DNA of 64,000 nt from Leptolyngbya sp. NIES-3755 (lineage in GTDB: Bacteria; Cyanobacteriota; Cyanobacteriia; Leptolyngbyales; Leptolyngbyaceae): NCBI GenBank assembly GCA_001548435.1, contig AP017308.1, forward strand, positions 629,030 through 693,029, written 5' to 3'. The position numbers and the translations under genes were made by a program. Positions 1 through 64,000 of this stretch are shown piece after piece. Below the pieces are notes generated by a model, which saw nothing but the letters and a program-made list of their open reading frames with translations, ran no database searches and was not told where the DNA came from. Numbering within the stretch: the stretch's first letter is position 1; every line of letters starts with the position of its first letter.

Positions 1-1011
1 AGAATTCCGACCCTCAGCCGCATGGTACAAATGGCAGGCGGTATCAAGCAATCTGCCGATCTCAAGCAGGTCGAAATTATTCGTCGTCGTCCCGGTGGTG
101 GTGGAACTCAGAATTTCAGAGTTGATTTGAGCCGCTTGCTAACTGCTGGCGATCTGTCTCAAGATATTCAACTGCGCGATGGTGACACCGTTGTGATCCC
201 GGCTGCGGCTGCTTTGAACCCAGCGCTTTCTAGCGAATTGTCCAACTCTAGTTTGGCAGCCAGTTTCGATCGACCAATCAGCGTCATCGTTGCGGGTGAA
301 GTGAATCGTCCAGGTCCGCAGACCGTTCGGGGTGAAACGATTGCTCAACCCGATCCGACTGCCACTCCTGCCGCTCCTGGAGCCGCTCCTGTTACAACCG
401 TGACTCAGCGATTAAGAGCACCCACGGTCACAAGAGCACTTCAGCAAGCAGGCGGTATCACTCAACGTGCTAACATTCGCGATGTTGAGATCCGCCGAAC
501 CGTCTCGAATGGGACTGAGCAAGTGATCAAAGTTAACTTGATGAGCTTGCTGCGAGAAGGAGACGCGAAACAGGACATCATCCTGCAAGAAGGCGATCGT
601 GTCATCGTACCGATGGCGACTGCAAGCGTTACGCCTGAAGATGCAGCAATTATGGGACGCGGTGTAATTTCTCCAGAGTTGATCACTGTGAACGTTGTGG
701 GTCAGGTCGAACGTCCGGGAGCCGTTCAGGTCGCACCGTATACGACGATGAACCAGGCAATTTTGGCAGCAGGCGGATTTGCGCGAGGTGCAAAACGCAA
801 TGAAGTGGAATTTATCCGACTTCAGCCGAATGGAGCCGTCGATCGACGAAATGTGAACGTTGATTTCTCGCGTGGAATTGACCAAGCGAGTAACCCACCC
901 CTGCAAGCGGGCGATACGATCGTCATTCGGAAGACTGGCTTCCAGAGCTTTACGGAAGGCATTGGAACTGTTTTAGGTCCTGCACTTGGTATCTTTGGAA
1001 TCTTCCGTTAA
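1..1011 (+). CDS. SLBB-domain polysaccharide export protein, 5' end outside window
   Basis: The reading frame is open from base 1 (codons before the first ATG at 22 read RIPTLSR), so the gene starts upstream. At least three SLBB-type units are visible, each with an 'LQQAGGI'-like loop followed by 'VEIRR' and a closing 'LQEGDRVIVP' strand; the repeats lie near 1-210, 270-620 and 670-950. Pro/Ala-rich linkers separate them. SLBB repeats are found in Wza-like outer-membrane auxiliary proteins, which form the exit channel for capsular or exopolysaccharide in the Wzx/Wzy pathway. The Poly_export domain expected at the N terminus is not in the window. The C terminus ends in a short hydrophobic Gly-rich stretch. 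The family call is firm; the exact pathway is inferred. Confidence 0.85.
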   Translation, partial: RIPTLSRMVQMAGGIKQSADLKQVEIIRRRPGGGGTQNFRVDLSRLLTAGDLSQDIQLRDGDTVVIPAAAALNPALSSELSNSSLAASFDRPISVIVAGEVNRPGPQTVRGETIAQPDPTATPAAPGAAPVTTVTQRLRAPTVTRALQQAGGITQRANIRDVEIRRTVSNGTEQVIKVNLMSLLREGDAKQDIILQEGDRVIVPMATASVTPEDAAIMGRGVISPELITVNVVGQVERPGAVQVAPYTTMNQAILAAGGFARGAKRNEVEFIRLQPNGAVDRRNVNVDFSRGIDQASNPPLQAGDTIVIRKTGFQSFTEGIGTVLGPALGIFGIFR

Positions 1012-1031
1012 TTTTCCGTTCAGTCCGATCC

Positions 1032-1080
1032 AAAGGGAATGAGGCTTGATTAGGATAAAGACAGCCTTGTTCCCTTTTTT
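1032..1080 (+). terminator. Rho-independent terminator after the SLBB gene
   Basis: Stem AAAGGGAA-TG-AGGCT (1032-1046) pairs with AGCCT-TG-TTCCCTTT (1063-1077), and a T run follows. It sits 20 bp past the stop codon at 1011. Confidence 0.85.
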
Positions 1081-1255
1081 CGATGATTTGGAAAACTAAT
1101 CACTCAGTTAAGGAGATTAAATCACTCTTTATTCTGAGGCAGGAAGCTGGAGAACCCAGTACACTGAATCAGAGCGAACTTCTACTTCATTCCGGGAGAA
1201 TGGGTGAGTGAGTAATCACAGTGATACTGGTCGATCGCGCAGGATGGTGAAGTAG

Positions 1256-2308
1256 ATGGGCGAGATTGAACGCTGCTATCAAGTACTGGGATTAGAGTCT
1301 GGGGCGACACTTGAAGAAGTGAACCAGGCTTACAAAGATCTTGTGTTTATTTGGCATCCCGATCGGGTTCCCAAAGATAATCCTCGCCTGGTACAAAAAG
1401 CTGAGGCGAAGATCAAGGAACTGAATCACGCACGAGATATTTTGCGATCGCATTTCAAGAACAGTTCAGCGACAAACCCCCCTGCTGCGGCTCAACCCAA
1501 ACCCGCCTCGCAACAAACTTATTATCAGTCTTACTATTACCGTCCTCCTACTTCCTCGACGAACGGACGGCAAGCTTCTAGTGGGCATTCAACGAATGCC
1601 CATTATTCGAGCAATGGTCACTCGAATAATGGGCATTCAACGAATAGTCACTCAACAAACGGGCATTCGAGCAATGGTCACTCGACCGGACACTCAAATA
1701 ATGGACATTCAACGAACGGGCATTCTGAGCGGACTCGTCCCAACTATCAAACGTATCAGCCTTATCCCCGTCCGAACTATTCGCAGTCCTCGAATGAGCC
1801 AAGTCGATCGAGCGAATCGACTCCAAAATCTGAACCACCGAAATCTTCTGACAACACTCAGAATTACTACCGTCAGTCGCATTATCGAGCGGAATACCAT
1901 CATCCACCAAAATCTCCTGCCCGTCCTCAAATGCCAGACATGACCGGGAAAGATTTGAGCGGACAGAATTTGAAAGAGAAAGATCTGTCTGGATACAATC
2001 TTAGTCGGGCGAATTTGTCTCGTGCAGATTTGAGCGATACGTTCATGCACAAGGCAAATCTTGAAGGCGCGAAGCTAGAGAAAGCAAATCTGTTTCGGGC
2101 GAATTTGCTAGAGGCGAATTTGATTGGAGCCGATTTGAGAGAGGCGAATTTGATTGGAGCCGATTTGAGCGGGGCAGATTTGCGGGGCGCAGATTTGCGG
2201 GGGGCAAAAGTGGGATTTGACGATCGAGTGATGGTCAAACTCACAGGAGCCAATCTTCAAGGCGCAATCATGCCAAATGGCAAAGTTCACGGAGTACAAC
2301 CTTCTTAG
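1256..2308 (+). CDS. J-domain protein with pentapeptide repeats
   Basis: Residues 1-66 form a J domain with the HPD tripeptide at 34-36, so it should stimulate an Hsp70 (DnaK) ATPase. Residues 110-157 are a His/Asn/Ser/Gly low-complexity repeat (NGHS units), followed by a Ser/Pro/Tyr-rich linker. From about residue 228 to 345 there are pentapeptide repeats of the A(D/N)LxX type, which fold as a right-handed quadrilateral beta-helix. J domain plus pentapeptide fusions occur in cyanobacteria; the client is not known to me. ATG at 1256 is preceded by a purine-rich stretch (AGGATGG). Single gene, with no operon partner on this strand. Confidence 0.85.
   Translation: MGEIERCYQVLGLESGATLEEVNQAYKDLVFIWHPDRVPKDNPRLVQKAEAKIKELNHARDILRSHFKNSSATNPPAAAQPKPASQQTYYQSYYYRPPTSSTNGRQASSGHSTNAHYSSNGHSNNGHSTNSHSTNGHSSNGHSTGHSNNGHSTNGHSERTRPNYQTYQPYPRPNYSQSSNEPSRSSESTPKSEPPKSSDNTQNYYRQSHYRAEYHHPPKSPARPQMPDMTGKDLSGQNLKEKDLSGYNLSRANLSRADLSDTFMHKANLEGAKLEKANLFRANLLEANLIGADLREANLIGADLSGADLRGADLRGAKVGFDDRVMVKLTGANLQGAIMPNGKVHGVQPS
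1583..1726 (+). repeat. Tandem NGHS-type repeat coding region
   Basis: About 144 bp made of degenerate 12-18 bp units encoding GHS(T/S/N)N-like peptides, in frame inside the J-domain gene. Such arrays vary in length by slippage, and the array carries roughly ten histidines. Confidence 0.8.
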
Positions 2309-2829
2309 GAGTTCACTGCATTTGTCCAGTAGTGGAACGTTTCGCTGCCGATGCGATCGGATTCTTCTCGATAAATTTGTTCCAGACAGCGATAGAACGA
2401 CTGTGCGTATTGCTCTAATCCAAACGTCATCAAGCATTTTAGGATGCGAGTGATTCGGAGATAGTTGTGGTTGAAGCGATCGACCCATTCAGATTTACGA
2501 ATGGAATAGTCTTCTAAGCGCGTGATTTCTCCGCCGTTTTCTTGCAGTCCATAGAATCGGAGCATCACTCGTAGCGATCGCACTAAATTTTCACGCAACT
2601 GGGGGTTGGATTGAAATGCTTCGATCATCTCTGAGGTGACGATCGGCGCATTGGAATTAAAAGCACTTCGTTCCGCTAAAGGAAATAACCATTGAATGTA
2701 ATCATGAACGCACTCTAATTCCTCAAAGTCCCACGCCCAAATTTCTTCAATGGTTCGTCCTTCGATATCTCGCTGCTCTCCTAAGTAGAAAGAAACGAGT
2801 AAATTTGTCGATCGATCAGTTTGGCTCAT
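2305..2829 (-). CDS. OGFr-domain protein (opioid growth factor receptor-like conserved region)
   Basis: A 174-residue protein with the hallmark pattern of the OGFr conserved region: 'HDYIQWLFP' at about residues 41-49, followed by a helical stretch with 'RVMLRFYGL'. The domain was named from an animal protein but is widespread in bacteria, where its role is unknown. It starts three bases after the stop of the upstream lipoprotein gene, reading TGA-GGA-ATG, so the two are almost certainly translationally coupled. It is the last gene of the leftward four-gene operon. Its stop overlaps the 3' end of the convergent J-domain gene by 4 bp (2305-2308). Confidence 0.8.
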   Translation of the reverse strand: MSQTDRSTNLLVSFYLGEQRDIEGRTIEEIWAWDFEELECVHDYIQWLFPLAERSAFNSNAPIVTSEMIEAFQSNPQLRENLVRSLRVMLRFYGLQENGGEITRLEDYSIRKSEWVDRFNHNYLRITRILKCLMTFGLEQYAQSFYRCLEQIYREESDRIGSETFHYWTNAVNS

Positions 2830-2832
2830 TCC

Positions 2833-3345
2833 TCAATTAAAGCCGCAATCCTTGGGAGCGACTGTAAATTTGGTGATCGGCTGTTTATCCTTTCCGACGT
2901 AAGAATAGTAGAAAGAATAACCGTCTTTCAAATTCGCCTTGGTACTCGCATTGCTGCAAACTCGCTCTTTCACCACGTTGCGGATGATTTCTTTCGCATC
3001 ATCATTAATGTCCGCAGCCGTTTTCGTCACGAGTTGAAAATTGTAGAGCAGTCCATCTTCTTGAACATCTACTCTAGTCAGCGTGGTTTCTTCGTCAATT
3101 TGCTGTGGGGTAGAGCGATTCAGTTGAGCTGCGGTTACACGAAGCACAGTTTGATCGATCTTGCTTTTCTTTTCGGGAGGCTTTGTCGGCTGACTGGTTG
3201 GACTGTTTGCAGGGTTGCTCGAATCTACCGTTGGACTAGCGGGCTTGTTATTGCCAGACTCATTGGACGAGGAAAGGAAGGGAGCAAGTGGAAGGCAGCC
3301 TGTAAATAAAACCAGAATGGCAGACAGGTAGAAAAACTGCTTCAT
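2833..3345 (-). CDS. Putative lipoprotein, unknown function
   Basis: The N terminus is a short signal peptide ending in the lipobox LFTGC (Cys16), so the mature protein should be lipid-anchored. A low-complexity Ser/Pro/Asn/Thr linker (about residues 27-60) leads to a folded domain of about 105 residues containing two cysteines (in 'ERVCSN' and 'PKDCGF') that could form a disulfide. I do not recognise the domain. It is the third gene of the operon, 31 bp after the TPR gene and 3 bp before the OGFr gene. Confidence 0.75.
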   Translation of the reverse strand: MKQFFYLSAILVLFTGCLPLAPFLSSSNESGNNKPASPTVDSSNPANSPTSQPTKPPEKKSKIDQTVLRVTAAQLNRSTPQQIDEETTLTRVDVQEDGLLYNFQLVTKTAADINDDAKEIIRNVVKERVCSNASTKANLKDGYSFYYSYVGKDKQPITKFTVAPKDCGFN

Positions 3346-3376
3346 GATGAGTATTTATGAAAGTGCTCGAAAATAG

Positions 3377-4402
3377 TTACCATTTGAATCTGCGCGATCG
3401 TAATTGTCCCAGTTGTTCTCTCAAAAACGCTTGTTCTCCTGTGGCATTTAATTGCTGTGCGACCGAAAACGCTTGCTGATAATAAGTTTCAGCCGTTGCT
3501 AATTGTCCCGTTTGTCGTTGGTGTTGTGCCATCATCTTCAGCGAAGTTAACATCTGCCAAGCATCATTTTTCTGGGTTGCCATTGCTAAGCGCTGATTCA
3601 ACAGTTCGACAAAGCGATTTTCTTGTCCCATGCCGCGATATGCCTGCATCAAACCATCAAAGGCACGAAACTGAGTCGGCTGGTCTCCGTTCTGCTGTGC
3701 CAGGGTCATGGCTCGATCGTGAGCGCTGTAAGCCGATCGAGCATCGCCGATCGCTAAATATGCCTCACCTAAATGATTCAGAGTGTTCGCTGCTCCAACC
3801 GGATCTTTTACCTGATCTCGGAAGTTGCGGGCTTGTTCGAGATACGCGATCGCGGCTCGATAGTTGCCTTGAGCGGAATTGGCTAAACCTAGATTACTCA
3901 GCGATAAGCCTTGTCCCGCTTGATGTCTGATCGTTCGTGCCAGTCTCCAACCTTCTTCAAACGATTTCGCAGCTTCGCGAGTTTGACCACGTTGGAGAAT
4001 GACTTGCCCAACATTGTTGTATCCGTGGATTTGGCTAATCGTGTTGTTCAAATCTCGTGCAATTCCTAAACTACGACGGAACGCATTCTCGGCTTCATTC
4101 AGCCGACCGAGATTGATATAGATCATGCCAAGCAGATCATAGACACGACCTTGAGAAGGAGCTTCTCCGATCCGACGGTAAATGTCGATCGCGTTTTGCC
4201 AGTGTGCGATCGCTTGCTCTGGAAGTCCGGATTGATGCGCTTGAATGCCCGATTGAACATATCGATCGGCAGTTTCTCGCGTTTCTCTTTGAGTTCGGAC
4301 AGGAGGAGCATGTAATTGCTGCGTCAGGCTAGAGGCAAAACTAGGCGATCCAGTGAGCAGCAAAATTCCAGCAATCGAGACGGTTAATTTGAGAGTCAAC
4401 AT
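3377..4402 (-). CDS. Secreted tetratricopeptide-repeat protein
   Basis: An N-terminal signal peptide (residues 1-24, 'GILLLTGSPSFASS') is followed by about six TPR units from residue 43 onward, with typical 'LGMIYINLGRLNEAENAFRR' helices. TPR arrays are protein-binding scaffolds; the partner is unknown. The start ATG at 4402 overlaps the stop TGA of the upstream sigma-like gene (TGATG), which implies translational coupling and a shared task. An extracytoplasmic scaffold coupled to a sigma-like protein may suggest an envelope-sensing module, but this is inference. Confidence 0.82.
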   Translation of the reverse strand: MLTLKLTVSIAGILLLTGSPSFASSLTQQLHAPPVRTQRETRETADRYVQSGIQAHQSGLPEQAIAHWQNAIDIYRRIGEAPSQGRVYDLLGMIYINLGRLNEAENAFRRSLGIARDLNNTISQIHGYNNVGQVILQRGQTREAAKSFEEGWRLARTIRHQAGQGLSLSNLGLANSAQGNYRAAIAYLEQARNFRDQVKDPVGAANTLNHLGEAYLAIGDARSAYSAHDRAMTLAQQNGDQPTQFRAFDGLMQAYRGMGQENRFVELLNQRLAMATQKNDAWQMLTSLKMMAQHQRQTGQLATAETYYQQAFSVAQQLNATGEQAFLREQLGQLRSRRFKW

Positions 4403-5091
4403 CAGAAAAATTCGAGTTCTTCTAGGCTTGCATCGTCAGCCTCCAACTCGGAAACCGACTCTTGCTCTCTAGAATTCCCACCGAGATAGATCGTTCTAAT
4501 GTCTTCTGGTAAAAGTTTTTCAAGAACTCGATAGCCCTCTTGCAAATGTGCCTTAATTTCGTCTGGACTAATCTGTTCGCCTTCCGCTTGTAAATACGCT
4601 GCGATGCGAGTTTCGCTCCAATGGAACGTTTGCGACATCACAACCATTAATCGTGTCGCAGGCGGCAACTGTTCTAAAGCTCGATCGAGATAACACCAAA
4701 ACGGCGGAGACATCGATCGAATATCGTAATGAATCTCTTCGACTGAAGGGAGTTCTGCCTCATTAATTCCCGATGCTGTCACCGCTAAGAGCCAAGTTTG
4801 AAAGGTTGAACCGCTTTGGCTGAATGCACGTAAATCAACTCCTGCCAGTTCATGAAACACGTGTCGCCAAATTAACGCAAGTAGATATTCTGATTGGACT
4901 GGCGATCGAGCCGATCGAGAAATCAACGAATATACGATCGGGCTGTAGCGACAAAACAGCGCAACAAAGAATTGACCCGAATCTGGGTAGCGTTGAAACA
5001 GCGTCAGAAGTTCTTGATCGCTGTGATGAAACAACGCTTTAACGATCGGGTGATGTGCCTCTGGAAAGGTTGGAATCGCTACAGCTTTCAT
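4402..5091 (-). CDS. Divergent sigma-70 family (ECF-like) factor
   Basis: A 229-residue protein arranged like an ECF sigma factor. A region-2-like helical segment lies at about residues 30-95 ('YLLALIWRHVFHELA'), and a region-4-like helix-turn-helix at about 145-195 ('LPPATRLMVVMSQTFHWSETRIAAYL'-type pattern followed by 'EGYRVLEKL'). The match to canonical sigma-2 is weak: there is no obvious -10 recognition helix, so it may be a degenerate regulator rather than a working sigma factor. The acidic C-terminal tail (about 20 residues) is unusual. First gene of the operon with the TPR, lipoprotein and OGFr genes. Confidence 0.6.
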   Translation of the reverse strand: MKAVAIPTFPEAHHPIVKALFHHSDQELLTLFQRYPDSGQFFVALFCRYSPIVYSLISRSARSPVQSEYLLALIWRHVFHELAGVDLRAFSQSGSTFQTWLLAVTASGINEAELPSVEEIHYDIRSMSPPFWCYLDRALEQLPPATRLMVVMSQTFHWSETRIAAYLQAEGEQISPDEIKAHLQEGYRVLEKLLPEDIRTIYLGGNSREQESVSELEADDASLEELEFF

Positions 5092-5272
5092 AAATAGTGT
5101 CAGAGTCGAATTAATTACTATATACAGTCCCTAGGGAAAACGGCACACTTTTTTTACAAGCCGCCTCCGAAAAACGTTGTGATTTCCTAAAGCTTACGGA
5201 TGCCTTCGCGTTGGTGTTGATAGAATAAATAGACTTATTTAGCCAGCCCATTGCGTCAGCCACCTTATATCT

Positions 5273-5791
5273 ATGGATAGCTTGTTTTCGACCCAAGGCA
5301 TCATGGTCATGTTGCTCGGTGCGTATGCCGTAGCGATGTGGCTTTTCCTGACGAGCGCCCCAAAAGTTCATACGGTTATGGTTTCCGATCTCGAAAGTGC
5401 CCGCGATTTTTATGGCGGAATGCTGAAATTGGCGGTCGCTGAGGTTCCGTTGCACTATTACTACAACTACGAACAGTCGTTGGGAACGGCAGGCGTGAAT
5501 CCAATGTATTTGTCCGGTTCAATGGGGAGCACAACCGCACGGGGCAACGGAAATGATGGCTTGTGGTATCAACTGAAGAAAAATACGCAGCTTCATGTGA
5601 TTTCTGGAGCAACGATCGGTGAAAAAGATCGTCAGCGTCATGTCTGCTTCGATCGAGATTGTCTGGATCAAATTCTGCTTCGGGTTCAATCTCGCGGCAT
5701 CAAGCACAAAATCCGGCGTGAGAAGCCCCTAAATTTTTTGGTGAAGGACTATCACGGACAAGTTGTAGAACTTGCAGAAGTCATTAACTAG
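5273..5791 (+). CDS. Membrane-anchored VOC (glyoxalase/bleomycin-resistance fold) protein
   Basis: Residues 8-28 form one transmembrane helix. Residues 32-170 resemble a single vicinal-oxygen-chelate module: 'HTVMVSDLESARDFYGGML' opens it, 'HVCFDRDCLDQILLRVQSRG' lies in the second half, and 'FLVKDYHGQVVELAE' ends in the Glu often used as a metal ligand. This N-terminally anchored form is a cyanobacterial variant; the substrate is unknown. It stands alone between the divergent sigma-like gene and a terminator. Confidence 0.72.
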   Translation: MDSLFSTQGIMVMLLGAYAVAMWLFLTSAPKVHTVMVSDLESARDFYGGMLKLAVAEVPLHYYYNYEQSLGTAGVNPMYLSGSMGSTTARGNGNDGLWYQLKKNTQLHVISGATIGEKDRQRHVCFDRDCLDQILLRVQSRGIKHKIRREKPLNFLVKDYHGQVVELAEVIN

Positions 5792-5810
5792 CGTTGAATC
5801 ACAGGTTTGA

Positions 5811-5847
5811 AACGGGGAGTGAAGCTAAGTCTTGCTCCTCGTTTTTT
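5811..5847 (+). terminator. Terminator after the VOC gene
   Basis: Stem AACGGGGAG/CTCCTCGTT (one G-T wobble) with a 15-nt loop, followed by six T residues. Confidence 0.75.
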
Positions 5848-5953
5848 GTGTTTGAGGATGGCTGAATCACGAAAAGCTTCTGCTTAAAACGTAGTCATTA
5901 CGAGTTTGTTTTAGCTATGATGAATACTATATTGTTTCCAAGGAATCAGCCCA

Positions 5954-6493
5954 ATGGTGAAAGTAGTTGGCATCGCTGGAAGTTTAAGACCCGGTTCGTA
6001 CAGTCAGCAAGCGCTTAAAGTTGCCGTCGATCGCGTTTCTGCATTGGGAGCAGACGTGGAGATATTGGATCTACGATCGCTCAATCTTCCTTTCTGCGAT
6101 GGTAGCGACGATTATCCGGATTATCCAGGAGTTGCCAAGCTGAAACAGGCAGTGAATGATGCGGATGCCGTGATTTTAGCGACTCCGGAGTATCACGGCA
6201 GCGTGAGTGGAGTCCTGAAGAATGCTCTAGATTTGATGGGATTCGAGGAGTTTACCGGAAAAGTAACGGGTGTCATTAGCGTCTTAGGCGGTCAATCGAA
6301 CAGCAATTCATTGAATGATCTACGCATTATCCTTCGATGGATTCACGCTTGGACAATTCCCGAACAGATCGCAGTCGGTCAAGCTTGGAAGGCTTTTAGC
6401 GAAGATGGAAAATTAGTCGATGAAGGACTCTCAAAGCGATTCGATACGTTTGCTCAAAGCTTGGTTGAAACGACGCAAAGACTGAGAGGATGA
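5954..6493 (+). CDS. NADPH-dependent FMN reductase family protein
   Basis: A 179-residue flavodoxin-like fold. The FMN phosphate loop is 'GSLRPGSYSQQ' (residues 10-20), followed by the typical 'TPEYHGSVSGVLKNALDLM' (about 75-93) that contacts the flavin ring, and 'GVISVLGGQSNSNSLNDLR'. Members of this family (SsuE/ArsH/chromate-reductase-like) reduce FMN or quinones with NAD(P)H in the cytoplasm. The full family length is present and the ATG at 5954 is the natural start. The physiological substrate cannot be read from sequence. The next gene lies 66 bp downstream on the same strand. Confidence 0.85.
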   Translation: MVKVVGIAGSLRPGSYSQQALKVAVDRVSALGADVEILDLRSLNLPFCDGSDDYPDYPGVAKLKQAVNDADAVILATPEYHGSVSGVLKNALDLMGFEEFTGKVTGVISVLGGQSNSNSLNDLRIILRWIHAWTIPEQIAVGQAWKAFSEDGKLVDEGLSKRFDTFAQSLVETTQRLRG

Positions 6494-6559
6494 GTTCTTC
6501 CGTAGTCTCTTCATTCGATGCTGTGTCTAATCTGGGCACAGTATTTTTTTGGCAACTCT

Positions 6560-7411
6560 ATGACGGACTTCTCAAGCGTTCTGCAATTTATTCGCAGCTT
6601 TGAACAATCCCATCCAGATGTTTCTGTTTACGAAATCACAAATCGATTACGCGGTTATACCAAGCCAAGTTATACGACGAAAGCTTGGTCGATCGTCACT
6701 GGATTTGAGCAACCATTCATCGAAGCAAAGTTAGACCAAGAGCTTCTATTTGCCGGTGAACTGACTGATTTTGGACATTTCATCGCAGCGCTATCTGATC
6801 AAATCGATCAGCCTGGATTGCAATGGTCGGACTTTACTCGCTGGACAGGAGACTATACTTCTTGGGCGGGAGATATTGGATCAGCGATCGAGCTTTTTCG
6901 CTCTAAGCCTGGTAATTTGAAATCATTGAGAGAAGCCCTCGATCGATTTGCATCAGATTCAGATCATTCAGCCAATATTGCAGCTTGGACGGTTAGCGAA
7001 ACCATCAACAAAAACAAGCAAATTCGCCTGTCGGATGCAATTGAGCAATATCATGCAAGACCCTATTCTGAACATGTAAAAACATTCATTCAGCGACGCT
7101 TCAATGGCATTTTCGAGAATCAAACGCTGACGAATCCTGCCAAGCTAGAAGCAGAAATTCGGAATACAACGTTTGCTTATTTGGAACTCTCTCAAAATGC
7201 TGGAGCGCTGAAACAGATGATGAAATCGTTCACTCAAAAACTACGATCGACTCCCGATCGAGATTTACTCAGCGCTGATTTACTTCAAGGTTCACTCCAT
7301 TTCATGTCGCATCTCATTAGAAAAGGCAACCTTACACCTTTGAATTTCAAGCCGTATCAACAACCACAAGCACCCTGGCTTGGAACCGTGAACTATGAAG
7401 TTTCAGCTTGA
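6560..7411 (+). CDS. Unknown protein, 3' end abutting an IS200/IS605-type remnant
   Basis: A 283-residue soluble, mostly helical protein starting at MTDFSSV; an upstream in-frame ATG at 6518 would add an unlikely hydrophobic tail. I do not recognise the family. Visible features are a Trp-rich stretch (about residues 90-110, 'FTRWTGDYTSWAGDIGSAIE') and a helical C-terminal half. The stop codon TGA (7409-7411) lies inside the TTGACACTCC end of the mobile-element remnant, so the last residues (near VSA) may come from the insertion, and the ancestral protein may have been longer. Confidence 0.7.
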   Translation: MTDFSSVLQFIRSFEQSHPDVSVYEITNRLRGYTKPSYTTKAWSIVTGFEQPFIEAKLDQELLFAGELTDFGHFIAALSDQIDQPGLQWSDFTRWTGDYTSWAGDIGSAIELFRSKPGNLKSLREALDRFASDSDHSANIAAWTVSETINKNKQIRLSDAIEQYHARPYSEHVKTFIQRRFNGIFENQTLTNPAKLEAEIRNTTFAYLELSQNAGALKQMMKSFTQKLRSTPDRDLLSADLLQGSLHFMSHLIRKGNLTPLNFKPYQQPQAPWLGTVNYEVSA

Positions 7412-7875
7412 CACTCCTCAGCGTGAACGCACGAGGATTCTTGGCTCTACGAATGACCTTAAAATCCACTATCCTTCTTACTCAAGTTCCTACGGAGGGA
7501 AACCCTCCTCCAGAATTGAGCGCTTGCGGCAATGCTTAAACCTTTCAACCGTGCTACAACACCAATTGACGAGCCTAACTTAGTGAACCCCAGAGAGTCT
7601 ATCTCCCCAAGCGCACTAGGATACAAGCCTAGTGTTCGGGCGTGCCGCCCTACATTTTCTAACTCCAAAATATTCAGTTCTCTGGTGGTGGGATGTGATG
7701 GTTTTAATCCCTAGCTGTTTTAAGAGTTTTCGCCGCTCTTTGCTCAACAGATTTACGCCTGAAAGTGTGTCTTGCAACCGTTTCACGATGGCGAAGGAGT
7801 TTAATCTTAGCAGTTCAATCGTATCTCAAAGCTGTGCTAGAAGCACGGGGTTTTAGACCCATTCTTCTGATAAAA
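7408..7875 (-). mobile_element. Decayed IS200/IS605-family (IS1341-type) element
   Basis: Read on the minus strand, the right end has the arrangement typical of this family: a GAATCCTCGTGCG-TTCA-CGC hairpin (7416-7436) followed by GAGTGTCAA at 7408-7416, about 50 bp after a stop codon. At the other end a short hairpin GTGCT-AGA-AGCAC (7834-7846) with a GGGGTTTTAGACCC motif (7847-7860) resembles a left-end structure. No terminal inverted repeats or target duplication are visible, as expected for a single-strand transposing element. No intact transposase remains. The left boundary is approximate. Confidence 0.6.
7459..7668 (-). pseudogene. Probable C-terminal tail of a TnpB-like protein
   Basis: An open stretch of 69 codons ending in KKDSGF-stop, 50 bp before the element's right end, which is exactly where tnpB stops in IS1341-type elements. 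The catalytic RuvC and zinc-finger parts are absent; upstream the frame breaks into fragments (around 7690-7830 another frame reads KERRKLLKQLGIKTIT). Identification rests mainly on position and the right-end hairpin, not on a recognised motif. Confidence 0.45.
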
Positions 7876-7880
7876 ATAAT

Positions 7881-7909
7881 CTGGGGTAGGTATGCTCACC
7901 CGCCCCCAG
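7881..7909 (-). terminator. Terminator of the methyltransferase lipoprotein gene
   Basis: On the minus strand, CTGGGG(G) and CCCCAG enclose a 16-nt loop and are followed by ATTATTTTTAT. It lies 8 bp past the stop codon at 7917. Confidence 0.75.
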
Positions 7910-7916
7910 AACTACT

Positions 7917-8558
7917 CTAATTCTTCAAATTCGGTGGAATTGTCTTTGGAACCGTCCAGAAATAGACGTTGGTTCCATTCACGCTCACTACTTGATCTGG
8001 CTTCCAATCGCCCATATCAAAAGCGTGAGACACAATTCGCGTTCCCGGTTTCAGCTTCAACAATTGAGGACGCAACTGAAGATTGATCCGCGGCAGCAAG
8101 TACAACGTAATCACCGTTGCCTTCGTCAAATCCGTCTTAAACAGATCTTGCTGTGCGAATTGCACTAAATCCGTTACACCTTCTTTTTTCGCATTGGCAT
8201 TCGCTTCTTTAATCCGCTCTGGATCAATATCCACACCAAATCCACGTGTTCCAAAGCGCTTCGCTGCCGTAATGGGAATCCGTCCATCTCCACTGCCGAG
8301 ATCCAGCAGTACATCATTCTTTCCAACCTTCGCGACTTTCAGCATCGCATCTACAACCGCTTCTGGTGTCGGCACATAAGGTACATCCAATTGAGGGGTA
8401 GGACTTTGAGCCGTTGTTGCTGGAGCAGGACTTTGAGCTTGAGTTGCAGGACTTTGCGCCGTCGTTGGAGCTTCCGTTGTCGTAGTAGGAGAGGACGAAC
8501 ACCCCGCCATCATTAAGCCCAACATTCCAACCGTGATCACCAAAGGACGAACAATCAT
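7917..8558 (-). CDS. Lipoprotein with class I SAM-dependent methyltransferase domain
   Basis: A signal peptide ends in the lipobox MMAGC (Cys20). A Thr/Pro/Gln/Ala linker spans residues 22-58. A Rossmann methyltransferase core follows, with motif I DLGSGDGR at 86-93, an acidic end to strand beta-2 (VDIDPE) and 'QQDLF' for adenine contact. The domain ends with 'SHAFDMGDWKPDQ'. SAM is cytoplasmic, so a predicted exported methyltransferase is puzzling; either the anchor leaves the domain inside or the fold has another role. Similar lipoproteins occur in other cyanobacteria. The gene lies 20 bp upstream-coordinate-wise of the permease stop, in the same direction, so cotranscription with the permease is possible. 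Confidence 0.8.
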   Translation of the reverse strand: MIVRPLVITVGMLGLMMAGCSSSPTTTTEAPTTAQSPATQAQSPAPATTAQSPTPQLDVPYVPTPEAVVDAMLKVAKVGKNDVLLDLGSGDGRIPITAAKRFGTRGFGVDIDPERIKEANANAKKEGVTDLVQFAQQDLFKTDLTKATVITLYLLPRINLQLRPQLLKLKPGTRIVSHAFDMGDWKPDQVVSVNGTNVYFWTVPKTIPPNLKN

Positions 8559-8577
8559 TCTATTTTCTCCTCCATAA

Positions 8578-9951
8578 TTAACTATCGACGCGACGCTGCC
8601 ACATCAGAACGGGAACTCCCAGAGCCAGAACAATCACACCCGCGATCGCGCCTTCTTTGACATAGACCAAACTGGAGTACAGCAAAAATCCACAGATGCC
8701 ACAAAACAAGATCGGCGTAATCGGATAAAACGGCACTCGAAAAGCGCTCGGACGATTCGGCTCTTTAAATCGGAAGATGATGAGCGAAAAGCCGACCAGC
8801 AAGAAAAAGAACCAAAACACGGGGGCAGTATATTCCACCATTGTTTCAAAGCCTTTCCGTCTCCAAGCTCCGAGTGCAACTAAAAGAAGCGCGATCGCAC
8901 CTTGCACGATCAAGGCTGGAATCGGTGAATTCTTTTCGCCTTGCCACTGTCCCATAAATCGGAACACGCTGAAATCCTGTCCGAGTGCATAGTTCGTTCG
9001 TGCTCCGGTCAATACAGTCGCGTTCAATGCGCCCAAAGCAGAAACGGCAACGAGCAAGCTAATAAAAATCACTCCAGGCTGACCAAACACGTTTCGCATT
9101 AAATCCGCTGCCACCGCTGACGAGTTCGCCATGCCGTTGACTCCCAAGCCGTGGAGATAGGCGAAATTAATCGCAATATAAATCGCTGCAATAATGCCAA
9201 TTCCCCAAAAGAGCGATCGAGCAATATTACGATTCGGATTGCGAATTTCAGCCGAAATGTAAGCTGCTTCGTTCCACCCACCATAAGACAGCAGCACAAA
9301 AATCATTGCCATGCCCCAACTTGTGGTGATTGGTTCTGATCCGGGTGCAGCTTGGGGAACTGGGCTTCCTGAACTCGTCAAACCTGCAATAATCACTAAG
9401 ACCAGTCCGAGAACTTTTGCAGCCGTGAGCCAGTTTTGAGCACCTTTTCCTTGTTTTAGTCCAAGGATATTAATGATCGTGAAAAGAACGATCGCGCCTG
9501 CCGCATAGATCGCGCCTGAGTAGGTTCCCAACGGCAAAATCTCAGAAGCATAATCGCCAAACACAAATGCTAATAATGCGATCGAGCCTGTTTGCACGAC
9601 TGTCATTCTTGCCCACGCAAACAGAAACGCGATCGCGCCTCCATACGCCCGCTGCAAATAATAGTAGTTCCCGCCCACATGCGGATAAGTGGTCGCTAAC
9701 TCTGCATAACACAGCGCTCCGATCAAAGAAACCACTCCACCAATGATCCAAGCCAATAGAACGTTGAAATTGCTTCCGGTATTGGATGCTACTAAAGCAG
9801 GAGTCTCAAAAATGCCCGCTCCAATCACAATTCCAACAATCAGCGCCACCGCATCGATGACCGATAAAGCAGTCTTCGGACTTGCAGACTGTTCAGAGGA
9901 TGAGCGATCATCGATCGACTCTGAATAATCTGAAGATTTCGGCAAACCCAT
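8578..9951 (-). CDS. APC-superfamily amino acid permease
   Basis: A 457-residue inner-membrane protein with about 12 transmembrane helices. It has the APC signature in helix 1 ('VALIVGIVIGAGIFETPAL', residues about 34-52) and the helix 6 region 'FVLLSYGGWNEAAYISAEIRNPNRN', the conserved YGGW/E-NP element of the LAT/YfnA-like branch. It probably imports or exchanges amino acids with protons or another amino acid; the substrate cannot be assigned. The cytoplasmic N terminus is Ser/Asp-rich. The minus-strand leader carries strong stem-loops (see 9985-10032). The methyltransferase lipoprotein follows 20 bp downstream. Confidence 0.85.
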   Translation of the reverse strand: MGLPKSSDYSESIDDRSSSEQSASPKTALSVIDAVALIVGIVIGAGIFETPALVASNTGSNFNVLLAWIIGGVVSLIGALCYAELATTYPHVGGNYYYLQRAYGGAIAFLFAWARMTVVQTGSIALLAFVFGDYASEILPLGTYSGAIYAAGAIVLFTIINILGLKQGKGAQNWLTAAKVLGLVLVIIAGLTSSGSPVPQAAPGSEPITTSWGMAMIFVLLSYGGWNEAAYISAEIRNPNRNIARSLFWGIGIIAAIYIAINFAYLHGLGVNGMANSSAVAADLMRNVFGQPGVIFISLLVAVSALGALNATVLTGARTNYALGQDFSVFRFMGQWQGEKNSPIPALIVQGAIALLLVALGAWRRKGFETMVEYTAPVFWFFFLLVGFSLIIFRFKEPNRPSAFRVPFYPITPILFCGICGFLLYSSLVYVKEGAIAGVIVLALGVPVLMWQRRVDS

Positions 9952-9984
9952 AGTGATACCTAACTAAAGAGCACGACCAGTCAC

Positions 9985-10032
9985 GCGAAAATCAGACCTT
10001 TGAGATCAATCTTTCAAAGGATTTTAGTTCGC
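9985..10032 (-). promoter_or_regulatory. Stem-loop in the 5' leader of the permease gene
   Basis: Inner stem CCTTTGA/TCAAAGG (9997-10003 with 10014-10020) is extended by AAAAT/ATTTT and GCG/CGC across internal loops. It lies 34-81 nt upstream of the permease start. A second hairpin (CGCA-GGT-GTT-ACC-ga-TGCG, about 10033-10051) adjoins it. It could be an attenuator-like or regulatory leader; no known riboswitch class fits. Confidence 0.4.
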
Positions 10033-10198
10033 ATCGGTAACACCTGCGCTCCTACTTTCGGCATAGTTCTAAAGATCGGACTCGATGAACCGAATCTGCT
10101 GCAATTGCGGTCAGGCTTGTAAAACTCTACTTGGGTAATATACTTTTAGGAGAAATTCCCCATTGTGCTCTCCTTCAAAAACATTGCTCAAGAAAATC

Positions 10199-11257
10199 AT
10201 GGACACGATCGCAATCCTGCATCTCGCCACAAAATTATCCCCTCGATCGCGCATTAGGAGACGCAGCATTCATCTGCTCAGTGCAATGGTCGGATGCGCC
10301 ATTGTTAGTTTTGCCACGTCTGCCAGTGCTCAACTCGTTTTACAAGAAGGTGATTCTGGAACAGCCGTCACCGAGTTACAAGAGCGCCTCAGAGCATTAG
10401 GCTGTTTTGAAGGTTCTTCTACCGGATTTTTTGGTCCTCAAACCCGCGAAGCTGTGCTCCAATGTCAGCAACAGCGAGGAATTACACCCGATGGCGTGGT
10501 TGGACCGGAAACCTACCGCGCTTTTGGCTTAGGTAATCCCGGACAAGGAACGGGGTCAGCGCAATTTGGCGATCGCTTACAGTTAGGCGATCGAGGTCCT
10601 GGAGTCCGCGAACTTCAAACCCAACTCCAAGCAAGAGGCTATTACTACGGCACGATCGATGGCGTATTTGGACCGGATACTCAAGCTGCTGTAATCCAAC
10701 TCCAGAATGATTCAGGTCGCTCTCCAACAGGTGTCGTTGATGCGGATGTTTATGCCATTCTTTCTGGTGGAACGCGCCCACCTGCGCCAATTCCGGGCGT
10801 ACCAGGTACAGGTGAACTGCAAATCGGCGATCAAAATCAGCGTGTCACTGAACTGCAACGACAACTGAATCGAGTCGGCTACCCAGTTCCGATCACTGGC
10901 TATTTCGGTACACAGACCCAACAAGCCGTTGCAAGTTTCCAACAAGCTCAAGGGTTACCCGTCACTGGAAGGGCAGATAGTCAGACTCTGGCAGTACTTG
11001 GAGTACCAGGAGATCCCGGCACAGGGACACAAAATCCTCAAGATACCCGCCGCTATGTCGTGGTGATTCCATTTAATGGCGCTGAAGAATTCACTCGGAT
11101 TCAAACCGTGCTCCCGGATGCAGTTCCAAGACAGTCCCGACTCGGTAATTATGCCGATGGAGGAAGCTTTACTACGCCAGAAGCGGCAGAACGTCGAGCA
11201 GCATTACTACGATCGCGGGGATTGAATAATGCTCGTGTGATCTTCGGTTCGCCCTAA
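10199..11257 (+). CDS. Exported protein with three peptidoglycan-binding (PG_binding_1) domains
   Basis: Start chosen at MDTIAIL (ATG 10199). A basic stretch and a hydrophobic segment ending near SASAQ (about residue 47) form a signal peptide. Three PG_binding_1 modules follow at about 50-108, 125-185 and 205-265, each with 'G(D/S)xGxxVxxLQxxL' and a 'GxFGxxTxxAVxxFQ'-type second half. A C-terminal SPOR-like segment ('YVVVIPFNGAEEFTRI') ends the protein. It should bind cell-wall glycan in the periplasm. Its TAA stop overlaps the fur stop codon tail to tail (CTAA, 11254-11257), an arrangement like alr1690-furA of Nostoc PCC 7120. Confidence 0.85.
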   Translation: MDTIAILHLATKLSPRSRIRRRSIHLLSAMVGCAIVSFATSASAQLVLQEGDSGTAVTELQERLRALGCFEGSSTGFFGPQTREAVLQCQQQRGITPDGVVGPETYRAFGLGNPGQGTGSAQFGDRLQLGDRGPGVRELQTQLQARGYYYGTIDGVFGPDTQAAVIQLQNDSGRSPTGVVDADVYAILSGGTRPPAPIPGVPGTGELQIGDQNQRVTELQRQLNRVGYPVPITGYFGTQTQQAVASFQQAQGLPVTGRADSQTLAVLGVPGDPGTGTQNPQDTRRYVVVIPFNGAEEFTRIQTVLPDAVPRQSRLGNYADGGSFTTPEAAERRAALLRSRGLNNARVIFGSP

Positions 11258-11718
11258 AGCGGGAGTAACGATCGCTGACAGGTCGGACAGACGGCATGAA
11301 TCGTGAGTTGGCAGTCCAGAATGTGATATCCCTCTTTCTGGGCTGCTTTGGTTCCGGTTTTCAGGATCGAATCGCTCTTGAACTCGATCGTCTTGTTGCA
11401 GCGGACACAGATCAGATGATGGTGGTGATGCGGATAGGGTTGATTGATCTCGTAGTGTTTATGACCTTCAGCGAGTTCAAGTTCGCGCAAGATTCCCATC
11501 CGTGACATTAATTTCAAAGTGCGATAGATAGTTGATAAACTAATTCCTTCGCCTTTGACTTGAAGTTCGTGATAGAGATCTTCAGCACTCAGATGTTGCC
11601 CTTCGGGAAGTTTTTGAAACACTTGCAGGATGATTTCACGCTGAGGGGTTAAGCGCCATCCTTTTTCGTTCAATTCAGCCTTAAGCGAAGCACTGGTGTA
11701 AGTAGGGGCGTTCAACAT
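11254..11718 (-). CDS. fur: Ferric uptake regulator, FurA type
   Basis: A 154-residue Fur-family repressor. An N-terminal winged helix ('GWRLTPQREIILQVFQKLP', then 'STIYRTLKLM') is followed by a metal-binding/dimerisation domain with HHHHH at 97-101 and two CXXC pairs, CVRC at 104-107 and CPTC at 144-147. This pattern matches cyanobacterial FurA, not PerR (no C-terminal CXXC) or Zur. It represses iron-uptake genes with Fe(II), and in Nostoc it is heme- and redox-responsive. ATG 11718 is preferred over TTG 11727 because AAGGAGG lies 11 nt upstream of it. Its 3' end meets the convergent peptidoglycan-binding gene. Confidence 0.9.
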   Translation of the reverse strand: MLNAPTYTSASLKAELNEKGWRLTPQREIILQVFQKLPEGQHLSAEDLYHELQVKGEGISLSTIYRTLKLMSRMGILRELELAEGHKHYEINQPYPHHHHHLICVRCNKTIEFKSDSILKTGTKAAQKEGYHILDCQLTIHAVCPTCQRSLLPL

Positions 11719-11744
11719 TGTCAACAAAGCCTCCTTTCTTGAGA

Positions 11745-11753
11745 ATCATAGCA
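11745..11753 (-). promoter_or_regulatory. Extended -10 promoter element of fur
   Basis: Minus strand reads TGC-TATGAT, an extended -10 (TGn plus near-consensus hexamer), 27 nt upstream of the fur ATG. The SD AAGGAGG lies between them. No good -35 is seen at 17 bp, which fits an extended -10 promoter. Confidence 0.5.
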
Positions 11754-11754
11754 T

Positions 11755-11793
11755 ACAAAAAAATTAGGCGACTTGCAATAAGTTCACCTAATT
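11755..11793 (-). terminator. Terminator of sigC, just upstream of the fur promoter
   Basis: Minus strand AATTAGG...CCTAATT stem with further imperfect pairing (GAACTT/AAGTC), followed by a run of seven T. It separates sigC from fur. Confidence 0.65.
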
Positions 11794-11810
11794 GAGAATA
11801 TTCTTCAATT
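11790..11810. promoter_or_regulatory. AT-rich palindrome upstream of fur, candidate Fur box
   Basis: AATTGA-G-AATATTC-T-TCAATT is a 21-bp near-perfect dyad centred at 11800. It lies 40-60 bp upstream of the fur -10 element and resembles AT-rich Fur/iron boxes. It overlaps the edge of the sigC terminator, so it could instead be part of the sigC 3' end. Confidence 0.35.
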
Positions 11811-11829
11811 GTTCCAGGAATTGGGCTGT

Positions 11830-13074
11830 CTAACTGAGAGATTCAAGATAATCCCGAACTCGATTTCGACGTTTCGGCTGTCTTAATTTCTGTAATGCTT
11901 TCGCCTCAATCTGCCGAACTCGCTCTCTCGATAATTCTAAAGCGCGTCCGATCTCGGCTAGAGAATAAGGATGTCCGTCACTTCCTAATCCGAATCGCAT
12001 CTCGATCACATCTCGCTCACGATCGGTTAAATCTGCCAATAACTGAATTAAATCTCGTCTGAGCGATTCCCGCATTAGCGTTTCTTCAGGCGTAATCTCT
12101 TCAGTTTCAAGCAAATCACCGAGTTCGGTATCGCGCTCTTTGCCGACTTTGGTTTCGAGAGACACCGATCGCGGAACTCGAAGCAGAACTTCACGCACCT
12201 GTGGCGGAGTCATTTCTAATTCCGTAGCGATATCTTCGATCGTAGCGGTACGACCTTTTTCTTGAGAAATTTTCCGCTGAGCTTTCTTGATTTTGTTCAG
12301 TTTTTCGGTGATGTGGACGGGAAGGCGAATCGTGCGGCTTTGAGTTGCGATCGCACGAGTGATCCCCTGACGAATCCACCAATAAGCGTAAGTGCTGAAT
12401 CGGTAGCCTTTCGTTGGGTCGAATTTCTCAACCGCTCGTTCCAGTCCTAATGTGCCTTCTTGAATCAGATCAAGCAGTTCCAAACCGCGATTCTGATATT
12501 TCTTTGCGACTGAAACGACTAATCGCAAATTCGCGTTGATCATCCGAGTTTTAGCGGCAAGTCCTTGGTTTTGGATTTGCTCAAGTTCAGTGACCGTTAA
12601 ATTAACGACTTTTGCCCAGTGTTGTTTGCCTTCAGCCAACAGGGGTTTGAGATTGGCGACCTCGATTTTAGCTTCGGCTGCCCAACGTTCGAGAGACGGG
12701 CGATGAGTGAGCGTCGAAACTAGGCGATCGCGGGCATCGATCAACTCGACATATTGGCGAATTGGGGCATTTCCTTTCGATGCAGCATCGTTACGCTGTT
12801 CTAACAGTTTCATGTAGCGCTGGACTTTTTGTGCCTCAGCGACCTCTTCATCGCGTCCGAGGAGACGGTAGCGCCCGATTTCTTGGAGGTAGAGCCTGAC
12901 GAGATCAGTGGTTTTCCGTCCAGCGGGGCGCATTCCTGGCTGTCCCGACAATTCAGCTTCAAGTTCTGAAAGGTCTTCGCTCGGATCAAACTCGGAGTCT
13001 GTCGCGATCGGGGAGTGCTCCAGGGTGGAGGGGTCAAACTCTGCATCAGCGTAGAAGGAAGTTGCTGGCATCAT
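11830..13074 (-). CDS. sigC: Group 2 RNA polymerase sigma factor, SigC type
   Basis: A 414-residue sigma-70 factor lacking region 1.1, as group 2 factors do. Region 1.2 is 'TTDLVRLYLQEIGRYRLLGRDEE' in pattern (about residues 55-77), region 2.4 contains 'KGYRFSTYAYWWIRQ', and region 4.2 'LELSRERVRQIEAKALQKL' is the -35-binding helix. An extra insertion of about 80 residues between 1.2 and 2.1 and the MPATSFYADA-type N terminus are what I associate with cyanobacterial SigC (carbon/nitrogen and heat acclimation); assignment among SigB-SigE rests on that. The second ATG, one codon later, is equally possible. The leader holds a promoter with a direct repeat. Confidence 0.85.
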   Translation of the reverse strand: MMPATSFYADAEFDPSTLEHSPIATDSEFDPSEDLSELEAELSGQPGMRPAGRKTTDLVRLYLQEIGRYRLLGRDEEVAEAQKVQRYMKLLEQRNDAASKGNAPIRQYVELIDARDRLVSTLTHRPSLERWAAEAKIEVANLKPLLAEGKQHWAKVVNLTVTELEQIQNQGLAAKTRMINANLRLVVSVAKKYQNRGLELLDLIQEGTLGLERAVEKFDPTKGYRFSTYAYWWIRQGITRAIATQSRTIRLPVHITEKLNKIKKAQRKISQEKGRTATIEDIATELEMTPPQVREVLLRVPRSVSLETKVGKERDTELGDLLETEEITPEETLMRESLRRDLIQLLADLTDRERDVIEMRFGLGSDGHPYSLAEIGRALELSRERVRQIEAKALQKLRQPKRRNRVRDYLESLS

Positions 13075-13406
13075 GTTTTCTGTGCGCTATGTGGAAATCA
13101 GTCGGTTGCTTCGCTTAGTGTTCCCGTGGTCTGGGACTCAGGAACAGAGTTAGGAGTTCCAGAAAACGTTGAAACTACCGAAGATACGGCATTACTAGCA
13201 TCGCGATTCTGAATCATGCGAAGTGGTTACTCGTTACTACACACGATCGAGGGTGCGATTCGGAATTTGTGCGATTAAAGTTTTGCGCGGAGACGGGTTG
13301 AAGTCAGTATAGTGATGTTAAAAGCTTTATGAAGTGACCGAGATCAATCCGTGTTTTGACTGAGATCACTTTGGGGCTTGTTCGAGTAGGTCTGGGCTTC
13401 ATGACA
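13075..13406. other. Intergenic region upstream of sigC
   Basis: A 332-bp gap between two leftward genes. It carries the sigC leader (13075 to about 13299), a -10-like element and a direct repeat (13306-13368). I see no gene or RNA structure beyond these. Confidence 0.6.
13306..13368 (-). promoter_or_regulatory. sigC promoter region with 22-bp-spaced direct repeat
   Basis: Minus strand TATACT at 13311-13306 is a good -10. No consensus -35 lies 17 bp upstream. Instead there are two copies of TGAC(C/T)GAGATCA (plus-strand 13335-13346 and 13357-13368), 11 of 12 bases identical and exactly 22 bp apart. If transcription starts near 13299, they cover about -36 to -69. Two helical turns of spacing with the same orientation is what a tandem-binding activator such as an OmpR-type response regulator would need. 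Confidence 0.5.
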
Positions 13407-15212
13407 TTACCTTTCGTCGCTTAGAAGTGATAATCCGGACGATCGCAAAATTTCAAAGGTGTGATCCATTTTGGGTTCGGGTGGTACGTAGAGAATAAAT
13501 CCATCTCGCCCACGGGTGAGTAAAACGCGGTAGCTATTTAATCGAAGCTGTAACGGATCACGAACATTCCTTTGGCGCGTGGTAGTGATCCAAGTATTAT
13601 CCTTCCAGAGCAAATCATCGCCCCAACCGACGATCGGGAAATCGAGTTCTAATCCTTGGCAGCTAAATTCAGTGACCACACGATCAAAGGTACAGCAAGA
13701 ATTCTCAGAATCCGGTGGATCAATGTACCAAGCACCGATATTTAGTTTCTGAGTGGAAATGTAATCGTTACGAATGCCGAATTTAACTAAATTGCGCGAT
13801 CGAGAAGAAGCGACTAAACCATAACGCTTATCAGATTGAGTTTGATAGCGCGATCGACAATAGTTTTTCGCGGCTTCTAAATCACGAGTGAGATAAGCAT
13901 TGAATCCTTCTTGAATCAGGGAAGGAATTACAGATTGAGCTTGAGTGATTTCGCCATTGAGAACATGAGCCACCCAAGTTTGAACATCATGAGCGAGATG
14001 CGATCGCAAAGAAGTCGTGAGATTTAATAAATCATTAGTGTGAACAGTTGCATCAAAATACTTTGCTTGCTCAGATGAACAGTGAACTTGCCAAGATCCG
14101 CTTAAACCCTCGTTCCATTGTTGAATTCCGCCTTCTTCCCCGACATGAATCGTTTGTCCTTCTCCGATCAATCCGAGCAGCACACACCAGTCTGGAACCC
14201 GCTCACAAATTCGTAAAACTGCACCAGGAGCCGCGCTCGAAATTCCGTACTTTTCAGACATACGATCGACATCCCAAGCTCGCTGTGCCTCGTCAAAGAC
14301 GATGATGTTCTCTCTCGGTGCAGATTGGCGGCGAACTTCATGTTGTAGATAAAAGTTTCGGATTTCTCGAACGAACGCTTTACTCTGAAGGGCGTACTGA
14401 AGAACGGTAATTAAAGGACGATTACCAGAAAGGAAAATTGCAGGTCGATCGCTTTCGTAAACGAACTGTAAGCCGACGAGCGTTTTTCCGGCTCCAGGAA
14501 CACCGGTGATCAGAATTAAGTGACGTTCTTTTTGATCAGAAGCTCGATCGACAATTTGACCCAAATATTCCAATATCTCAGGAATTTTCGCACTCTGAGC
14601 GCGTCTAATACTCGGTAACGGTTCTTGCTGAAAAATTCGTCGCGCCGCAGCAATCACAGTGGGTAACGGTTCGTAAGTCGAGTTCACCCATTGACTAGAA
14701 TCAATTTCAGATTGCGTTTCAGTCAACGATTCCAAATAGGTTGCGATTTGCGCTGGATGAAGAATCTGTACTGCATTGCGGACCGTGTTTTCTTTGGTGT
14801 AGCGAGTTGGAATCAGAATTGCGCTCACCGGATGATTTGCCGATGCTTGATGATATTCGGATAAATCTCTCGCGTAAGCCGCAACTTGATCTAGGTCAGC
14901 ATTTGAGAGCGTTGATTTTTGCTTGAACTCGAAAACGAGAACGTGTCCCGCTCCTAGAATGACTAAATCCGGTCGTCGTCCGCCTTCACCCGGTAATTCG
15001 TATTCAAAGATCAAAGTCCAAGATTTGCGGCTTAGAGTTGTGAACTGCGATCGCAAGATTTCCCCACATTCTTCCCAAGCCTGATTTTGCGTTCCGGTCG
15101 ATCGCATCTGATAAAGCGCTTGATAATTCGCTTGCAGTGTCGCTAACCAATCGCTCGGAGAACAAGCTAGAAAATCCTCGATCGATCCCAACCAACCGTA
15201 CTGGACTGACAT
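13407..15212 (-). CDS. DUF2075-type ATPase/helicase fused to an N-terminal PD-(D/E)XK nuclease-like domain
   Basis: A 601-residue protein. The N-terminal domain has a restriction-like core: PD at 81-82, then 'VFEFK' with Glu95 and Lys97. The C-terminal P-loop domain has Walker A GVPGAGKT (about 235-242), a Walker B-type 'IIVFDEAQRAWD' (about 297-308) and a late 'RVLLTRGRDGFILYVPP' that matches the superfamily 1 helicase motif VI region. This is the DUF2075 (Schlafen group 3-like) family. Functions proposed for relatives are nucleic-acid processing in conflict or stress; none is shown here. No partner gene is adjacent. It follows the rodZ terminator and so is probably transcribed by itself. 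Confidence 0.75.
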   Translation of the reverse strand: MSVQYGWLGSIEDFLACSPSDWLATLQANYQALYQMRSTGTQNQAWEECGEILRSQFTTLSRKSWTLIFEYELPGEGGRRPDLVILGAGHVLVFEFKQKSTLSNADLDQVAAYARDLSEYHQASANHPVSAILIPTRYTKENTVRNAVQILHPAQIATYLESLTETQSEIDSSQWVNSTYEPLPTVIAAARRIFQQEPLPSIRRAQSAKIPEILEYLGQIVDRASDQKERHLILITGVPGAGKTLVGLQFVYESDRPAIFLSGNRPLITVLQYALQSKAFVREIRNFYLQHEVRRQSAPRENIIVFDEAQRAWDVDRMSEKYGISSAAPGAVLRICERVPDWCVLLGLIGEGQTIHVGEEGGIQQWNEGLSGSWQVHCSSEQAKYFDATVHTNDLLNLTTSLRSHLAHDVQTWVAHVLNGEITQAQSVIPSLIQEGFNAYLTRDLEAAKNYCRSRYQTQSDKRYGLVASSRSRNLVKFGIRNDYISTQKLNIGAWYIDPPDSENSCCTFDRVVTEFSCQGLELDFPIVGWGDDLLWKDNTWITTTRQRNVRDPLQLRLNSYRVLLTRGRDGFILYVPPEPKMDHTFEILRSSGLSLLSDER

Positions 15213-15233
15213 TTTGATCTCAAAAAAAATAAA

Positions 15234-15250
15234 GGGGCGGAAATCGCCCC
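15234..15250 (-). terminator. Terminator of the pseudouridine synthase-rodZ operon
   Basis: Perfect stem GGGGCG/CGCCCC with a 5-nt loop. On the minus strand it is followed by TTTATTTTTTTT. It lies between rodZ (stop at 15259) and the downstream nuclease/helicase gene. Confidence 0.85.
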
Positions 15251-15258
15251 ACAGCCTA

Positions 15259-16050
15259 TTATCTTAAAGCCATCCGCGGATCAGGTGGGAAAGCCATCTC
15301 TTGAATCTCTCCCGGTTGTCCCAAAGGTTTCGCCTGACTCTCGTTGTACGAAACGATCACGCCGCCTGCATTTCCAGCACGAACGATCACTTGTCGATCG
15401 GCAGTCCAAGTTCGCTGTGTTCCTTTCGGCAATTCACCTTCAAACGCTACTTCCTCATCTGCCATCACCCGCACCCAGGAGTCTTCAGCAACCGTTACTC
15501 CCACTCGAACAGGCTTATTAGAAGTGGGCGCAGGAGAAGCTTTTTTGGTGTTGGCGGGTTGTTGTGTGGGTAAAGTTGGACCCAATGGAGCGGTAGGCAC
15601 ATCAGGCTGTTGTAACTCAACCACTGGAACAGAAGCTTGAGTCGATCGATTCAGAAAATACGACAATCCATTCACCGCACCGAAAATCAGCACCATGTAC
15701 ATCAGATATAAGTGCATTGGTCGCAATTGTGCCCCAGGCAGCGATCGCCAAGAAGTCCGAATCGTCGGTAAAGCCATCACGCCTGTGGTCGGAAACTCGC
15801 TGGCAAATTCCACCCCATTTAACCCGATCGCATCCGCATATTGACGAATGAAGCTGTGAATGTAAACGGGTTCAGGTAACTCCTCGATCTTGCCTTGCTC
15901 GATCGCTCTCAATAATCGGGGTTGAATGCAGGTTGCCCCTGACACTTTTTCGAGAGAGATGTCTTGCTGCTCACGACGATCGCGGAGTCGATTTCCCAAC
16001 TCTGCCAGCCGTTCGGCTTGTTCTCGATTTGTTTGGAGGGTCTTCTTCAT
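15259..16050 (-). CDS. rodZ: RodZ-like helix-turn-helix membrane protein
   Basis: A 263-residue protein with RodZ architecture: a cytoplasmic HTH_25 domain (about 13-85, 'LRDRREQQDISLEKVSGAT' and 'YIHSFIRQYADAIGL'), one transmembrane helix (about 111-131), a Pro/Thr linker and a periplasmic DUF4115 domain (about 180-250, 'SWVRVMADEEVAFEGELPKG'). In E. coli RodZ links MreB to the elongasome; in cyanobacteria the role is presumed similar. The start ATG (16050) overlaps the end of the upstream pseudouridine synthase gene (16047) by 4 bp (ATGA), so the two are coupled. Confidence 0.82.
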   Translation of the reverse strand: MKKTLQTNREQAERLAELGNRLRDRREQQDISLEKVSGATCIQPRLLRAIEQGKIEELPEPVYIHSFIRQYADAIGLNGVEFASEFPTTGVMALPTIRTSWRSLPGAQLRPMHLYLMYMVLIFGAVNGLSYFLNRSTQASVPVVELQQPDVPTAPLGPTLPTQQPANTKKASPAPTSNKPVRVGVTVAEDSWVRVMADEEVAFEGELPKGTQRTWTADRQVIVRAGNAGGVIVSYNESQAKPLGQPGEIQEMAFPPDPRMALR

Positions 16051-16838
16051 CTGGGCGGCTCCTTCGTCTGTGCTGGCGACTTCTCTGGCGATGGGTTCAT
16101 TCCCTGTTTCAGGACACGAATTTCAAAATCTTCGAGCGGGCGGTATTGTCCCGGTGGTAAAGGGGACTTGCTCGGTGATTGGAGTTGGATTTCTCCGATC
16201 GCGGTGCGGTGAAGCTGGATTACGGGATGTCCCAACTGTTCGGCAACGCGGCGAATTTGTCGGTTTCTACCCTCGCGAAGAATGACACGCAGCAATGTAC
16301 TGGATGAAGTACGGCGTACCACATTCACCGATGCGGGTAAGGTTTTTCGGTTGTCTAAGATAACGCCTTCGCGCCATTCCTGCAAGATGGAGGGAGACAC
16401 TTTTCCCTCGACCCAGACTTCATACGTTTTCGGAATGTGATGGCGAGGATGAGTCAAAAAATGAGTCAGCTCTCCATCGTTCGTCAACAGAATTGCTCCG
16501 GTTGATTCTACATCTAATCGACCAATCGGGTGAAGTCCTTGCCCTTGTCTTAAATTCTTTTGTAAGAGTTCAAGAACAGTGGTTCGATTCTGAGGATCGT
16601 CACAGGTCGAAACGACACCAGCGGGTTTGTGCAACAGAAAATAGAGAAATTGCGGACGATCGACAATCTGAATCAGTTGCCCATCCACTTCGACGCGATC
16701 GCATTCGGGATCGGCTTTTTGACCTAATTCCGCGATCGAACCATTTAATTTCACTCGTCCTTCTAAGATCATCTGTTCCGCCTGACGACGCGAGGCGATT
16801 CCCCATTGCGAAAGAATTTTTTGGACTCTTTCAGGCAT
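16047..16838 (-). CDS. rRNA pseudouridine synthase, RsuA/RluB/RluE family
   Basis: A 263-residue protein. An N-terminal S4 RNA-binding domain (residues 3-50, 'ILSQWGIASRRQAEQMI') precedes the catalytic domain with the 'IGRLDVESTGAILLTNDG' motif, whose Asp is the nucleophile that isomerises uridine. Full family length. Whether it modifies 16S or 23S rRNA cannot be told; the S4 plus length suits the RluB branch. The C-terminal tail is Pro/Ser/Lys-rich. It is the first gene of the operon with rodZ, overlapping it by 4 bp. Confidence 0.88.
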   Translation of the reverse strand: MPERVQKILSQWGIASRRQAEQMILEGRVKLNGSIAELGQKADPECDRVEVDGQLIQIVDRPQFLYFLLHKPAGVVSTCDDPQNRTTVLELLQKNLRQGQGLHPIGRLDVESTGAILLTNDGELTHFLTHPRHHIPKTYEVWVEGKVSPSILQEWREGVILDNRKTLPASVNVVRRTSSSTLLRVILREGRNRQIRRVAEQLGHPVIQLHRTAIGEIQLQSPSKSPLPPGQYRPLEDFEIRVLKQGMNPSPEKSPAQTKEPPR

Positions 16839-17001
16839 AAACCCTTAACTCAGAACGAGTGTGAAGAAACGATGAAGCAGAGAAGTGACGACTGTATATC
16901 TACCAATATGTACAAATATTACACTAGCCTGTATTCAGTAAAATGGCGGAACAATCGGCTGATTCAGAATTCATAATGCGTTGACAGAGAGCGATAAGTT
17001 T

Positions 17002-18288
17002 TCATGAAGTTCGCTCGATCGGTAAAATGAGTTGCAACCAAGCACCGCCATCGGGATGATTTTGGGCGCGAACCGTGCCTTGATGTGCCTCAATGATCTG
17101 TCGCACGATCGCCAGTCCTAAACCGCTGCCACTGGTCAACTGAGTGGCTTCCTGTCCCTGATTTTGCCGCACTCGTGAGGGGTCTGCTCGGTAGAACCGA
17201 TCGAACACATACTCGATCGAGTCTTCAGGAAAGCCTTCACCTGAATCGATGATATTGATTTGGACTCGCGGTTTTGAGGTTTCTTGCAAAATAGTTTCGA
17301 CTCGAATGATGCTACGAGGTGGACTGTACTTCAGACTGTTATCCAGCAGATTTAGAAAAACTCGGTGCATTCGAGCTTCGTCGGCTTTGAGAATGACCGA
17401 CTCCAAACCGTTATAGGAAAACTGAACTTGTTTTTCGCAGGCAAGCGGTTCGAGACTTTGCCACACAGAATAAATTAATTTGACGAGATCAACCGAGGTC
17501 AATCGTAGACGCTGTGACGGATTCAAATCGAGTTGACTGAGATCGAGCAGGTCTTGAACTAAGCGACTGAGGCGAATCGTTTCATTCAATAAGCGATCGA
17601 TCCATTGCCGATTTTGGGGATCAAGCCGAGGTTGAAGCGTTTCCGCAACGAGCCGAATTGAGGTGAGCGGTGTTCTCAGTTCGTGTGCGACATCAGAAAT
17701 CCATCGATCGCGCTGTTGAGCTAAATTCACCGTTTCCTGACGATTCTCAAGGTAGACTCCTACCTCTCCAGCTTGCAAAGGAAAAGCCGTTCCTCGAATT
17801 GGAGTCGATCGAGCTTGTGAAAGATCTTCAGCATCAGCGGAGATCGAATAAAACAACCATTCACGCTGGTGAGGCTGATTGCGATCGCGAGCTTTTTCAA
17901 TCAGCGAATCGAGTTCATACGATCGCACCAGTTCCAATAACAATCGAGGTTCATAATCGTCTGGCTGTGTGATTCCCAGAAGTTCCCCTGCTGCGGGATT
18001 GCACCAAATTAGCTGATTCTCTTCATCGACTTGGAGATACGCGATCGGGGAAAGATTTTGAATCTGTTTCCAAGTCTCGATCGAGCGTTCTGATGCTTCG
18101 AGGCGTTCTTGATTGTGGTGCATTAACATCGACAAACGAGAAGTGACCGACAAATCGATCGCGGCTTCGTCGGGAGGTAAGTCTTTTGTCAAACGATCGA
18201 TGCGGGAACTGAGTTGTCCTCGATAGAGCATGAACGGCAGAATCCCGATCGCAAGTCCAGCTAGAAACCAGAGAACAGACACAGGCAA
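17002..18288 (-). CDS. sphS: Sensor histidine kinase, SphS/PhoR-like
   Basis: A 428-residue kinase. A single N-terminal membrane segment (residues 5-22), then a PAS domain (about 75-140), HisKA with 'DVAHELRTPLTSIRLV' (phospho-His in HELR) and a HATPase_c domain with an N box, 'DSGEGFPEDSIEYVFDRFYR' and 'GSGLGLAIVRQIIEAHQG'. The layout and N terminus match cyanobacterial SphS, the phosphate-starvation sensor. The response regulator SphR is 35 bp upstream in the same direction, so they form one operon (sphR-sphS). The Pho assignment is by resemblance; no Pho box was found. Confidence 0.78.
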   Translation of the reverse strand: MPVSVLWFLAGLAIGILPFMLYRGQLSSRIDRLTKDLPPDEAAIDLSVTSRLSMLMHHNQERLEASERSIETWKQIQNLSPIAYLQVDEENQLIWCNPAAGELLGITQPDDYEPRLLLELVRSYELDSLIEKARDRNQPHQREWLFYSISADAEDLSQARSTPIRGTAFPLQAGEVGVYLENRQETVNLAQQRDRWISDVAHELRTPLTSIRLVAETLQPRLDPQNRQWIDRLLNETIRLSRLVQDLLDLSQLDLNPSQRLRLTSVDLVKLIYSVWQSLEPLACEKQVQFSYNGLESVILKADEARMHRVFLNLLDNSLKYSPPRSIIRVETILQETSKPRVQINIIDSGEGFPEDSIEYVFDRFYRADPSRVRQNQGQEATQLTSGSGLGLAIVRQIIEAHQGTVRAQNHPDGGAWLQLILPIERTS

Positions 18289-18323
18289 CGGGGGGCTAGA
18301 GGGCGAGTAATGTCCCCTTTAGC

Positions 18324-19085
18324 TTAACCGAAGCGATAGCCGAAACCCCGCACCGTGACTAAATACTGAGGATTACTTGGATCGAGTTCCAGCTTTTCTC
18401 TTAGCCATCGAATGTGGACATCAACAGTTTTGCTTTCCCCGATGAAATCGTGACCCCAAATTTTTTCCAGCAGTTGATCCCGTGACCAAACTCGCTTGGG
18501 ATGCCGCAAGAACAGTTCCAACAACTTAAATTCTTTGGGTGAGAAATTGACAACTTCACCCCGAACCGTGACCCGGCATTCTTGTGGATAAATCGTCACA
18601 TCCTGAAACTGTAAAGTTGGAACCGTTTGCGTTGTTTGGAACTGTTGATGACGACGCAGCAAAGCGCGGCAACGAGCAACTAATTCCCGCATTCCAAACG
18701 GTTTTGTCAAATAATCATCGGCTCCAACTTCCAAGCCAACGACGCGATCAGTTTCACTTCCTTTCGCGCTCAGCATCAGAATCGGAACACTACTTCCTTC
18801 GCGGCGCATCCAGCGGCAAATATCTAAACCGTTCACACACGGCAACATCAGATCCAGAATAATCAGATCTGGCATTGAGACTTGATCAGAGTCTTGATTG
18901 AGAGCAGATTGAAGAATTTCCAGTGCTTCACGACCATCAGAAGCGGTCATGATTTCATAACCTTCATCGGACAAAGTGAGCGCGATCGTGTCTCGGATTA
19001 ACTGTTCATCGTCTACAACCAAAATCCGACCAAGAGTGAGCTTGGGTGTGACGGGTACGGCTTCTGTCAGGAGCGTAGGCGGCAT
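18324..19085 (-). CDS. sphR: OmpR-family response regulator, SphR/PhoB-like
   Basis: A 253-residue regulator. The receiver domain (about 19-135) has acidic residues in 'VVDDEQ', the phospho-acceptor Asp in 'LIILDLMLP' and the Lys in 'LTKPF'. The C-terminal winged helix (about 155-252) contains 'FSPKEFKLLELFLRHPKRVWSRDQL' in pattern and ends 'VRGFGYRFG'. It would bind direct repeats as a dimer when phosphorylated by the downstream kinase. About 18 extra N-terminal residues precede the receiver, as in other cyanobacterial SphR proteins. Confidence 0.8.
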   Translation of the reverse strand: MPPTLLTEAVPVTPKLTLGRILVVDDEQLIRDTIALTLSDEGYEIMTASDGREALEILQSALNQDSDQVSMPDLIILDLMLPCVNGLDICRWMRREGSSVPILMLSAKGSETDRVVGLEVGADDYLTKPFGMRELVARCRALLRRHQQFQTTQTVPTLQFQDVTIYPQECRVTVRGEVVNFSPKEFKLLELFLRHPKRVWSRDQLLEKIWGHDFIGESKTVDVHIRWLREKLELDPSNPQYLVTVRGFGYRFG

Positions 19086-19166
19086 AAAAGTGCGTCTCGA
19101 CTTGTCGGCAAAATTCTACCATTGATCTCGCGGTCAGTATGCCTTTATACAATTTTTCAATCTCTG

Positions 19167-20150
19167 TTAGCTGATAAAAAGCCAGATCGGGATTGTGACT
19201 AGAATGACGATCGTACTGAGTGCAATACTACTGGCAGCAAGATCCGGGTCTAAGTTGTATTCCTCTGCCAAAATCAAACTTGCAAACGCAGTGGGAACAC
19301 CTGCCATGATCGTCAGAGAGAGCCGCGCATCGTGATTCAGTCCTAAAAGGGCAACCGAGATCGCGACCAAACTCGGCAGAATCAATGCCTTGAGCAATAC
19401 TGAAATTGTAGCGGTTTTCAAGCTCTCAATCCCTTTTAGCTGAATCAATCGCATTCCCATTAAAAGAAACGAGGCTGGAATCACGAATAAAAGCGAGGAA
19501 TGTACGATCGTGTCTCCCCAGTCTGGAAATGGAATCGACTGAGTGGCGTAACTTGCGGCAAACGCCCAAAGGGTTGGAACCGTGATCAGATCCCGTAACA
19601 GTGTCCAGATCGAACTCTGATTTTCCGATCGCCCATAATGACTCGCAATCAGAACCCCGATTCCATAAGTTCCAATGAGATTCTGAGTCACACTGAAAAA
19701 TACTGCCCAACTGAGATCGCCACTACCAATCAGTGCAGGAATTAGTCCTAGTCCGACAAATCCTGTGTTGCCGAGCATGGAGGCGATCACAAATGTGCCT
19801 TGAGAAGATCGATCAAGCGGCGGCAACCATGAATCGATCGCGCTTAACCAAGTCGGTTTCGAGACGGTTTTGAGCCAGATTAAAACTTGCAGCGTGATCC
19901 AAGCGATCGTTAATCCGGTTCCCAAAGTCGCGATCGTAATTGCAGGAACTAATCCCACATTTGTATTAAAATCTGTCTCTCGCACCAGGGCGAAAATCTG
20001 CCACGGAACCCCGATCCAATATAAACTTCGCCCTAAAAATCGTGGAAACGATTGCGGCAAATATTTGAACAATAAAGCACCCACCCCTGTCCAGAAGATC
20101 AAGGGGGTATAAGCGTGTACCAAACTTCCGATCATGCCATGCCCCGCCAC
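19167..20150 (-). CDS. AEC (auxin efflux carrier) family transporter
   Basis: A 327-residue, roughly ten-helix membrane protein with 'MLGNTGFVGLGLIPAL' (the conserved N-G-x-x-G-L helix 4 motif) and 'IMAGVPTAFASLILAEEYNLDPDLAASSI', the AEC C-terminal signature. Bacterial AEC proteins carry malate, malonate or other small organic acids; substrate unknown. Single gene between sphR and ftn2, same direction. Confidence 0.85.
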   Translation of the reverse strand: MAGHGMIGSLVHAYTPLIFWTGVGALLFKYLPQSFPRFLGRSLYWIGVPWQIFALVRETDFNTNVGLVPAITIATLGTGLTIAWITLQVLIWLKTVSKPTWLSAIDSWLPPLDRSSQGTFVIASMLGNTGFVGLGLIPALIGSGDLSWAVFFSVTQNLIGTYGIGVLIASHYGRSENQSSIWTLLRDLITVPTLWAFAASYATQSIPFPDWGDTIVHSSLLFVIPASFLLMGMRLIQLKGIESLKTATISVLLKALILPSLVAISVALLGLNHDARLSLTIMAGVPTAFASLILAEEYNLDPDLAASSIALSTIVILVTIPIWLFIS

Positions 20151-20230
20151 TGGGCGCTACTCCCTGCTCTATCGTAAAGGATTGTATCCCCAAATAGAGC
20201 AGTCAAAGGACTGACATTTTCTAGTGAATT

Positions 20231-22321
20231 CTACTGCCAGTCTTTAATCCGCCATTGATTGTCTTGTCGCACCAATGTGTAACGCACGGACATATCTCGA
20301 TCGGTCTGAACTTCTCCAGTTTGTCCACCCTGAAAATACTTCCGCACCTCAGTGACAGTTGCTCTCACAGTGGCTTGATTGGAATCAGTCGGACTGACTT
20401 CAACACTATCGACTTTGACCGCATGATCGTACTCGATGTGTAAGTTATCCCGCTTACTTTCTTCGGAATTCCGCTGCCATTCAGAAAGTCTTGGATCGAC
20501 TAAAACTTGTGAAAGCTTGGAAGTATCGTAAGTTTTGCCCATTGCCAGTCTCTTTGCGCTGAGCCAAGTCTCTAGAACTTTCTGTGCCAATCCCTGAGTC
20601 ATATCGCCAGACAGCGGAACAACTTGCTCAGCGGGAACGAGATGCACTACAGGCTGATCGAGTTGAACGGGAATCGTCTCATTCGCGGTTTGAGTTGTCG
20701 GATTCAGGATCGCTCTCAAGGCGCGAATCATTAGAAATCCGAGTCCCATCGCCAGCGCAATTCCAAGCACGATCGGAATCCAGCGCGATCGACGATTTTC
20801 TCTCGGTACTCTTGCTCTCGGTTCTTCTTGATCCGGTTCTTGATGTCGTGATTGTGGACGAGGGCGACTATTTCGAGCGGGGCGTGAAACCGTCGATCGA
20901 GTTTCAGTGCCATTGCCTGCGAATTTTGTCGATCGTTCTGAGACGGCAACATCAGTCGCGGCTAGAGTGGCAGTTGCCGATCGATATCCGCCGTAGTTTT
21001 CTTCTGTTGCTGATGTGGTTCTCGATCGACCATTGCGCGATGCGGCTCCATTGTTCAATTCATGGTGCACCAGTCCACGTTCTGCCATTGACCAATCAGT
21101 GATCACTTCACCATCAATAGGCAGTTCTTCTAAATAAGCCTGAACTTGCTCATCCGCAAAATAGTCTTTTAACAAAGCTTCCCGTTTCGCCAAGTCGCGG
21201 AAGTGGGGGAACACCTCATCTTGAAGCCAGCGTTCAGAGTAGAGGCATAGTCCAGGTAATAAGTCCGGTGCGCCTTGAGAATTTTCGCGAATAAATGCCA
21301 GCGGTTCGTATTCTTGAGACAGTTCTAGAACTCGACTCGCTTCTTCGGTTTGTCCCAGCAACAATGCACACACGGATTGTTCAAGGTGAACATCTTGCCG
21401 ACTACCCAGCCGTAACAACATTAATTTTGCACGGCGAATCAAAGCAGGCTGATGATCTGCGAATCCTCGTGCGAGAAGGGCATAAACCGCTAAATAAGTC
21501 GCAACAGCGGACGGACGGCGCGATTCTTCCTCGAATAAGGCTTGTTGTTCTTCAGCCGTTAAGTATCCGCGCAATTGTTGAATAAATCTGAGGAAGTCAT
21601 CAATGCTTAAGCCCGATTGATCATTTCCTGTGCCATCAATGCCGCCACGTTCCCGCAGCATATCTTTGAGTAGGCGTAATCCTTGTTGTCGATCGCTTTG
21701 TTCGTCATCCGGCATCGCCAACAGTTCTAAAATTCGATACGGGCGCAATTTGTAGAGATCCGATTGAATTTCGCCTCTAACCCCTGCGAATAAACCTTCA
21801 CGCAATAACAATTCCTGCCCAGTTTCGAGTGCTTCAGCGGCACTTTCGTATTGTCCTTGCTGCCATTGTTCGCGACCCAGTTCGAGGCAAGCAAGCGCGA
21901 TCGTCAAAACAATATCTGAAAGTGCAATTCGGGGATCGCCAAATCGACCATCTCGAATCGAAGCCGTTCCGCTGCTGAGATAGGGTCGTCCAATTTTTAG
22001 AACAAGCTCATATTCGCCCAACTCCTGAAGAATTAAGAGCGCTCCGATCAAATGCTTATCGTCTAGCTCAATCGTTGCCGCATCAGCATCGTTTTCGTAT
22101 TGAAGCCCTAACAATTCCTCATCCACCGCTTTTCTTTGAGCGGGATCAGATAGAACGGTGTAAGCCCGATCGAGTAAATCCCGACGAGTCGCGATCGCGG
22201 CTTCGGAGTACTCACGGCGGGGCAATTGTAAAGTGCGATCGCGATGAGCTTGCTTCAACTGGTCTGCCGTCGCTTGCATTGGCAGCCCTAAGATTCGGTA
22301 ATAGTCGAGCGGTATACGCAC
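20231..22321 (-). CDS. ftn2: Cell division protein Ftn2/ZipN (ARC6 orthologue)
   Basis: A 696-residue protein with the Ftn2/ARC6 layout. A J-like N-terminal domain (about 1-68) lacks the HPD tripeptide, as is usual in this family. A long helical repeat region (about 75-400) and a basic linker lead to one transmembrane helix (about 525-547, 'IVLGIALAMGLGFLMIRAL') and a C-terminal IMS/DUF4101 domain (about 585-696). It anchors FtsZ to the membrane at the division site, and the C-terminal domain faces the periplasm. The start is GTG at 22321 (GTGCGTATACC). Confidence 0.9.
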   Translation of the reverse strand: MRIPLDYYRILGLPMQATADQLKQAHRDRTLQLPRREYSEAAIATRRDLLDRAYTVLSDPAQRKAVDEELLGLQYENDADAATIELDDKHLIGALLILQELGEYELVLKIGRPYLSSGTASIRDGRFGDPRIALSDIVLTIALACLELGREQWQQGQYESAAEALETGQELLLREGLFAGVRGEIQSDLYKLRPYRILELLAMPDDEQSDRQQGLRLLKDMLRERGGIDGTGNDQSGLSIDDFLRFIQQLRGYLTAEEQQALFEEESRRPSAVATYLAVYALLARGFADHQPALIRRAKLMLLRLGSRQDVHLEQSVCALLLGQTEEASRVLELSQEYEPLAFIRENSQGAPDLLPGLCLYSERWLQDEVFPHFRDLAKREALLKDYFADEQVQAYLEELPIDGEVITDWSMAERGLVHHELNNGAASRNGRSRTTSATEENYGGYRSATATLAATDVAVSERSTKFAGNGTETRSTVSRPARNSRPRPQSRHQEPDQEEPRARVPRENRRSRWIPIVLGIALAMGLGFLMIRALRAILNPTTQTANETIPVQLDQPVVHLVPAEQVVPLSGDMTQGLAQKVLETWLSAKRLAMGKTYDTSKLSQVLVDPRLSEWQRNSEESKRDNLHIEYDHAVKVDSVEVSPTDSNQATVRATVTEVRKYFQGGQTGEVQTDRDMSVRYTLVRQDNQWRIKDWQ

Positions 22322-22667
22322 AGGTCACGTCCCCAGCAGAGAATCGAGGTGAAAAAAGAGAATGACGATCGAATTGACAGACATCATACCCCGTAGATGC
22401 AAAATCAGCCGCGTTACGCAACTCGGAAACAGTCATCCTAACAATAAAGCTATCTGTTTACTGAGGGAACAACTACAAGATAAATAAATCTTGAAGTTTG
22501 TCAATCTAGCATGATTGATCTGTTACGGTTTCCGGTTGCAGCATTTGATCTTTGATACATCAGGAAGGTATTTTAGATTAGATTATTCAGAATGGCGCGT
22601 GATTCTTTGCGCGGGTTCACCTAAACTGTTCGATCTGGGGTTATTGCAGCGAGGTTAATTGATTCTC
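22322..22667. other. Divergent intergenic region ftn2/pdhA
   Basis: 346 bp, AT-rich, holding the promoters of two divergent genes. A weak candidate for pdhA is TTGATC (about 22549) with TATTTT 18 bp on. No gene, terminator or clear RNA structure is seen. Confidence 0.5.
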
Positions 22668-23699
22668 ATGGTTCAAGAAAGAGCATTTCCGGCATTTCAA
22701 ACAGCACCCGCACAAGTCACCCGCGAAGAAGGACTGATGCTGTACGAGGATATGGTTTTGGGTCGCTTCTTTGAAGATAAGTGTGCCGAAATGTACTATC
22801 GCGGCAAGATGTTTGGGTTCGTACACTTATATAACGGTCAAGAAGCGGTTTCGACCGGTGTGATTCGGGCGATGCGTCCGGGCGAAGATTATGTCTGTAG
22901 TACCTATCGCGATCACGTTCATGCGCTCTCTTGTGGAGTTCCGGCTCGTGAAGTGATGGCGGAATTGTTTGGGAAAGCAACCGGATGCAGTAAAGGTCGC
23001 GGCGGTTCGATGCACTTGTTTTCGGCTGAACATCGCTTGTTAGGTGGATTTGCCTTTATTGGTGAAGGTATTCCGGTGGCGACTGGAGCGGCATTTCAGT
23101 CAAAATATCGTCGCGAAGTGATGGGCGATGAAAATGCGGATCAAGTGACGGCTGCATTTTTTGGCGATGGCACGACGAATAACGGGCAATTCTTTGAATG
23201 TTTGAACATGGCAGCGTTGTGGAAGTTGCCGATCATCTTTGTGGTCGAGAATAACAAATGGGCGATCGGGATGGCGCACGATCGAGCCAGTTCTCAGACT
23301 GAGATTTACAAGAAAGCCAGCGTGTTTGGAATGCCCGGTTATGAAGTCGATGGCATGGATGTGTTGGCGGTTCGGGGAGTCGCACAAGAAGCGGTGAGAC
23401 GGGCGAGAGCGGGTGAAGGTCCGACTTTGATTGAGTGTTTGACGTATCGGTTCCGGGGGCATTCGTTGGCTGATCCGGATGAACTACGATCGAAGGAAGA
23501 GAAAGAGGCTTGGTTGGCTCGTGATCCGCTGAAGAAGTTTTCTGCTTATTTGATTGAGCAGAATTTGGTGAAGCAGAGCGAGATTAAGGAGATTGAGAAG
23601 AAGGTTCAGGCATTGGTGGAAGATGCGGTGAAATTTGGATTGGAAAGCCCTGAACCTGATCCGAGTGAACTGTATAAGTACATTTTTGCTGAGGATTAG
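22668..23699 (+). CDS. pdhA: Pyruvate dehydrogenase E1 component, alpha subunit
   Basis: A 343-residue thiamine-diphosphate enzyme subunit. The TPP/Mg motif is '[14 protein letters not shown]' (GDG...NN, about 164-177), the substrate loop is 'GRGGSMHLF', and the '[15 protein letters not shown]' loop is typical of E1-alpha. With E1-beta it decarboxylates pyruvate and feeds acetyl groups to the E2 lipoyl domain. ATG at 22668 ([10 protein letters not shown]) is chosen over an in-frame TTG three codons earlier. In cyanobacteria pdhA commonly stands apart from pdhB and pdhC, as here. It ends at a strong bidirectional terminator. Confidence 0.95.
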
Positions 23700-23721
23700 A
23701 ATTAATCTTCAATCGAAATAG

Positions 23722-23759
23722 AAAAACTCCGATCGCAAGAGAACACGATCGGAGTTTTT
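23722..23759. terminator. Bidirectional terminator between pdhA and the PAS-LuxR gene
   Basis: Perfect 14-bp stem AAAAACTCCGATCG/CGATCGGAGTTTTT with a 10-nt loop. T runs serve both strands of this convergent pair. Confidence 0.92.
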
Positions 23760-23777
23760 GTATCGATTATTCAATCT

Positions 23778-24314
23778 CTAACACCAACTCTCCTGATGGG
23801 CTTGGCGTTTCGATTGAATGTTACCTAAATGTTTTTTCACCGTATCGATCGTAATGAATAACTGAGCCGCAATCTCTTTTCGAGACATGTTGCATCGCTT
23901 GAGAAACCAGACCTCAGCTTCTCGTGGAGTCAGCCCGAATTTTTTCGCTTCGGTCACTGCTAGACTTTGCAGCGATCGCTGTTGATCTTCTAATCGAACG
24001 AGCAAACGAGGTTCCTCTAATTGCAACCATTGAACCCGGATTCGATAGGTTTGATGATTCTCAGTTTGCAACTCGGACTCGATGACTAACGGTCGATCGC
24101 CATACCATTCACGGCTTTCAATCAACGCTTCACAGGAACGCCAGACCTCAATAGGATATTGCTCTTTCGGGTTTAGTTTTTGGCACAGGTCGATCGCAGC
24201 AGAATTCGCGAAAACCAGTTCACCGTTTGGACTCACCAGCAAAATGCCATCGACTAAACCTTCAAGCACAGACAACAGGAAATCATTAGAAGTATTAAGA
24301 GCCATGTTCATCAT
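23778..24314 (-). CDS. PAS-domain LuxR-type transcriptional regulator
   Basis: About 178 residues from ATG 24314 (MMNMAL); a longer start at 24413 exists but adds a tail unlike the family. An N-terminal PAS-like domain ('VLEGLVDGILLVSPNGELVFAN') is followed by a LuxR/GerE helix-turn-helix ('FGLTPREAEVWFLKR', 'SRKEIAAQLFITIDTVKKHL'). There is no receiver domain, so it likely senses a ligand or redox state through PAS. Compact PAS-GerE regulators of this kind are common in cyanobacteria. Convergent with pdhA. Confidence 0.78.
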   Translation of the reverse strand: MMNMALNTSNDFLLSVLEGLVDGILLVSPNGELVFANSAAIDLCQKLNPKEQYPIEVWRSCEALIESREWYGDRPLVIESELQTENHQTYRIRVQWLQLEEPRLLVRLEDQQRSLQSLAVTEAKKFGLTPREAEVWFLKRCNMSRKEIAAQLFITIDTVKKHLGNIQSKRQAHQESWC

Positions 24315-24600
24315 CTTCAGGGGCGAATGAACGAATTGATAACGGAAGTCAAGCAGTTGAGTTCCGATAAGGCTGAATACGGTTGAAACATTGGACTTAT
24401 GCACCCGATTCACCTTGTTCTACGAAGATACGCGACTAAAGTGCGATCGACAGTATGAAAAGGTTAGTGATCTGGAGTTATAAAACGTTATTTCACCAAA
24501 CCCAACTTTGTCAGAGAATTAAGGTGTCCGTAATTTCCCTGAGTTTGGTTGAAGCGGTAAATATCTGCCAAACGAGAATAATCAGTAAGGGTGAACTACC

Positions 24601-27600
24601 GTGATCACGATCGAGGATGCGCTGGATGTGTTAGATCGCGTGTTGCAACAGGATCGCTTGACTCATCTTCAAGAAGTTGTGTTCCGATGCGCTTGGGAGG
24701 GGATGACGTATGAACAGATTGCAACGGCTGAAGATTACGATCCGGATTATATAAAGCTGGTGGGCGCACAATTGTGGCAACTGTTGTCCGATCGATTGGG
24801 GCAGCGGGTGACAAAGAGTAATTTCCGCGTTGCCTTACGCCAATTTACCCAAGTCGATCGCCCGAAAGTTTCGACGATTTCCCAGACGCTGGCTGATTGG
24901 GGGGAAGCGGTGGACGTGTCGGGCTTTTGTGGACGGATACAGGAATTGGCATTGCTCGATCGTGCGTTGACCGAGGAGCAATGTCGATTCGTGACCATTT
25001 TGGGTATGGGGGGCATTGGAAAAACGGTTCTCTCAGTGAAATTGGCGCGTCAGGTGGAAGGGAGGTTTGAGGCGGTAATTTGGCGATCGTTACAAGATGC
25101 GCCGCCGCTTGATGTGATCTTGTCGGATTGGATTCCGTTTCTGTCACGTCAACAAGAGACGGAACTACCGGATACGGTCGATGGGAAGTTGGCTCGGTTG
25201 ATGCACTATTTACGATCGTCTCGCTGTTTGCTGATCCTCGATAACGTTGAATCCATTCTAGAGATTGGCGATCGTGCTGGACATTACCCGATCGGGTATG
25301 AATCGTATGGCGAGTTATTTCGTCGAATCGGGGAAACAGTGCATCAAAGTTGTTTGGTGTTGACAAGTCGCGAAAAGCCGAAAGAAGTCGCGGCGTTGGA
25401 GGGGCAATTTGTGCGATCGATTCGTTTAGAAGGTTTGGATACGACCGAAGCAGGAGAATTTCTTAAACCCAAACGATTAGAAGCAAGCTCGAAAACATTT
25501 CAGCGATTCATCAATTTATACGGAGGTAATCCATTAGCGCTTAAGATTGCAGCTTCTACGATTCAAGATTTGTTTGATAGTGATGTTGGGGAATTTCTCA
25601 CCCAAGGAACAGCCGTATTTGGTGGCATTTCAGATCTGTTAGATGAACAGTTCGATCGCTTATCTGATCTCGAACAGCAAATTATGTACTGGATTGCGAT
25701 CGACCGCGATGGTGCATCTTTGTCAGAACTTGCAGATGATTTGGTTCCTACGATTCCGAAACGGCAATTAATCGAAGCTTTGGCATCTTTAGCACGAAGA
25801 CCGATCGTAGAAAAACGCGGATCGAAATTCACGCAACAGCCTGTCGTAATGGAATATGTGATCGATCGCTTTATCGATCAGATCTATCAAGAGTTTTGTT
25901 CTGAGTCGTTTCAATTATTGATGTCTCATGCGTTGATTAAAGCGACCGTTGAAGATCACATTCGCGATCGACAAATTCGGATGATCATGCAGCCATTAAT
26001 CGATCGACTGACTGCTCCCACACATTGCCACACGGATTTAGAGGATAAGCTAAAAAATGTTCTAGTCAAACTCAGACAACACTATGGTTGTGCGCCTGGA
26101 TACGCAGCAGGTAACATTCTCAATCTATTGTGCTGTCTGAAAACTGATTTAACGAACTATGACTTTTCAGATTTGGCAGTCTGGCAAGCACAGTTACAAG
26201 GAGTGAACTTACACCAAGTCAATTTTGCGAATGCAGATTTAAAGAAATCCGTCTTTTCTGAGACTTTAGGAAATGTTTGGTCTGTGGCATTTAGTCCTGA
26301 TGGAGCCACATTAGCAGCAAGTGATACGGCTGGAACGATTCATCTTTGGAATGTTCTAGATGGGCAAAAAATTCTCACTTGCGATGGTCATCAGCACTGG
26401 GTGTGCGAGATTGCATTTAGTCCTGATGGAAACTTCATTGTTTCTGCAAGCGGGGATAATACTATCAAAATCTGGAGTGCGAAAACAGGTGGATGCTTGC
26501 GAACATTGACCGAGCATCAGGATTGGGTCATCTCGATCGCGGTTTCTCCAACGGCTCCAATTCTTGCAAGTAGTGGCGCTGATCGTACAATCCGACTTTG
26601 GGATCTTAATACTGGAAAACCGCTACGAGTCTTAGAAGGACATCAACATTGGATTTGTAAGATTGCCTTTAGTCCTGATGGGCAAACGATAGCGAGTGGG
26701 AGTGACGATCGCACTATCAAGCTTTGGGATGTGAAAACTGGCGATTGTTTGAAAACGATCGAAGGACATACCAATACCGTTCGATGTGTGGCATTTAGTC
26801 CAGATGGAACGATGTTGGCAAGTAGTAGCGAAGATGCAACGATTAAACTTTGGGAGATTGAAACCTCGCATTGCATTAGAACATTAGCGGGACATTTGAA
26901 TCAGGTTCGATGTGTGAACTTTAGTCCAGATGGAACACTGTTACTGAGTGGAAGCTTTGATGAGACAATTAAACTTTGGGATCTAGCTTCTGGAAAGTGT
27001 TTGAGAACATTACAGCAGCATCGGGGAATTGTTCGATCGGCAATTTTCAGCCCAACCGGAAACATGATTGCTAGTGGGAGTGCCGATCAATCTGTTCGAC
27101 TTTGGCATACTCAAACAGGTGAATGCTGTAAGACATTACAAGGCTACACCAATTTCGTATTATCGGTTGAATTTAGCTTCGATAATCAATATCTAGCTAC
27201 CACTAGCACCGATCAAACCGTGAATCTTTGGGATAGTCAGACGGGAACTTGTGTCAGTAGCTTTTACGGACATGAGAATTGGGTTTGGACAGTCGCATTT
27301 AGTCCAGATGATCAATTACTTGCCAGTGGTAGCTTTGATTATACGATTCGGGTGTGGGAGCGATCGACAAATCAATGCCTAAAAGTTCTACGCGGACATA
27401 CGAATTGGGTTTGGTCGGTCGCGTTTAGCCCAAATGGAACGACGCTTGCGAGCGGTAGCTTTGATCAAACGATTCGATTGTGGAATCCCAATACGGGTGA
27501 ATGTTTACATATTCTCGCGGCTCAGAGTCGGATTTGGTCGATCGCGTATAGTCCCGATGGTGAATTCCTTGCGAGTGGTGAAGAAAATCATTTGATTCAT

Positions 27601-28116
27601 CTCTGGAATCCGCACACAGGTCAATGTTTGCAGACCTTACAAGGACACACCCATCGAGTCATGTCGATCGCATTTAGCGCGGATGGAAAGCGGTTAGTCA
27701 GTGGGAGCGAAGATGGGACTGTCAGAATTTGGGATTTGAAATCAGGGCAGTGTGAGAGCGTGTTTCAGAGTGGCGATCGTATTATGTCGGTCGCATTCTC
27801 CGAGAATAGTCATTACATTGCGAGTGGCGGAGTGAATCAAACGGTTAAAGTTTGGGATCTCAAGTCTGGAGACTGCCAGATTTTGCGAGGACATCTCGAT
27901 AGTATTTGGTCAGTGAAGTTCGATCGGGATAGTTCAATCCTTGCAAGTGGTAGTGAAGATCAGACGGTTCGACTTTGGAATGTTGAGACGGGGGAATGTG
28001 TCAAAATTCTACAGAAACCACAGCCCTACGATGGAATGAACATTACGAATGTGAGCGGCATTACGAATGCACAGAAAACAACATTGAAAGCATTAGGAGC
28101 GATCGACGTTTATTGA
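24601..28116 (+). CDS. STAND NTPase: vMAP-type HTH, NB-ARC and 14 WD40 repeats
   Basis: A 1171-residue signal-transduction ATPase starting with GTG. Residues 1-85 form a helix-turn-helix-like region ('EGMTYEQIATAEDYDPDYIK') found at the N terminus of vWA-MoxR-associated and related cyanobacterial proteins. An NB-ARC module follows (about 108-390), with P-loop GMGGIGKT (about 136-143), Walker B 'CLLILDNVES' and 'LVLTSREKP' (sensor 1). A helical region and a short pentapeptide-like stretch ('LQGVNLHQVNFANADL') lead to 14 WD40 repeats (about 557-1140), enough for two seven-bladed propellers. It ends 'TTLKALGAIDVY', a common tail of these proteins. The role (conflict sensor or regulator) is not established. 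Its last 7 bp overlap the convergent kinase gene. Confidence 0.88.
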   Translation: MITIEDALDVLDRVLQQDRLTHLQEVVFRCAWEGMTYEQIATAEDYDPDYIKLVGAQLWQLLSDRLGQRVTKSNFRVALRQFTQVDRPKVSTISQTLADWGEAVDVSGFCGRIQELALLDRALTEEQCRFVTILGMGGIGKTVLSVKLARQVEGRFEAVIWRSLQDAPPLDVILSDWIPFLSRQQETELPDTVDGKLARLMHYLRSSRCLLILDNVESILEIGDRAGHYPIGYESYGELFRRIGETVHQSCLVLTSREKPKEVAALEGQFVRSIRLEGLDTTEAGEFLKPKRLEASSKTFQRFINLYGGNPLALKIAASTIQDLFDSDVGEFLTQGTAVFGGISDLLDEQFDRLSDLEQQIMYWIAIDRDGASLSELADDLVPTIPKRQLIEALASLARRPIVEKRGSKFTQQPVVMEYVIDRFIDQIYQEFCSESFQLLMSHALIKATVEDHIRDRQIRMIMQPLIDRLTAPTHCHTDLEDKLKNVLVKLRQHYGCAPGYAAGNILNLLCCLKTDLTNYDFSDLAVWQAQLQGVNLHQVNFANADLKKSVFSETLGNVWSVAFSPDGATLAASDTAGTIHLWNVLDGQKILTCDGHQHWVCEIAFSPDGNFIVSASGDNTIKIWSAKTGGCLRTLTEHQDWVISIAVSPTAPILASSGADRTIRLWDLNTGKPLRVLEGHQHWICKIAFSPDGQTIASGSDDRTIKLWDVKTGDCLKTIEGHTNTVRCVAFSPDGTMLASSSEDATIKLWEIETSHCIRTLAGHLNQVRCVNFSPDGTLLLSGSFDETIKLWDLASGKCLRTLQQHRGIVRSAIFSPTGNMIASGSADQSVRLWHTQTGECCKTLQGYTNFVLSVEFSFDNQYLATTSTDQTVNLWDSQTGTCVSSFYGHENWVWTVAFSPDDQLLASGSFDYTIRVWERSTNQCLKVLRGHTNWVWSVAFSPNGTTLASGSFDQTIRLWNPNTGECLHILAAQSRIWSIAYSPDGEFLASGEENHLIHLWNPHTGQCLQTLQGHTHRVMSIAFSADGKRLVSGSEDGTVRIWDLKSGQCESVFQSGDRIMSVAFSENSHYIASGGVNQTVKVWDLKSGDCQILRGHLDSIWSVKFDRDSSILASGSEDQTVRLWNVETGECVKILQKPQPYDGMNITNVSGITNAQKTTLKALGAIDVY

Positions 28117-29891
28117 GGCAATCTCACCTCGAATGTTGTTCCTACATCAATTTGACTATCGACGGCGATCGTTCCACCGTGAAGTTCGACGCAGCGTTTT
28201 ACAATCGCTAACCCTAATCCCGTTCCTCGAATCCTGCCCGTGTTTTGACCTCGGTAAAACGATTCAAACAATCGCGGTAAATCTTCCTCAGAGATGCCGA
28301 TTCCCGAATCTTGAATCTGAAAGATCAGACACTCCGGTTCACATCTCAGCCTGAAATCGACCGTTCCTCCCTCTGGAGAGTACTTAATTGCATTCGATAA
28401 AAGATTGGTGAGAATCGATCGAACTAACCTTTCATCAATGTTCATGCCTTGGCAATTTCCCTCGTGCGTCAACACTAATCGATGTTGAGAAGTTGCATTT
28501 CCTTGTGCTTCTTCAATCAGCCCACCACAAAACTCATCTAAGTTAACTGTTGTCGGTGCAAATTGAACCATTCCAGCCTGATCTTGACCAATGAGCAATA
28601 CATCTTCCATCAATTGCTGCATTTGACGTGCCGCAGAAACAAGACGCTCGAATTGCTGGTCTTTCTGAGTTGCAGACATTCGATCGCCATATTGCCGCAG
28701 AATTTGAGCCGCTACCAAGATACTACTTAAAGGATTGCGAAATTCATGCGTCACCATTGAAACAAAGCGCTCTTTGATCTGGGCAAGTTCACTTTGACGC
28801 TGTATCTCAATCTTTTCTGCAACATGCGATTCGAGCGATCGAGCCATTTGATTAAATGCTTGTGCTAATTGTCCGAGCATTCCAGGCTGAAATGGAGGCT
28901 CCACTCGTACGCTCAAATCTCCTTTGGTTAGCTGTTGGGTAGCATCTAGCAATCGGCAAATCGGACGCTGAATCGCAATTACACTAAAATACCAAGTTGC
29001 AATGATCGCAAAGATCGCGATCGTGCCAAGCCAAATCAAATTCTCGATCGTATTTCGAGTCGCTTGAGCAAAAATTTCCGATTCTGGAATACTCACAATC
29101 AATCGCAAATCTGGAGCTTCTTGCGGCAAGAGATACGAATAAGCAAAAAGCTGTAAATTTCCGTCTGCTCCTCGCTGAATCGTCGTTGAATTGGTTCGTT
29201 GCGTCTGTAACTCTTTGAATAAGTCTGTGTTCTTGATCGAGGTTCCCACCCACTTTTCTGGCTCAGGATACCGGGCAAGAATCACCCCTTTACGATCGAC
29301 AACACTAACCGTTGATCCAGCAGGCAGTTCTTTTGCTGCTATCAATTGATTGAGCCAATTCAAATTCAACGTTGCAACGATTACACCTTGAAGCTGATTG
29401 TTAGTAATTAATGGATAGCTAAATGCTAGTCCTGGTTGATTAGAAATTCGCCCAATCTGGTATTCTCCAGCAGCAAAGTCTCGATCGCGAATGGTTCTCT
29501 GAAACCAACTGCGATCGCGAACATCGATCGCCTGTTTGGTGGGCGGAGCGGTACAAATTGATTTTCCATCAATTCCAATGGTCGCGAACACAAGATAACG
29601 TTCCGATCGTTTCAATTGCTCCAGCAAAATTGATTCACACTGCGCCCCTCGAACCTCAGCCTTTTCAGATAGCTGTTCTAGAGCGGTTCGCGTTTCACTG
29701 ACCAGTTCATCTTGTCGGATGACAGCCTGTTGAGAAATACGTAGGGCTTTCTCTCGATATCGGGATTCAAATAACTCACGTTCCCGAATGTTGCTCATTA
29801 GAGCGATCGCGAATCCTGGAAGTGCGGCAAACAAAACGAGTAAGACTAATTTCGATCGCAATCCACCAATCTGAGGGAGCATAGATAACAA
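28110..29891 (-). CDS. Membrane sensor histidine kinase with extracellular Cache domain
   Basis: A 593-residue kinase. Transmembrane helix 1 (about 13-31) and helix 2 (about 280-300) bracket a dCache-like sensor domain with 'VRDRSWFQRTIRDRDFA' and 'GVIVATLNLNWLNQLI'. HAMP (about 303-355), HisKA ('SMVTHEFRNPLSSILVAA') and HATPase_c ('NLLSNAIKYSPEGGT', 'DSGIGISEEDLPRLFESFYRG', 'GTGLGLAIVKRCVELHGG') follow. Such Cache sensors bind small metabolites; the ligand is unknown. No response regulator is adjacent, so it is an orphan kinase. Confidence 0.88.
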   Translation of the reverse strand: MLSMLPQIGGLRSKLVLLVLFAALPGFAIALMSNIRERELFESRYREKALRISQQAVIRQDELVSETRTALEQLSEKAEVRGAQCESILLEQLKRSERYLVFATIGIDGKSICTAPPTKQAIDVRDRSWFQRTIRDRDFAAGEYQIGRISNQPGLAFSYPLITNNQLQGVIVATLNLNWLNQLIAAKELPAGSTVSVVDRKGVILARYPEPEKWVGTSIKNTDLFKELQTQRTNSTTIQRGADGNLQLFAYSYLLPQEAPDLRLIVSIPESEIFAQATRNTIENLIWLGTIAIFAIIATWYFSVIAIQRPICRLLDATQQLTKGDLSVRVEPPFQPGMLGQLAQAFNQMARSLESHVAEKIEIQRQSELAQIKERFVSMVTHEFRNPLSSILVAAQILRQYGDRMSATQKDQQFERLVSAARQMQQLMEDVLLIGQDQAGMVQFAPTTVNLDEFCGGLIEEAQGNATSQHRLVLTHEGNCQGMNIDERLVRSILTNLLSNAIKYSPEGGTVDFRLRCEPECLIFQIQDSGIGISEEDLPRLFESFYRGQNTGRIRGTGLGLAIVKRCVELHGGTIAVDSQIDVGTTFEVRLPQ

Positions 29892-30027
29892 CAGGAACTC
29901 GACGACTTGAGTTTCAGTAAATCACGCTTGTATCTGCGATGTCTAATCGGTTGTGCGATTTTTTACCGAGCTACTGCAAAAATTCTTGAAACGTGATGAA
30001 AGATCGTAACGATTAATGTTCAGCAAC

Positions 30028-31518
30028 TCAGGTTGAAAACTCTGGTTCTAGTTGATAGTAAAGCCGTTGATAGCGATCGAACAATTGATGATACTGCTCT
30101 GATCGTTCAAGATTTGGAGAATGTCGATCGCGAATCCGAATCATCGATCGAACCTGTTCTAATTGATCAATTTCCTGCACTGCATACATCGCTAATACAG
30201 CCGCTCCAAATCCACTCGCTTCAAACACTTCTGGAACAAGCACTTCGATGCCGAATATGTCTGCCATGAGTTGCAGCGAGATTGAAGATCGAGCAAATCC
30301 CCCCGATGCTAAAATCGTTTGACTCGATCCGGTTAGCTCACTCAGCACTGTTGTAATACTGTAAGCTGCAAACAGAATCCCTTCCAGAACAGCACGAATA
30401 AAATGCGATCGCTGATGTCGCAGAGATACCCCAAAGAATACACCTCTTGCATCTGCATTCCAATAGGGAGCACGTTCTCCAGAGAGAAAGGGTAAAAATA
30501 GCAATCCTTCGGCTCCCGCAGGAATTGGCTCAGCAAGTTGAATTAATCGATCGTAAGCATCTTCATAGTTCCGTTCAGGCAATCCGAACTGATCACGAAA
30601 CCAGCGTAGAACGATTCCACCATTGTTAGAAGCACCCCCAATGATCCATTGCTTCTCAGTAAAGGCATAGCAAAAAGTTCTTGCTTGTGAATCAGTCAAT
30701 GGCTCAGAAACGATTTTGCGAACTGCGCTACTGGTTCCGATCGTAATTGCCACTTGATCGGATGCGATCGCTCCAACTCCAATATTTGCCAACACGCCAT
30801 CACTCGCGCCTACGACAACTGGAACATTCGGATCGAGTCCCATCATTGCTGCATATTCAGGCTTCATTCCTCGTAGAACGTGTGTCGTTGGAACTAATTC
30901 GCTGAACTGCTCGACTCGAAGCTGTGTGAGTTCTAGAACGCTTTCATCCCACGATCGAGTTTTGACATTCAACAATCCAGTAGCAGAAGCGATCGAGTAA
31001 TCTACAACATACTGTTCAAACCATTGGTATAGTACGTATTCTTTAATCGAAATAAACTTTGCCGCTTTGCGAAATAGCTCCGGTTCACAGTCTCGCATCC
31101 ACAGTAACTTAGTCAGCGGAGACATCGGATGCAAGGGTGTCCCAGTGTTTTGATAGATTTCAATCCCTTTTGAACTTTGCTTTAATGCCTCTGCTTGCTT
31201 AATACTACGACTATCTGCCCAAGTGATACTCTGTGTTAATAGAACATTGTCTGCGCCCATCACAATCAAACTGTGCATTGCAGAACCACAACCCACCGCA
31301 GCAATGTCACGACTCGATAAATTCGCTTGCTGGATAGTGTCTCGGACTGACTCTAAAACCGCAGTAAAAATCACAGTCGGATCTTGTTCAGCAAATCGAG
31401 GGCGAGGAGAGAGCAATGGATATTCTCGACTGACAACACTCTTAACCTCGCCTGTTGAGGAAACTGCGATCGCTTTTGTGCTCGTTGTGCCGATATCAAT
31501 TCCGATGTAGTAGTTCAT
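30028..31518 (-). CDS. FGGY-family carbohydrate kinase, gluconokinase-like
   Basis: A 496-residue two-domain sugar kinase. It starts with the phosphate-1 motif 'IGIDIGTTSTKAIAV', has the catalytic Asp in 'QSITWADSRS' and ATP-site segments 'AITIGTSSAVRKI' and 'ILASGGFARSSISLQLMADI'. The 'SGERAPYWNADARGVFFG' stretch is typical of gluconokinase/xylulokinase types, and I favour gluconate as substrate, feeding 6-phosphogluconate to the pentose-phosphate pathway. The lipid-anchored SOD gene lies 35 bp upstream in the same direction, so the two may be cotranscribed. Confidence 0.82.
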   Translation of the reverse strand: MNYYIGIDIGTTSTKAIAVSSTGEVKSVVSREYPLLSPRPRFAEQDPTVIFTAVLESVRDTIQQANLSSRDIAAVGCGSAMHSLIVMGADNVLLTQSITWADSRSIKQAEALKQSSKGIEIYQNTGTPLHPMSPLTKLLWMRDCEPELFRKAAKFISIKEYVLYQWFEQYVVDYSIASATGLLNVKTRSWDESVLELTQLRVEQFSELVPTTHVLRGMKPEYAAMMGLDPNVPVVVGASDGVLANIGVGAIASDQVAITIGTSSAVRKIVSEPLTDSQARTFCYAFTEKQWIIGGASNNGGIVLRWFRDQFGLPERNYEDAYDRLIQLAEPIPAGAEGLLFLPFLSGERAPYWNADARGVFFGVSLRHQRSHFIRAVLEGILFAAYSITTVLSELTGSSQTILASGGFARSSISLQLMADIFGIEVLVPEVFEASGFGAAVLAMYAVQEIDQLEQVRSMIRIRDRHSPNLERSEQYHQLFDRYQRLYYQLEPEFST

Positions 31519-31553
31519 TATTTCTGTCAGTTTGAATCAGTCCTTAAACCATT

Positions 31554-32345
31554 CTATGTACCTCCTTGCTGTGCAGCCTGGAAGCGACGGTTAATTTCAT
31601 TCCAGTTCACAACATTCCACCAGTTGTTGAGATAGTCTGCTCGACGATTTTGGTAGCGCAGATAGTAAGCATGTTCCCAAACATCGTTCCCCATGATCGG
31701 ATAGCTCCCTTCGCTGATCGGATTGTCCTGATTCGGTGTAGAAACAATCTGCAATTGTCCTTGAGGATTTCGCACGAGCCACACCCATCCACTCCCAAAT
31801 CGATCTCCTCCTGCTTGATTGAATTGCTTACGGAAGTTTTCAAAGCTACCAAAAGTTTGATTAATGGATTGTGCGATCGCGCCTGTGGGTTGTCCTCCGC
31901 CATTCGGACTCATAATCTGCCAGAAAATCGTATGGTTCAAATGCCCTCCAGCATTGTTTCGGACTCGCTGCCGCAGGTTTTCTGGAACTGCATTGAGATT
32001 CCGCAACATCGCTTCAATGCTTAGTTTCTGTAAATTCGGCTGATCTTTCAACGCACTATTGAGATTATCCACATAAGATTTGTGATGTCGATCGTGGTGG
32101 ATTTGCATCGTTTTTTCATCGATCGCTTTACTCAAGGCATCGGCTGGATAAGGAAGCGGTGGCAATTGAGCCGGGGAAGCACTCAGGGTTCGATCGACAT
32201 AAGCGACTGGACGATCGGCAACCGGAGAGGCGGCTGGAGTGGGAGTTTGAGATACAGCGGTTTCGTTCGGTTGGCAAGCAACTACGAGAAATCCAAGCAC
32301 AAATACAACTGCAACGGTAATCGGATGCTTCAATACTCTGAACAT
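31554..32345 (-). CDS. sodA: Lipid-anchored Fe/Mn-type superoxide dismutase
   Basis: A signal peptide ends in the lipobox LVVAC (Cys24), followed by a Pro/Thr/Ala linker and a complete Fe/Mn-SOD (about 60-255). Metal ligands are the His in '[17 protein letters not shown]', the His in '[13 protein letters not shown]', and Asp and His in '[19 protein letters not shown]'. It dismutates superoxide at the membrane surface facing the periplasm or thylakoid lumen. Membrane-anchored Mn-SODs are known in cyanobacteria, so Mn is the likelier metal, but sequence alone does not fix it. Confidence 0.9.
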
Positions 32346-32645
32346 AAGCTACCTACAAGATGGGTTACTTCTAAGGTTTGCGGTGATTATGACTAAAAAG
32401 TGACACACTTTAGTTGGGTCTGTCTACTTTCTAACTTCTACGAATCGATCTCTGTTTTGGTTTCAACCATTTTCTATTTATCAGCGATCGATGACCTTTG
32501 CATTTCTATTGCTTCCTTGGTGAATGCGGCAAATCTTAATCGCTCCCTAAAGCCCTCAGAAGGGGCGAGTCAGGAATGAGCACTAAAGAAAAAGCCCTGC
32601 CTTGAAACCGATCAAAGCAGGGTTAAATCGATCGATGAAAATTAA
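32346..32645. other. Intergenic region upstream of sodA
   Basis: 300 bp between two leftward genes. It holds the terminator of the DUF2267 gene at its right side and the sodA promoter region. No gene seen. Confidence 0.5.
32586..32624 (-). terminator. Terminator of the DUF2267 gene
   Basis: Minus strand CCCTGC-T-TTGA and TCAA-G-GCAGGG pair (11 positions, one mismatch), followed by TTTTTCTTT. Confidence 0.82.
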
Positions 32646-33035
32646 CTATCGTTGTGCAACTTCCACAAACAGTTCGTCATAGTCCTTCGCAAAGTTCACT
32701 CGAACATCAGCAAACTCACCAGGGCTAACTGCTTGACTGAGAACTGTCATTACCGTTCTTGCATGAGAAGCAGCGGTTTCGATATCCACGCCTTCTCGGT
32801 TTGCAACGCGAGTGTAGAACTCTTCGATCTTGAAGTTATCACCCATTTGTCCCTCGCGTCCGCGCAGACAGTCACCTAGTTCTGCTGGAAGTTGTGCGGC
32901 TAAGTTACTTGCTTCATCACCGAGCAATCTTTCGCGCATCGTTTCCAAAACAGCTTTCGTAGACTTGATCGCAGAATCACGATCGCTAAATTGTCCCGAC
33001 TCTTTTACCGTTTTAATAAACTGATCGTAGTTCAT
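32646..33035 (-). CDS. DUF2267 protein
   Basis: A 129-residue helical protein matching the DUF2267 pattern: 'MNYDQFIKTVKES', a central 'LPAELGDCLRG' and a closing 'VRVNFAKDYDELF'. The family is small, soluble and uncharacterised, often found beside stress or general-protection genes. It follows the baeRF-like gene in the same direction with an 80-bp gap and ends at its own terminator. Confidence 0.82.
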   Translation of the reverse strand: MNYDQFIKTVKESGQFSDRDSAIKSTKAVLETMRERLLGDEASNLAAQLPAELGDCLRGREGQMGDNFKIEEFYTRVANREGVDIETAASHARTVMTVLSQAVSPGEFADVRVNFAKDYDELFVEVAQR

Positions 33036-33114
33036 GATCTGGCTCCCAAAGATGAATCACTGCTTCTAATGGTCGTGAATTTGTCGAAAGTTGAATCTAC
33101 TTTTTGGTGGAAGT

Positions 33115-34290
33115 TTAGTAGCGAAATACGGCTGCGATCGGGGCATCGGATGGCATTCGATCGGGTTCTACCGCATACACGGTTCCACCATTGAGGATCG
33201 TTTGTAGTGCGGCTGCATCTAACAAATCCTCATCTTCTGGCTGAGCTTCATTGTGAATTTCGATCTCGTTGGTGTCAGGATTGAATCTACCCCAACGTTG
33301 AACTCCAACCGGAACAAATAACTGATCAATTCGACCGTAGTAAGCGGCTGGAACAGTTTCTTCGACCTTAGTTGAAATTAACTCAGTGTTCGATAGCTCG
33401 TAGTAGTTATTGACGGCTCTCTCTTGTTCCTGAGCAAATAATGGTTCAACGATCGACCAAGCTTGCTCATGGAGAAAACGGATACTATCGTCTTTCACAT
33501 TGCCAGAAATGCCTTCCTCTAACAGGTGCGGATAGGTATTTGCTTCTCGATAGATCGGCATTAGATATTCCACACAAGCGAGAATCAAGGGTGCACGTTT
33601 TCCGTTTAAGAACTCGTGTAACGCATCATCGATCGCATGAAAGAATTGACCATATTGTCGAGTCATATCATCGCGATCGGGTGAACCTTGACCATGAAAG
33701 ACTCCGGTTCCAGCCGAAGAATTCGTAAAGTTCGATGCGCCGCTCGTTGTTCCAATGCGAAATTGTCCTTGCTGTTCACTTTCATCATATTGAAGGACAT
33801 CATCCATGTTCTGGGGTAAGTTCGGAACATGAACTTCTCGCATATCATCGCGATCGCCTTCAAACAATTTGACTCGCTTCTGACTGAGTTCCAGCACATA
33901 GAATGTACCGTCTCCAGAAAGTAGGGGTAACAGCGGTTTGAGATGGAATTGATCCGTAACAACGACTAATTCAAACAGATCGCGTGGAACTTTGTAGTAG
34001 CGATAGAATCCGTCGGTGATAAAGAGTGCAAGCCCACGATCTTGTTGCTGCCAGAAATCATCCTCGCGCTCGATCGCTTCCAAAAGTGGGCGCAGAAATT
34101 CATTCGCTTCGTCTTCAGAAAGCCCGGTTTCTTGCATCTTTTGGACTGCTTGCCGAATCAGATTCTTAAAGCGAATTTCATTCTGTCTCGTTTCTGGACC
34201 TGCAACGACGGTTGGCATGTAGATCGAAATGCTCCAACTCTTAGGTTGTTCGATCAGTGCCTTGACTTGTTCAACAGTTAAAATGCTCAC
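33115..34290 (-). CDS. baeRF-type (release-factor-fold, eRF1-like) protein
   Basis: A 391-residue protein. GTG at 34290 is chosen because GGAGG lies 5 nt upstream; an in-frame TTG at 34302 is too far upstream. It has the layout of the bacterial archaeo-eukaryotic release factor family 3: an N-terminal domain with 'SISIYMPTVVAGPETRQNEIRF', a central 'FYVLELSQKRVKLFEGDR' and a C-terminal eL30-like half ('APLILACVEYLMPIYREANTYPHL'). Relatives are proposed to act on stalled ribosomes or in stress, without proof. The acidic 65-residue gene ends 14 bp upstream. Confidence 0.8.
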   Translation of the reverse strand: MSILTVEQVKALIEQPKSWSISIYMPTVVAGPETRQNEIRFKNLIRQAVQKMQETGLSEDEANEFLRPLLEAIEREDDFWQQQDRGLALFITDGFYRYYKVPRDLFELVVVTDQFHLKPLLPLLSGDGTFYVLELSQKRVKLFEGDRDDMREVHVPNLPQNMDDVLQYDESEQQGQFRIGTTSGASNFTNSSAGTGVFHGQGSPDRDDMTRQYGQFFHAIDDALHEFLNGKRAPLILACVEYLMPIYREANTYPHLLEEGISGNVKDDSIRFLHEQAWSIVEPLFAQEQERAVNNYYELSNTELISTKVEETVPAAYYGRIDQLFVPVGVQRWGRFNPDTNEIEIHNEAQPEDEDLLDAAALQTILNGGTVYAVEPDRMPSDAPIAAVFRY

Positions 34291-34304
34291 GAAAACCTCC
34301 AAAT

Positions 34305-34502
34305 TTAAGACTGCTTCTGGTCGTTTTCTGTTGCTTCTTCTGTTGGTCGTTCAAACGCCGCTTCGTTCACCGGAGTAACATCTTGATCATCCCGTGTGTA
34401 ATCCGCTTCCGTAGGTGTATCGCCTGGATTTGGATCAATTTCGCCGTTTTGATTTGTATTCGGTTTAGTTGGGCTGGTTTTTTGACTATTGGATTTCGCC
34501 AT
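34305..34502 (-). CDS. Small acidic disordered protein, unknown function
   Basis: 65 residues, rich in Asn, Asp, Glu, Thr and Pro, with no hydrophobic core, so probably unstructured. It starts at MAKSNSQK and ends 14 bp before the baeRF-like gene, on the same strand, which makes a two-gene unit likely. I do not recognise it. Confidence 0.6.
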   Translation of the reverse strand: MAKSNSQKTSPTKPNTNQNGEIDPNPGDTPTEADYTRDDQDVTPVNEAAFERPTEEATENDQKQS

Positions 34503-34675
34503 AACAGTTCTCTAGTACGGTGTATCTTTATTCAACTAACGTCCGAGTAAGCGAAATCCATCGAAAGAAAGGTAAATGTAAAGTTTCGTTTCTACCTCTA
34601 AGGTACGTTTCAAACTGGCGAGACTACCCCATCTATAGAGGGTAAGTTCATCGATCGCACGTCAGAGTAGAGGAA

Positions 34676-35914
34676 ATGAGCAGAAGACCCGTTCCCATGA
34701 TGCAGCCGCTAACTTTTCGACAACAATTTCACCTGTTTGTAGGTCAGTTCAAAACTGATTTATGGGAGTTCGGTAATTTAGCTTGGTTGTTTGCCATTAT
34801 CGATCGCACAATCACCGCGTTCAAAGATGGATTCCCCTCAGCCCTTGACCTGGTGCAGATCTTTGTGGTGGTATTGCTCGCATTGGGTTGGTTAGTGCTC
34901 AGTCCAACTTCTGAAAAAATGATGTTGGATCTCTACGATCGCTTTCAGCCAATTTTCTCATTTGAACCTTCGACTCCAACGCCACCTTCGATCGAGCGAT
35001 TACAACGATTTGGCTATCAGCAAGCTCTTTCATGGCGCGGTTGGAAAGTGCATCACACCGTCTTTCCAAATCCGAGAAGCGAAGTTCCTATTATCTTTGT
35101 ACATGGCTTTGGTGGCTCGATTGGACATTGGCGGCAGAATATGTCGGTACTATCCAAATCTCATAGCGTCTATGCCTTGGATTTATTGGGATTTGGAGCT
35201 TCGGATAAACCTGATATCAATTACTCGATCGACCTTTGGACAGAGCAACTTTATGAATTCTGGCAATCTTGTGTCGGTAAGCCTGTGATTCTGGTGGGAA
35301 ACTCGATCGGGTCTTTAATCTGTGCGGTCACTGCTGCGAAATATCCTGAAGTGGTTCGGGGTGTAGCGATGATTAGTTTGCCAGATACATCGAGCCATCA
35401 CGAAGCGATTCCAGCGATCGTTCGCCCGATCGTACAAGCCATTCAAGATATATTCACGTCTCGCTGGCTGTTGTATCCATTGTTTTTCTTGCTCAGACAT
35501 CCTCGGATTGTTCGTCGTTGGGCTTCGATGGCTTATGCAGGTCAAGAAGCAATTACCGATGAATTGTTGGAAATTTTGTCGAAACCTGCCCGTGAACGGG
35601 GATCAGCCCGCGCCTTCTGTGGAATTCTCAAAGCGATGACGCATCCGAACTTTAGCCCGAATGTTCGATCGATTCTCAGCAATATTCGCACTCCGGTCTT
35701 ACTACTCTGGGGCAAACAGGATCGAATGATTCCTGCTGCGTCTGCCCGTCAATTTCTTCAGTACAATCCGAATCTCAAACTGATTGAGCTAGATGATGCG
35801 GGACATTGCGCCCACGATGAATGCCCAGAGCGCGTCAATGCAGAACTAATCAACTGGATTCGCTCAGAAATTGTTCATCCATCTTCACGACCAAAAGTCC
35901 TTCTACAATCCTAG
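34676..35914 (+). CDS. Membrane-associated alpha/beta hydrolase
   Basis: A 412-residue protein. One hydrophobic helix near residues 58-78 ('VQIFVVVLLALGWLVLS') precedes an alpha/beta hydrolase domain (about 130-400). The oxyanion-hole motif is 'HGFGGSIGHWRQN', the nucleophile elbow is 'LVGNSIGSLI' (Ser), and the acid/His lie in 'LLWGKQDRMIP' and 'DDAGHCAHDECPE'. Chloroplast and cyanobacterial relatives include pheophytinase-like and haloperoxidase-like enzymes; substrate undetermined. A second hydrolase with similar motifs lies at 60171-61064. Confidence 0.82.
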   Translation: MSRRPVPMMQPLTFRQQFHLFVGQFKTDLWEFGNLAWLFAIIDRTITAFKDGFPSALDLVQIFVVVLLALGWLVLSPTSEKMMLDLYDRFQPIFSFEPSTPTPPSIERLQRFGYQQALSWRGWKVHHTVFPNPRSEVPIIFVHGFGGSIGHWRQNMSVLSKSHSVYALDLLGFGASDKPDINYSIDLWTEQLYEFWQSCVGKPVILVGNSIGSLICAVTAAKYPEVVRGVAMISLPDTSSHHEAIPAIVRPIVQAIQDIFTSRWLLYPLFFLLRHPRIVRRWASMAYAGQEAITDELLEILSKPARERGSARAFCGILKAMTHPNFSPNVRSILSNIRTPVLLLWGKQDRMIPAASARQFLQYNPNLKLIELDDAGHCAHDECPERVNAELINWIRSEIVHPSSRPKVLLQS

Positions 35915-35972
35915 AAGGCTGTAAAATCAAACTGATCTTTAGGTTCAAATGAACCTCTTTGGAGCGGGGTAA

Positions 35973-37784
35973 ATGGCGCTAATTGTTCAAAAGTATGGGG
36001 GAACTTCGGTCGGAACGGTCGAACGAATTCAAGCCGTTGCACAACGAGTTAAGAAAACAGTAGATGCTGGAAATTCTGTGGTCGTCGTGGTTTCAGCGAT
36101 GGGAAAGACCACCGATGGATTGGTGAAACTGGCAACTGAAATTTCTCCGACTCCGAATCGACGTGAGATGGATATGCTGCTTTCGACCGGGGAACAAGTG
36201 TCGATCGCGCTTTTGAGCATGGCACTCCAAGAAGCGGGACAGCCTGCTATTTCGCTCACAGGTGCTCAGGTGGGTATTCTCACCGAGTCGCATCATACTC
36301 GTGCTCGAATTCTGAAGATTGAAACCGATCGATTAGAGCGCCATTTACAACGCGGTGAAGTGGTCGTTGTGGCTGGCTTCCAAGGAGTCAATAGCACCGA
36401 AGATTGGGACATTACGACTCTTGGACGCGGCGGTTCAGATACTTCAGCGGTGGCACTAGCGGCAGCTCTTAAAGCGGACTTCTGCGAAATCTATACCGAT
36501 GTTCCTGGCATTCTCACGGCTGATCCTCGCTTGGTCGAAGATGCTCAACTGATGAGCGAGATCACTTGCGATGAAATGTTAGAGCTTGCCAGCTTGGGCG
36601 CGAAAGTGTTGCATCCTCGTGCAGTGGAGATTGCACGAAACTATGGAATGCCGCTGGTGGTTCGATCAAGTTGGACAGATGATCCCGGAACTTGGGTGCG
36701 TTCTCCTAAACCGCTTCCTCGACCGCTGGAAGGCTTAGAAATTGCGCGTCCCGTTGATGCAGTGGAATTTGACACGGATCAAGCGAAAGTTGCCTTGTTA
36801 CGAGTTCCCGATCGTCCCGGTGTTGCTTCCCGATTGTTCGGTGAAATTGCCTCTCAAAAACTCGATGTCGATCTGATTATTCAATCGATTCACGAAGGTA
36901 ACACGAATGATATTGCTTTTACCGTTGTCAAAAATTCTCTAGTTCGTGCAGAAGCGGTTGCAAATGCAATCATTCCAGCATTAACCGCAGGCTATCCGAT
37001 TTCACCTGAACTCGCCCCAGATGTGATGATTCAGCAAAAGATCGCGAAAGTAACGATTGCAGGTGCAGGCATGATCGGTCGTCCGGGTGTCGCGGCTCAG
37101 ATGTTCTCAACTTTAGCGGATGCGGGCATCAATATTCAGATGATCTCGACTTCTGAAGTAAAAGTGAGTTGCGTGGTTGATGAAGCAGACTGCGATCGAG
37201 CGATCGCGGCTTTGTGTGAAGTCTTCGAGGTTTCCCAATCCGGTATGAAAGCCCAGAATGCGATCGTGCCCACTGCCGCAGCCGTTCGAGGAGTTGCATT
37301 AGATTTGAAGCAAGCACGAGTGGCAGTTCGACATATTCCCGATCGACCGGGCATGGCGGCGAAGATTTTCCAACTGCTGGCAAAGCATAATATCAGTGTT
37401 GATATGATCATTCAGTCGCAGCGGTGTCGAATGATTGATGGCATGATGACCCGCGATATTGCTTTTACGGTGGCGCAAATGGATGCGGATAATGCCAGAC
37501 AAGCACTAGAAGCAGCGCGATCGGAGATTGGGTATGGAGAAGTGGTTGTTGATAATGCGATCGCGAAAGTGAGCATTGTCGGTTCTGGAATGGTCGGACA
37601 GCCAGGAATTGCGGCTCGAATGTTCGAGGCATTGTACAAGCACTCGATTAATATTCAGATGATTGCCACTTCTGAGATTAAGGTGAGTTGTGTTGTGTCA
37701 GAGGATCAAGGGGTGATAGCACTTCAAGCGATCCACACTGCATTTGAACTTGCGGGAACTCAACGGATTCAGGTTTCGGCTTGA
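35973..37784 (+). CDS. lysC: Aspartate kinase with four ACT domains
   Basis: A 603-residue aspartokinase, the first step from aspartate to Lys, Thr and Met. The catalytic domain (1-245) opens '[15 protein letters not shown]' and has '[19 protein letters not shown]' and '[15 protein letters not shown]'. The regulatory half carries two copies of an ACT pair: '[16 protein letters not shown]'/'[24 protein letters not shown]' and then '[16 protein letters not shown]'/'[24 protein letters not shown]'. Most bacterial enzymes have one pair; the doubled form is a known cyanobacterial feature and gives joint Lys/Thr feedback in studied cases. Convergent with the downstream kinase gene. Confidence 0.95.
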
Positions 37785-37820
37785 TTGATGCGATCGCATG
37801 ACAAAGCCAATTACTGAAAA

Positions 37821-39095
37821 TTAAGCTAATTCGACTTGGGACTGCGGCAGAGTAACCGTAACAATTGTTCCTTGATTGACTTGGCTTTCGATCTGAATCT
37901 GTCCGTGATGATTCTCGGTAATGGCTTGTGCGATCGCTAATCCCAATCCTGACCCGCCTGTTGCTTTGGTTCTTGCAGGATCAACTCGGTAGAATCGATC
38001 AAACAAATTCGCGATCGCATCTTCTGGAATTCCGATTCCGGTATCAATCACTTTCGTTTGTAATCCTGATTTCGATTGTAGTAATTCAACTGTAATCTCT
38101 CGATTCTCTGGCGTGTACTTGATCGCATTACTAATTAAATTTGTAAATAATCTCGATAGTTGATCGCGATCGCCTTGAAGCCAATACTCTAAACTACGAT
38201 CGACTTTGAATGAGAGTGAGATTTCCTTTTCTGCGGCAGTCATTCCTTGCTCTTCCAGGACTTCATCGAGGAGTTCGTCAAGCTCGATCGCGCTTCGTTG
38301 CGGTTGCACAATGCCACTATCCTGACGCGCTAGGAACAGCAAATCATCGACTAACTTTCCAAGCCGTCGAGTCAATCGCTCAATCACTTGTAAATGTTGT
38401 TGCTGTGTTTGCGGTTCTGGATTCGGATCAGAAAGAGCAACTTGAACATTCGTTTGAATAATCGCGATCGGGTTTCTCAATTCATGGGAAGCATCTGCCG
38501 TAAATTGCTTCAACCGCTGATAGGATTCACGAATGGGCTGCATGGCAAGTCCTGAGAGAAACCACCCGATCGCAGCCACAATTCCGATCATCGTGGCAGT
38601 TCCAATGCTCAAATCTAGAACGAGCTGACGAGCTGGCTTAGTCACTTCAAACCAAGGATGACTCACTCGTAGATAGCCCAAAACTCGTCGTCCAATCTGA
38701 ACTCGCTCTGTCACTTGTCTTAAAAGCTGGGTCTCTGAGACATGAACCGTTTCGCCATCTTGATTCAAATGCAGCGGAACAGAGAGCGGCTCAGCAAAGG
38801 TAGACCACAGTTGATTTCCATTCGGATCGAACCATTCAATATCAATATGATCATCTTCGAGCGAAATGGAATTATCGCGAAAACTTGCTTCGACATTGAC
38901 ACTCACTTGATCACCGACTGCCTGAATCACGAGCGATCGCTGAACGACTTCGGCAACGTGATTCAAGGTGTCATCAATTCGTTCAATTAATGTCGATCGA
39001 ACATAGAAATAAAACCCACTGGCAAACACAAACAACAAGATTGCTGTCACGGTGGTATACCAAAGTGCCAATCGTCGCCGCGTCGTTTGAAACAT
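37821..39095 (-). CDS. Sensor histidine kinase (orphan)
   Basis: A 424-residue kinase. Two transmembrane helices (about 10-30 and 165-185) flank a sensor domain of about 130 residues. HAMP-like linker, HisKA ('FTADASHELRNPIAIIQTNV') and HATPase_c ('NLISNAIKYTPENRE', 'DTGIGIPEDAIANLFDRFYRV', 'GSGLGLAIAQAITENHHG') follow. The N terminus ('RRRLALWYTTVTAILL') is like that of the cyanobacterial RppB/NrsS group, but no response regulator is adjacent. It is divergent from glsA with only 34 bp between starts, so their promoters overlap. Confidence 0.85.
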   Translation of the reverse strand: MFQTTRRRLALWYTTVTAILLFVFASGFYFYVRSTLIERIDDTLNHVAEVVQRSLVIQAVGDQVSVNVEASFRDNSISLEDDHIDIEWFDPNGNQLWSTFAEPLSVPLHLNQDGETVHVSETQLLRQVTERVQIGRRVLGYLRVSHPWFEVTKPARQLVLDLSIGTATMIGIVAAIGWFLSGLAMQPIRESYQRLKQFTADASHELRNPIAIIQTNVQVALSDPNPEPQTQQQHLQVIERLTRRLGKLVDDLLFLARQDSGIVQPQRSAIELDELLDEVLEEQGMTAAEKEISLSFKVDRSLEYWLQGDRDQLSRLFTNLISNAIKYTPENREITVELLQSKSGLQTKVIDTGIGIPEDAIANLFDRFYRVDPARTKATGGSGLGLAIAQAITENHHGQIQIESQVNQGTIVTVTLPQSQVELA

Positions 39096-39129
39096 AAGGT
39101 AATATCGTTTTGCTGCGTCTCTTAAGTCA

Positions 39130-40095
39130 ATGACTCACGCATTTCAAGGCTTCCTAGAAGAACTGTACCTCAAATATCGAAATCTCAAGGATGGTAAAGT
39201 CGCCAGCTACATTCCAGAGTTGGCAAAAGCTGATTCGGATTGGTTTAGCATCAGTGTCGTCACGGTGGATGGGCAAGTGTTTGAAGTGGGAGATTCGAGT
39301 CAATTGTTCACGATTCAATCCATCTCAAAAGTGTTTGCGTATGGAATGGCGCTAGAGGATCGTGGACGAGAAATATTATTGCAAAAAGTTGGAGTGGAAC
39401 CGACAGGCGATCCGTTTGATTCGATTATTCGCTTGGATGAGAACTCGAAGCGACCGGACAATCCGATGGTGAATGCAGGCGCGATCGCAACGACCAGTTT
39501 AATCAGAGGACAGAACGCAACTGAGCGAGTAAACCGATTACTAGAAATGTTTCGGAACTATATTGGGCATGATGTTTATATTGATATTTCTGTGTTCATG
39601 TCTGAGCGCACCACGGGACACCGAAATCGTGCAATGGCGCATTTGATGTATCACTTCGGTATGATTGAAGAAAACATTGATGAGGAATTAGATTTATATT
39701 TTCAACAGTGTTCTGTTTTAGTCAATTGTCATGATCTTGCAGTGATGGCAGCAACATTAGCAAATAAAGGAATAAATCCGATTACAAGTGACCGAGCAGT
39801 TAGCACCGAATATATTCGCGATATCTTATCTGTAATGTATACCTGTGGGATGTATACGTATGCGGGAAGATGGTCTTATGATGTCGGTATTCCTGCAAAG
39901 AGTGGTGTTTCTGGTGGTATTCTTGCAGTCGTTCCGAATCAGGTTGGAATTGCTGTATTTTCCCCATTACTCGATAGTCATGGGAATAGTATTCGAGGGA
40001 TTAAAGTTTGTGAAGAACTTTCGCACCATTTTCAACTCCACATGTTTGATCCATCCATGAGTTGTACAAATTTTCTTCAGAAACTTTCAAGCTAA
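39130..40095 (+). CDS. glsA: Glutaminase A
   Basis: A 321-residue serine-dependent beta-lactamase-fold glutaminase that hydrolyses glutamine to glutamate and ammonia. The catalytic Ser-X-X-Lys is SISK (Ser64, Lys67) within '[16 protein letters not shown]'. Further conserved blocks are '[17 protein letters not shown]' and '[22 protein letters not shown]'. The length is that of the single-domain form, without the STAS or cyclic-nucleotide-binding extension carried by some cyanobacterial homologues. The distal half is AT-rich relative to its neighbours. Confidence 0.93.
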
Positions 40096-40167
40096 GATTC
40101 GTCAACATCCGCGTGGGTCTCTTCAAATCGGGTGTAGGGTTGAAAGTAGGAACTCAAGGGACGAACA

Positions 40168-40872
40168 ATGGCAACGCAACGACAGCGGAAAACGCCCACT
40201 CAGAATGGCAACACTTCAGCGATCGCACCAGATCCTACCCCTCACACCGATCTGATGTCACATCTTGATGATTTGAAACATGAATTAGAACAATCGCAAC
40301 AAAACGAGAAACAGCTTCAAACTACGATCGAACATTTGCAAACTCAAATCGAGCAGCATACGTCGATCGTCCAAAAGTTTGAGTCTCACCTCGACCAATC
40401 GAATCAGGTGCAAGCGGAGTTAAAAGAAGCTCAGCAGATGGCACTCAAATTATCCGAAGAAAATAAACACTTGATTGCGGACAAATTGGAACACGCGGAA
40501 GAACTCGCTCAACTGCGATCGCAACTGAAACAAGCCCAGCAATCCGACAAAACGGCTCACCTTCAATCAGAACTCGAACACACTCAAAAAGACGCGCTAA
40601 AACTGGCTGAAGCAAATCAGAAATTGCTCGAAGAAAATAAACAGCTTGCAAGCTCGAACCAAAAGCTAACCGAAGAAAATCAAGCGCTCAAGGACAAGCC
40701 ATCAGGAAGCAAATTAGCTCCTAAATCTCCTCCAAAAGCGCCTCTAAATGATTCAGACCTTAGAAGCCATCAGGAGATCATCAGAAAGCGTCAAGCTGCT
40801 GCGCTCGCCCACCCTGTCTTTCCAAATGCACCTGCTTCCTCAGCCGATCAAGACTCTAGCTGGTTTGATTAA
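40168..40872 (+). CDS. Coiled-coil protein, unknown function
   Basis: 234 residues. A Thr/Pro-rich head precedes a long heptad coiled coil (about 33-170) dominated by Gln, Glu, Lys and Leu ('KQLQTTIEHLQTQIEQHTS'). The tail is basic and Pro/Ser-rich. No signal peptide or membrane helix. I do not recognise it; it could be a structural or scaffold protein. Its stop overlaps the convergent hydroquinone-reductase stop by 4 bp (40869-40872). Confidence 0.7.
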   Translation: MATQRQRKTPTQNGNTSAIAPDPTPHTDLMSHLDDLKHELEQSQQNEKQLQTTIEHLQTQIEQHTSIVQKFESHLDQSNQVQAELKEAQQMALKLSEENKHLIADKLEHAEELAQLRSQLKQAQQSDKTAHLQSELEHTQKDALKLAEANQKLLEENKQLASSNQKLTEENQALKDKPSGSKLAPKSPPKAPLNDSDLRSHQEIIRKRQAAALAHPVFPNAPASSADQDSSWFD

Positions 40873-41834
40873 TCGAATCGGTTTCGATCGTGTTTTGCTT
40901 CAAAGTCAAGCTCAGGTCCGATCGGTACAATCCGCGTCGGGTTTATCTGAGTTTGGCTCATGTAGTAGTGCCGTTTGATGTGATCTAAATTGCAAGTGGG
41001 CTTGATCTGCGGATGTTGATACAACTCCTTGAGATAGTTCCACAAATTTGGATAATCGATAATTCGACGCACATTACATTTGAAGTGGCTATAGTAAACC
41101 GAATCAAATCGCAGCAGCGTTGTAAACATGCAAATATCTGCTTCTGTCAGTTGACTTCCGCAGAGATAGCGCTGTTGACCTAAAACGGTTTCCCAGTGAT
41201 CTAGATTCTCAAATACTTCTTTTACCGCTTCTTCGTAAGCTTCTTGAGAAGTGGCAAAACCCGATCGATAAACCCCGTTATTGATCGGCATGTAGATTTT
41301 ATCGATCGTGTCGTCAATTCGCTGTTTTAGTGCTTCTGGATACAAATCAATCTCTCGCGTTGCAAATTCACCAAACTCGGTGTCAAACATCCGAATAATT
41401 TCACGCGATTCATTGTTGACGATCGTGTTCTGCGCTTTATCCCAAAGCACCGGAACTGTGATTCGTCCCGTATATTTTGAATCCGCCTTGAGGTAGATTT
41501 CTTGCAGATACTCCACATGATTCACCTCATCAGGAATCGCGCCCGGAGCATCCGAGAAAAACCAACCTTTGTCACTTAAAACTGCATCCACGATCGATAA
41601 TCCGATCGTGTCTTCTAATCCTTTGAGCGATCGCATCATCAGCGTCCGATGTGCCCACGGACAAGCCAGCGAGATGTAGAGGTGATATCTATTAGATGCA
41701 GCTTGAAACCCGCTGGAGCCGTCTGCTGTAATGCGATCGCGAAACTTAGTGGGGGTGCGATTGAACTTTCCGCTTTTATCGCGTTCATTCCAATCCGTAG
41801 TCCATTTCCCATCCACCATCATTCCCAAAGCCAT
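40869..41834 (-). CDS. Glutathionyl-hydroquinone reductase (Xi-class GST, EcM4/YqjG-like)
   Basis: A 321-residue protein with the Xi-GST signature 'YISLACPWAHRTLMMR', in which Cys58 of CPWAH forms the mixed disulfide with glutathione. 'IPVLWDKAQNTIVNNESREI'-type pattern (thioredoxin fold, Ser-glutathione contact) and a helical C-terminal domain with 'TEADICMFTTLLRFDSVYY' follow. It reduces glutathionyl-hydroquinones, recycling quinones. Full family length; single gene. Confidence 0.92.
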   Translation of the reverse strand: MALGMMVDGKWTTDWNERDKSGKFNRTPTKFRDRITADGSSGFQAASNRYHLYISLACPWAHRTLMMRSLKGLEDTIGLSIVDAVLSDKGWFFSDAPGAIPDEVNHVEYLQEIYLKADSKYTGRITVPVLWDKAQNTIVNNESREIIRMFDTEFGEFATREIDLYPEALKQRIDDTIDKIYMPINNGVYRSGFATSQEAYEEAVKEVFENLDHWETVLGQQRYLCGSQLTEADICMFTTLLRFDSVYYSHFKCNVRRIIDYPNLWNYLKELYQHPQIKPTCNLDHIKRHYYMSQTQINPTRIVPIGPELDFEAKHDRNRFD

Positions 41835-41859
41835 ACTTAAATCCCAATATCATCAATCA

Positions 41860-42033
41860 TCAGGTTAGTACAGCTCTTTTCGCTGGAACTCTTTCTTTGG
41901 GTGTTAATGCAGCATCACAAATAATCGCTTCTAAATTCGGCATCTCCTGCCAACAATGAGTGCAAAACCAATACACTTTCCCGTGACGAACATGGCGCAA
42001 TAATCTTTCTGAACAGCAAGGACATTCAGGCAT
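41860..42033 (-). CDS. 57-residue zinc-ribbon microprotein
   Basis: ATG at 42033 and TGA at 41860 give a 57-residue protein starting MPECPCC. Two Cys pairs, Cys4-Pro-Cys6-Cys7 and CTHC at 24-27, would form a rubredoxin-like zinc ribbon; the body contains 'HVRHGKVYWFC' and a basic tail. I recall similar short zinc-ribbon proteins in other cyanobacteria. It lies 26 bp upstream of the hydroquinone-reductase gene, same strand, so it may be its operon partner. No strong SD sequence. Confidence 0.65.
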   Translation of the reverse strand: MPECPCCSERLLRHVRHGKVYWFCTHCWQEMPNLEAIICDAALTPKERVPAKRAVLT

Positions 42034-42309
42034 GAGCTTTAACCGTTATTTAAATAGAGGCAATTCTGTGTTTGGTCGTCACACTTGACCCTATCTTAAG
42101 GATAAGAGATGATCCCCAGGTCTGCCATCGGAAAACTACCCGTTTTGTGGGTGGAGTTCCCTATAGCAACCTGTTAAATTTAGTGATGCTTTCTACAAAT
42201 AAATGAATTATTTTGTATACCATCAAACAATCTAATTTCTATCAGAAGAAACAACAATACAAAACATTAACCTTCTAACCTTTAGATCGGATATTTAGTG
42301 CTAGGAAAT

Positions 42310-42786
42310 ATGGCAAATTTTGCGATCGATATACACAACTGGGGCGGGCTGATCGTTCGATTGGGTTCTGCTTTACTCGCTGGAGGCGCGATCGGATGGG
42401 AACGTCAACAGCAACGCAAATCCGCAGGACTGAGAACTCACATGTTGGTCAGCCTTGGAGCGGCGCTTTTTGTGCTGGTTCCGATCGAGGTGAGTGGATC
42501 AGTCGATAGTGTCAGTCGCACGATTCAAGGAGTCGCGGCAGGAGTGGGATTTTTAGGAGCAGGAGAAATTTTGCATCGATCGCGCCCGAATCGAAAAAAT
42601 CAAGAAGTGAAGGGATTAACCTCGGCTGCATCAATCTGGGTCACAGCCGCCTTGGGAATCACAGCAGGAGCCGGGCTTTGGGAATTGACTGTCTTGGGAA
42701 CTTTTCTAACCTTGCTGACTCTGGTAGGAGTGAAGCGACTCGAAGGTACTCCGTTAATCTCTAGAAATGAGGACTCCGAAGAATGA
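42310..42786 (+). CDS. MgtC/SapB family membrane protein
   Basis: ATG 42310 is preferred over GTG 42298 because AGGA lies 5 nt upstream. A 158-residue protein with four to five membrane helices and the MgtC core 'GGAIGWERQQQRKSAGLRTHMLV', then 'GVAAGVGFLGAGEIL' and 'VKGLTSAASIWVTAALGITAGAG'. MgtC inhibits F-type ATP synthase or aids growth at low magnesium in pathogens; the role in cyanobacteria is unclear. The C-terminal soluble ACT-like domain of long MgtC forms is absent. Confidence 0.87.
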   Translation: MANFAIDIHNWGGLIVRLGSALLAGGAIGWERQQQRKSAGLRTHMLVSLGAALFVLVPIEVSGSVDSVSRTIQGVAAGVGFLGAGEILHRSRPNRKNQEVKGLTSAASIWVTAALGITAGAGLWELTVLGTFLTLLTLVGVKRLEGTPLISRNEDSEE

Positions 42787-42966
42787 AGATTCAGCGATTT
42801 TGCCGAATCGATCGTAATGGTGATAAAGATCACGAGTAAACTGGTTATAACTAAATTGATCTGCCCTTTGGAAATTTCAATCTTTACTCTCTGCCTCGGA
42901 TTGCTTCATTTAGAAAAGCGCTTTTAGCGACCTGCCCTTTGTTGTCCTGCTGCTTTCTGTTGTCTA

Positions 42967-43344
42967 ATGAATGCTGATACCTTTGATCGCGGTTCTGATA
43001 GCTGTCCGGTTTGTCATCGTACCGGAGGATTGCCTTCTGTCAAATCGGTGGGCGGCTTATTAACCTGTCCTCATTGTCGATCGCGCTTAGTGGTCAGTCT
43101 TAGCGGTCACTATGTGCGCGACCCGTTCCGCACGAAAAAGTTATCGAGTCAGCAACTGAGAAAGCAAAGTCGCCCGATCGCTCGGATTCTAAGAGATTCT
43201 GGGATTGCGAAACATTCGCCACTCATAGCGATCGTGGGTAGTTTATTGGTCGTCAGCTTTTCAATGGCAGTTCTAAGTCGGGTGGAAAGACTCCCCGATT
43301 GGGCAGATCAAATCATTCTCAAAGATGCGGAAACGAAGGATTGA
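42967..43344 (+). CDS. Zinc-ribbon protein with one membrane helix, unknown function
   Basis: 125 residues. CPVC (13-16) and CPHC (34-37) form a likely zinc ribbon. A basic middle region follows, then one hydrophobic segment (about 85-103, 'PLIAIVGSLLVVSFSMAVL'). The ribbon faces the cytoplasm if the positive-inside rule holds. I do not recognise the family. It converges with the glycosyltransferase gene 9 bp away. Confidence 0.65.
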   Translation: MNADTFDRGSDSCPVCHRTGGLPSVKSVGGLLTCPHCRSRLVVSLSGHYVRDPFRTKKLSSQQLRKQSRPIARILRDSGIAKHSPLIAIVGSLLVVSFSMAVLSRVERLPDWADQIILKDAETKD

Positions 43345-43352
43345 AGATCACG

Positions 43353-44348
43353 CTATTTTTGTCCAAGTTTTTTCTGCATTTTTGCGAGAATTCGTTTGAC
43401 AGCAAGTTGGGCTAAACGCGATCGCGTTAACGGTTCGATCGTGGCTGGGTGAGATTGTTTGTGATCGAAAAACTCATTCATCTCGCGTAAGATTACCTCG
43501 AATCGATCGAGAATATTTGGAGCACGATATTCATCGAAAAATCTGCTCGATAATGGCGGTTTCGGAGTCTCGATCGCTCTCAAAATTCGCTGCACATCAA
43601 ACTCGGTCGAGTAGCCCGCAATTTTGTAACAGTTAAAGCCTGGATCGAGATAGTCCGACAATCCACCATTCACACTTGAAAACACTTGACATCCACATGC
43701 CATTGCTTCCATCGGTTGCAGTCCAAATCCTTCACTAACGCGCTGTTGTGCCCAATATTCTGCTGAATCGTAGAGATACACTTTAGTGCGATTGAACAGA
43801 GTTGCAAGACTATCAACATAACTATCAATCACTTTCACGTTGCATCGTTGTTGAAGCGCGGGAATCAATTGATTTAATAGATATTCAGAAGATTTTCGCG
43901 TGTGAATCAGAACATCAATATCGCGATTCAAGCCTTGCACATTGAATTCATCTGAAATCTGATTCGGGAGATAGTAGATCAATGAATTCGGTGAAAGCTG
44001 CCCCCAGTACCCTAAAGTATTGCGGCTCACAGTCACGATCGGAACACTCGATGGCAATGTAAATCCATACCCCGAACTATGCGCGTGATAGATCGCATTC
44101 AAGTGTTTCAATCGCTTTGCTAACTTTGCAACATCAAACCCCCAACTCATCACAAAGATTACAGTGTTCAAATTAGGTTGCTGAAGCACATCATCCAAGA
44201 ACAAGGTATCTTTCTCGCGCTGGCGATAAGTGACAACTTCTGCGGGACAAATTTGTTTTGCCAATTCAAACGCTTTCAGTTCTGCCCACAATCCACCACA
44301 GGCAAAACGCTTTCCAGTTCCAGGCAGCAAAAAATACAGCGATCGCAT
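43353..44348 (-). CDS. GT4-like glycosyltransferase
   Basis: A 331-residue GT-B-fold transferase. The N-terminal half begins 'LYFLLPGTGKRFACGGLWAE' and includes a predicted acceptor loop 'YHAHSSGYGFTLPSS'. The C-terminal half has 'VSEGFGLQPMEAMACGCQVFSS', the EGFG..EAMA-G motif with its E-x7-E arrangement that binds nucleotide sugar in GT4 enzymes. It ends with a basic tail. The GH76 gene ends 35 bp upstream in the same direction, so the two likely form one unit for glycan building and trimming. Confidence 0.85.
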   Translation of the reverse strand: MRSLYFLLPGTGKRFACGGLWAELKAFELAKQICPAEVVTYRQREKDTLFLDDVLQQPNLNTVIFVMSWGFDVAKLAKRLKHLNAIYHAHSSGYGFTLPSSVPIVTVSRNTLGYWGQLSPNSLIYYLPNQISDEFNVQGLNRDIDVLIHTRKSSEYLLNQLIPALQQRCNVKVIDSYVDSLATLFNRTKVYLYDSAEYWAQQRVSEGFGLQPMEAMACGCQVFSSVNGGLSDYLDPGFNCYKIAGYSTEFDVQRILRAIETPKPPLSSRFFDEYRAPNILDRFEVILREMNEFFDHKQSHPATIEPLTRSRLAQLAVKRILAKMQKKLGQK

Positions 44349-44383
44349 TTCAGTCCACTTTCTCAGTGTCGGTATTCTACCCT

Positions 44384-45511
44384 CTAATAACCAATAATTC
44401 CTTTCGAGTCAGATCCCACAATCATCGACAGAACTGACTTCCAAGGCTGTTGCACTTCAGGCTGAACTGCTGAAAACAAAGGAGTCGTAATTTTCGGAGC
44501 TTCACTCACTTTCGCCACACAAGAATCAAACGGAATCGTCGCATTTAAAGCATCGATCGCAGAACTCTGACGGGCTGCATCGGCTCGATCGAATCGTTGT
44601 CCCCAAACCAATCCAAACTGATGTCGATCGTTGCGACTATTCGCCCAAATCGAGGACGCATTCTTCACAATAAAATCTCGATAACGCGAATTCGGTGAAA
44701 CCTGATGCAAATAAGCCAAATTGCGAATAAAAATCCCTTTAAACTGAGGTCCATCTTCGCCACAGTTGGGTTCACACACTTCACGCAAAACGCCATCTTT
44801 AGAGAGATGCTGAATTGCAGCATTTGCGATCGCGTTCGCCTGCTTCAAATAAGCACTATCCTTGGTGCTGGTATATAGATCGACTAATCCCCCAATCACA
44901 ACGCCCTGATTGTAGGTCCAAGTGGGGTAGCCATTATTGCGGCATCGATCGTCTAATCCATCGTTGACGAGGTTTTTGCGGTTGATTATGCCCGATTGTT
45001 TCAACCAAGTCCAGCCGCGTTTCGCCCAATCAATGTAACTTCCTTTACCGTAGTCATTCACGGTGCGTTGATGCAACCGGATTGCGACTGTAAAAAATAG
45101 CTCATTAGTAATGGCGTTTTTGTACTGACGATCTTTTTGCCACCACATGCCGCCACCACATTTTGAATCCCAACCTTTGGTCATATCTTTGAAGATCGCT
45201 TTGGCGGTATCGAGGTAGCGCTTTTCTCCGGTCAAATCGTAAGCTTTAATCCAAGTGAGTGCCCACCAGCCTTGATCGTCATAGACTTCTGCTTCAGTGA
45301 ACTTAGTCTTTTTCTGCTTCTCGTAAGTGTTCGCAATAACGCGGTGATAAGTTGTCTGATGGGTCAGTCGCGCATAATCGATCGTGGTTTCGAGTGCATT
45401 TGCCGCATTCCACCAACCTGTCGAATTCCATAAGCCAGTTGTCGGACTATAAAACAGTTGAAGGGCAGCCATTCCAGCAGCGGCAGCTTGACACACTCCG
45501 GGTAAAACCAT
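44384..45511 (-). CDS. Glycoside hydrolase family 76 (alpha-mannanase-like)
   Basis: A 375-residue (alpha/alpha)6 enzyme. The consecutive catalytic aspartates of GH76 are Asp78-Asp79 in 'EVYDDQGWWALTWIKAYDL'; 'GGGMWWQKDRQYKNAITNELF' and 'TYNQGVVIGGLVDLY' are further conserved blocks. GH76 enzymes hydrolyse alpha-1,6-mannan. No signal peptide is clear from the chosen start, so location is uncertain. First gene of the unit with the glycosyltransferase. Confidence 0.85.
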   Translation of the reverse strand: MVLPGVCQAAAAGMAALQLFYSPTTGLWNSTGWWNAANALETTIDYARLTHQTTYHRVIANTYEKQKKTKFTEAEVYDDQGWWALTWIKAYDLTGEKRYLDTAKAIFKDMTKGWDSKCGGGMWWQKDRQYKNAITNELFFTVAIRLHQRTVNDYGKGSYIDWAKRGWTWLKQSGIINRKNLVNDGLDDRCRNNGYPTWTYNQGVVIGGLVDLYTSTKDSAYLKQANAIANAAIQHLSKDGVLREVCEPNCGEDGPQFKGIFIRNLAYLHQVSPNSRYRDFIVKNASSIWANSRNDRHQFGLVWGQRFDRADAARQSSAIDALNATIPFDSCVAKVSEAPKITTPLFSAVQPEVQQPWKSVLSMIVGSDSKGIIGY

Positions 45512-45612
45512 AATCGAACAATCTCCCTAAGGCTCAATGACATTTTCGCCACAAAGTACTTAAGAATACTGCCCGAAATTATTTTTTGATCACAACTTAG
45601 AAACTACGATCG

Positions 45613-45984
45613 CTACTCAGTAATTGCATGTTGCTTCAAGTCACTCAGTGAGACAAATTCTAATGTCGCTGCATGAGTTGAAGCAAGGACAACGGGAGGC
45701 GCAACCCCCGCGTCGAGTGCTTCTTTCCAACGAGCGGCACACAGACACCATCGATCGCCCGGTTTCAGTCCTGGGAAATCATATAACGGCATGGGAGTAC
45801 TCAGATCATTTCCACGTGACTTGGTGAATTCTAAAAATTCTTCGGTCAACTGAGCACAAACCACATGAATTCCGGTATCTCCGGCTCCTGTGCTGCAATA
45901 TCCATCGCGATAGTATCCGGTCATCGGCGATCGACAACAGCTTTGTAGTTCCTCACCTAAAACATTCCTCGCACGTGACACCAT
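45613..45984 (-). CDS. DUF2237 family protein
   Basis: A 123-residue protein matching the family closely: 'NVLGEELQSCCRSPMTGYYRDG', 'FLEFTKSRGNDLSTP' and 'PGLKPGDRWCLCAARWKEAL', with six cysteines. The family is conserved in bacteria and plants and has no known function. It starts 14 bp after the ArsC-like gene ends, same strand, so the two are likely cotranscribed. Confidence 0.85.
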   Translation of the reverse strand: MVSRARNVLGEELQSCCRSPMTGYYRDGYCSTGAGDTGIHVVCAQLTEEFLEFTKSRGNDLSTPMPLYDFPGLKPGDRWCLCAARWKEALDAGVAPPVVLASTHAATLEFVSLSDLKQHAITE

Positions 45985-45998
45985 AGTAACTCTCCGAT

Positions 45999-46346
45999 TT
46001 ATTTCAGGACTTGCTCTAGCGTATCTGCTTTGAATCCAACAGACACCGCTGTTCCAGCTTTAACAAATAAGGGACGTTTGATCAGCATTGCGTCTTTCGA
46101 GAATGCCTCGATCCATTGTGTGTCTGTCCAAGTCTGTTTTTCCTCCCCCAACGCACGATAAGATAGCCCCGACGTATTTCGCATCGATTTTGCTCCTAAA
46201 GTGGAAACCCAATCTTTGATCTCAGTCGGGGAGGGTGGGTGATCTTTTGTATTGATAAACGTGTAATTGATCGCTCGATCGTCTAACCAGTTGAGCGCTT
46301 TTTTGCAGGTTCCACAGGTGGGAATCCCATAGACTTGAAGAGACAT
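45999..46346 (-). CDS. ArsC/Spx-family thioredoxin-fold protein
   Basis: A 115-residue protein with the ArsC-family N-terminal motif 'VYGIPTCGTCKKALNWLDD' (Cys11 and Cys14, a CXXC as in Spx and YffB) and the 'KRPLFVKAG' segment that follows cis-Pro. YffB-type members are thought to be glutathione-dependent thiol reductases rather than arsenate reductases. No arsenic gene is near. Operon with the DUF2237 gene 14 bp downstream. Confidence 0.82.
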   Translation of the reverse strand: MSLQVYGIPTCGTCKKALNWLDDRAINYTFINTKDHPPSPTEIKDWVSTLGAKSMRNTSGLSYRALGEEKQTWTDTQWIEAFSKDAMLIKRPLFVKAGTAVSVGFKADTLEQVLK

Positions 46347-46379
46347 GTGTACTGACTTTAGAATGCAGCGCTTCTTATC

Positions 46380-46457
46380 CTAAAGCAGAGTGTTGACTAA
46401 TACCCAATACAGAACAAGTGTTCCAACTAGACCGATCCAGAGTTTTGCTTGATTCAT
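46380..46457 (-). CDS. Possible 25-residue membrane microprotein
   Basis: A 25-codon frame from ATG 46457 to TAG 46380 encodes MNQAKLWIGL plus a single hydrophobic helix ending VNTLL. It lies upstream of and in the same direction as the ArsC-like gene. The single-helix composition is like that of small thylakoid subunits, but it matches none I know. It could be chance. Confidence 0.3.
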   Translation of the reverse strand: MNQAKLWIGLVGTLVLYWVLVNTLL

Positions 46458-46630
46458 AGGTTTGTTTTAATCGTCGAGGTAGTACATTCCATCCTAGATC
46501 ACTCTGCGATCGACATCATTTTGTGAAATCTTCTGTCAACCGATTGCGAAATGTCTGCTTTTTATCTGGTATGTTCATCAGACTCAGGCTAAATTAGCAG
46601 GGTAAAATCCTTCAGTCTAAGGAGTGAGCT

Positions 46631-48517
46631 ATGTGCGGAATTGTCGGCTACATCGGAACCCAAGAAGCCAGCGGAATTCTGCTCGAAGGGTTGCGGAAAT
46701 TGGAATATCGGGGCTACGATTCTGCCGGAATTGCCACGATTCTCGATGGCGAAATTCACTGTGTCCGCGCTAAAGGCAAACTCCATAATCTAGAAGAAAA
46801 ACTCGCAGGCGAACCGAATCGGGCTCGAACTGGAATCGCACATACTCGCTGGGCAACACACGGGAAACCTGAAGAGTACAATGCCCATCCGCACATGGAT
46901 ATGAAGATGCGGATCGCAGTGATTCAAAATGGCATTATCGAGAACTATCGTGAACTGCGCGAGGAACTAAAAAGTCGCGGCTGTGAGTTTCGATCGGATA
47001 CAGATACCGAAGTGATTCCTCATTTGATTGCAGAAGAATTGAGCAAGGCGGAACTTTTGGCTGAATTCCCGTTACTCGAAGCCGTGCGATCGGTGGTGAA
47101 ACGATTGAATGGTGCATTTGCGATCGCGGTGATTTGCGCGGATTACCCTGACGAATTAATCGTTGCCCGTCAGCAAGCCCCAGTCGTTCTTGGTTTCGGA
47201 CAAGGCGAATTTTACTGTGCATCTGATACGCCTGCATTGATTCCTTACACTCGTGCAGTGTTGAATTTGGAGAATGGCGAACTTGCAAGAATGACTCCGA
47301 TCGGCGTTGAAATTTATAGTTTCGAGGGTCAGCGCTTAAAGAAAAAGCCTCGTACCTTGGATGTAAACCCAGTGATGGTGGAAAAACAAGGCTTCAAACA
47401 CTACATGCTGAAGGAGATTTACGAACAGCCTGGAGTGGTTCGAGCCTGTTTGGAAGCCTATTTCGATACCGAATGGGATGCTTCAAACAGTCGCTCTCCG
47501 GTGAAATTAGGACTATCAGACAGCATTTTGAACCATCTCCAACAAGTTCAAATTATTGCTTGCGGCACGAGTTGGCACGCGGGTCTAGTCGGTAAATATT
47601 TGCTTGAACAATTAGCAGGTGTTCCCACTTCAGTTCATTATGCGTCTGAGTATCGCTATTCTGCATCGCCACTGACTCCGAATACTTTAACGATCGGGGT
47701 GACTCAATCCGGTGAAACGGCGGATACTTTAGCGGCTTTAGCAATGGAACAAGACCGTCGATCGACGCTTAGCACAGGTTTAGAAGCTCGAATGCTCGGC
47801 ATTACCAATCGCGCTGAAAGTTCTCTGGGTCATCTGGTTCCCAACCTCATTGAAACTCATGCAGGAATTGAAATCGGTGTTGCTGCAACGAAAACCTTTG
47901 TCGCTCAAGTCATGGCGTTTTATGCGTTAGCGATCGATCTCACGTTCCGCCGTCAATCGAAAGATCCAACTGCGATCGAACAATTGCTCGACGGATTGCG
48001 TCAGCTTCCTGCCCAGATCGAATTAATTCTCGAAAGCCAAGAGCGCTACATCGAAGAACTCGCTCATGATTTTGCAGAAACACAGGATTTTATCTTCTTG
48101 GGACGCGGCATTAATTTCCCGATCGCGCTTGAAGGGGCATTGAAACTGAAGGAAATCAGCTACATTCATGCAGAGGGCTATCCCGCAGGCGAAATGAAAC
48201 ATGGACCGATCGCGCTACTCGATGCGAAAGTTCCGGTTGTGACGATCGCGATGCCTGGATTAGTGTTCGAGAAAGTTCTCTCAAATGCTCAAGAAGCACG
48301 AGCGCGAGATGCCAAACTGATCGGGGTCACGCCCATGGATGAACAGGAAGCAGCGGATACGTTTGACACCTTGATTCCTGTGCCTCACGTGGACGAAATT
48401 CTGTCGCCAATCTTGACCGTGATTCCGCTGCAATTGTTGGCATATCATATCGCGGCTCGACGTGGATTAGATGTAGATCAGCCGCGTAATTTGGCGAAGA
48501 GTGTCACTGTGGAATAG
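46631..48517 (+). CDS. glmS: Glutamine-fructose-6-phosphate aminotransferase
   Basis: A 628-residue enzyme making glucosamine-6-phosphate for peptidoglycan and other hexosamines. The N-terminal glutaminase domain uses Cys2 as nucleophile ('MCGIVGYIG'), with 'RYRGYDSAGIA'-type loop and 'IAHTRWATHGKP'. Two SIS domains follow ('ACGTSWHAGL', 'GVTQSGETADTLAAL', 'LKEISYIHAEGYPAGEMKHGPIAL'). It ends in the canonical 'NLAKSVTVE'. AAGGAG lies 7 nt upstream of the ATG. No glmS ribozyme is present upstream. Confidence 0.97.
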   Translation: MCGIVGYIGTQEASGILLEGLRKLEYRGYDSAGIATILDGEIHCVRAKGKLHNLEEKLAGEPNRARTGIAHTRWATHGKPEEYNAHPHMDMKMRIAVIQNGIIENYRELREELKSRGCEFRSDTDTEVIPHLIAEELSKAELLAEFPLLEAVRSVVKRLNGAFAIAVICADYPDELIVARQQAPVVLGFGQGEFYCASDTPALIPYTRAVLNLENGELARMTPIGVEIYSFEGQRLKKKPRTLDVNPVMVEKQGFKHYMLKEIYEQPGVVRACLEAYFDTEWDASNSRSPVKLGLSDSILNHLQQVQIIACGTSWHAGLVGKYLLEQLAGVPTSVHYASEYRYSASPLTPNTLTIGVTQSGETADTLAALAMEQDRRSTLSTGLEARMLGITNRAESSLGHLVPNLIETHAGIEIGVAATKTFVAQVMAFYALAIDLTFRRQSKDPTAIEQLLDGLRQLPAQIELILESQERYIEELAHDFAETQDFIFLGRGINFPIALEGALKLKEISYIHAEGYPAGEMKHGPIALLDAKVPVVTIAMPGLVFEKVLSNAQEARARDAKLIGVTPMDEQEAADTFDTLIPVPHVDEILSPILTVIPLQLLAYHIAARRGLDVDQPRNLAKSVTVE

Positions 48518-48731
48518 TGGAACCAGGATGATTGACAATGGAACACAGCATCAATACTCATGCTAATTAAAAGCGAGTGACGGTTGAGCAGGAGAAGTGT
48601 TCTTTCCTCCGCTGTGTTCCTCATTCTTTCAAATCTGCGTTGTTCTGCGCTTCAAATTCAATCTTGCGATCGATTCTTTCCTTCCGCTGCTCTGACAGAA
48701 TACAAATCAGATCGTTTGGAGCGCTCTGCGT

Positions 48732-49193
48732 ATGCTTCCCTCATGGCTTGTGATTGGTATTGTGACTTTCGTAATTGCCCTTGGAAGCAGCTTTCTTCGC
48801 CCCAAAGATGTCAAATGGTTTAATCGATTGCAGCGTCCTAGATGGCTCACGTTTGAGAAGGCGATTCCGTTGATTTGGACCGTAGTATTCATCTGTGGCG
48901 CATGGTCAGCTTATATCGTTTGGGAACGCACTCAAAACTGGGGGTTGATGGCACTCTACGCACTGGTTGAAGCGCTGATTGTTGCTTACTCTCCGGTATT
49001 GCTTTGGACGAGAAGTTTACGAAACGGCACGATCGTGGGCGGACTTGGATTTATTTTGGGGTTAGTTCTGACATTCTTAGTGCTTCCAATCTCAGGAATT
49101 GCAGCGCTCTTACTGCTCCCATATTTGATTTGGAGTCCGATCGGAACGTACACGACTTGGGAAATGGGGCGACTCAATCCAGAATCGCTTTAA
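48732..49193 (+). CDS. TspO/MBR family protein
   Basis: A 153-residue protein with five membrane helices in the TspO arrangement. Visible are 'RPRWLTFEKAIPLIWTVVF' (the P-x-W-x-P-like loop and first Trp-rich helix), 'NWGLMALYALVEALIVAYSP' and the closing 'LLPYLIWSPIGTYTTWEMGRLN'. TspO proteins bind tetrapyrroles and are linked to porphyrin handling and stress. In Nostoc-type cyanobacteria several divergent copies occur. Confidence 0.75.
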   Translation: MLPSWLVIGIVTFVIALGSSFLRPKDVKWFNRLQRPRWLTFEKAIPLIWTVVFICGAWSAYIVWERTQNWGLMALYALVEALIVAYSPVLLWTRSLRNGTIVGGLGFILGLVLTFLVLPISGIAALLLLPYLIWSPIGTYTTWEMGRLNPESL

Positions 49194-49223
49194 GATGAGA
49201 GTAATATTGTTGCCCCTGTGCCC

Positions 49224-50096
49224 ATGAATTCTCAAGATCGTTACACTGATACCGCTCTCGGTCTAGTTTCGACCCAAAGTTTTCCCGCGATCGTGGGCAC
49301 TGCCGATATGATGCTGAAGTCCTCTGGGGTGACGCTGGTGGGCTATGAAATGATCGGCGGTGGGTATTGTACTGCGGTGGTGCGGGGTGGAATTTCTGAT
49401 GTCCGATTGGCAGTGGAAGTTGGAGCCGAAACGGTTGAGCAATTTGGCATGAAGGTTTCGACCGTGATCATTCCACGACCGATGCCCAATTTAGATGAAG
49501 TGTTGCCGATCGGGAGTAAACTCGCCGCAATGGTCGGGAAACACACGACGAATCAGTTTAGTAATTTAGCAGTGGGATTGCTCGAAACTCGTGGCTTTCC
49601 GGCAATGGTGGCGGCGGCGGATGCGATGTTGAAGTCTTCAGATGTGACGTTGACGGCTTATCATACGATCGGGGATGGACTGTGTACGGCGATCGTCCGT
49701 GGAACGGTTGCAAATGTGGCGATGGCAGTCGAAGTGGGAATGCAGGAAGCCGAACGAGTTGGGGAATTACACTCGGTGATGGTGATTCCGAGAGCATTGG
49801 ATGATTTGGATCAGACTTTACCGATCGCGTCTTGTTGGATCGAGGAACTTCAGCCGCTACAGATTCCGATTACAGTCAAAGAAATCGAAAAACCGCGTGT
49901 GGCATTACCAGAATTAGTGGAGTTACAGCCGTTAGAATTGCCTGCACAGGTGGAAAAAGCTTTGCCCCAAGCACAGGAAGCCGAGTTTGAACCTGAGATC
50001 GAGGAAAAGCAAGCGATCGAGCTTGAGATTGAATCGGAACAGAGACAACCTCTTGAGCTAGAGGCTGAGAAGCCTAAAGAAGAAACTGAAGAATAA
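49224..50096 (+). CDS. ccmO: Carboxysome shell protein CcmO (tandem BMC domains)
   Basis: 290 residues from ATG 49224 (MNSQDRYTD). Two bacterial-microcompartment (BMC) domains, about 12-95 ('ALGLVSTQSFPAIVGTADMM') and about 113-198 ('AVGLLETRGFPAMVAAADAM'), share the same pattern and form a pseudohexameric trimer that covers carboxysome facets. The C-terminal tail (about 205-290) is long, acidic and Pro/Gln/Glu/Leu-rich. No ccmKLMN genes are near, so this is a satellite locus, as in several cyanobacteria. Confidence 0.93.
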   Translation: MNSQDRYTDTALGLVSTQSFPAIVGTADMMLKSSGVTLVGYEMIGGGYCTAVVRGGISDVRLAVEVGAETVEQFGMKVSTVIIPRPMPNLDEVLPIGSKLAAMVGKHTTNQFSNLAVGLLETRGFPAMVAAADAMLKSSDVTLTAYHTIGDGLCTAIVRGTVANVAMAVEVGMQEAERVGELHSVMVIPRALDDLDQTLPIASCWIEELQPLQIPITVKEIEKPRVALPELVELQPLELPAQVEKALPQAQEAEFEPEIEEKQAIELEIESEQRQPLELEAEKPKEETEE

Positions 50097-50098
50097 AA

Positions 50099-50127
50099 AA
50101 ATCAGGGACGGTTTTTATCCCTGATTT
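50099..50127. terminator. Bidirectional terminator between ccmO and thrS
   Basis: Perfect 10-bp stem AAATCAGGGA/TCCCTGATTT with a 9-nt loop. A T run of seven follows on the minus strand, and the plus side ends TTT. It serves both convergent genes. Confidence 0.85.
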
Positions 50128-50140
50128 CCACAAATCGTAA

Positions 50141-51955
50141 TTAGAAGTTGCCGTGTTCAGTATTGGCGAGTTTAAGCCGATCGAGCACTTCCGAAACAGG
50201 CAACGCGCCCAATTCTCCAGAAGCACGAGTCCGAATATTCAACGCATTCGCTTCAACCTCTTTGGCTCCAACAACTGCCATCACTGGGATTTTTTCCTTT
50301 TCAGCATTGCGAATGAGTTTACCGAGTCGATCGCCATCGGGTGCGACTTCTGCCCGAATTCCAGCCTGCTTCATTTGTTCCGCAACTTGAACGGCAAACG
50401 GTCGAAACTCATCACTGACAGGTAACAATCGAATCTGCTCCGGAGCTAACCAGACTGGGAAATCTCCCTTGTATTCTTCGATCAGGATTCCGATCAATCG
50501 TTCCAATGATCCAAACGGTGCGCGGTGAATCATTACCGGACGTTGGCGGCTTCCGTCTTCTGCAACGTATTCGAGATCAAACCGTTCCGGTAAGTTGTAA
50601 TCGACTTGAACGGTTCCGAGTTGCCATTCTCGATCGAGCGCATCTTGCACCATAAAGTCTAATTTAGGACCATAGAACGCAGCTTCTCCAATGCCTTCAA
50701 AGTGATCCATTCCCAAGGTCTCAACGGCTCGACGAATCGCGCTTTCTGCCTGGTTCCAAGCTTCATCCGACCCGATGTATTTATCAGAATTCGGATCGCG
50801 GAAGCTGAGACGCGCTTTGAAGCTCTTGAGTTGTAAAGCCTGAAACACACTTTGAATCAGATCAACGACTTTGAGAAATTCGTCATCTAATTGCTCCGGA
50901 GTCACAAATAAGTGAGCATCATCCTGAGTAAAGCCTCGCACTCTGGTTAATCCACCAAGTTCACCGGATTGCTCATAGCGGTAGACGGTTCCAAATTCTG
51001 CAAGTCGCATCGGCAGTTCTCGATACGATCGCAGTTCACTCTTATAAATCTGAACGTGAAATGGACAGTTCATCGCTTTGAGGACGAAACCCTGTTCGTG
51101 TTCTCTGGCAGCATCATCTTCCGCCATCATCGGGAACAAGTCCTCTTTGTATTTCTGCCAGTGACCAGAGACTTTGAACAAATCAACCCGTCCAATGTGA
51201 GGAGTTACAACAGGTAGATAGCTACGTTTGAGTTGCTGTTGTTGCAGAAAAGTTTCGAGGGTCGATCGTAGAACGGTTCCTTTCGGTGTCCACATCGGCA
51301 AACCAGGACCCACCAAATCCGAAAAGATGAACAATCCAAGTTCTTTTCCTAGCTTGCGGTGGTCGCGCTTCTGAGCTTCTTCTTTACGGCGTTTGTATTC
51401 GGCTAACTGTTCGGGATTTTCCCAAGCGGTTCCATAAATTCGCTGCAATTGCGCTTTGGTTTCATCGCCGCGCCAGTATGCACCCGCCACGGATTCAAGC
51501 TCGATCGCATCGGGGTTCAGTTCCGCAGTACTGTCCACGTGAGGACCTGCACACAAATCCCACCACTGATCGCCCAAGTGGTAAATCGTGATCGGTTCTT
51601 CTTTGATGTCTTCTAGAATTTCGAGCTTGTACGGCTCATTGATCGATTGAATTCGAGATTTCGCCTCATCGCGGCTGACTTCTTCACGACTCACAGGCAG
51701 ATTTCGACGAATAATTTTCGCCATCTCTTTCTTGATCGCCTTGAGATCCTTTTCGGTGAACGGTTCTGGGCTATCAAAATCGTAGTAGAACCCATTTTCG
51801 ATCCAAGGTCCGATCGTCACTTGCGCTTTGGGAAAGAGTTTCTGAACCGCCATTGCCATCACGTGCGAAGTCGTATGACGAATCTTTTGCAAAGGAATGG
51901 ATTCGCTGGTCTTAGGGAGATGGATTTTTTCCGGTTGCAAAGAATCGTCTGACAT
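50141..51955 (-). CDS. thrS: Threonyl-tRNA synthetase without TGS domain
   Basis: A 604-residue class II synthetase. The N-terminal TGS domain of the E. coli type is missing; the protein starts directly at the N2 editing domain ('IRHTTSHVMAMAVQKLFP', 'CAGPHV'). The catalytic core has motif 2 around 'GTVYRYEQSGELGGLTRVRGF', zinc-ligand Cys in 'KAMNCPFHVQIY' and motif 3 'MIHRAPFGSLERLIGILIE'. An anticodon-binding domain follows. A length near 605 without TGS is usual in cyanobacteria. Confidence 0.96.
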   Translation of the reverse strand: MSDDSLQPEKIHLPKTSESIPLQKIRHTTSHVMAMAVQKLFPKAQVTIGPWIENGFYYDFDSPEPFTEKDLKAIKKEMAKIIRRNLPVSREEVSRDEAKSRIQSINEPYKLEILEDIKEEPITIYHLGDQWWDLCAGPHVDSTAELNPDAIELESVAGAYWRGDETKAQLQRIYGTAWENPEQLAEYKRRKEEAQKRDHRKLGKELGLFIFSDLVGPGLPMWTPKGTVLRSTLETFLQQQQLKRSYLPVVTPHIGRVDLFKVSGHWQKYKEDLFPMMAEDDAAREHEQGFVLKAMNCPFHVQIYKSELRSYRELPMRLAEFGTVYRYEQSGELGGLTRVRGFTQDDAHLFVTPEQLDDEFLKVVDLIQSVFQALQLKSFKARLSFRDPNSDKYIGSDEAWNQAESAIRRAVETLGMDHFEGIGEAAFYGPKLDFMVQDALDREWQLGTVQVDYNLPERFDLEYVAEDGSRQRPVMIHRAPFGSLERLIGILIEEYKGDFPVWLAPEQIRLLPVSDEFRPFAVQVAEQMKQAGIRAEVAPDGDRLGKLIRNAEKEKIPVMAVVGAKEVEANALNIRTRASGELGALPVSEVLDRLKLANTEHGNF

Positions 51956-52108
51956 AGAAAGCGTTTAATGGATGAAGACCTCATCTATCTTACCGATCCC
52001 CCGTCAAACTGTGTTCATTCTCCTCAGTTTCGAGGTAAGATGAAAAAAGATTACGAAATGTAAAGAATATTAGGATTCGTTGACGCAACTAGCCTTTTGT
52101 TTCCACCG

Positions 52109-52423
52109 ATGTTTAACTCCAATCTTCCTGAACCCGATTTAATCAAAACCGTCTTAGAACCACTGCTTGACGATTTTCAATACTGGTTTTCGCGATCGCG
52201 CACTCTCCTCGAATCCGAAACCTTTCCATTCATGACTCCCGAAGAACACGTCGATTTACTCGATCGTGTGATTCACACTCAACAAGAAGTCAGCACCGTC
52301 CAATCCTTGCTCAAAATCACAGATGGGCAGGCAGGTGTAGACACTTCCGTTCTCGTGACTTGGCATCATCTAGTCAGCGAATGTTGGCAAGTCAGCATGA
52401 AACTGCGGGCACGCAAAGCGTGA
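52109..52423 (+). CDS. DUF2605 protein
   Basis: 104 residues from ATG 52109; a TTG at 52097 is also in frame but less likely. The pattern is that of DUF2605: 'LPEPDLIKTVLEPLLDDFQYWFSRSRTLL' in outline, then 'VSTVQSLLKITDGQAGVD'. The family is confined to cyanobacteria and uncharacterised. It sits beside a DUF2973 gene, an association I know from other cyanobacterial genomes. Confidence 0.82.
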   Translation: MFNSNLPEPDLIKTVLEPLLDDFQYWFSRSRTLLESETFPFMTPEEHVDLLDRVIHTQQEVSTVQSLLKITDGQAGVDTSVLVTWHHLVSECWQVSMKLRARKA

Positions 52424-52629
52424 GCCGAAGGCAACGTACAAGTCTTCATAAAGGCACAACTGCATCGATTTACAAACTCCCTCTCAAATCCGATGCCGAG
52501 ACTCCACAAAATCTGAGAGACTATTAGATAATTAGAAAACCAATTTTCATAATTCCGGGCAGGAACCGCACAAGTTCCCGTCTGGCAACTTTTTAATTCA
52601 TTCGTCAACTTGGCTTGGAAAAGAGGCTT

Positions 52630-52926
52630 ATGATTCTGCACCTACTTTACATTTTGGCGTTCACGACTTTGGCATTTTTGGCAGTCGGTAATCTGATCCG
52701 GAACTTGATGGCACTGGGCATTGAGTCACAGAGGCAGTATCCGCCCATGGCACGATCGCAGAATCGCCCCGCTCCGCATCCAGAACTGCTTGATGAAAAC
52801 GGTCGGATGATTAATGAACCTTTGTTAGTGATGCGATCGATGAGTGTGGAAGATGCTCGCGAGCAGTTAGATGCAATCTACAAATCTTCGCCAGGTGGGG
52901 AATCCGCACAGTCGAACGACGATTAG
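52630..52926 (+). CDS. DUF2973 membrane protein
   Basis: 98 residues from ATG 52630 (AGAGG upstream). One hydrophobic helix at the N terminus (about 4-25) is followed by a short soluble region with 'HPELLDENGRMINEPLLVMR' and 'SVEDAREQLDAIYKSSP', the DUF2973 hallmark. Cyanobacteria-restricted, function unknown. 206 bp downstream of DUF2605; the gap holds no gene. Confidence 0.82.
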   Translation: MILHLLYILAFTTLAFLAVGNLIRNLMALGIESQRQYPPMARSQNRPAPHPELLDENGRMINEPLLVMRSMSVEDAREQLDAIYKSSPGGESAQSNDD

Positions 52927-53007
52927 CCTCGAACCAACTCGCCATAATTGTGGAGTAAGGCGCATCAATGAACGATCGCGCCTTTTCTATTCGGTGGGGG
53001 TGGCAGG

Positions 53008-54255
53008 ATGAAAGATCAATCTTGGTGGAATCAGGTTCGCGAATCAGTTGGTAACAGTGTTTCAGGAGTAACCCAGCGAGTTTCGATCGACTCGATCGCA
53101 CAATCGCTCACGGGTTGGTTTCGAGTAGACGAAGCGGAAGTTCAAGAAATTTTGCAAAAAGTGCGATCGGAGTTGCCCACAACAGAAGCGCTCTTGGTCG
53201 GAAAACCGCAGTCGGGAAAAAGCTCGATCGTGCGGGGATTAACAGGGGTTTCAGCGGAAATCGTCGGTCAAGGATTTCGCCCACATACCCAATTCACTCA
53301 GCAATACAGTTATCCAACTCCAGACTTACCGCTGCTTGTCTTTACGGATACGGTTGGCTTAGGGGATGGAACTCAAGAAACTTCAGAAGTGATTCGCGAA
53401 TTGATTGGCGAACTACAACCCGATGAAACTCGTGCGAAAGTTCTCATTCTAACGATTCGGATCAATGATTTTGCAACCGACACTCTAAAGCAAATTGCAA
53501 CTCGCATCCGCGCCAAACATCCAGAAGTCCCTTGCCTCTTAGCGGTCACTTGTTTGCACGAACTGTATCCGCCCGATGTGATGGATCATCCTGAGTATCC
53601 ACCGAGTTTTGCAGATCTCGATCGAGCTTTTTCCACAATTCAGCAGAACTTTGCCGGATTGTTCGATCGTGCTGTCTTAATCGATTTCACCCTAGAAGAA
53701 GACGAATTCAATCCGACGTTTTACGGATTAGAAACATTTATTGAGGCGTTGGCAGAATTATTACCCGAAGCGGAAGCAAGAACGATCGCGCAGCTATTAA
53801 ACGATCAAAACGCAGGTAAACAAATTAGTGATCTCTATCACGATGCTGGAAGACGTTATATTCTGCCATTTTCTGTGATGGCGGGTGCTGCCGCAGCAAT
53901 TCCATTACCATTGGCAACAATGCCTGTATTGACTGCCTTACAAGTGTCGATGGTGGGAGCCTTGGGGCAGTTGTATGGGCAAACCTTGTCACCTTCTCAG
54001 GCAGGGGGAGTTGTGAGCGCGATCGCAGGTGGATTTGTCGCACAAGCGATCGGGCGAGAATTGATCAAGTTTGTGCCGGGATTTGGGAGCGTAATTGCAG
54101 CATCTTGGGCGAGTGCGTATACGTGGGCATTGGGAGAAGCGGCTTGTGTGTATTTTGGGGATTTGATGGGCGGGAAAAAGCCTGACCCGAAACGAATTCA
54201 GGCTGCGATGAAAGAATCATTTCAGTTGGCGAAAGAGCGATTTAAGAAACACTAG
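53008..54255 (+). CDS. Era-like GTPase with C-terminal membrane-interacting (DUF697-like) region
   Basis: A 415-residue GTPase. The P-loop is GKPQSGKSS (65-73), G3 is 'FTDTVGLGDG' and a possible G4 is 'LLAVTCLHEL', which lacks the standard NKxD. The C-terminal half (about 285-375) has Ala/Gly-rich amphipathic helices ('AGAAAAIPLPLATMPVLTAL') of the DUF697/YcjF-like type. Relatives in bacteria are envelope or stress-associated. The missing NKxD leaves nucleotide specificity open. GGGGGTGGCAGG upstream serves as SD. Confidence 0.8.
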   Translation: MKDQSWWNQVRESVGNSVSGVTQRVSIDSIAQSLTGWFRVDEAEVQEILQKVRSELPTTEALLVGKPQSGKSSIVRGLTGVSAEIVGQGFRPHTQFTQQYSYPTPDLPLLVFTDTVGLGDGTQETSEVIRELIGELQPDETRAKVLILTIRINDFATDTLKQIATRIRAKHPEVPCLLAVTCLHELYPPDVMDHPEYPPSFADLDRAFSTIQQNFAGLFDRAVLIDFTLEEDEFNPTFYGLETFIEALAELLPEAEARTIAQLLNDQNAGKQISDLYHDAGRRYILPFSVMAGAAAAIPLPLATMPVLTALQVSMVGALGQLYGQTLSPSQAGGVVSAIAGGFVAQAIGRELIKFVPGFGSVIAASWASAYTWALGEAACVYFGDLMGGKKPDPKRIQAAMKESFQLAKERFKKH

Positions 54256-54350
54256 AATGAGGGGAAACTTCTCTCGATCGAGTTGCTAACGACAATTAAA
54301 TCCGAACAATTATCGCTGTCAATCAATCTTCGCTCACTCCACTGTCAAAG

Positions 54351-54887
54351 ATGAACGATCAGCAGTTTTATGAGCTTTGTCGCGCCAACCCCGATCTGCG
54401 GATCGAGCGAAACGCTATTGGAGAAATTATCGTCCTGCCCCCAGCCTTTGCTGATGCTGGAAACCGAAATGGCAGAATTTTGGGGCAGCTTTTTAACTGG
54501 TCTGAAACAGATGGAACTGGAGAAGCCTTCGATCCGAGTTCAGGATTTACACTTCCTAATAATGCAATAAGGTCGCCCGATGCTGCTTGGATTCCGTCTA
54601 GTCGATGGAATGCCTTAACGCCAGAACAACAAGCTTCTTTTGCGCCAATCGTCCCAGATTTTGTTATTGAGTTATGCTCTAGCAGCGATACATTGACCAA
54701 TCTCAAAGAAAAGATGGAAGAATATATTGCGAATGGAGTACGGTTGGGATTGTTAATCGATCGCAAAAATCGGCAAGTTCATGTTTATCGACTCGATCGA
54801 GAGCCAAAAATTCTCGATAATCCTGAATCGGTAAGCTGTGATCCTGAATTGCCAATGTTTGCACTGAAGATGGCGAAAATTTGGTAA
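54351..54887 (+). CDS. Uma2 family PD-(D/E)XK protein
   Basis: 178 residues. The Uma2 fold is shown by 'RSPDAAWIPSSRW' (acidic metal site), 'VPDFVIELCS' and 'LKEKMEEYIANGVRLGLLIDR', the E-x-K-like core of this restriction-endonuclease-like family. Uma2 proteins are very numerous in cyanobacteria and of unknown role. A second, unrelated copy is at 55389-55982. Confidence 0.87.
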   Translation: MNDQQFYELCRANPDLRIERNAIGEIIVLPPAFADAGNRNGRILGQLFNWSETDGTGEAFDPSSGFTLPNNAIRSPDAAWIPSSRWNALTPEQQASFAPIVPDFVIELCSSSDTLTNLKEKMEEYIANGVRLGLLIDRKNRQVHVYRLDREPKILDNPESVSCDPELPMFALKMAKIW

Positions 54888-54897
54888 TCAACAAAAT

Positions 54898-54922
54898 CGC
54901 CCCCAAACGAATTCAGAGGCGA
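54898..54922 (-). terminator. Terminator of the IscA-type gene
   Basis: Minus strand TCGCC(T)C/GGGCGA hairpin (6 of 7 pairs) followed by TTTTG, between convergent genes. Confidence 0.5.
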
Positions 54923-54949
54923 AAGATCATTGAAAACTGCGATCGCGCT

Positions 54950-55312
54950 CTATGCTGAGAACGATTTTCCACAGCCGCAAGTTTGATTCGCATTCGGATT
55001 GGTGAATTGGAATCCGCCACCAATCAATGCAGTACTGTAATCCAACATCAAACCGTAGAGATACAGTAGGCTTTTCGGATCAGATACGACTTTGAAGCCC
55101 TCGTAATCGTAAACATGATCATCAGGACGAATATTCGTCGGGTCTTCAAAATCCATTGTGTAGGACATGCCAGAACAGCCACCACCGCGCACTCCCACCC
55201 GGAGACAGAGATCTTTCCCTTGCTGTTCGCGGAGCATTAGAACGTGCTTCAGGGCTGATTCGCTCATCTGGATACCGCGCTGAGGCTGTGTAGCTTGTGT
55301 AGTTTGAGTCAT
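54950..55312 (-). CDS. A-type iron-sulfur carrier (IscA/SufA/ErpA family)
   Basis: 120 residues from ATG 55312 (MTQTTQ). Three conserved cysteines, one in 'VRGGGCSGMSYTM' and two in 'QTCGCGKSF', bind or transfer an Fe-S cluster. The family pattern 'SALKHVLMLREQQ' and 'DPKSLLYLYGLMLDY' is complete. The SD (AGGAG) is directly followed by a HIP1 octamer before the ATG (AGGA-GCGATCGC-ATG). It acts in Fe-S delivery, for example to photosystem I or respiratory proteins; the exact client is not assignable. Confidence 0.92.
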   Translation of the reverse strand: MTQTTQATQPQRGIQMSESALKHVLMLREQQGKDLCLRVGVRGGGCSGMSYTMDFEDPTNIRPDDHVYDYEGFKVVSDPKSLLYLYGLMLDYSTALIGGGFQFTNPNANQTCGCGKSFSA

Positions 55313-55388
55313 GCGATCGCTCCTACGAGTCCCGTTTGAAACTTGCTTTATTTCTATTCTAGCAATTTCCCCCTTTCCTCGAATCTCG

Positions 55389-55982
55389 TCAACCAATCTC
55401 TATAATTTGATTCACAGTTAGGGTTAACTCAGGAAATGTACGAGAAAGAATACGATCGTCCCCCTTAAAGGCAGTGGATTGATAAACGCCTGACTCATCT
55501 AGTAAGTAGACGAATATCGTAGGTATTTTGGGATTGCCTAGATAGTTTCTGCTCCCGATCGCTAAATAATCCACAATCCAATATTCAGAAATTCCCAACC
55601 GTTGATATTCATCGAGTTTATCAACATAATCGTCTTCCCAATTGGTAGAAACTACTTCTACCGCTAATTGAATGGGTTTATCCAAAGCAGCATAGGCATT
55701 TCGTTCAGAGCGCCACGTTGCCTTGCTGATGACACTGACATCTGGTTTGCGTCCTCGATTTTCACCTGTTTGAATCACGGCGGTATTATTCACAACGTAA
55801 TCAAGCTGCGATCGTCTAATTTCATCATTGAAAGCAAACAGGATGAAGAAGTTAACATCATCGTGCTGCCGTGTCGCTCTCATCTCAACGATTTCTCCAT
55901 CGATCAGTTCATAGTTTGCATCTTCGGGATATTGATCAAGAAACTGATCAAAGGTGAGCTTTTGTTTAGTAGCGATCGTCAT
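55389..55982 (-). CDS. Uma2 family PD-(D/E)XK protein
   Basis: 197 residues from ATG 55982 (MTIATKQKL), with AGGAGGA 9 nt upstream. 'FDQFLDQYPEDANYELIDGEIVEM' in outline opens the fold; 'GRKPDVSVIS' and 'LAVEVVSTNWEDDYVDKLDEY' carry the acidic and Lys residues of the Uma2 site. Function unknown, as for the other copy. Only 76 bp separate it from the IscA-type gene. Confidence 0.87.
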   Translation of the reverse strand: MTIATKQKLTFDQFLDQYPEDANYELIDGEIVEMRATRQHDDVNFFILFAFNDEIRRSQLDYVVNNTAVIQTGENRGRKPDVSVISKATWRSERNAYAALDKPIQLAVEVVSTNWEDDYVDKLDEYQRLGISEYWIVDYLAIGSRNYLGNPKIPTIFVYLLDESGVYQSTAFKGDDRILSRTFPELTLTVNQIIEIG

Positions 55983-56157
55983 TGCAACAGTTCCTCCTGT
56001 TTCCAATCTCTCAATCATAAACCTGTCAGCAGTTCAGATGTACAATATGTGGAGTCAAAACATAAGTAGGAATACTGAGTTTCAAACGCCAATTTGACAG
56101 TAGTTTCGTTACATTTAATACTGCTCTTCCACACTCTACGACCCCCGATCGACACTC

Positions 56158-59100
56158 ATGACTCCATCCGATGCAGCCCGAATCGAACCGTTTATCGATC
56201 GTTGGCAAAATTCCAGCGGTAATGAACGTGCAAATTATCAAATGTTCTTTTCGGAACTCTGTGATGCGCTGGGAGTCTCGCGTCCTGATGTCAAAGGTAG
56301 CGTTCCAGGTGATCCTTACTGTTTTGATAAAGATATTACGATCTATCATCCCAGTGGGAAGAAGACAGCGGGATATATTGATGTCTACAAAGCAGAGCAT
56401 TTTTTGATCGAGGCGAAGCAGGGGAGCGATCGATCAAATAAAGGCACAGCAAAACGAGGAACGAATGCGTATCTCAAAGCAATGGAAGCGGCGTTTGTGC
56501 AAGCGATCGCCTATACGCGCAATCTCTCTAGTAAGCCTCCGTTTCTGTTGACTTGTGACATTGGCGATCACTTTGAGCTTTGGTTGGGATTTAATGGGGA
56601 TTACGGTGGATATGGGGCGCGGCGAGAGATTGCACTCACGGATCTGCGAAATGAAGAGACGTTTGATCTGTTCGTGGATATCTTTACTGACCCGCAGAAG
56701 CGCAACCCGGAAAAGATTGCGGCGAAGGTAACGCGAGAAGTGGCGGCGGATTTGGCGGAGTTGTCGAGGCGGCTGGAAGGAGTGCATGAGGCGCAAGAAG
56801 TGGCAGCGTTTCTGATGCGCTGTATCTTTACGATGTTTGCGGAAGATGTGGGGCTACTCAAAGAGCATTTGTTTACGCAGGCATTGGAGACGCGATGGAA
56901 GGCGAATCCGAAGAGTTTTCAGCCGGAAGTGGAAAGTCTCTGGCAGGCGATGAATGATGGCACAACGTTTGGGTTTTATGGTCGGTTGTTGCGGTTTAAT
57001 GGGGGATTGTTTGCGGAGGCGAAGGCGTTTGAGTTGGGCGAGAGCCAGCTTGAGGTGTTGCTCACGGCGGCAAAGCGGGAATGGAAAGAGGTGGAGCCTG
57101 CGATTTTTGGGACGTTGCTGGAGCGGGCGCTGGATTCGCGGGAGCGGAGTAAGTTGGGGGCGCATTATACCCCTCGATCGTATGTGGAACGGTTGGTGCG
57201 TCCGGTGGTGCTGGAGCCGCTGCGCGAACAGTGGGATTTGGTGCAGCTTGAAGTGAAGCAGGCTTTGAATAATGGGGAATTGGAGCCGACTGAGAAGCAG
57301 AAAAAGAAAGCGATCGACATTCTTGAGGCGTTTCTGAAGGAACTGCGGGAGGTTAAGATTCTCGATCCGGCGTGTGGGTCGGGGAATTTTTTGTATGTGA
57401 CGCTGGATTTGCTGAAGGGGCTTGAGTCGGAGGTGTTGAAGCGGCTTTCTGATGTGGTGGGTGGGGAGCAGTTGCGGATTGATGATTTTCAGGTGAATCC
57501 GTCACAGTTTTTAGGGATTGAGATTAATCCTCGTGCGGCAGCGATCGCGGATTTAGTGATCTGGATTGGGTATTTGCAGTGGCACTTTAAGCGGTTTGGG
57601 GATATTCCGCCTGTGGAGCCTGTGTTGCGCGAGTACAAGAATATTGAGTGTCGCGATGCGGTGCTGGCGTATGACGGGATGGAACCGGAGATTGATAAAG
57701 CGACGGGAGAGGTGCGAACTCGGTGGGGTGGTCGAATGATGAAAAGTCCGGTGACGGGGGAAGAAGTGCCAGATCCGAGCGATCGAATTCCGATTTATCG
57801 GTATTTGAATCCTCGTTCCGCAGAGTGGTTGCCCTCACCCCTAGCCCCTCTCCCGGAGGGCGAGGGGGACAAGAAAAATGCGGTTCGGCTCCCTTCTCCC
57901 CTAGGGAGAAGGGTTGGGGATGAGGGCATCGATCAGTTAGCGGGACGGACGAGACAGATTCCGGCAGTATTATTACAACGAGCAAGAGAACTGAGACAGC
58001 AGCAGACTCCAGCAGAACAATTATTGTGGGAATGCTTACGCAATCGGCAACTCTGTAATGCCAAGTTTCGCAGGCAACACAATTTGGGGCAGTTTATTGC
58101 TGATTTCTACTGTCATGAAGCTTTATTGGTGATTGAACTGGATGGCGGAATTCATGAACAGCAAAAACAAAGAGATGACGATCGCGATCAATGGATGCAA
58201 GCGCAGGGTTTTACAGTTTTGCGGTTTCAGAATGAAGAAGTTTTCAAAGACACAGAAATGGTTCTAGAGCAAATTGCTCGATGTTTGCCCTCACCCCTAG
58301 CCCCTCTCCCGGAGGGCGAGGGGGACAAGAAAAATGCGGTTCGGCTCCCTTCTCCCCCAGGGAGAAGGGTTGGGGATGAGGGCAAAGTCTACATCGTGAG
58401 TAATCCACCCTTTATCGGAAATGCCTGGATTCGTGAACGATTAGGAGATGGCTACGCTGAAGCGCTCCGTAGAGTCTACAAAGACGTGCCTGATACCGTT
58501 GATTTCGTGATGTACTGGTGGCATAAAGCCGCAGAACTCGCTCGCGAAAACCGGATTGTGAGATTCGGATTCATCACAACGAATAGCATTCATCAAGTTC
58601 GACAAAGGAAAGTAATCGAGTTCCATCAAAATCAGAAGAATCCGATTCAATTGATATTTGCGATCGCAGATCATCCCTGGGTAGATAAGGGGGCAGCAGT
58701 CAGAATTGCAATGACGATCGGGCAAAGTGATTCATCCAATGTTGTTCGAGTTCCCCAACTTGGGACTGTAATTCAAGAAATCAATGCAAGAACACCAGAA
58801 GACTCAGCAGAACAAGTTCACATTCAAGTTACTAATGCAAGTCAGATTTCTAGTGATTTAAAGGCAGATATAGCTCTCACTAGAAGCTATGCTTTACAAG
58901 CGAACTCTAAACTGTCAAGTCGTGGCATGGAGATGCGTGGCGCTGGCTTTCTCTTGACTGCAAAAGAAGCTGTAAGTGTAGGCTATGACGAAATTAATAG
59001 AACTCCGAAGGTCATCAAAAGATATTTGAATGGTAGAGACATAACAGATATCTCAAGAAACCTATACACGATCGACTTATTTGGTTTATCAATTCAGGAG

Positions 59101-60156
59101 ATTCAAGATCACTATCCAGAAATGTATCAATGGGTTTATGAAAGGGTGAAACCAGAGCGAGATGCCAATCGACGTAAGGCTTCCCGCGAAAAGTGGTGGG
59201 TATATGGTGAGGCAAGAGCAACCTTTAGACCGGCTTTAGCTAATCTAAAAAGATACATTGCGACAGTTGAGACAGCTAAACATCGCACATTCTTGTTTCT
59301 TGAAAATGATATTGTCCCAGACAATAAATTGGTTGTTATTGCCCTTGAAGATGCCTATTTTCTTGGAGTTCTTTCTAGCAAAATTCATATAATTTGGTCA
59401 CTTGCAGCAGGCGGAAGGCTAGGCTTCGGCAACGATCCTGTCTACGTAAAAACTCGTTGCTTCGATCCCTTCCCTTTCCCCGAAGCAACCGACGCGCAAA
59501 AGCAAACCATCCGTGACCTCGCAGAACGCCTCGACTCCCATCGCAAACGAGTCCAAGCCCAACATCCCGAAGTCACCATCACCGCAATGTACAACCTGCT
59601 AGAAAAGATTCGTGCAGGACAAGAACTCACAGACCTCGATCGAGCTTTCAACCAAAAAGCCCTCGTTTCCACCCTCAAACAAATCCACGACGATCTCGAT
59701 ACCGCCGTATTCGCCGCCTACAATTGGTCGCTCACCCTCACCGACGATCAAATCCTCGAAAACCTCGTCACCCTCAACGCCCAACGCGCCGAAGAAGAAC
59801 GCAACGGCTTCATTCGCTGGCTCCGCCCCGACTATCAAGCCCCCAACGAAACCCAAACCCAACAAACCCTCCAAGGCATCACCGACCCCGAAATCGAAAC
59901 AACGATTGCCCCGATCGAACAACAAAAACTCCCCAAAGCCTTCAAAGATCAACTCGCTGCTGTCCGCGATCTCCTCCGTACCCAAGGCGGCGAATGGTCG
60001 ATCGAGCAAATCACTGCCCAATTCAAAAACGCCACTCGCCAAAAACAAACCATTCTCACCTGTCTTGAGAGCTTAGAAGCCTTGGGAATTGTGGCTCGAC
60101 ATGGAGAAGAGAATAGCGATCGATGGTATTTCGCAGAATTGCAAAAGGTGAGCTAA
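56158..60156 (+). CDS. MmeI-like restriction-modification enzyme with inserted DUF559 nuclease domain
   Basis: A 1332-residue bifunctional enzyme. The N-terminal nuclease core (1-100) has Asp75 and Glu85-Ala-Lys87 ('YIDVYKAEHFLIEAKQ'), a PD-(D/E)XK site as in MmeI. A helical spacer follows, then the N6-adenine methyltransferase with motif I DPACGSGNF (403-411) and motif IV NPPF (749-752). The TRD-like and C-terminal helical parts end the protein. Residues 558-742 are a foreign in-frame block with a DUF559 domain between two repeats; without it the length would be about 1147, near the family norm. Base composition changes sharply within the gene. No separate R, S or M partner is adjacent; it is a one-gene R-M system (type IIL-like). 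Confidence 0.85.
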   Translation: MTPSDAARIEPFIDRWQNSSGNERANYQMFFSELCDALGVSRPDVKGSVPGDPYCFDKDITIYHPSGKKTAGYIDVYKAEHFLIEAKQGSDRSNKGTAKRGTNAYLKAMEAAFVQAIAYTRNLSSKPPFLLTCDIGDHFELWLGFNGDYGGYGARREIALTDLRNEETFDLFVDIFTDPQKRNPEKIAAKVTREVAADLAELSRRLEGVHEAQEVAAFLMRCIFTMFAEDVGLLKEHLFTQALETRWKANPKSFQPEVESLWQAMNDGTTFGFYGRLLRFNGGLFAEAKAFELGESQLEVLLTAAKREWKEVEPAIFGTLLERALDSRERSKLGAHYTPRSYVERLVRPVVLEPLREQWDLVQLEVKQALNNGELEPTEKQKKKAIDILEAFLKELREVKILDPACGSGNFLYVTLDLLKGLESEVLKRLSDVVGGEQLRIDDFQVNPSQFLGIEINPRAAAIADLVIWIGYLQWHFKRFGDIPPVEPVLREYKNIECRDAVLAYDGMEPEIDKATGEVRTRWGGRMMKSPVTGEEVPDPSDRIPIYRYLNPRSAEWLPSPLAPLPEGEGDKKNAVRLPSPLGRRVGDEGIDQLAGRTRQIPAVLLQRARELRQQQTPAEQLLWECLRNRQLCNAKFRRQHNLGQFIADFYCHEALLVIELDGGIHEQQKQRDDDRDQWMQAQGFTVLRFQNEEVFKDTEMVLEQIARCLPSPLAPLPEGEGDKKNAVRLPSPPGRRVGDEGKVYIVSNPPFIGNAWIRERLGDGYAEALRRVYKDVPDTVDFVMYWWHKAAELARENRIVRFGFITTNSIHQVRQRKVIEFHQNQKNPIQLIFAIADHPWVDKGAAVRIAMTIGQSDSSNVVRVPQLGTVIQEINARTPEDSAEQVHIQVTNASQISSDLKADIALTRSYALQANSKLSSRGMEMRGAGFLLTAKEAVSVGYDEINRTPKVIKRYLNGRDITDISRNLYTIDLFGLSIQEIQDHYPEMYQWVYERVKPERDANRRKASREKWWVYGEARATFRPALANLKRYIATVETAKHRTFLFLENDIVPDNKLVVIALEDAYFLGVLSSKIHIIWSLAAGGRLGFGNDPVYVKTRCFDPFPFPEATDAQKQTIRDLAERLDSHRKRVQAQHPEVTITAMYNLLEKIRAGQELTDLDRAFNQKALVSTLKQIHDDLDTAVFAAYNWSLTLTDDQILENLVTLNAQRAEEERNGFIRWLRPDYQAPNETQTQQTLQGITDPEIETTIAPIEQQKLPKAFKDQLAAVRDLLRTQGGEWSIEQITAQFKNATRQKQTILTCLESLEALGIVARHGEENSDRWYFAELQKVS
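57831..57927 (+). repeat. 97-bp GC-rich repeat, copy 1
   Basis: Begins GCCCTCACCCCTAGCCCC and ends GTTGGGGATGAGGGC. The two 24-bp ends are imperfect inverted repeats of each other (20 of 24 positions pair). An internal GGGAGAAGGG/CCCTTCTCCC hairpin adds structure. It is read here as LPSPLAPLPEGEGDKK...GRRVGDEG. Identical to copy 2 except one base near its centre (CTAGGGAG versus CCAGGGAG). Confidence 0.92.
58287..58383 (+). repeat. 97-bp GC-rich repeat, copy 2
   Basis: Direct copy of 57831-57927 with 96 of 97 bases the same, in the same reading frame. The single change turns Leu to Pro in the encoded SPLGRR/SPPGRR segment. Confidence 0.92.
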
Positions 60157-60170
60157 AAGCCTCAACCCAA

Positions 60171-61064
60171 TCAATTCATCACCTGTTCCAACACCCAATC
60201 TTGAATCAATTGATTCACTCGATCGGGAATTTCATCATGGGGACAATGCCCCGCATTCAGATAGTATTCCGTCAATTGCGGGTGATAGCTGCGGAACTTT
60301 GCACCCCGCTCCCGCGCATTAATCCACGGATCACCCTCACCCCAAAGCATCAACAGCGGTCGCGGGAGTTGATTCAATAACACATCAACCTTCTCCCCTT
60401 GAGGAGTGCGAAACACAGAAGCAAAAACCTTCTCGGCTCCTGGATCAAAGGCTGGACGTTGAATCTCCTCGATTAATCGATCAGTAATTGCTGTCTGATC
60501 GAGATACACCTTTTGCAGCGTGTTCCGAATCACCGATTTTTGCCGCACATATTGAAATAAGAGCCAGCTTGCCCAATCTTGATGGAACAAGGTCATGACA
60601 AAATTGCCCATCACTTGACGAATCGGATCAGGTTTGGTCGTCCCTTGAATATCCGTAAACGGACCTGCACTATTAATCAAAATCAAACCTGCTGCGGATT
60701 CGGGACGCTGAGAAGCTACACAGAGCGCCACATAGCCCCCCAGAGAATTTCCAGCAATCACCGCAGGCGCACCGATTACTTCGGTAATAAAATCGTGAAT
60801 CTGATCCCGCCAAAGATCGCCGCTATATTTCCAATCTGGTTTTGCCGATCGACCAAATCCCAGTAAATCGATCGCCCAAACCTCGAACTCTGAACTCAGA
60901 CCGATCACATTCTTGCGCCAGTGATCCGTCGAAGCTCCGAAACCGTGAATTAACAATAACGGGGGACGATTTTTTCGCTCACCCATTCGCACATAGTAAA
61001 CTGACTCGTTTCGCCAGTTCCAATACTGTCCGGGAACCGACTCGATCGAAGAAGCGACCTGCAT
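60171..61064 (-). CDS. Alpha/beta hydrolase
   Basis: A 297-residue hydrolase. 'LLIHGFGASTDHWRKN' forms the oxyanion hole, 'IAGNSLGGYVALCVA' the nucleophile elbow (Ser), and 'MLWGEGDPWINARERG' and 'NAGHCPHDEIPDRV' supply Asp and His. This pattern is common to a cyanobacterial/plastid group that includes pheophytinase-like enzymes; substrate not established. It is related to the hydrolase at 34676-35914. It lies downstream of glcD in the same direction (38-bp gap) and converges with the MmeI-like gene. Confidence 0.85.
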   Translation of the reverse strand: MQVASSIESVPGQYWNWRNESVYYVRMGERKNRPPLLLIHGFGASTDHWRKNVIGLSSEFEVWAIDLLGFGRSAKPDWKYSGDLWRDQIHDFITEVIGAPAVIAGNSLGGYVALCVASQRPESAAGLILINSAGPFTDIQGTTKPDPIRQVMGNFVMTLFHQDWASWLLFQYVRQKSVIRNTLQKVYLDQTAITDRLIEEIQRPAFDPGAEKVFASVFRTPQGEKVDVLLNQLPRPLLMLWGEGDPWINARERGAKFRSYHPQLTEYYLNAGHCPHDEIPDRVNQLIQDWVLEQVMN

Positions 61065-61102
61065 GACACAATCCGCAATACAAACATCTCTAATTGTAGA
61101 TC

Positions 61103-62572
61103 TTAAAAGCGATCGACATTTTCAAACGTCTTTTGTCCATACGCTTTCGCTGCTTCTCCACAAGTCCGAGGAGTCGGAAAGAGCTTCGTCGGATTTGCAA
61201 TTCCTTTCGGATCAAAGGCTTGTCTCACCCATTGCATCGTCTCCAAGTCCGCAGGCGAGAACATTTCTGGCATGTAACAGCGTTTATCTGCACCGATTCC
61301 GTGTTCTCCAGAAATACTGCCACCGACTTTCACACAGAGCTTAAGAATTTCACCACCGAGTTCTTCAACTTGCTCTAATGCACCTGGAACCGCATTATCG
61401 TACAGAATCAGCGGATGTAAATTTCCGTCTCCTGCATGAAAGACATTCGCGACTTTGTAACCATGCTTTTCGCCTAATGCTTCAATCTCACTCAAAACAT
61501 ATTCAAGCTTGGTACGCGGAATCACACCATCCTGCACATAGTAATCAGGACTCATCCGACCCATCGCTGCGAATGCTGCTTTCCGACCTTTCCAGAGGGT
61601 GAGCCGTTCATCTGCATCCGTCGCAACCGTAACGTTTCGCGCTCCATTCTGCTTACAGATTTCGACAACTCGTTGCGTATTCAGTTCTGCCTCAACTTCC
61701 AAACCATCCACTTCGACCAGCAAAATCGCAGTTGCATCTCGTGGATAGCATCCAGTCGCGACGACATCTTCCACAGCATTGATGCTCATGTTGTCCATCA
61801 TTTCCATGCCGCCCGGAATAATGCCCGCACTGATAATGTCGGATACGGTTGCACCTGCGGCTTCCACACTGGTGAAATCGGCTAAGAGAACGCGAATCGA
61901 TTCGGGAGTTTTGAGGATCTTCAGAGTCACTTCAGTCGCAATTCCGAGTGTGCCTTCAGAACCGACAAAGATTCCGGTCAAATCGTATCCGGGCATCTCA
62001 GGAATTTCGCCGCCTAACTCTACGATCGAGCCATCCGGGGTAACAATCTTCACGCCCAAAACATGATTCGTAGTCACGCCATATTTTAAGCAATGGACTC
62101 CACCGGAATTTTCAGCGACATTGCCACCGATCGAACAAATAATCTGACTCGATGGATCAGGTGCGTAATAAAATCCTGCACCGCTTACCGTTTGAGTCAC
62201 CCAGCTATTAATCACACCAGGCTGAACGACGACGCGCTGATTTTCTAAATCGACCTTGAGAATCTTCCGCATCAGCGACGTGACGATCAAAACGCAATTT
62301 TGAATCGGCAACGCACCTCCAGATAATCCAGTTCCCGAACCACGAGCGACAAAAGGAACTTGATATCGATCGCAGATTTTTACCACTTCTGCCACTTCTT
62401 CAGTCGTGCGAGGAAGCACCACAATCTCAGGACGTTCACGATAGCTCGTCAAGCCATCACATTCGTACACCAGCAATTCTTCGCGTTTTCTGACGACCCC
62501 AGATTTGCCCACGACTGCCTCAAACGCTCGTGCGATCGCTTGCCAATTCGATTGAGTTATTATCGCTGTCAT
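61103..62572 (-). CDS. glcD: Glycolate dehydrogenase subunit GlcD (FAD-linked oxidase)
   Basis: 489 residues from ATG 62572 (MTAIITQ); an upstream ATG at 62647 lies in leader sequence and is unlikely. The FAD-binding type 4 domain has 'VPFVARGSGTGLSGGALPI' and 'GGNVAENSGGVHCLKYG', and the C-terminal cap has 'NVFHAGDGNLHPLILYDN' and 'GGSISGEHGIGADKR'. It oxidises glycolate to glyoxylate in photorespiration (or lactate in some strains). GlcE and GlcF are not adjacent, which is usual in cyanobacteria. It starts 148 bp from the divergent ATP-grasp gene. Confidence 0.92.
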   Translation of the reverse strand: MTAIITQSNWQAIARAFEAVVGKSGVVRKREELLVYECDGLTSYRERPEIVVLPRTTEEVAEVVKICDRYQVPFVARGSGTGLSGGALPIQNCVLIVTSLMRKILKVDLENQRVVVQPGVINSWVTQTVSGAGFYYAPDPSSQIICSIGGNVAENSGGVHCLKYGVTTNHVLGVKIVTPDGSIVELGGEIPEMPGYDLTGIFVGSEGTLGIATEVTLKILKTPESIRVLLADFTSVEAAGATVSDIISAGIIPGGMEMMDNMSINAVEDVVATGCYPRDATAILLVEVDGLEVEAELNTQRVVEICKQNGARNVTVATDADERLTLWKGRKAAFAAMGRMSPDYYVQDGVIPRTKLEYVLSEIEALGEKHGYKVANVFHAGDGNLHPLILYDNAVPGALEQVEELGGEILKLCVKVGGSISGEHGIGADKRCYMPEMFSPADLETMQWVRQAFDPKGIANPTKLFPTPRTCGEAAKAYGQKTFENVDRF

Positions 62573-62720
62573 GTTCTGTTTCCGTGCAACGCTATGTTTA
62601 ACGTACCAAAAATCAGCCAAGAATCGCCCTGATTTACAGCCGCACAATCGTAGAAATGATTACAAAATTATTGATGATGAGCATTGGTGTTTTCTGAGCG
62701 TCCACTTTTTGGGTAACATC

Positions 62721-63629
62721 ATGACCGTTCTCATTTTGGGACAGGCAGCAGATTCTCACGCGGCTCACATTTTTCGTACTCTAGAGCGCTTGGGAATTCG
62801 CTGTAACTTCTGGGATGTGGCAACGTTTCCAACTCAGAGCCAAATTAGCTGGTCGCCGTTGACGCAGGAAGGAACTTTACGACTGGCAGATGGTCGATCG
62901 CTGTCCTTATCTCAAATCAAAAGCGTTTATTGGCGCAGTTTCTCCGGGGTCAAGGTTCCGAAGTTGCCGCATGAAAGTGTGCAGAAAGTAGCGTATCAAG
63001 ATGCGATCGCAGTGATTCGTTCTCTCCTGCAAATTCCTTCAATCCATTGGGTGAATCCATCTCAGGCATACCAACTTCAACGCGAAAGACCACTTCAACT
63101 AAGCAAAGTTCATCAATTAGGCGTAAGGGTTCCAGATACGCTTGTGACGAATGATGCGATCGCAGTTCAAGAATTCGTTCAGCGTCACGCGAAAACGACC
63201 TTCAAACCGATTTACGGAGGGGCGAGAACTCAATTGATGGCGGCTGAACATTTGAATCCTGATCGATTACGGTTGAGCCTAAAAATTGCACCTGTGACTC
63301 TGCAAGAATATGTGGCGGGTGCAAATCTGCGATCGTACATTATCGGCAATGTGGTTTATGCGGCTGAAATCTGTAGTGCATCGTTGGATTTTCACCAAGA
63401 TGACGAAGCGAAATTGATTCCGATCGTCTTGCCAGAAGTAATGTGTCGTCGGGCAATTGCGATCGCGCATACGTTACATGCGGAATGGATGTCGATCGAT
63501 TGGCGATTGACTCCGAGCGGAGATTTTCTATTTCTCGAAGCCAATCCCAATCCGTCGTTTATTGCATTCGAGCAACAGACTGGTTTTCCTATTACTCAGG
63601 CTTTGATTGAACTATTAATCGGTGACTAA
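62721..63629 (+). CDS. RimK-type ATP-grasp enzyme, MvdC/MvdD-like layout
   Basis: 302 residues from ATG 62721 (MTVLILG); the frame extends upstream but that part overlaps the glcD leader. A small N-terminal pre-ATP-grasp domain ('DGRSLSLSQIKSVYWRSFSG') is followed by an ATP-grasp fold with 'FKPIYGGARTQLM', 'LQEYVAGANLRSYIIGNVVY' and the metal-binding 'DFLFLEANPNPSFIAFE'. It should ligate an acid to an amine with ATP. Peptide-macrocyclising homologues (microviridin) have a similar layout, but no precursor peptide gene is seen. Its last 15 bp overlap the convergent amidohydrolase gene. Confidence 0.75.
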   Translation: MTVLILGQAADSHAAHIFRTLERLGIRCNFWDVATFPTQSQISWSPLTQEGTLRLADGRSLSLSQIKSVYWRSFSGVKVPKLPHESVQKVAYQDAIAVIRSLLQIPSIHWVNPSQAYQLQRERPLQLSKVHQLGVRVPDTLVTNDAIAVQEFVQRHAKTTFKPIYGGARTQLMAAEHLNPDRLRLSLKIAPVTLQEYVAGANLRSYIIGNVVYAAEICSASLDFHQDDEAKLIPIVLPEVMCRRAIAIAHTLHAEWMSIDWRLTPSGDFLFLEANPNPSFIAFEQQTGFPITQALIELLIGD

Positions 63630-64000
63630 CTGTTGTGCAATCTGATTGTGTGTTTCGATCAATTTTTCAACATCGATCGTCGTAATTTTCCCTTGATCTA
63701 CAATCTTCCGACCATTGATGAAACTGTAATCGACTGTATTCACCTGGCAGAAAATCATTGCTGCAACCGGATCGTGAAGTGCTCCCGCGAACTCTAATCG
63801 ATCGAGATTAATCGCAATCAAATCCGCAGACATTCCCGGAGCAAGATATCCAATATCATCACGTCCCAATACTTTCGCTCCACCTAATGTTGCAATCTCC
63901 AAAGCTTCTCGTGCGGTCATTGCAGCCGCATCCAATTCTCGAACTCTTGCCATTAAAAATGCAGTTCGAGCTTCGTTGATCATGTTCGATGTATCATTCG
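63615..64000 (-). CDS. Amidohydrolase (TrzA/AtzA or 8-oxoguanine deaminase-like), C-terminal part
   Basis: Truncated by the window edge: the frame continues past 64000 (codons before the ATG at 63983 read NDTSN). 128 residues visible. 'ALEIATLGGAKVLGRDDIGYL' and 'PGMSADLIAINLDRLEF' are the typical C-terminal segments of deaminase-type amidohydrolases, ending 'VDYSFINGRKIVDQGKI'. The metal-binding His residues lie outside. The pterin/purine deaminase specificity cannot be read. Its 3' end overlaps the convergent ATP-grasp gene by 15 bp. Confidence 0.85.
   Translation of the reverse strand, partial: NDTSNMINEARTAFLMARVRELDAAAMTAREALEIATLGGAKVLGRDDIGYLAPGMSADLIAINLDRLEFAGALHDPVAAMIFCQVNTVDYSFINGRKIVDQGKITTIDVEKLIETHNQIAQQLVTD

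Follow-up and report, generated by a model that had tools for sequence, protein, structure and literature searches.

We found that a restriction–modification (R-M) gene in the window (the whole 64,000-nucleotide stretch of Leptolyngbya sp. NIES-3755 DNA analysed here) carries an in-frame, repeat-bounded insert encoding a DUF559 nuclease domain, and that long reading frames with this nuclease are R-M genes at 95 of the 95 loci examined, which were drawn from the best matches listed in one search and from the best 80 of 117 relatives in another. The reading we favor, and consider somewhat probable, is that the insert is a palindrome-bounded, REPIN-like mobile element that carries a nuclease and that R-M enzymes retain as an additional nuclease domain.

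The host open reading frame (ORF) matched MmeI_N, MmeI_hel, MmeI_Mtase, and MmeI_TRD in Pfam, all above cut-off; that is, it has the N-terminal, helical spacer, methyltransferase, and target-recognition domains by which MmeI-like type IIG enzymes are recognized. PADLOC called it REase_MTase_IIG (1414 bits), and the solved MmeI structure 5hr4 matched it with E 5.9e-39. DUF559 (PF04480) scored 129.9 bits in the same ORF (E 4.7e-38) against a curated cut-off of 20.6. The cassette lies between methyltransferase motif I and the NPPF motif, directly ahead of NPPF, and runs from a 99-nt palindromic repeat through the DUF559 domain to a second copy of the repeat (Table 1). Aligned as direct repeats, 57826–57928 and 58282–58384 are 98% identical across 103 nt. 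The outer ends of the cassette are inverted with respect to each other, and each repeat copy also has inverted ends together with two inner hairpins; folded as single-stranded DNA, the copies gave z scores of -3.56 and -3.55, with 0 of 200 shuffles folding equally well. Terminal inverted repeats, a hallmark of DDE-type insertion sequences and MITEs, are present. A larger model that folded host and cassette together was of low quality (pLDDT 57.6).

Table 1. Features of the host gene and the inserted cassette, in positions of the window.
Feature	Position	Strand	Description
Host gene, MmeI-like type IIG R-M enzyme	56158..60156	+	1332 aa counting the insert; ORF, Pfam, and PADLOC
Inserted cassette	57829..58383	+	555 nt = 185 codons; in frame; orthologues L183, L184, L186, L188, L189, and L190 uninterrupted there
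Left palindromic repeat	57829..57927	+	99 nt; codes for LPSPLAPLPEGEGDKKNAVRLPSPLGRRVGDEG
Left terminal inverted repeat	57829..57841	+	TTGCCCTCACCCC; start-type motif recurs left of the nuclease at other loci
DUF559/Vsr-like nuclease domain	57973..58287	+	residues 606-710; Pfam, AF2 model, fold matches, invariant E, D, E, H
Right palindromic repeat	58285..58383	+	99 nt; one base unlike the left copy
Right terminal inverted repeat	58373..58385	+	GGGATGAGGGCAA; end-type motif recurs right of the nuclease at other loci

An earlier, sequence-only reading of this DNA had described direct repeats with inverted ends around a nuclease and an insert that adds a whole number of codons, in frame, to an MmeI-like enzyme. 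Both descriptions are confirmed; its coordinates for the insert, 57831–58383, were right at the end and two bases late at the start. It had also held that the insert lacks a start signal of its own, and we agree: the cassette has no obvious start because the first in-frame ATG (58195) lies deep in the nuclease domain, though the left repeat opens with TTG. Its exclusion of an intein holds as well, with no intein domain among the Pfam matches of the ORF (E 0.001), no splicing or Hint domain in Pfam, and an insert that starts Leu-Pro and ends Glu-Gly. We likewise reject an intron: none occurred among the Rfam matches (E 0.1), where the single match was mir-4716, on the hairpin and far under its gathering score. 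Two putative DUF820/Uma2-like nuclease ORFs lie near the restriction gene, at 54351–54887 (+) and 55389–56018 (−).

We searched 42 genomes of the family for the flanks joined without the insert, and eight genomes matched. Two are occupied, the window's own (G000) and G251. Five (G282, G062, G115, G204, and G177) carry an empty site, with a match that spans the junction at 58–72% identity. In the eighth (G258), the junction search matched the right flank alone, and the orthologue also runs through without the insert. As an example, one orthologue reads ...NPRPAEWQEADYIVSNPPFIG where the window reads ...NPRSAEW, the insert, and then KVYIVSNPPFIG. Because orthologues carry an empty site, the insert in the window is, on sequence comparison, derived. 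The sequence-only reading had proposed that uninterrupted MmeI-like homologues be aligned to find such a site, and had named two outcomes that would speak against it, namely an insert in all homologues and the lack of any other copy of the repeat, or of DUF559 with repeats; neither was found, as five orthologues are empty and many copies occur elsewhere.

We surveyed the genes that host the nuclease with a PF04480 search of 388 genomes of the class, 216 of which gave a match, and took hosts from the best matches listed. Among these matches, 57 besides that of the window lay in frames of at least 279 aa, and with the window the 58 ORFs fell into ten groups by host sequence. A Pfam scan of 15 fetched ORFs plus the window, with the remaining hosts assigned by sequence cluster, gave MmeI, Type ISP, Eco57I/TaqI_C, HsdR, HsdS, and DUF1156 hosts. 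One 279-aa ORF with DUF559 alone and no host domain (L099) was left out; of the 57 ORFs of at least 300 aa then remaining among the matches listed, window included, 57 were R-M genes. From a wider scan of genome contigs for relatives of the R-M-hosted copies we took the best 80 of 117: 18 were duplicates of class loci and were dropped, 24 lay in frames shorter than 300 aa, and 38 were further long ORFs. All 38 of the latter, within the best 80, had R-M domains by Pfam tally (overlapping counts: N6_Mtase 19, HsdR 14, Type_ISP_C 3, Methylase_S 2, and DUF1156 1). Overall, the hosts are of MmeI, Eco57I, type ISP, HsdR, HsdM, HsdS, and DUF1156 type; a repeat search added two DUF559 hosts outside the 95, one MmeI (L301) and one DUF1156 (L305). 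Phyla with in-frame R-M hosts are Cyanobacteriota, Verrucomicrobiota, Kiritimatiellota, Planctomycetota, Nitrospirota, Acidobacteriota, Chloroflexota, Caldifarciminota, Pseudomonadota, and Bacteroidota, and single placements may be wrong because many host sequences are metagenome bins.

Counted by eye on printed translations rather than by alignment, the insertion sites number about 25, and by eye they often fall in loops adjoining conserved motifs: ahead of NPPF, before or after methylase motif I, ahead of the HsdR Walker A or DEAH motifs, and between HsdS recognition domains. Some host genes are disrupted by stops or frameshifts (G089 and G007). On plasmids of Synechocystis sp. B12 (L307 and L308), the annotation gives DUF559 a gene of its own, next to a PglX gene on one plasmid and next to a short DUF1156 gene on the other, and these loci look like broken host genes. 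Where the cassette sits in HsdM or HsdS, a clear HsdR was present at 4 of 21 loci; none was clear at the other 17 (one weak match). Many of these 17 stretches end early, yet HsdR is missing from six that extend over about 10 kb as well. Because a clear HsdR is retained at the four type I loci, the DUF559 domain looks, from their gene content, additional to it there; replacement of HsdR by the nuclease is not supported at these loci and is possible at the other 17. A phage homing nuclease was considered and rejected, with two weak matches (E 1e-6) in 50,697 phage records. Two of 72,556 plasmid records held a relative of the window domain at E 1e-20, and a composed query matched 34 plasmid records at E 1e-15, with no identity higher than 60%.

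Beyond the window, too, the repeat and the nuclease show a strong association. We scored a repeat motif on both sides of the nuclease domain, within 260 bp, against control windows 1.1 kb away, using a pattern composed after the first loci had been seen. Both sides had the motif at 41 of 57 class long loci (controls 4 of 107), 33 of 38 further long loci (controls 1 of 66), and 20 of 24 loci in frames shorter than 300 aa (controls 2 of 43). At stand-alone loci, which mostly belong to another clade, the figure was 4 of 16 (controls 0 of 29). The sequence-only reading was thus right to see a derived unit, to expect repeat and nuclease together elsewhere, and to regard the repeats as tolerated linkers, since they are read through in frame as linker-coding sequence; what it missed is that, at the loci examined, the gene-resident nuclease form is confined to R-M genes and the bare repeats are not. 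At 14 of the 95 long loci, no repeat motif of the window type was found on either side, and 12 of these are in the MmeI_b group. Cassettes of this group (L082–L100) lie directly ahead of NPPF and, by eye, carry another repeat, coding for example for SPPFKEGLG and SPSLKGGGQE, which suggests that DUF559 is accompanied by at least two repeat families.

At 32 long-frame loci, the nuclease lies between the halves of one repeat, with the start motif a median of 76 bp before the domain and the end motif a median of 40 bp after it. The second common layout, that of the window, places the nuclease between two whole repeats, and mixed forms exist. The left repeat end is read in all three phases, varying by host. 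Among 111 whole repeats, duplications of 2–9 nt at the target site never exceeded the highest of 50 shuffles; with no target-site duplication in this set, we reject DDE-type transposition of the insertion sequence or MITE kind. Genome-wide repeat counts were not correlated with the nuclease: the reversed control pattern fits the repeat shifted by one base, and its counts equal or exceed those of the repeat pattern in many genomes. Such a correlation would also be circular because the cassettes themselves contain the repeat.

The repeats also occur in genes without the nuclease. We searched 388 and 194 genomes with repeat-coded peptides and kept frames of at least 400 aa that had no stops and no DUF559. 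Four such frames are in R-M hosts (L223, L224, and L226 in MmeI; L225 in Eco57I) and 17 cyanobacterial loci are in other genes (L288–L306 minus L301 and L305), namely UvrD, a WD40 STAND protein, NERD, CobB, MnmE, PriA, MutL, CheA, and Mfd, with nine loci scanned by Pfam and eight named by likeness to the nine. Three more come from the genome of the window: L009, a histidine kinase; L012, a methyltransferase-glycosyltransferase protein; and L016, an 824-aa frame that carries a partial repeat and gave no match in Pfam. Repeat-only frames therefore lie in non-R-M genes at 20 of 24 loci and in R-M genes at 4 of 24, a count that leaves aside five other repeat-only frames (about 780 aa) and repeat-bearing frames with internal stops. 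Comparing R-M with other hosts for the nuclease form (95:0) and the repeat-only form (4:20), Fisher's test gave p 4e-19 by locus and p 5e-4 by gene family (7:0 versus 2:11); the loci are not independent, each orthologue being counted on its own and the repeat-only set coming mostly from one cyanobacterial family. Because bare repeats are mostly in ordinary genes, it is the form with the nuclease that shows the preference for R-M hosts. Two of the repeat-only R-M genes are of separate note. L226 (1941–4109, + strand, G074) is an MmeI-like gene without a target-recognition domain that has one repeat where two known sites would join, likely the product of a repeat-mediated deletion. L225 (1877–6682, − strand, G158 contig C4) is a 1602-aa Eco57I-like gene with several in-frame repeat-only stretches and no DUF559.

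Three sites occur both with the cassette and with solo or tandem repeats lacking the nuclease. The MmeI site after VHVSIVNW is occupied by a solo repeat in G288 and by the cassette in G089, G257, G155, and G053 (a shorter ORF); the MmeI site ahead of the helical domain has two tandem repeats in G155 and the cassette at L076 and L080; and an Eco57I site carries the cassette at L095 and L096 and a single repeat without it in G158. Type ISP genes are found occupied (split) and uninterrupted in one family and even in one genome (G130, G144). For the Walker A site of HsdR, the window's order gave 22 matches, of which 21 cross the junction without a break and one covers a single side. Three cassettes outside R-M frames (L137, L138, and L140) lie in one Vasconcelosia minhoensis genome; the L137 protein is 86–89% identical to the other two, which suggests multiplication within that genome.

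We modeled the nuclease domain with AF2 (80 sequences, pLDDT 86). The model matched 3HRL, another DUF559 protein (Foldseek E 3.2e-8; VIA Z 16.2), after which the closest solved folds were the I-Bth0305I catalytic domain (Foldseek E 2.5e-4, prob 1.00; VIA Z 12.4, rmsd 2.4, 92 residues) and Vsr (VIA Z 9.5). The claim of the sequence-only reading that this is no homing endonuclease of a known class is not supported, the nearest folds beyond DUF559 being those of the EDxHD enzyme I-Bth0305I and Vsr. Alignment positions E27, D56, E67, and H73 are invariant in 80 of 80 domains and are the putative catalytic residues. The dN/dS ratios indicate purifying selection on the nuclease domain, at 0.05–0.18 in 16 of 17 measurable pairs, with one exception (L056/L062, 0.44); the set comprised 24 pairs, from which seven saturated ones, including both window pairs, were dropped. 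On a tree of 136 domains (rows with stops or shorter than 85 aa dropped), which has few columns and many open forks and is poorly resolved, the host type changed 29 times, against a minimum of 11 and a shuffled mean of 88, so that host labels are clustered yet switched. One clade with 100% support combines Eco57I and DUF1156 hosts, and 40 rows of the tree fall outside R-M frames, so the nuclease lives outside R-M genes too.

We propose that an element with a Vsr/EDxHD-type nuclease, open from end to end, would fit genes in frame with no sign of splicing and would add to its host a nuclease domain carried on repeat-coded linkers. Because whole repeats are without target-site duplication, we postulate a REPIN-like spread, through a single-strand route or recombination between repeats. 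Solo repeats could be derivatives of, or landing sites for, the full form, the two interconverting through the repeats. In R-M enzymes, the nuclease would be tethered to a machine that recognises DNA and is coupled to methylation, and there it may be safe and useful, additional rather than replacing; elsewhere in genes the full form would be harmful or useless and would be purged. Among genes, only those of R-M enzymes would thus retain the full form, since these enzymes would tether and control a methylation-sensitive nuclease. We infer both the movement of the element and the activity of its nuclease from sequence patterns. In Caulobacter, cells that lack a solitary cytosine methylase show an SOS response for which a DUF559 protein is needed (PMC12907096), which lends indirect support to retention in R-M enzymes.

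The main rival to the element model is a homing endonuclease gene without intron or intein, which would cut uninterrupted R-M alleles, or the repeat within them, so that repair of the break would install a copy of the cassette; R-M genes would then be its target or simply the most frequent travellers between genomes. We regard this as unlikely, while recognizing that it accounts for several observations. The fold is nearest to I-Bth0305I after another DUF559 protein, and a DUF559 gene has been placed in the EDxHD homing family (PMC9403480). Type ISP genes with and without the insert are found side by side, in G130 and G144 within a single genome, and distant phyla have the same sites occupied, often beside conserved motifs (both by eye); these points favor homing. 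Against it, the roughly 25 unrelated sites (by eye) have no obvious common target, the cassette has no space for the long DNA-binding region of EDxHD homing enzymes described in PMC3943268, stand-alone copies occur outside R-M genes, and bare repeats enter other genes as well. An improbable alternative is that the repeats have their own means of inserting or recombining and the nuclease is carried along passively, tolerated in dispensable R-M genes. Repeats alone in frame in many genes, the likely repeat-mediated loss in L226, and broken hosts (G089, G007, and perhaps the Synechocystis B12 plasmids) are all compatible with such a passenger; purifying selection on the nuclease and its invariant catalytic-type residues argue against it, and tolerance alone leaves 95 of 95 R-M hosts unexplained when bare repeats are in 11 other families. 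Finally, the nuclease might be an ordinary domain that the enzyme has had from the start, joined by low-complexity linkers, or the insert might be an error of assembly. This would fit the insertion site common to G000 and G251 but is very hard to credit, since empty sites (in five orthologues of the window MmeI, in type ISP, and in HsdR) contradict an ancestral domain as a general explanation, the same nuclease sits in unrelated enzymes at many sites, and the layout is repeated in assemblies from many organisms.

Returning to the palindrome-bounded element, we suggest more tentatively that it represents a novel class of mobile element whose entire length is an ORF, with palindromic ends that double as linkers and a homing-type nuclease as cargo, a plug-in domain repeatedly installed in R-M enzymes across about ten phyla as a second nuclease without splicing. 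In the literature searched, which was mostly open-access and excluded preprints, we came across no description of DUF559 cassettes bounded by repeats, of R-M genes that had received them, or of a mobile element of this kind. If the proposal is true, restriction enzymes acquire nuclease domains through an element that acts much as a transposon for domains would, and enzymes would have a way to evolve that is separate from inteins, introns, and the usual fusion of genes. Part of a large domain family whose function is unknown would gain a role, the PSPLAPLPxGEG-type stretches in many bacterial proteins would be accounted for, and how selfish homing nucleases turn into defence parts would become directly testable.

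The cassette shares features with several known systems. Rickettsia palindromic elements (RPEs) are palindromic and lie in frame inside protein genes, as the cassette repeats do; to our knowledge they carry no enzyme, unlike the DUF559 cassette. The in-frame repeats without the nuclease in cyanobacterial genes (UvrD, MutL, and others) are RPE-like. Inteins with homing nucleases are likewise nuclease-bearing in-frame insertions, but Pfam showed no splicing domain in the cassette, and translation of the frame as it stands would leave the linkers in the protein. With EDxHD homing endonucleases (I-Bth0305I) and Vsr the cassette has its catalytic fold in common; it differs from the EDxHD enzymes in that no group I intron (Rfam, E 0.1) or intein (Pfam, E 0.001) was found, in that it has no extended DNA-binding region, and in its palindromic repeat bounds. 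Stand-alone DUF559/Vsr-like genes (Caulobacter VsrA, 3HRL) are of the same domain family but have no fusion to an R-M enzyme; VsrA is functionally linked to a DNA methylase (PMC12907096). The comparison with REPIN/RAYT systems drawn by the sequence-only reading fits as a likeness. According to PMC3116915, those systems have an inverted palindromic doublet that folds as single-stranded DNA, dispersed short copies, and association with a nuclease gene; the window has such a hairpin-forming doublet, and there is no target-site duplication here. The cassette departs from REPIN/RAYT in that the gene enclosed by the window repeats encodes DUF559 with a Vsr-type fold rather than a tyrosine transposase, and in that many DUF559-linked repeat copies lie inside genes, in reading frame.
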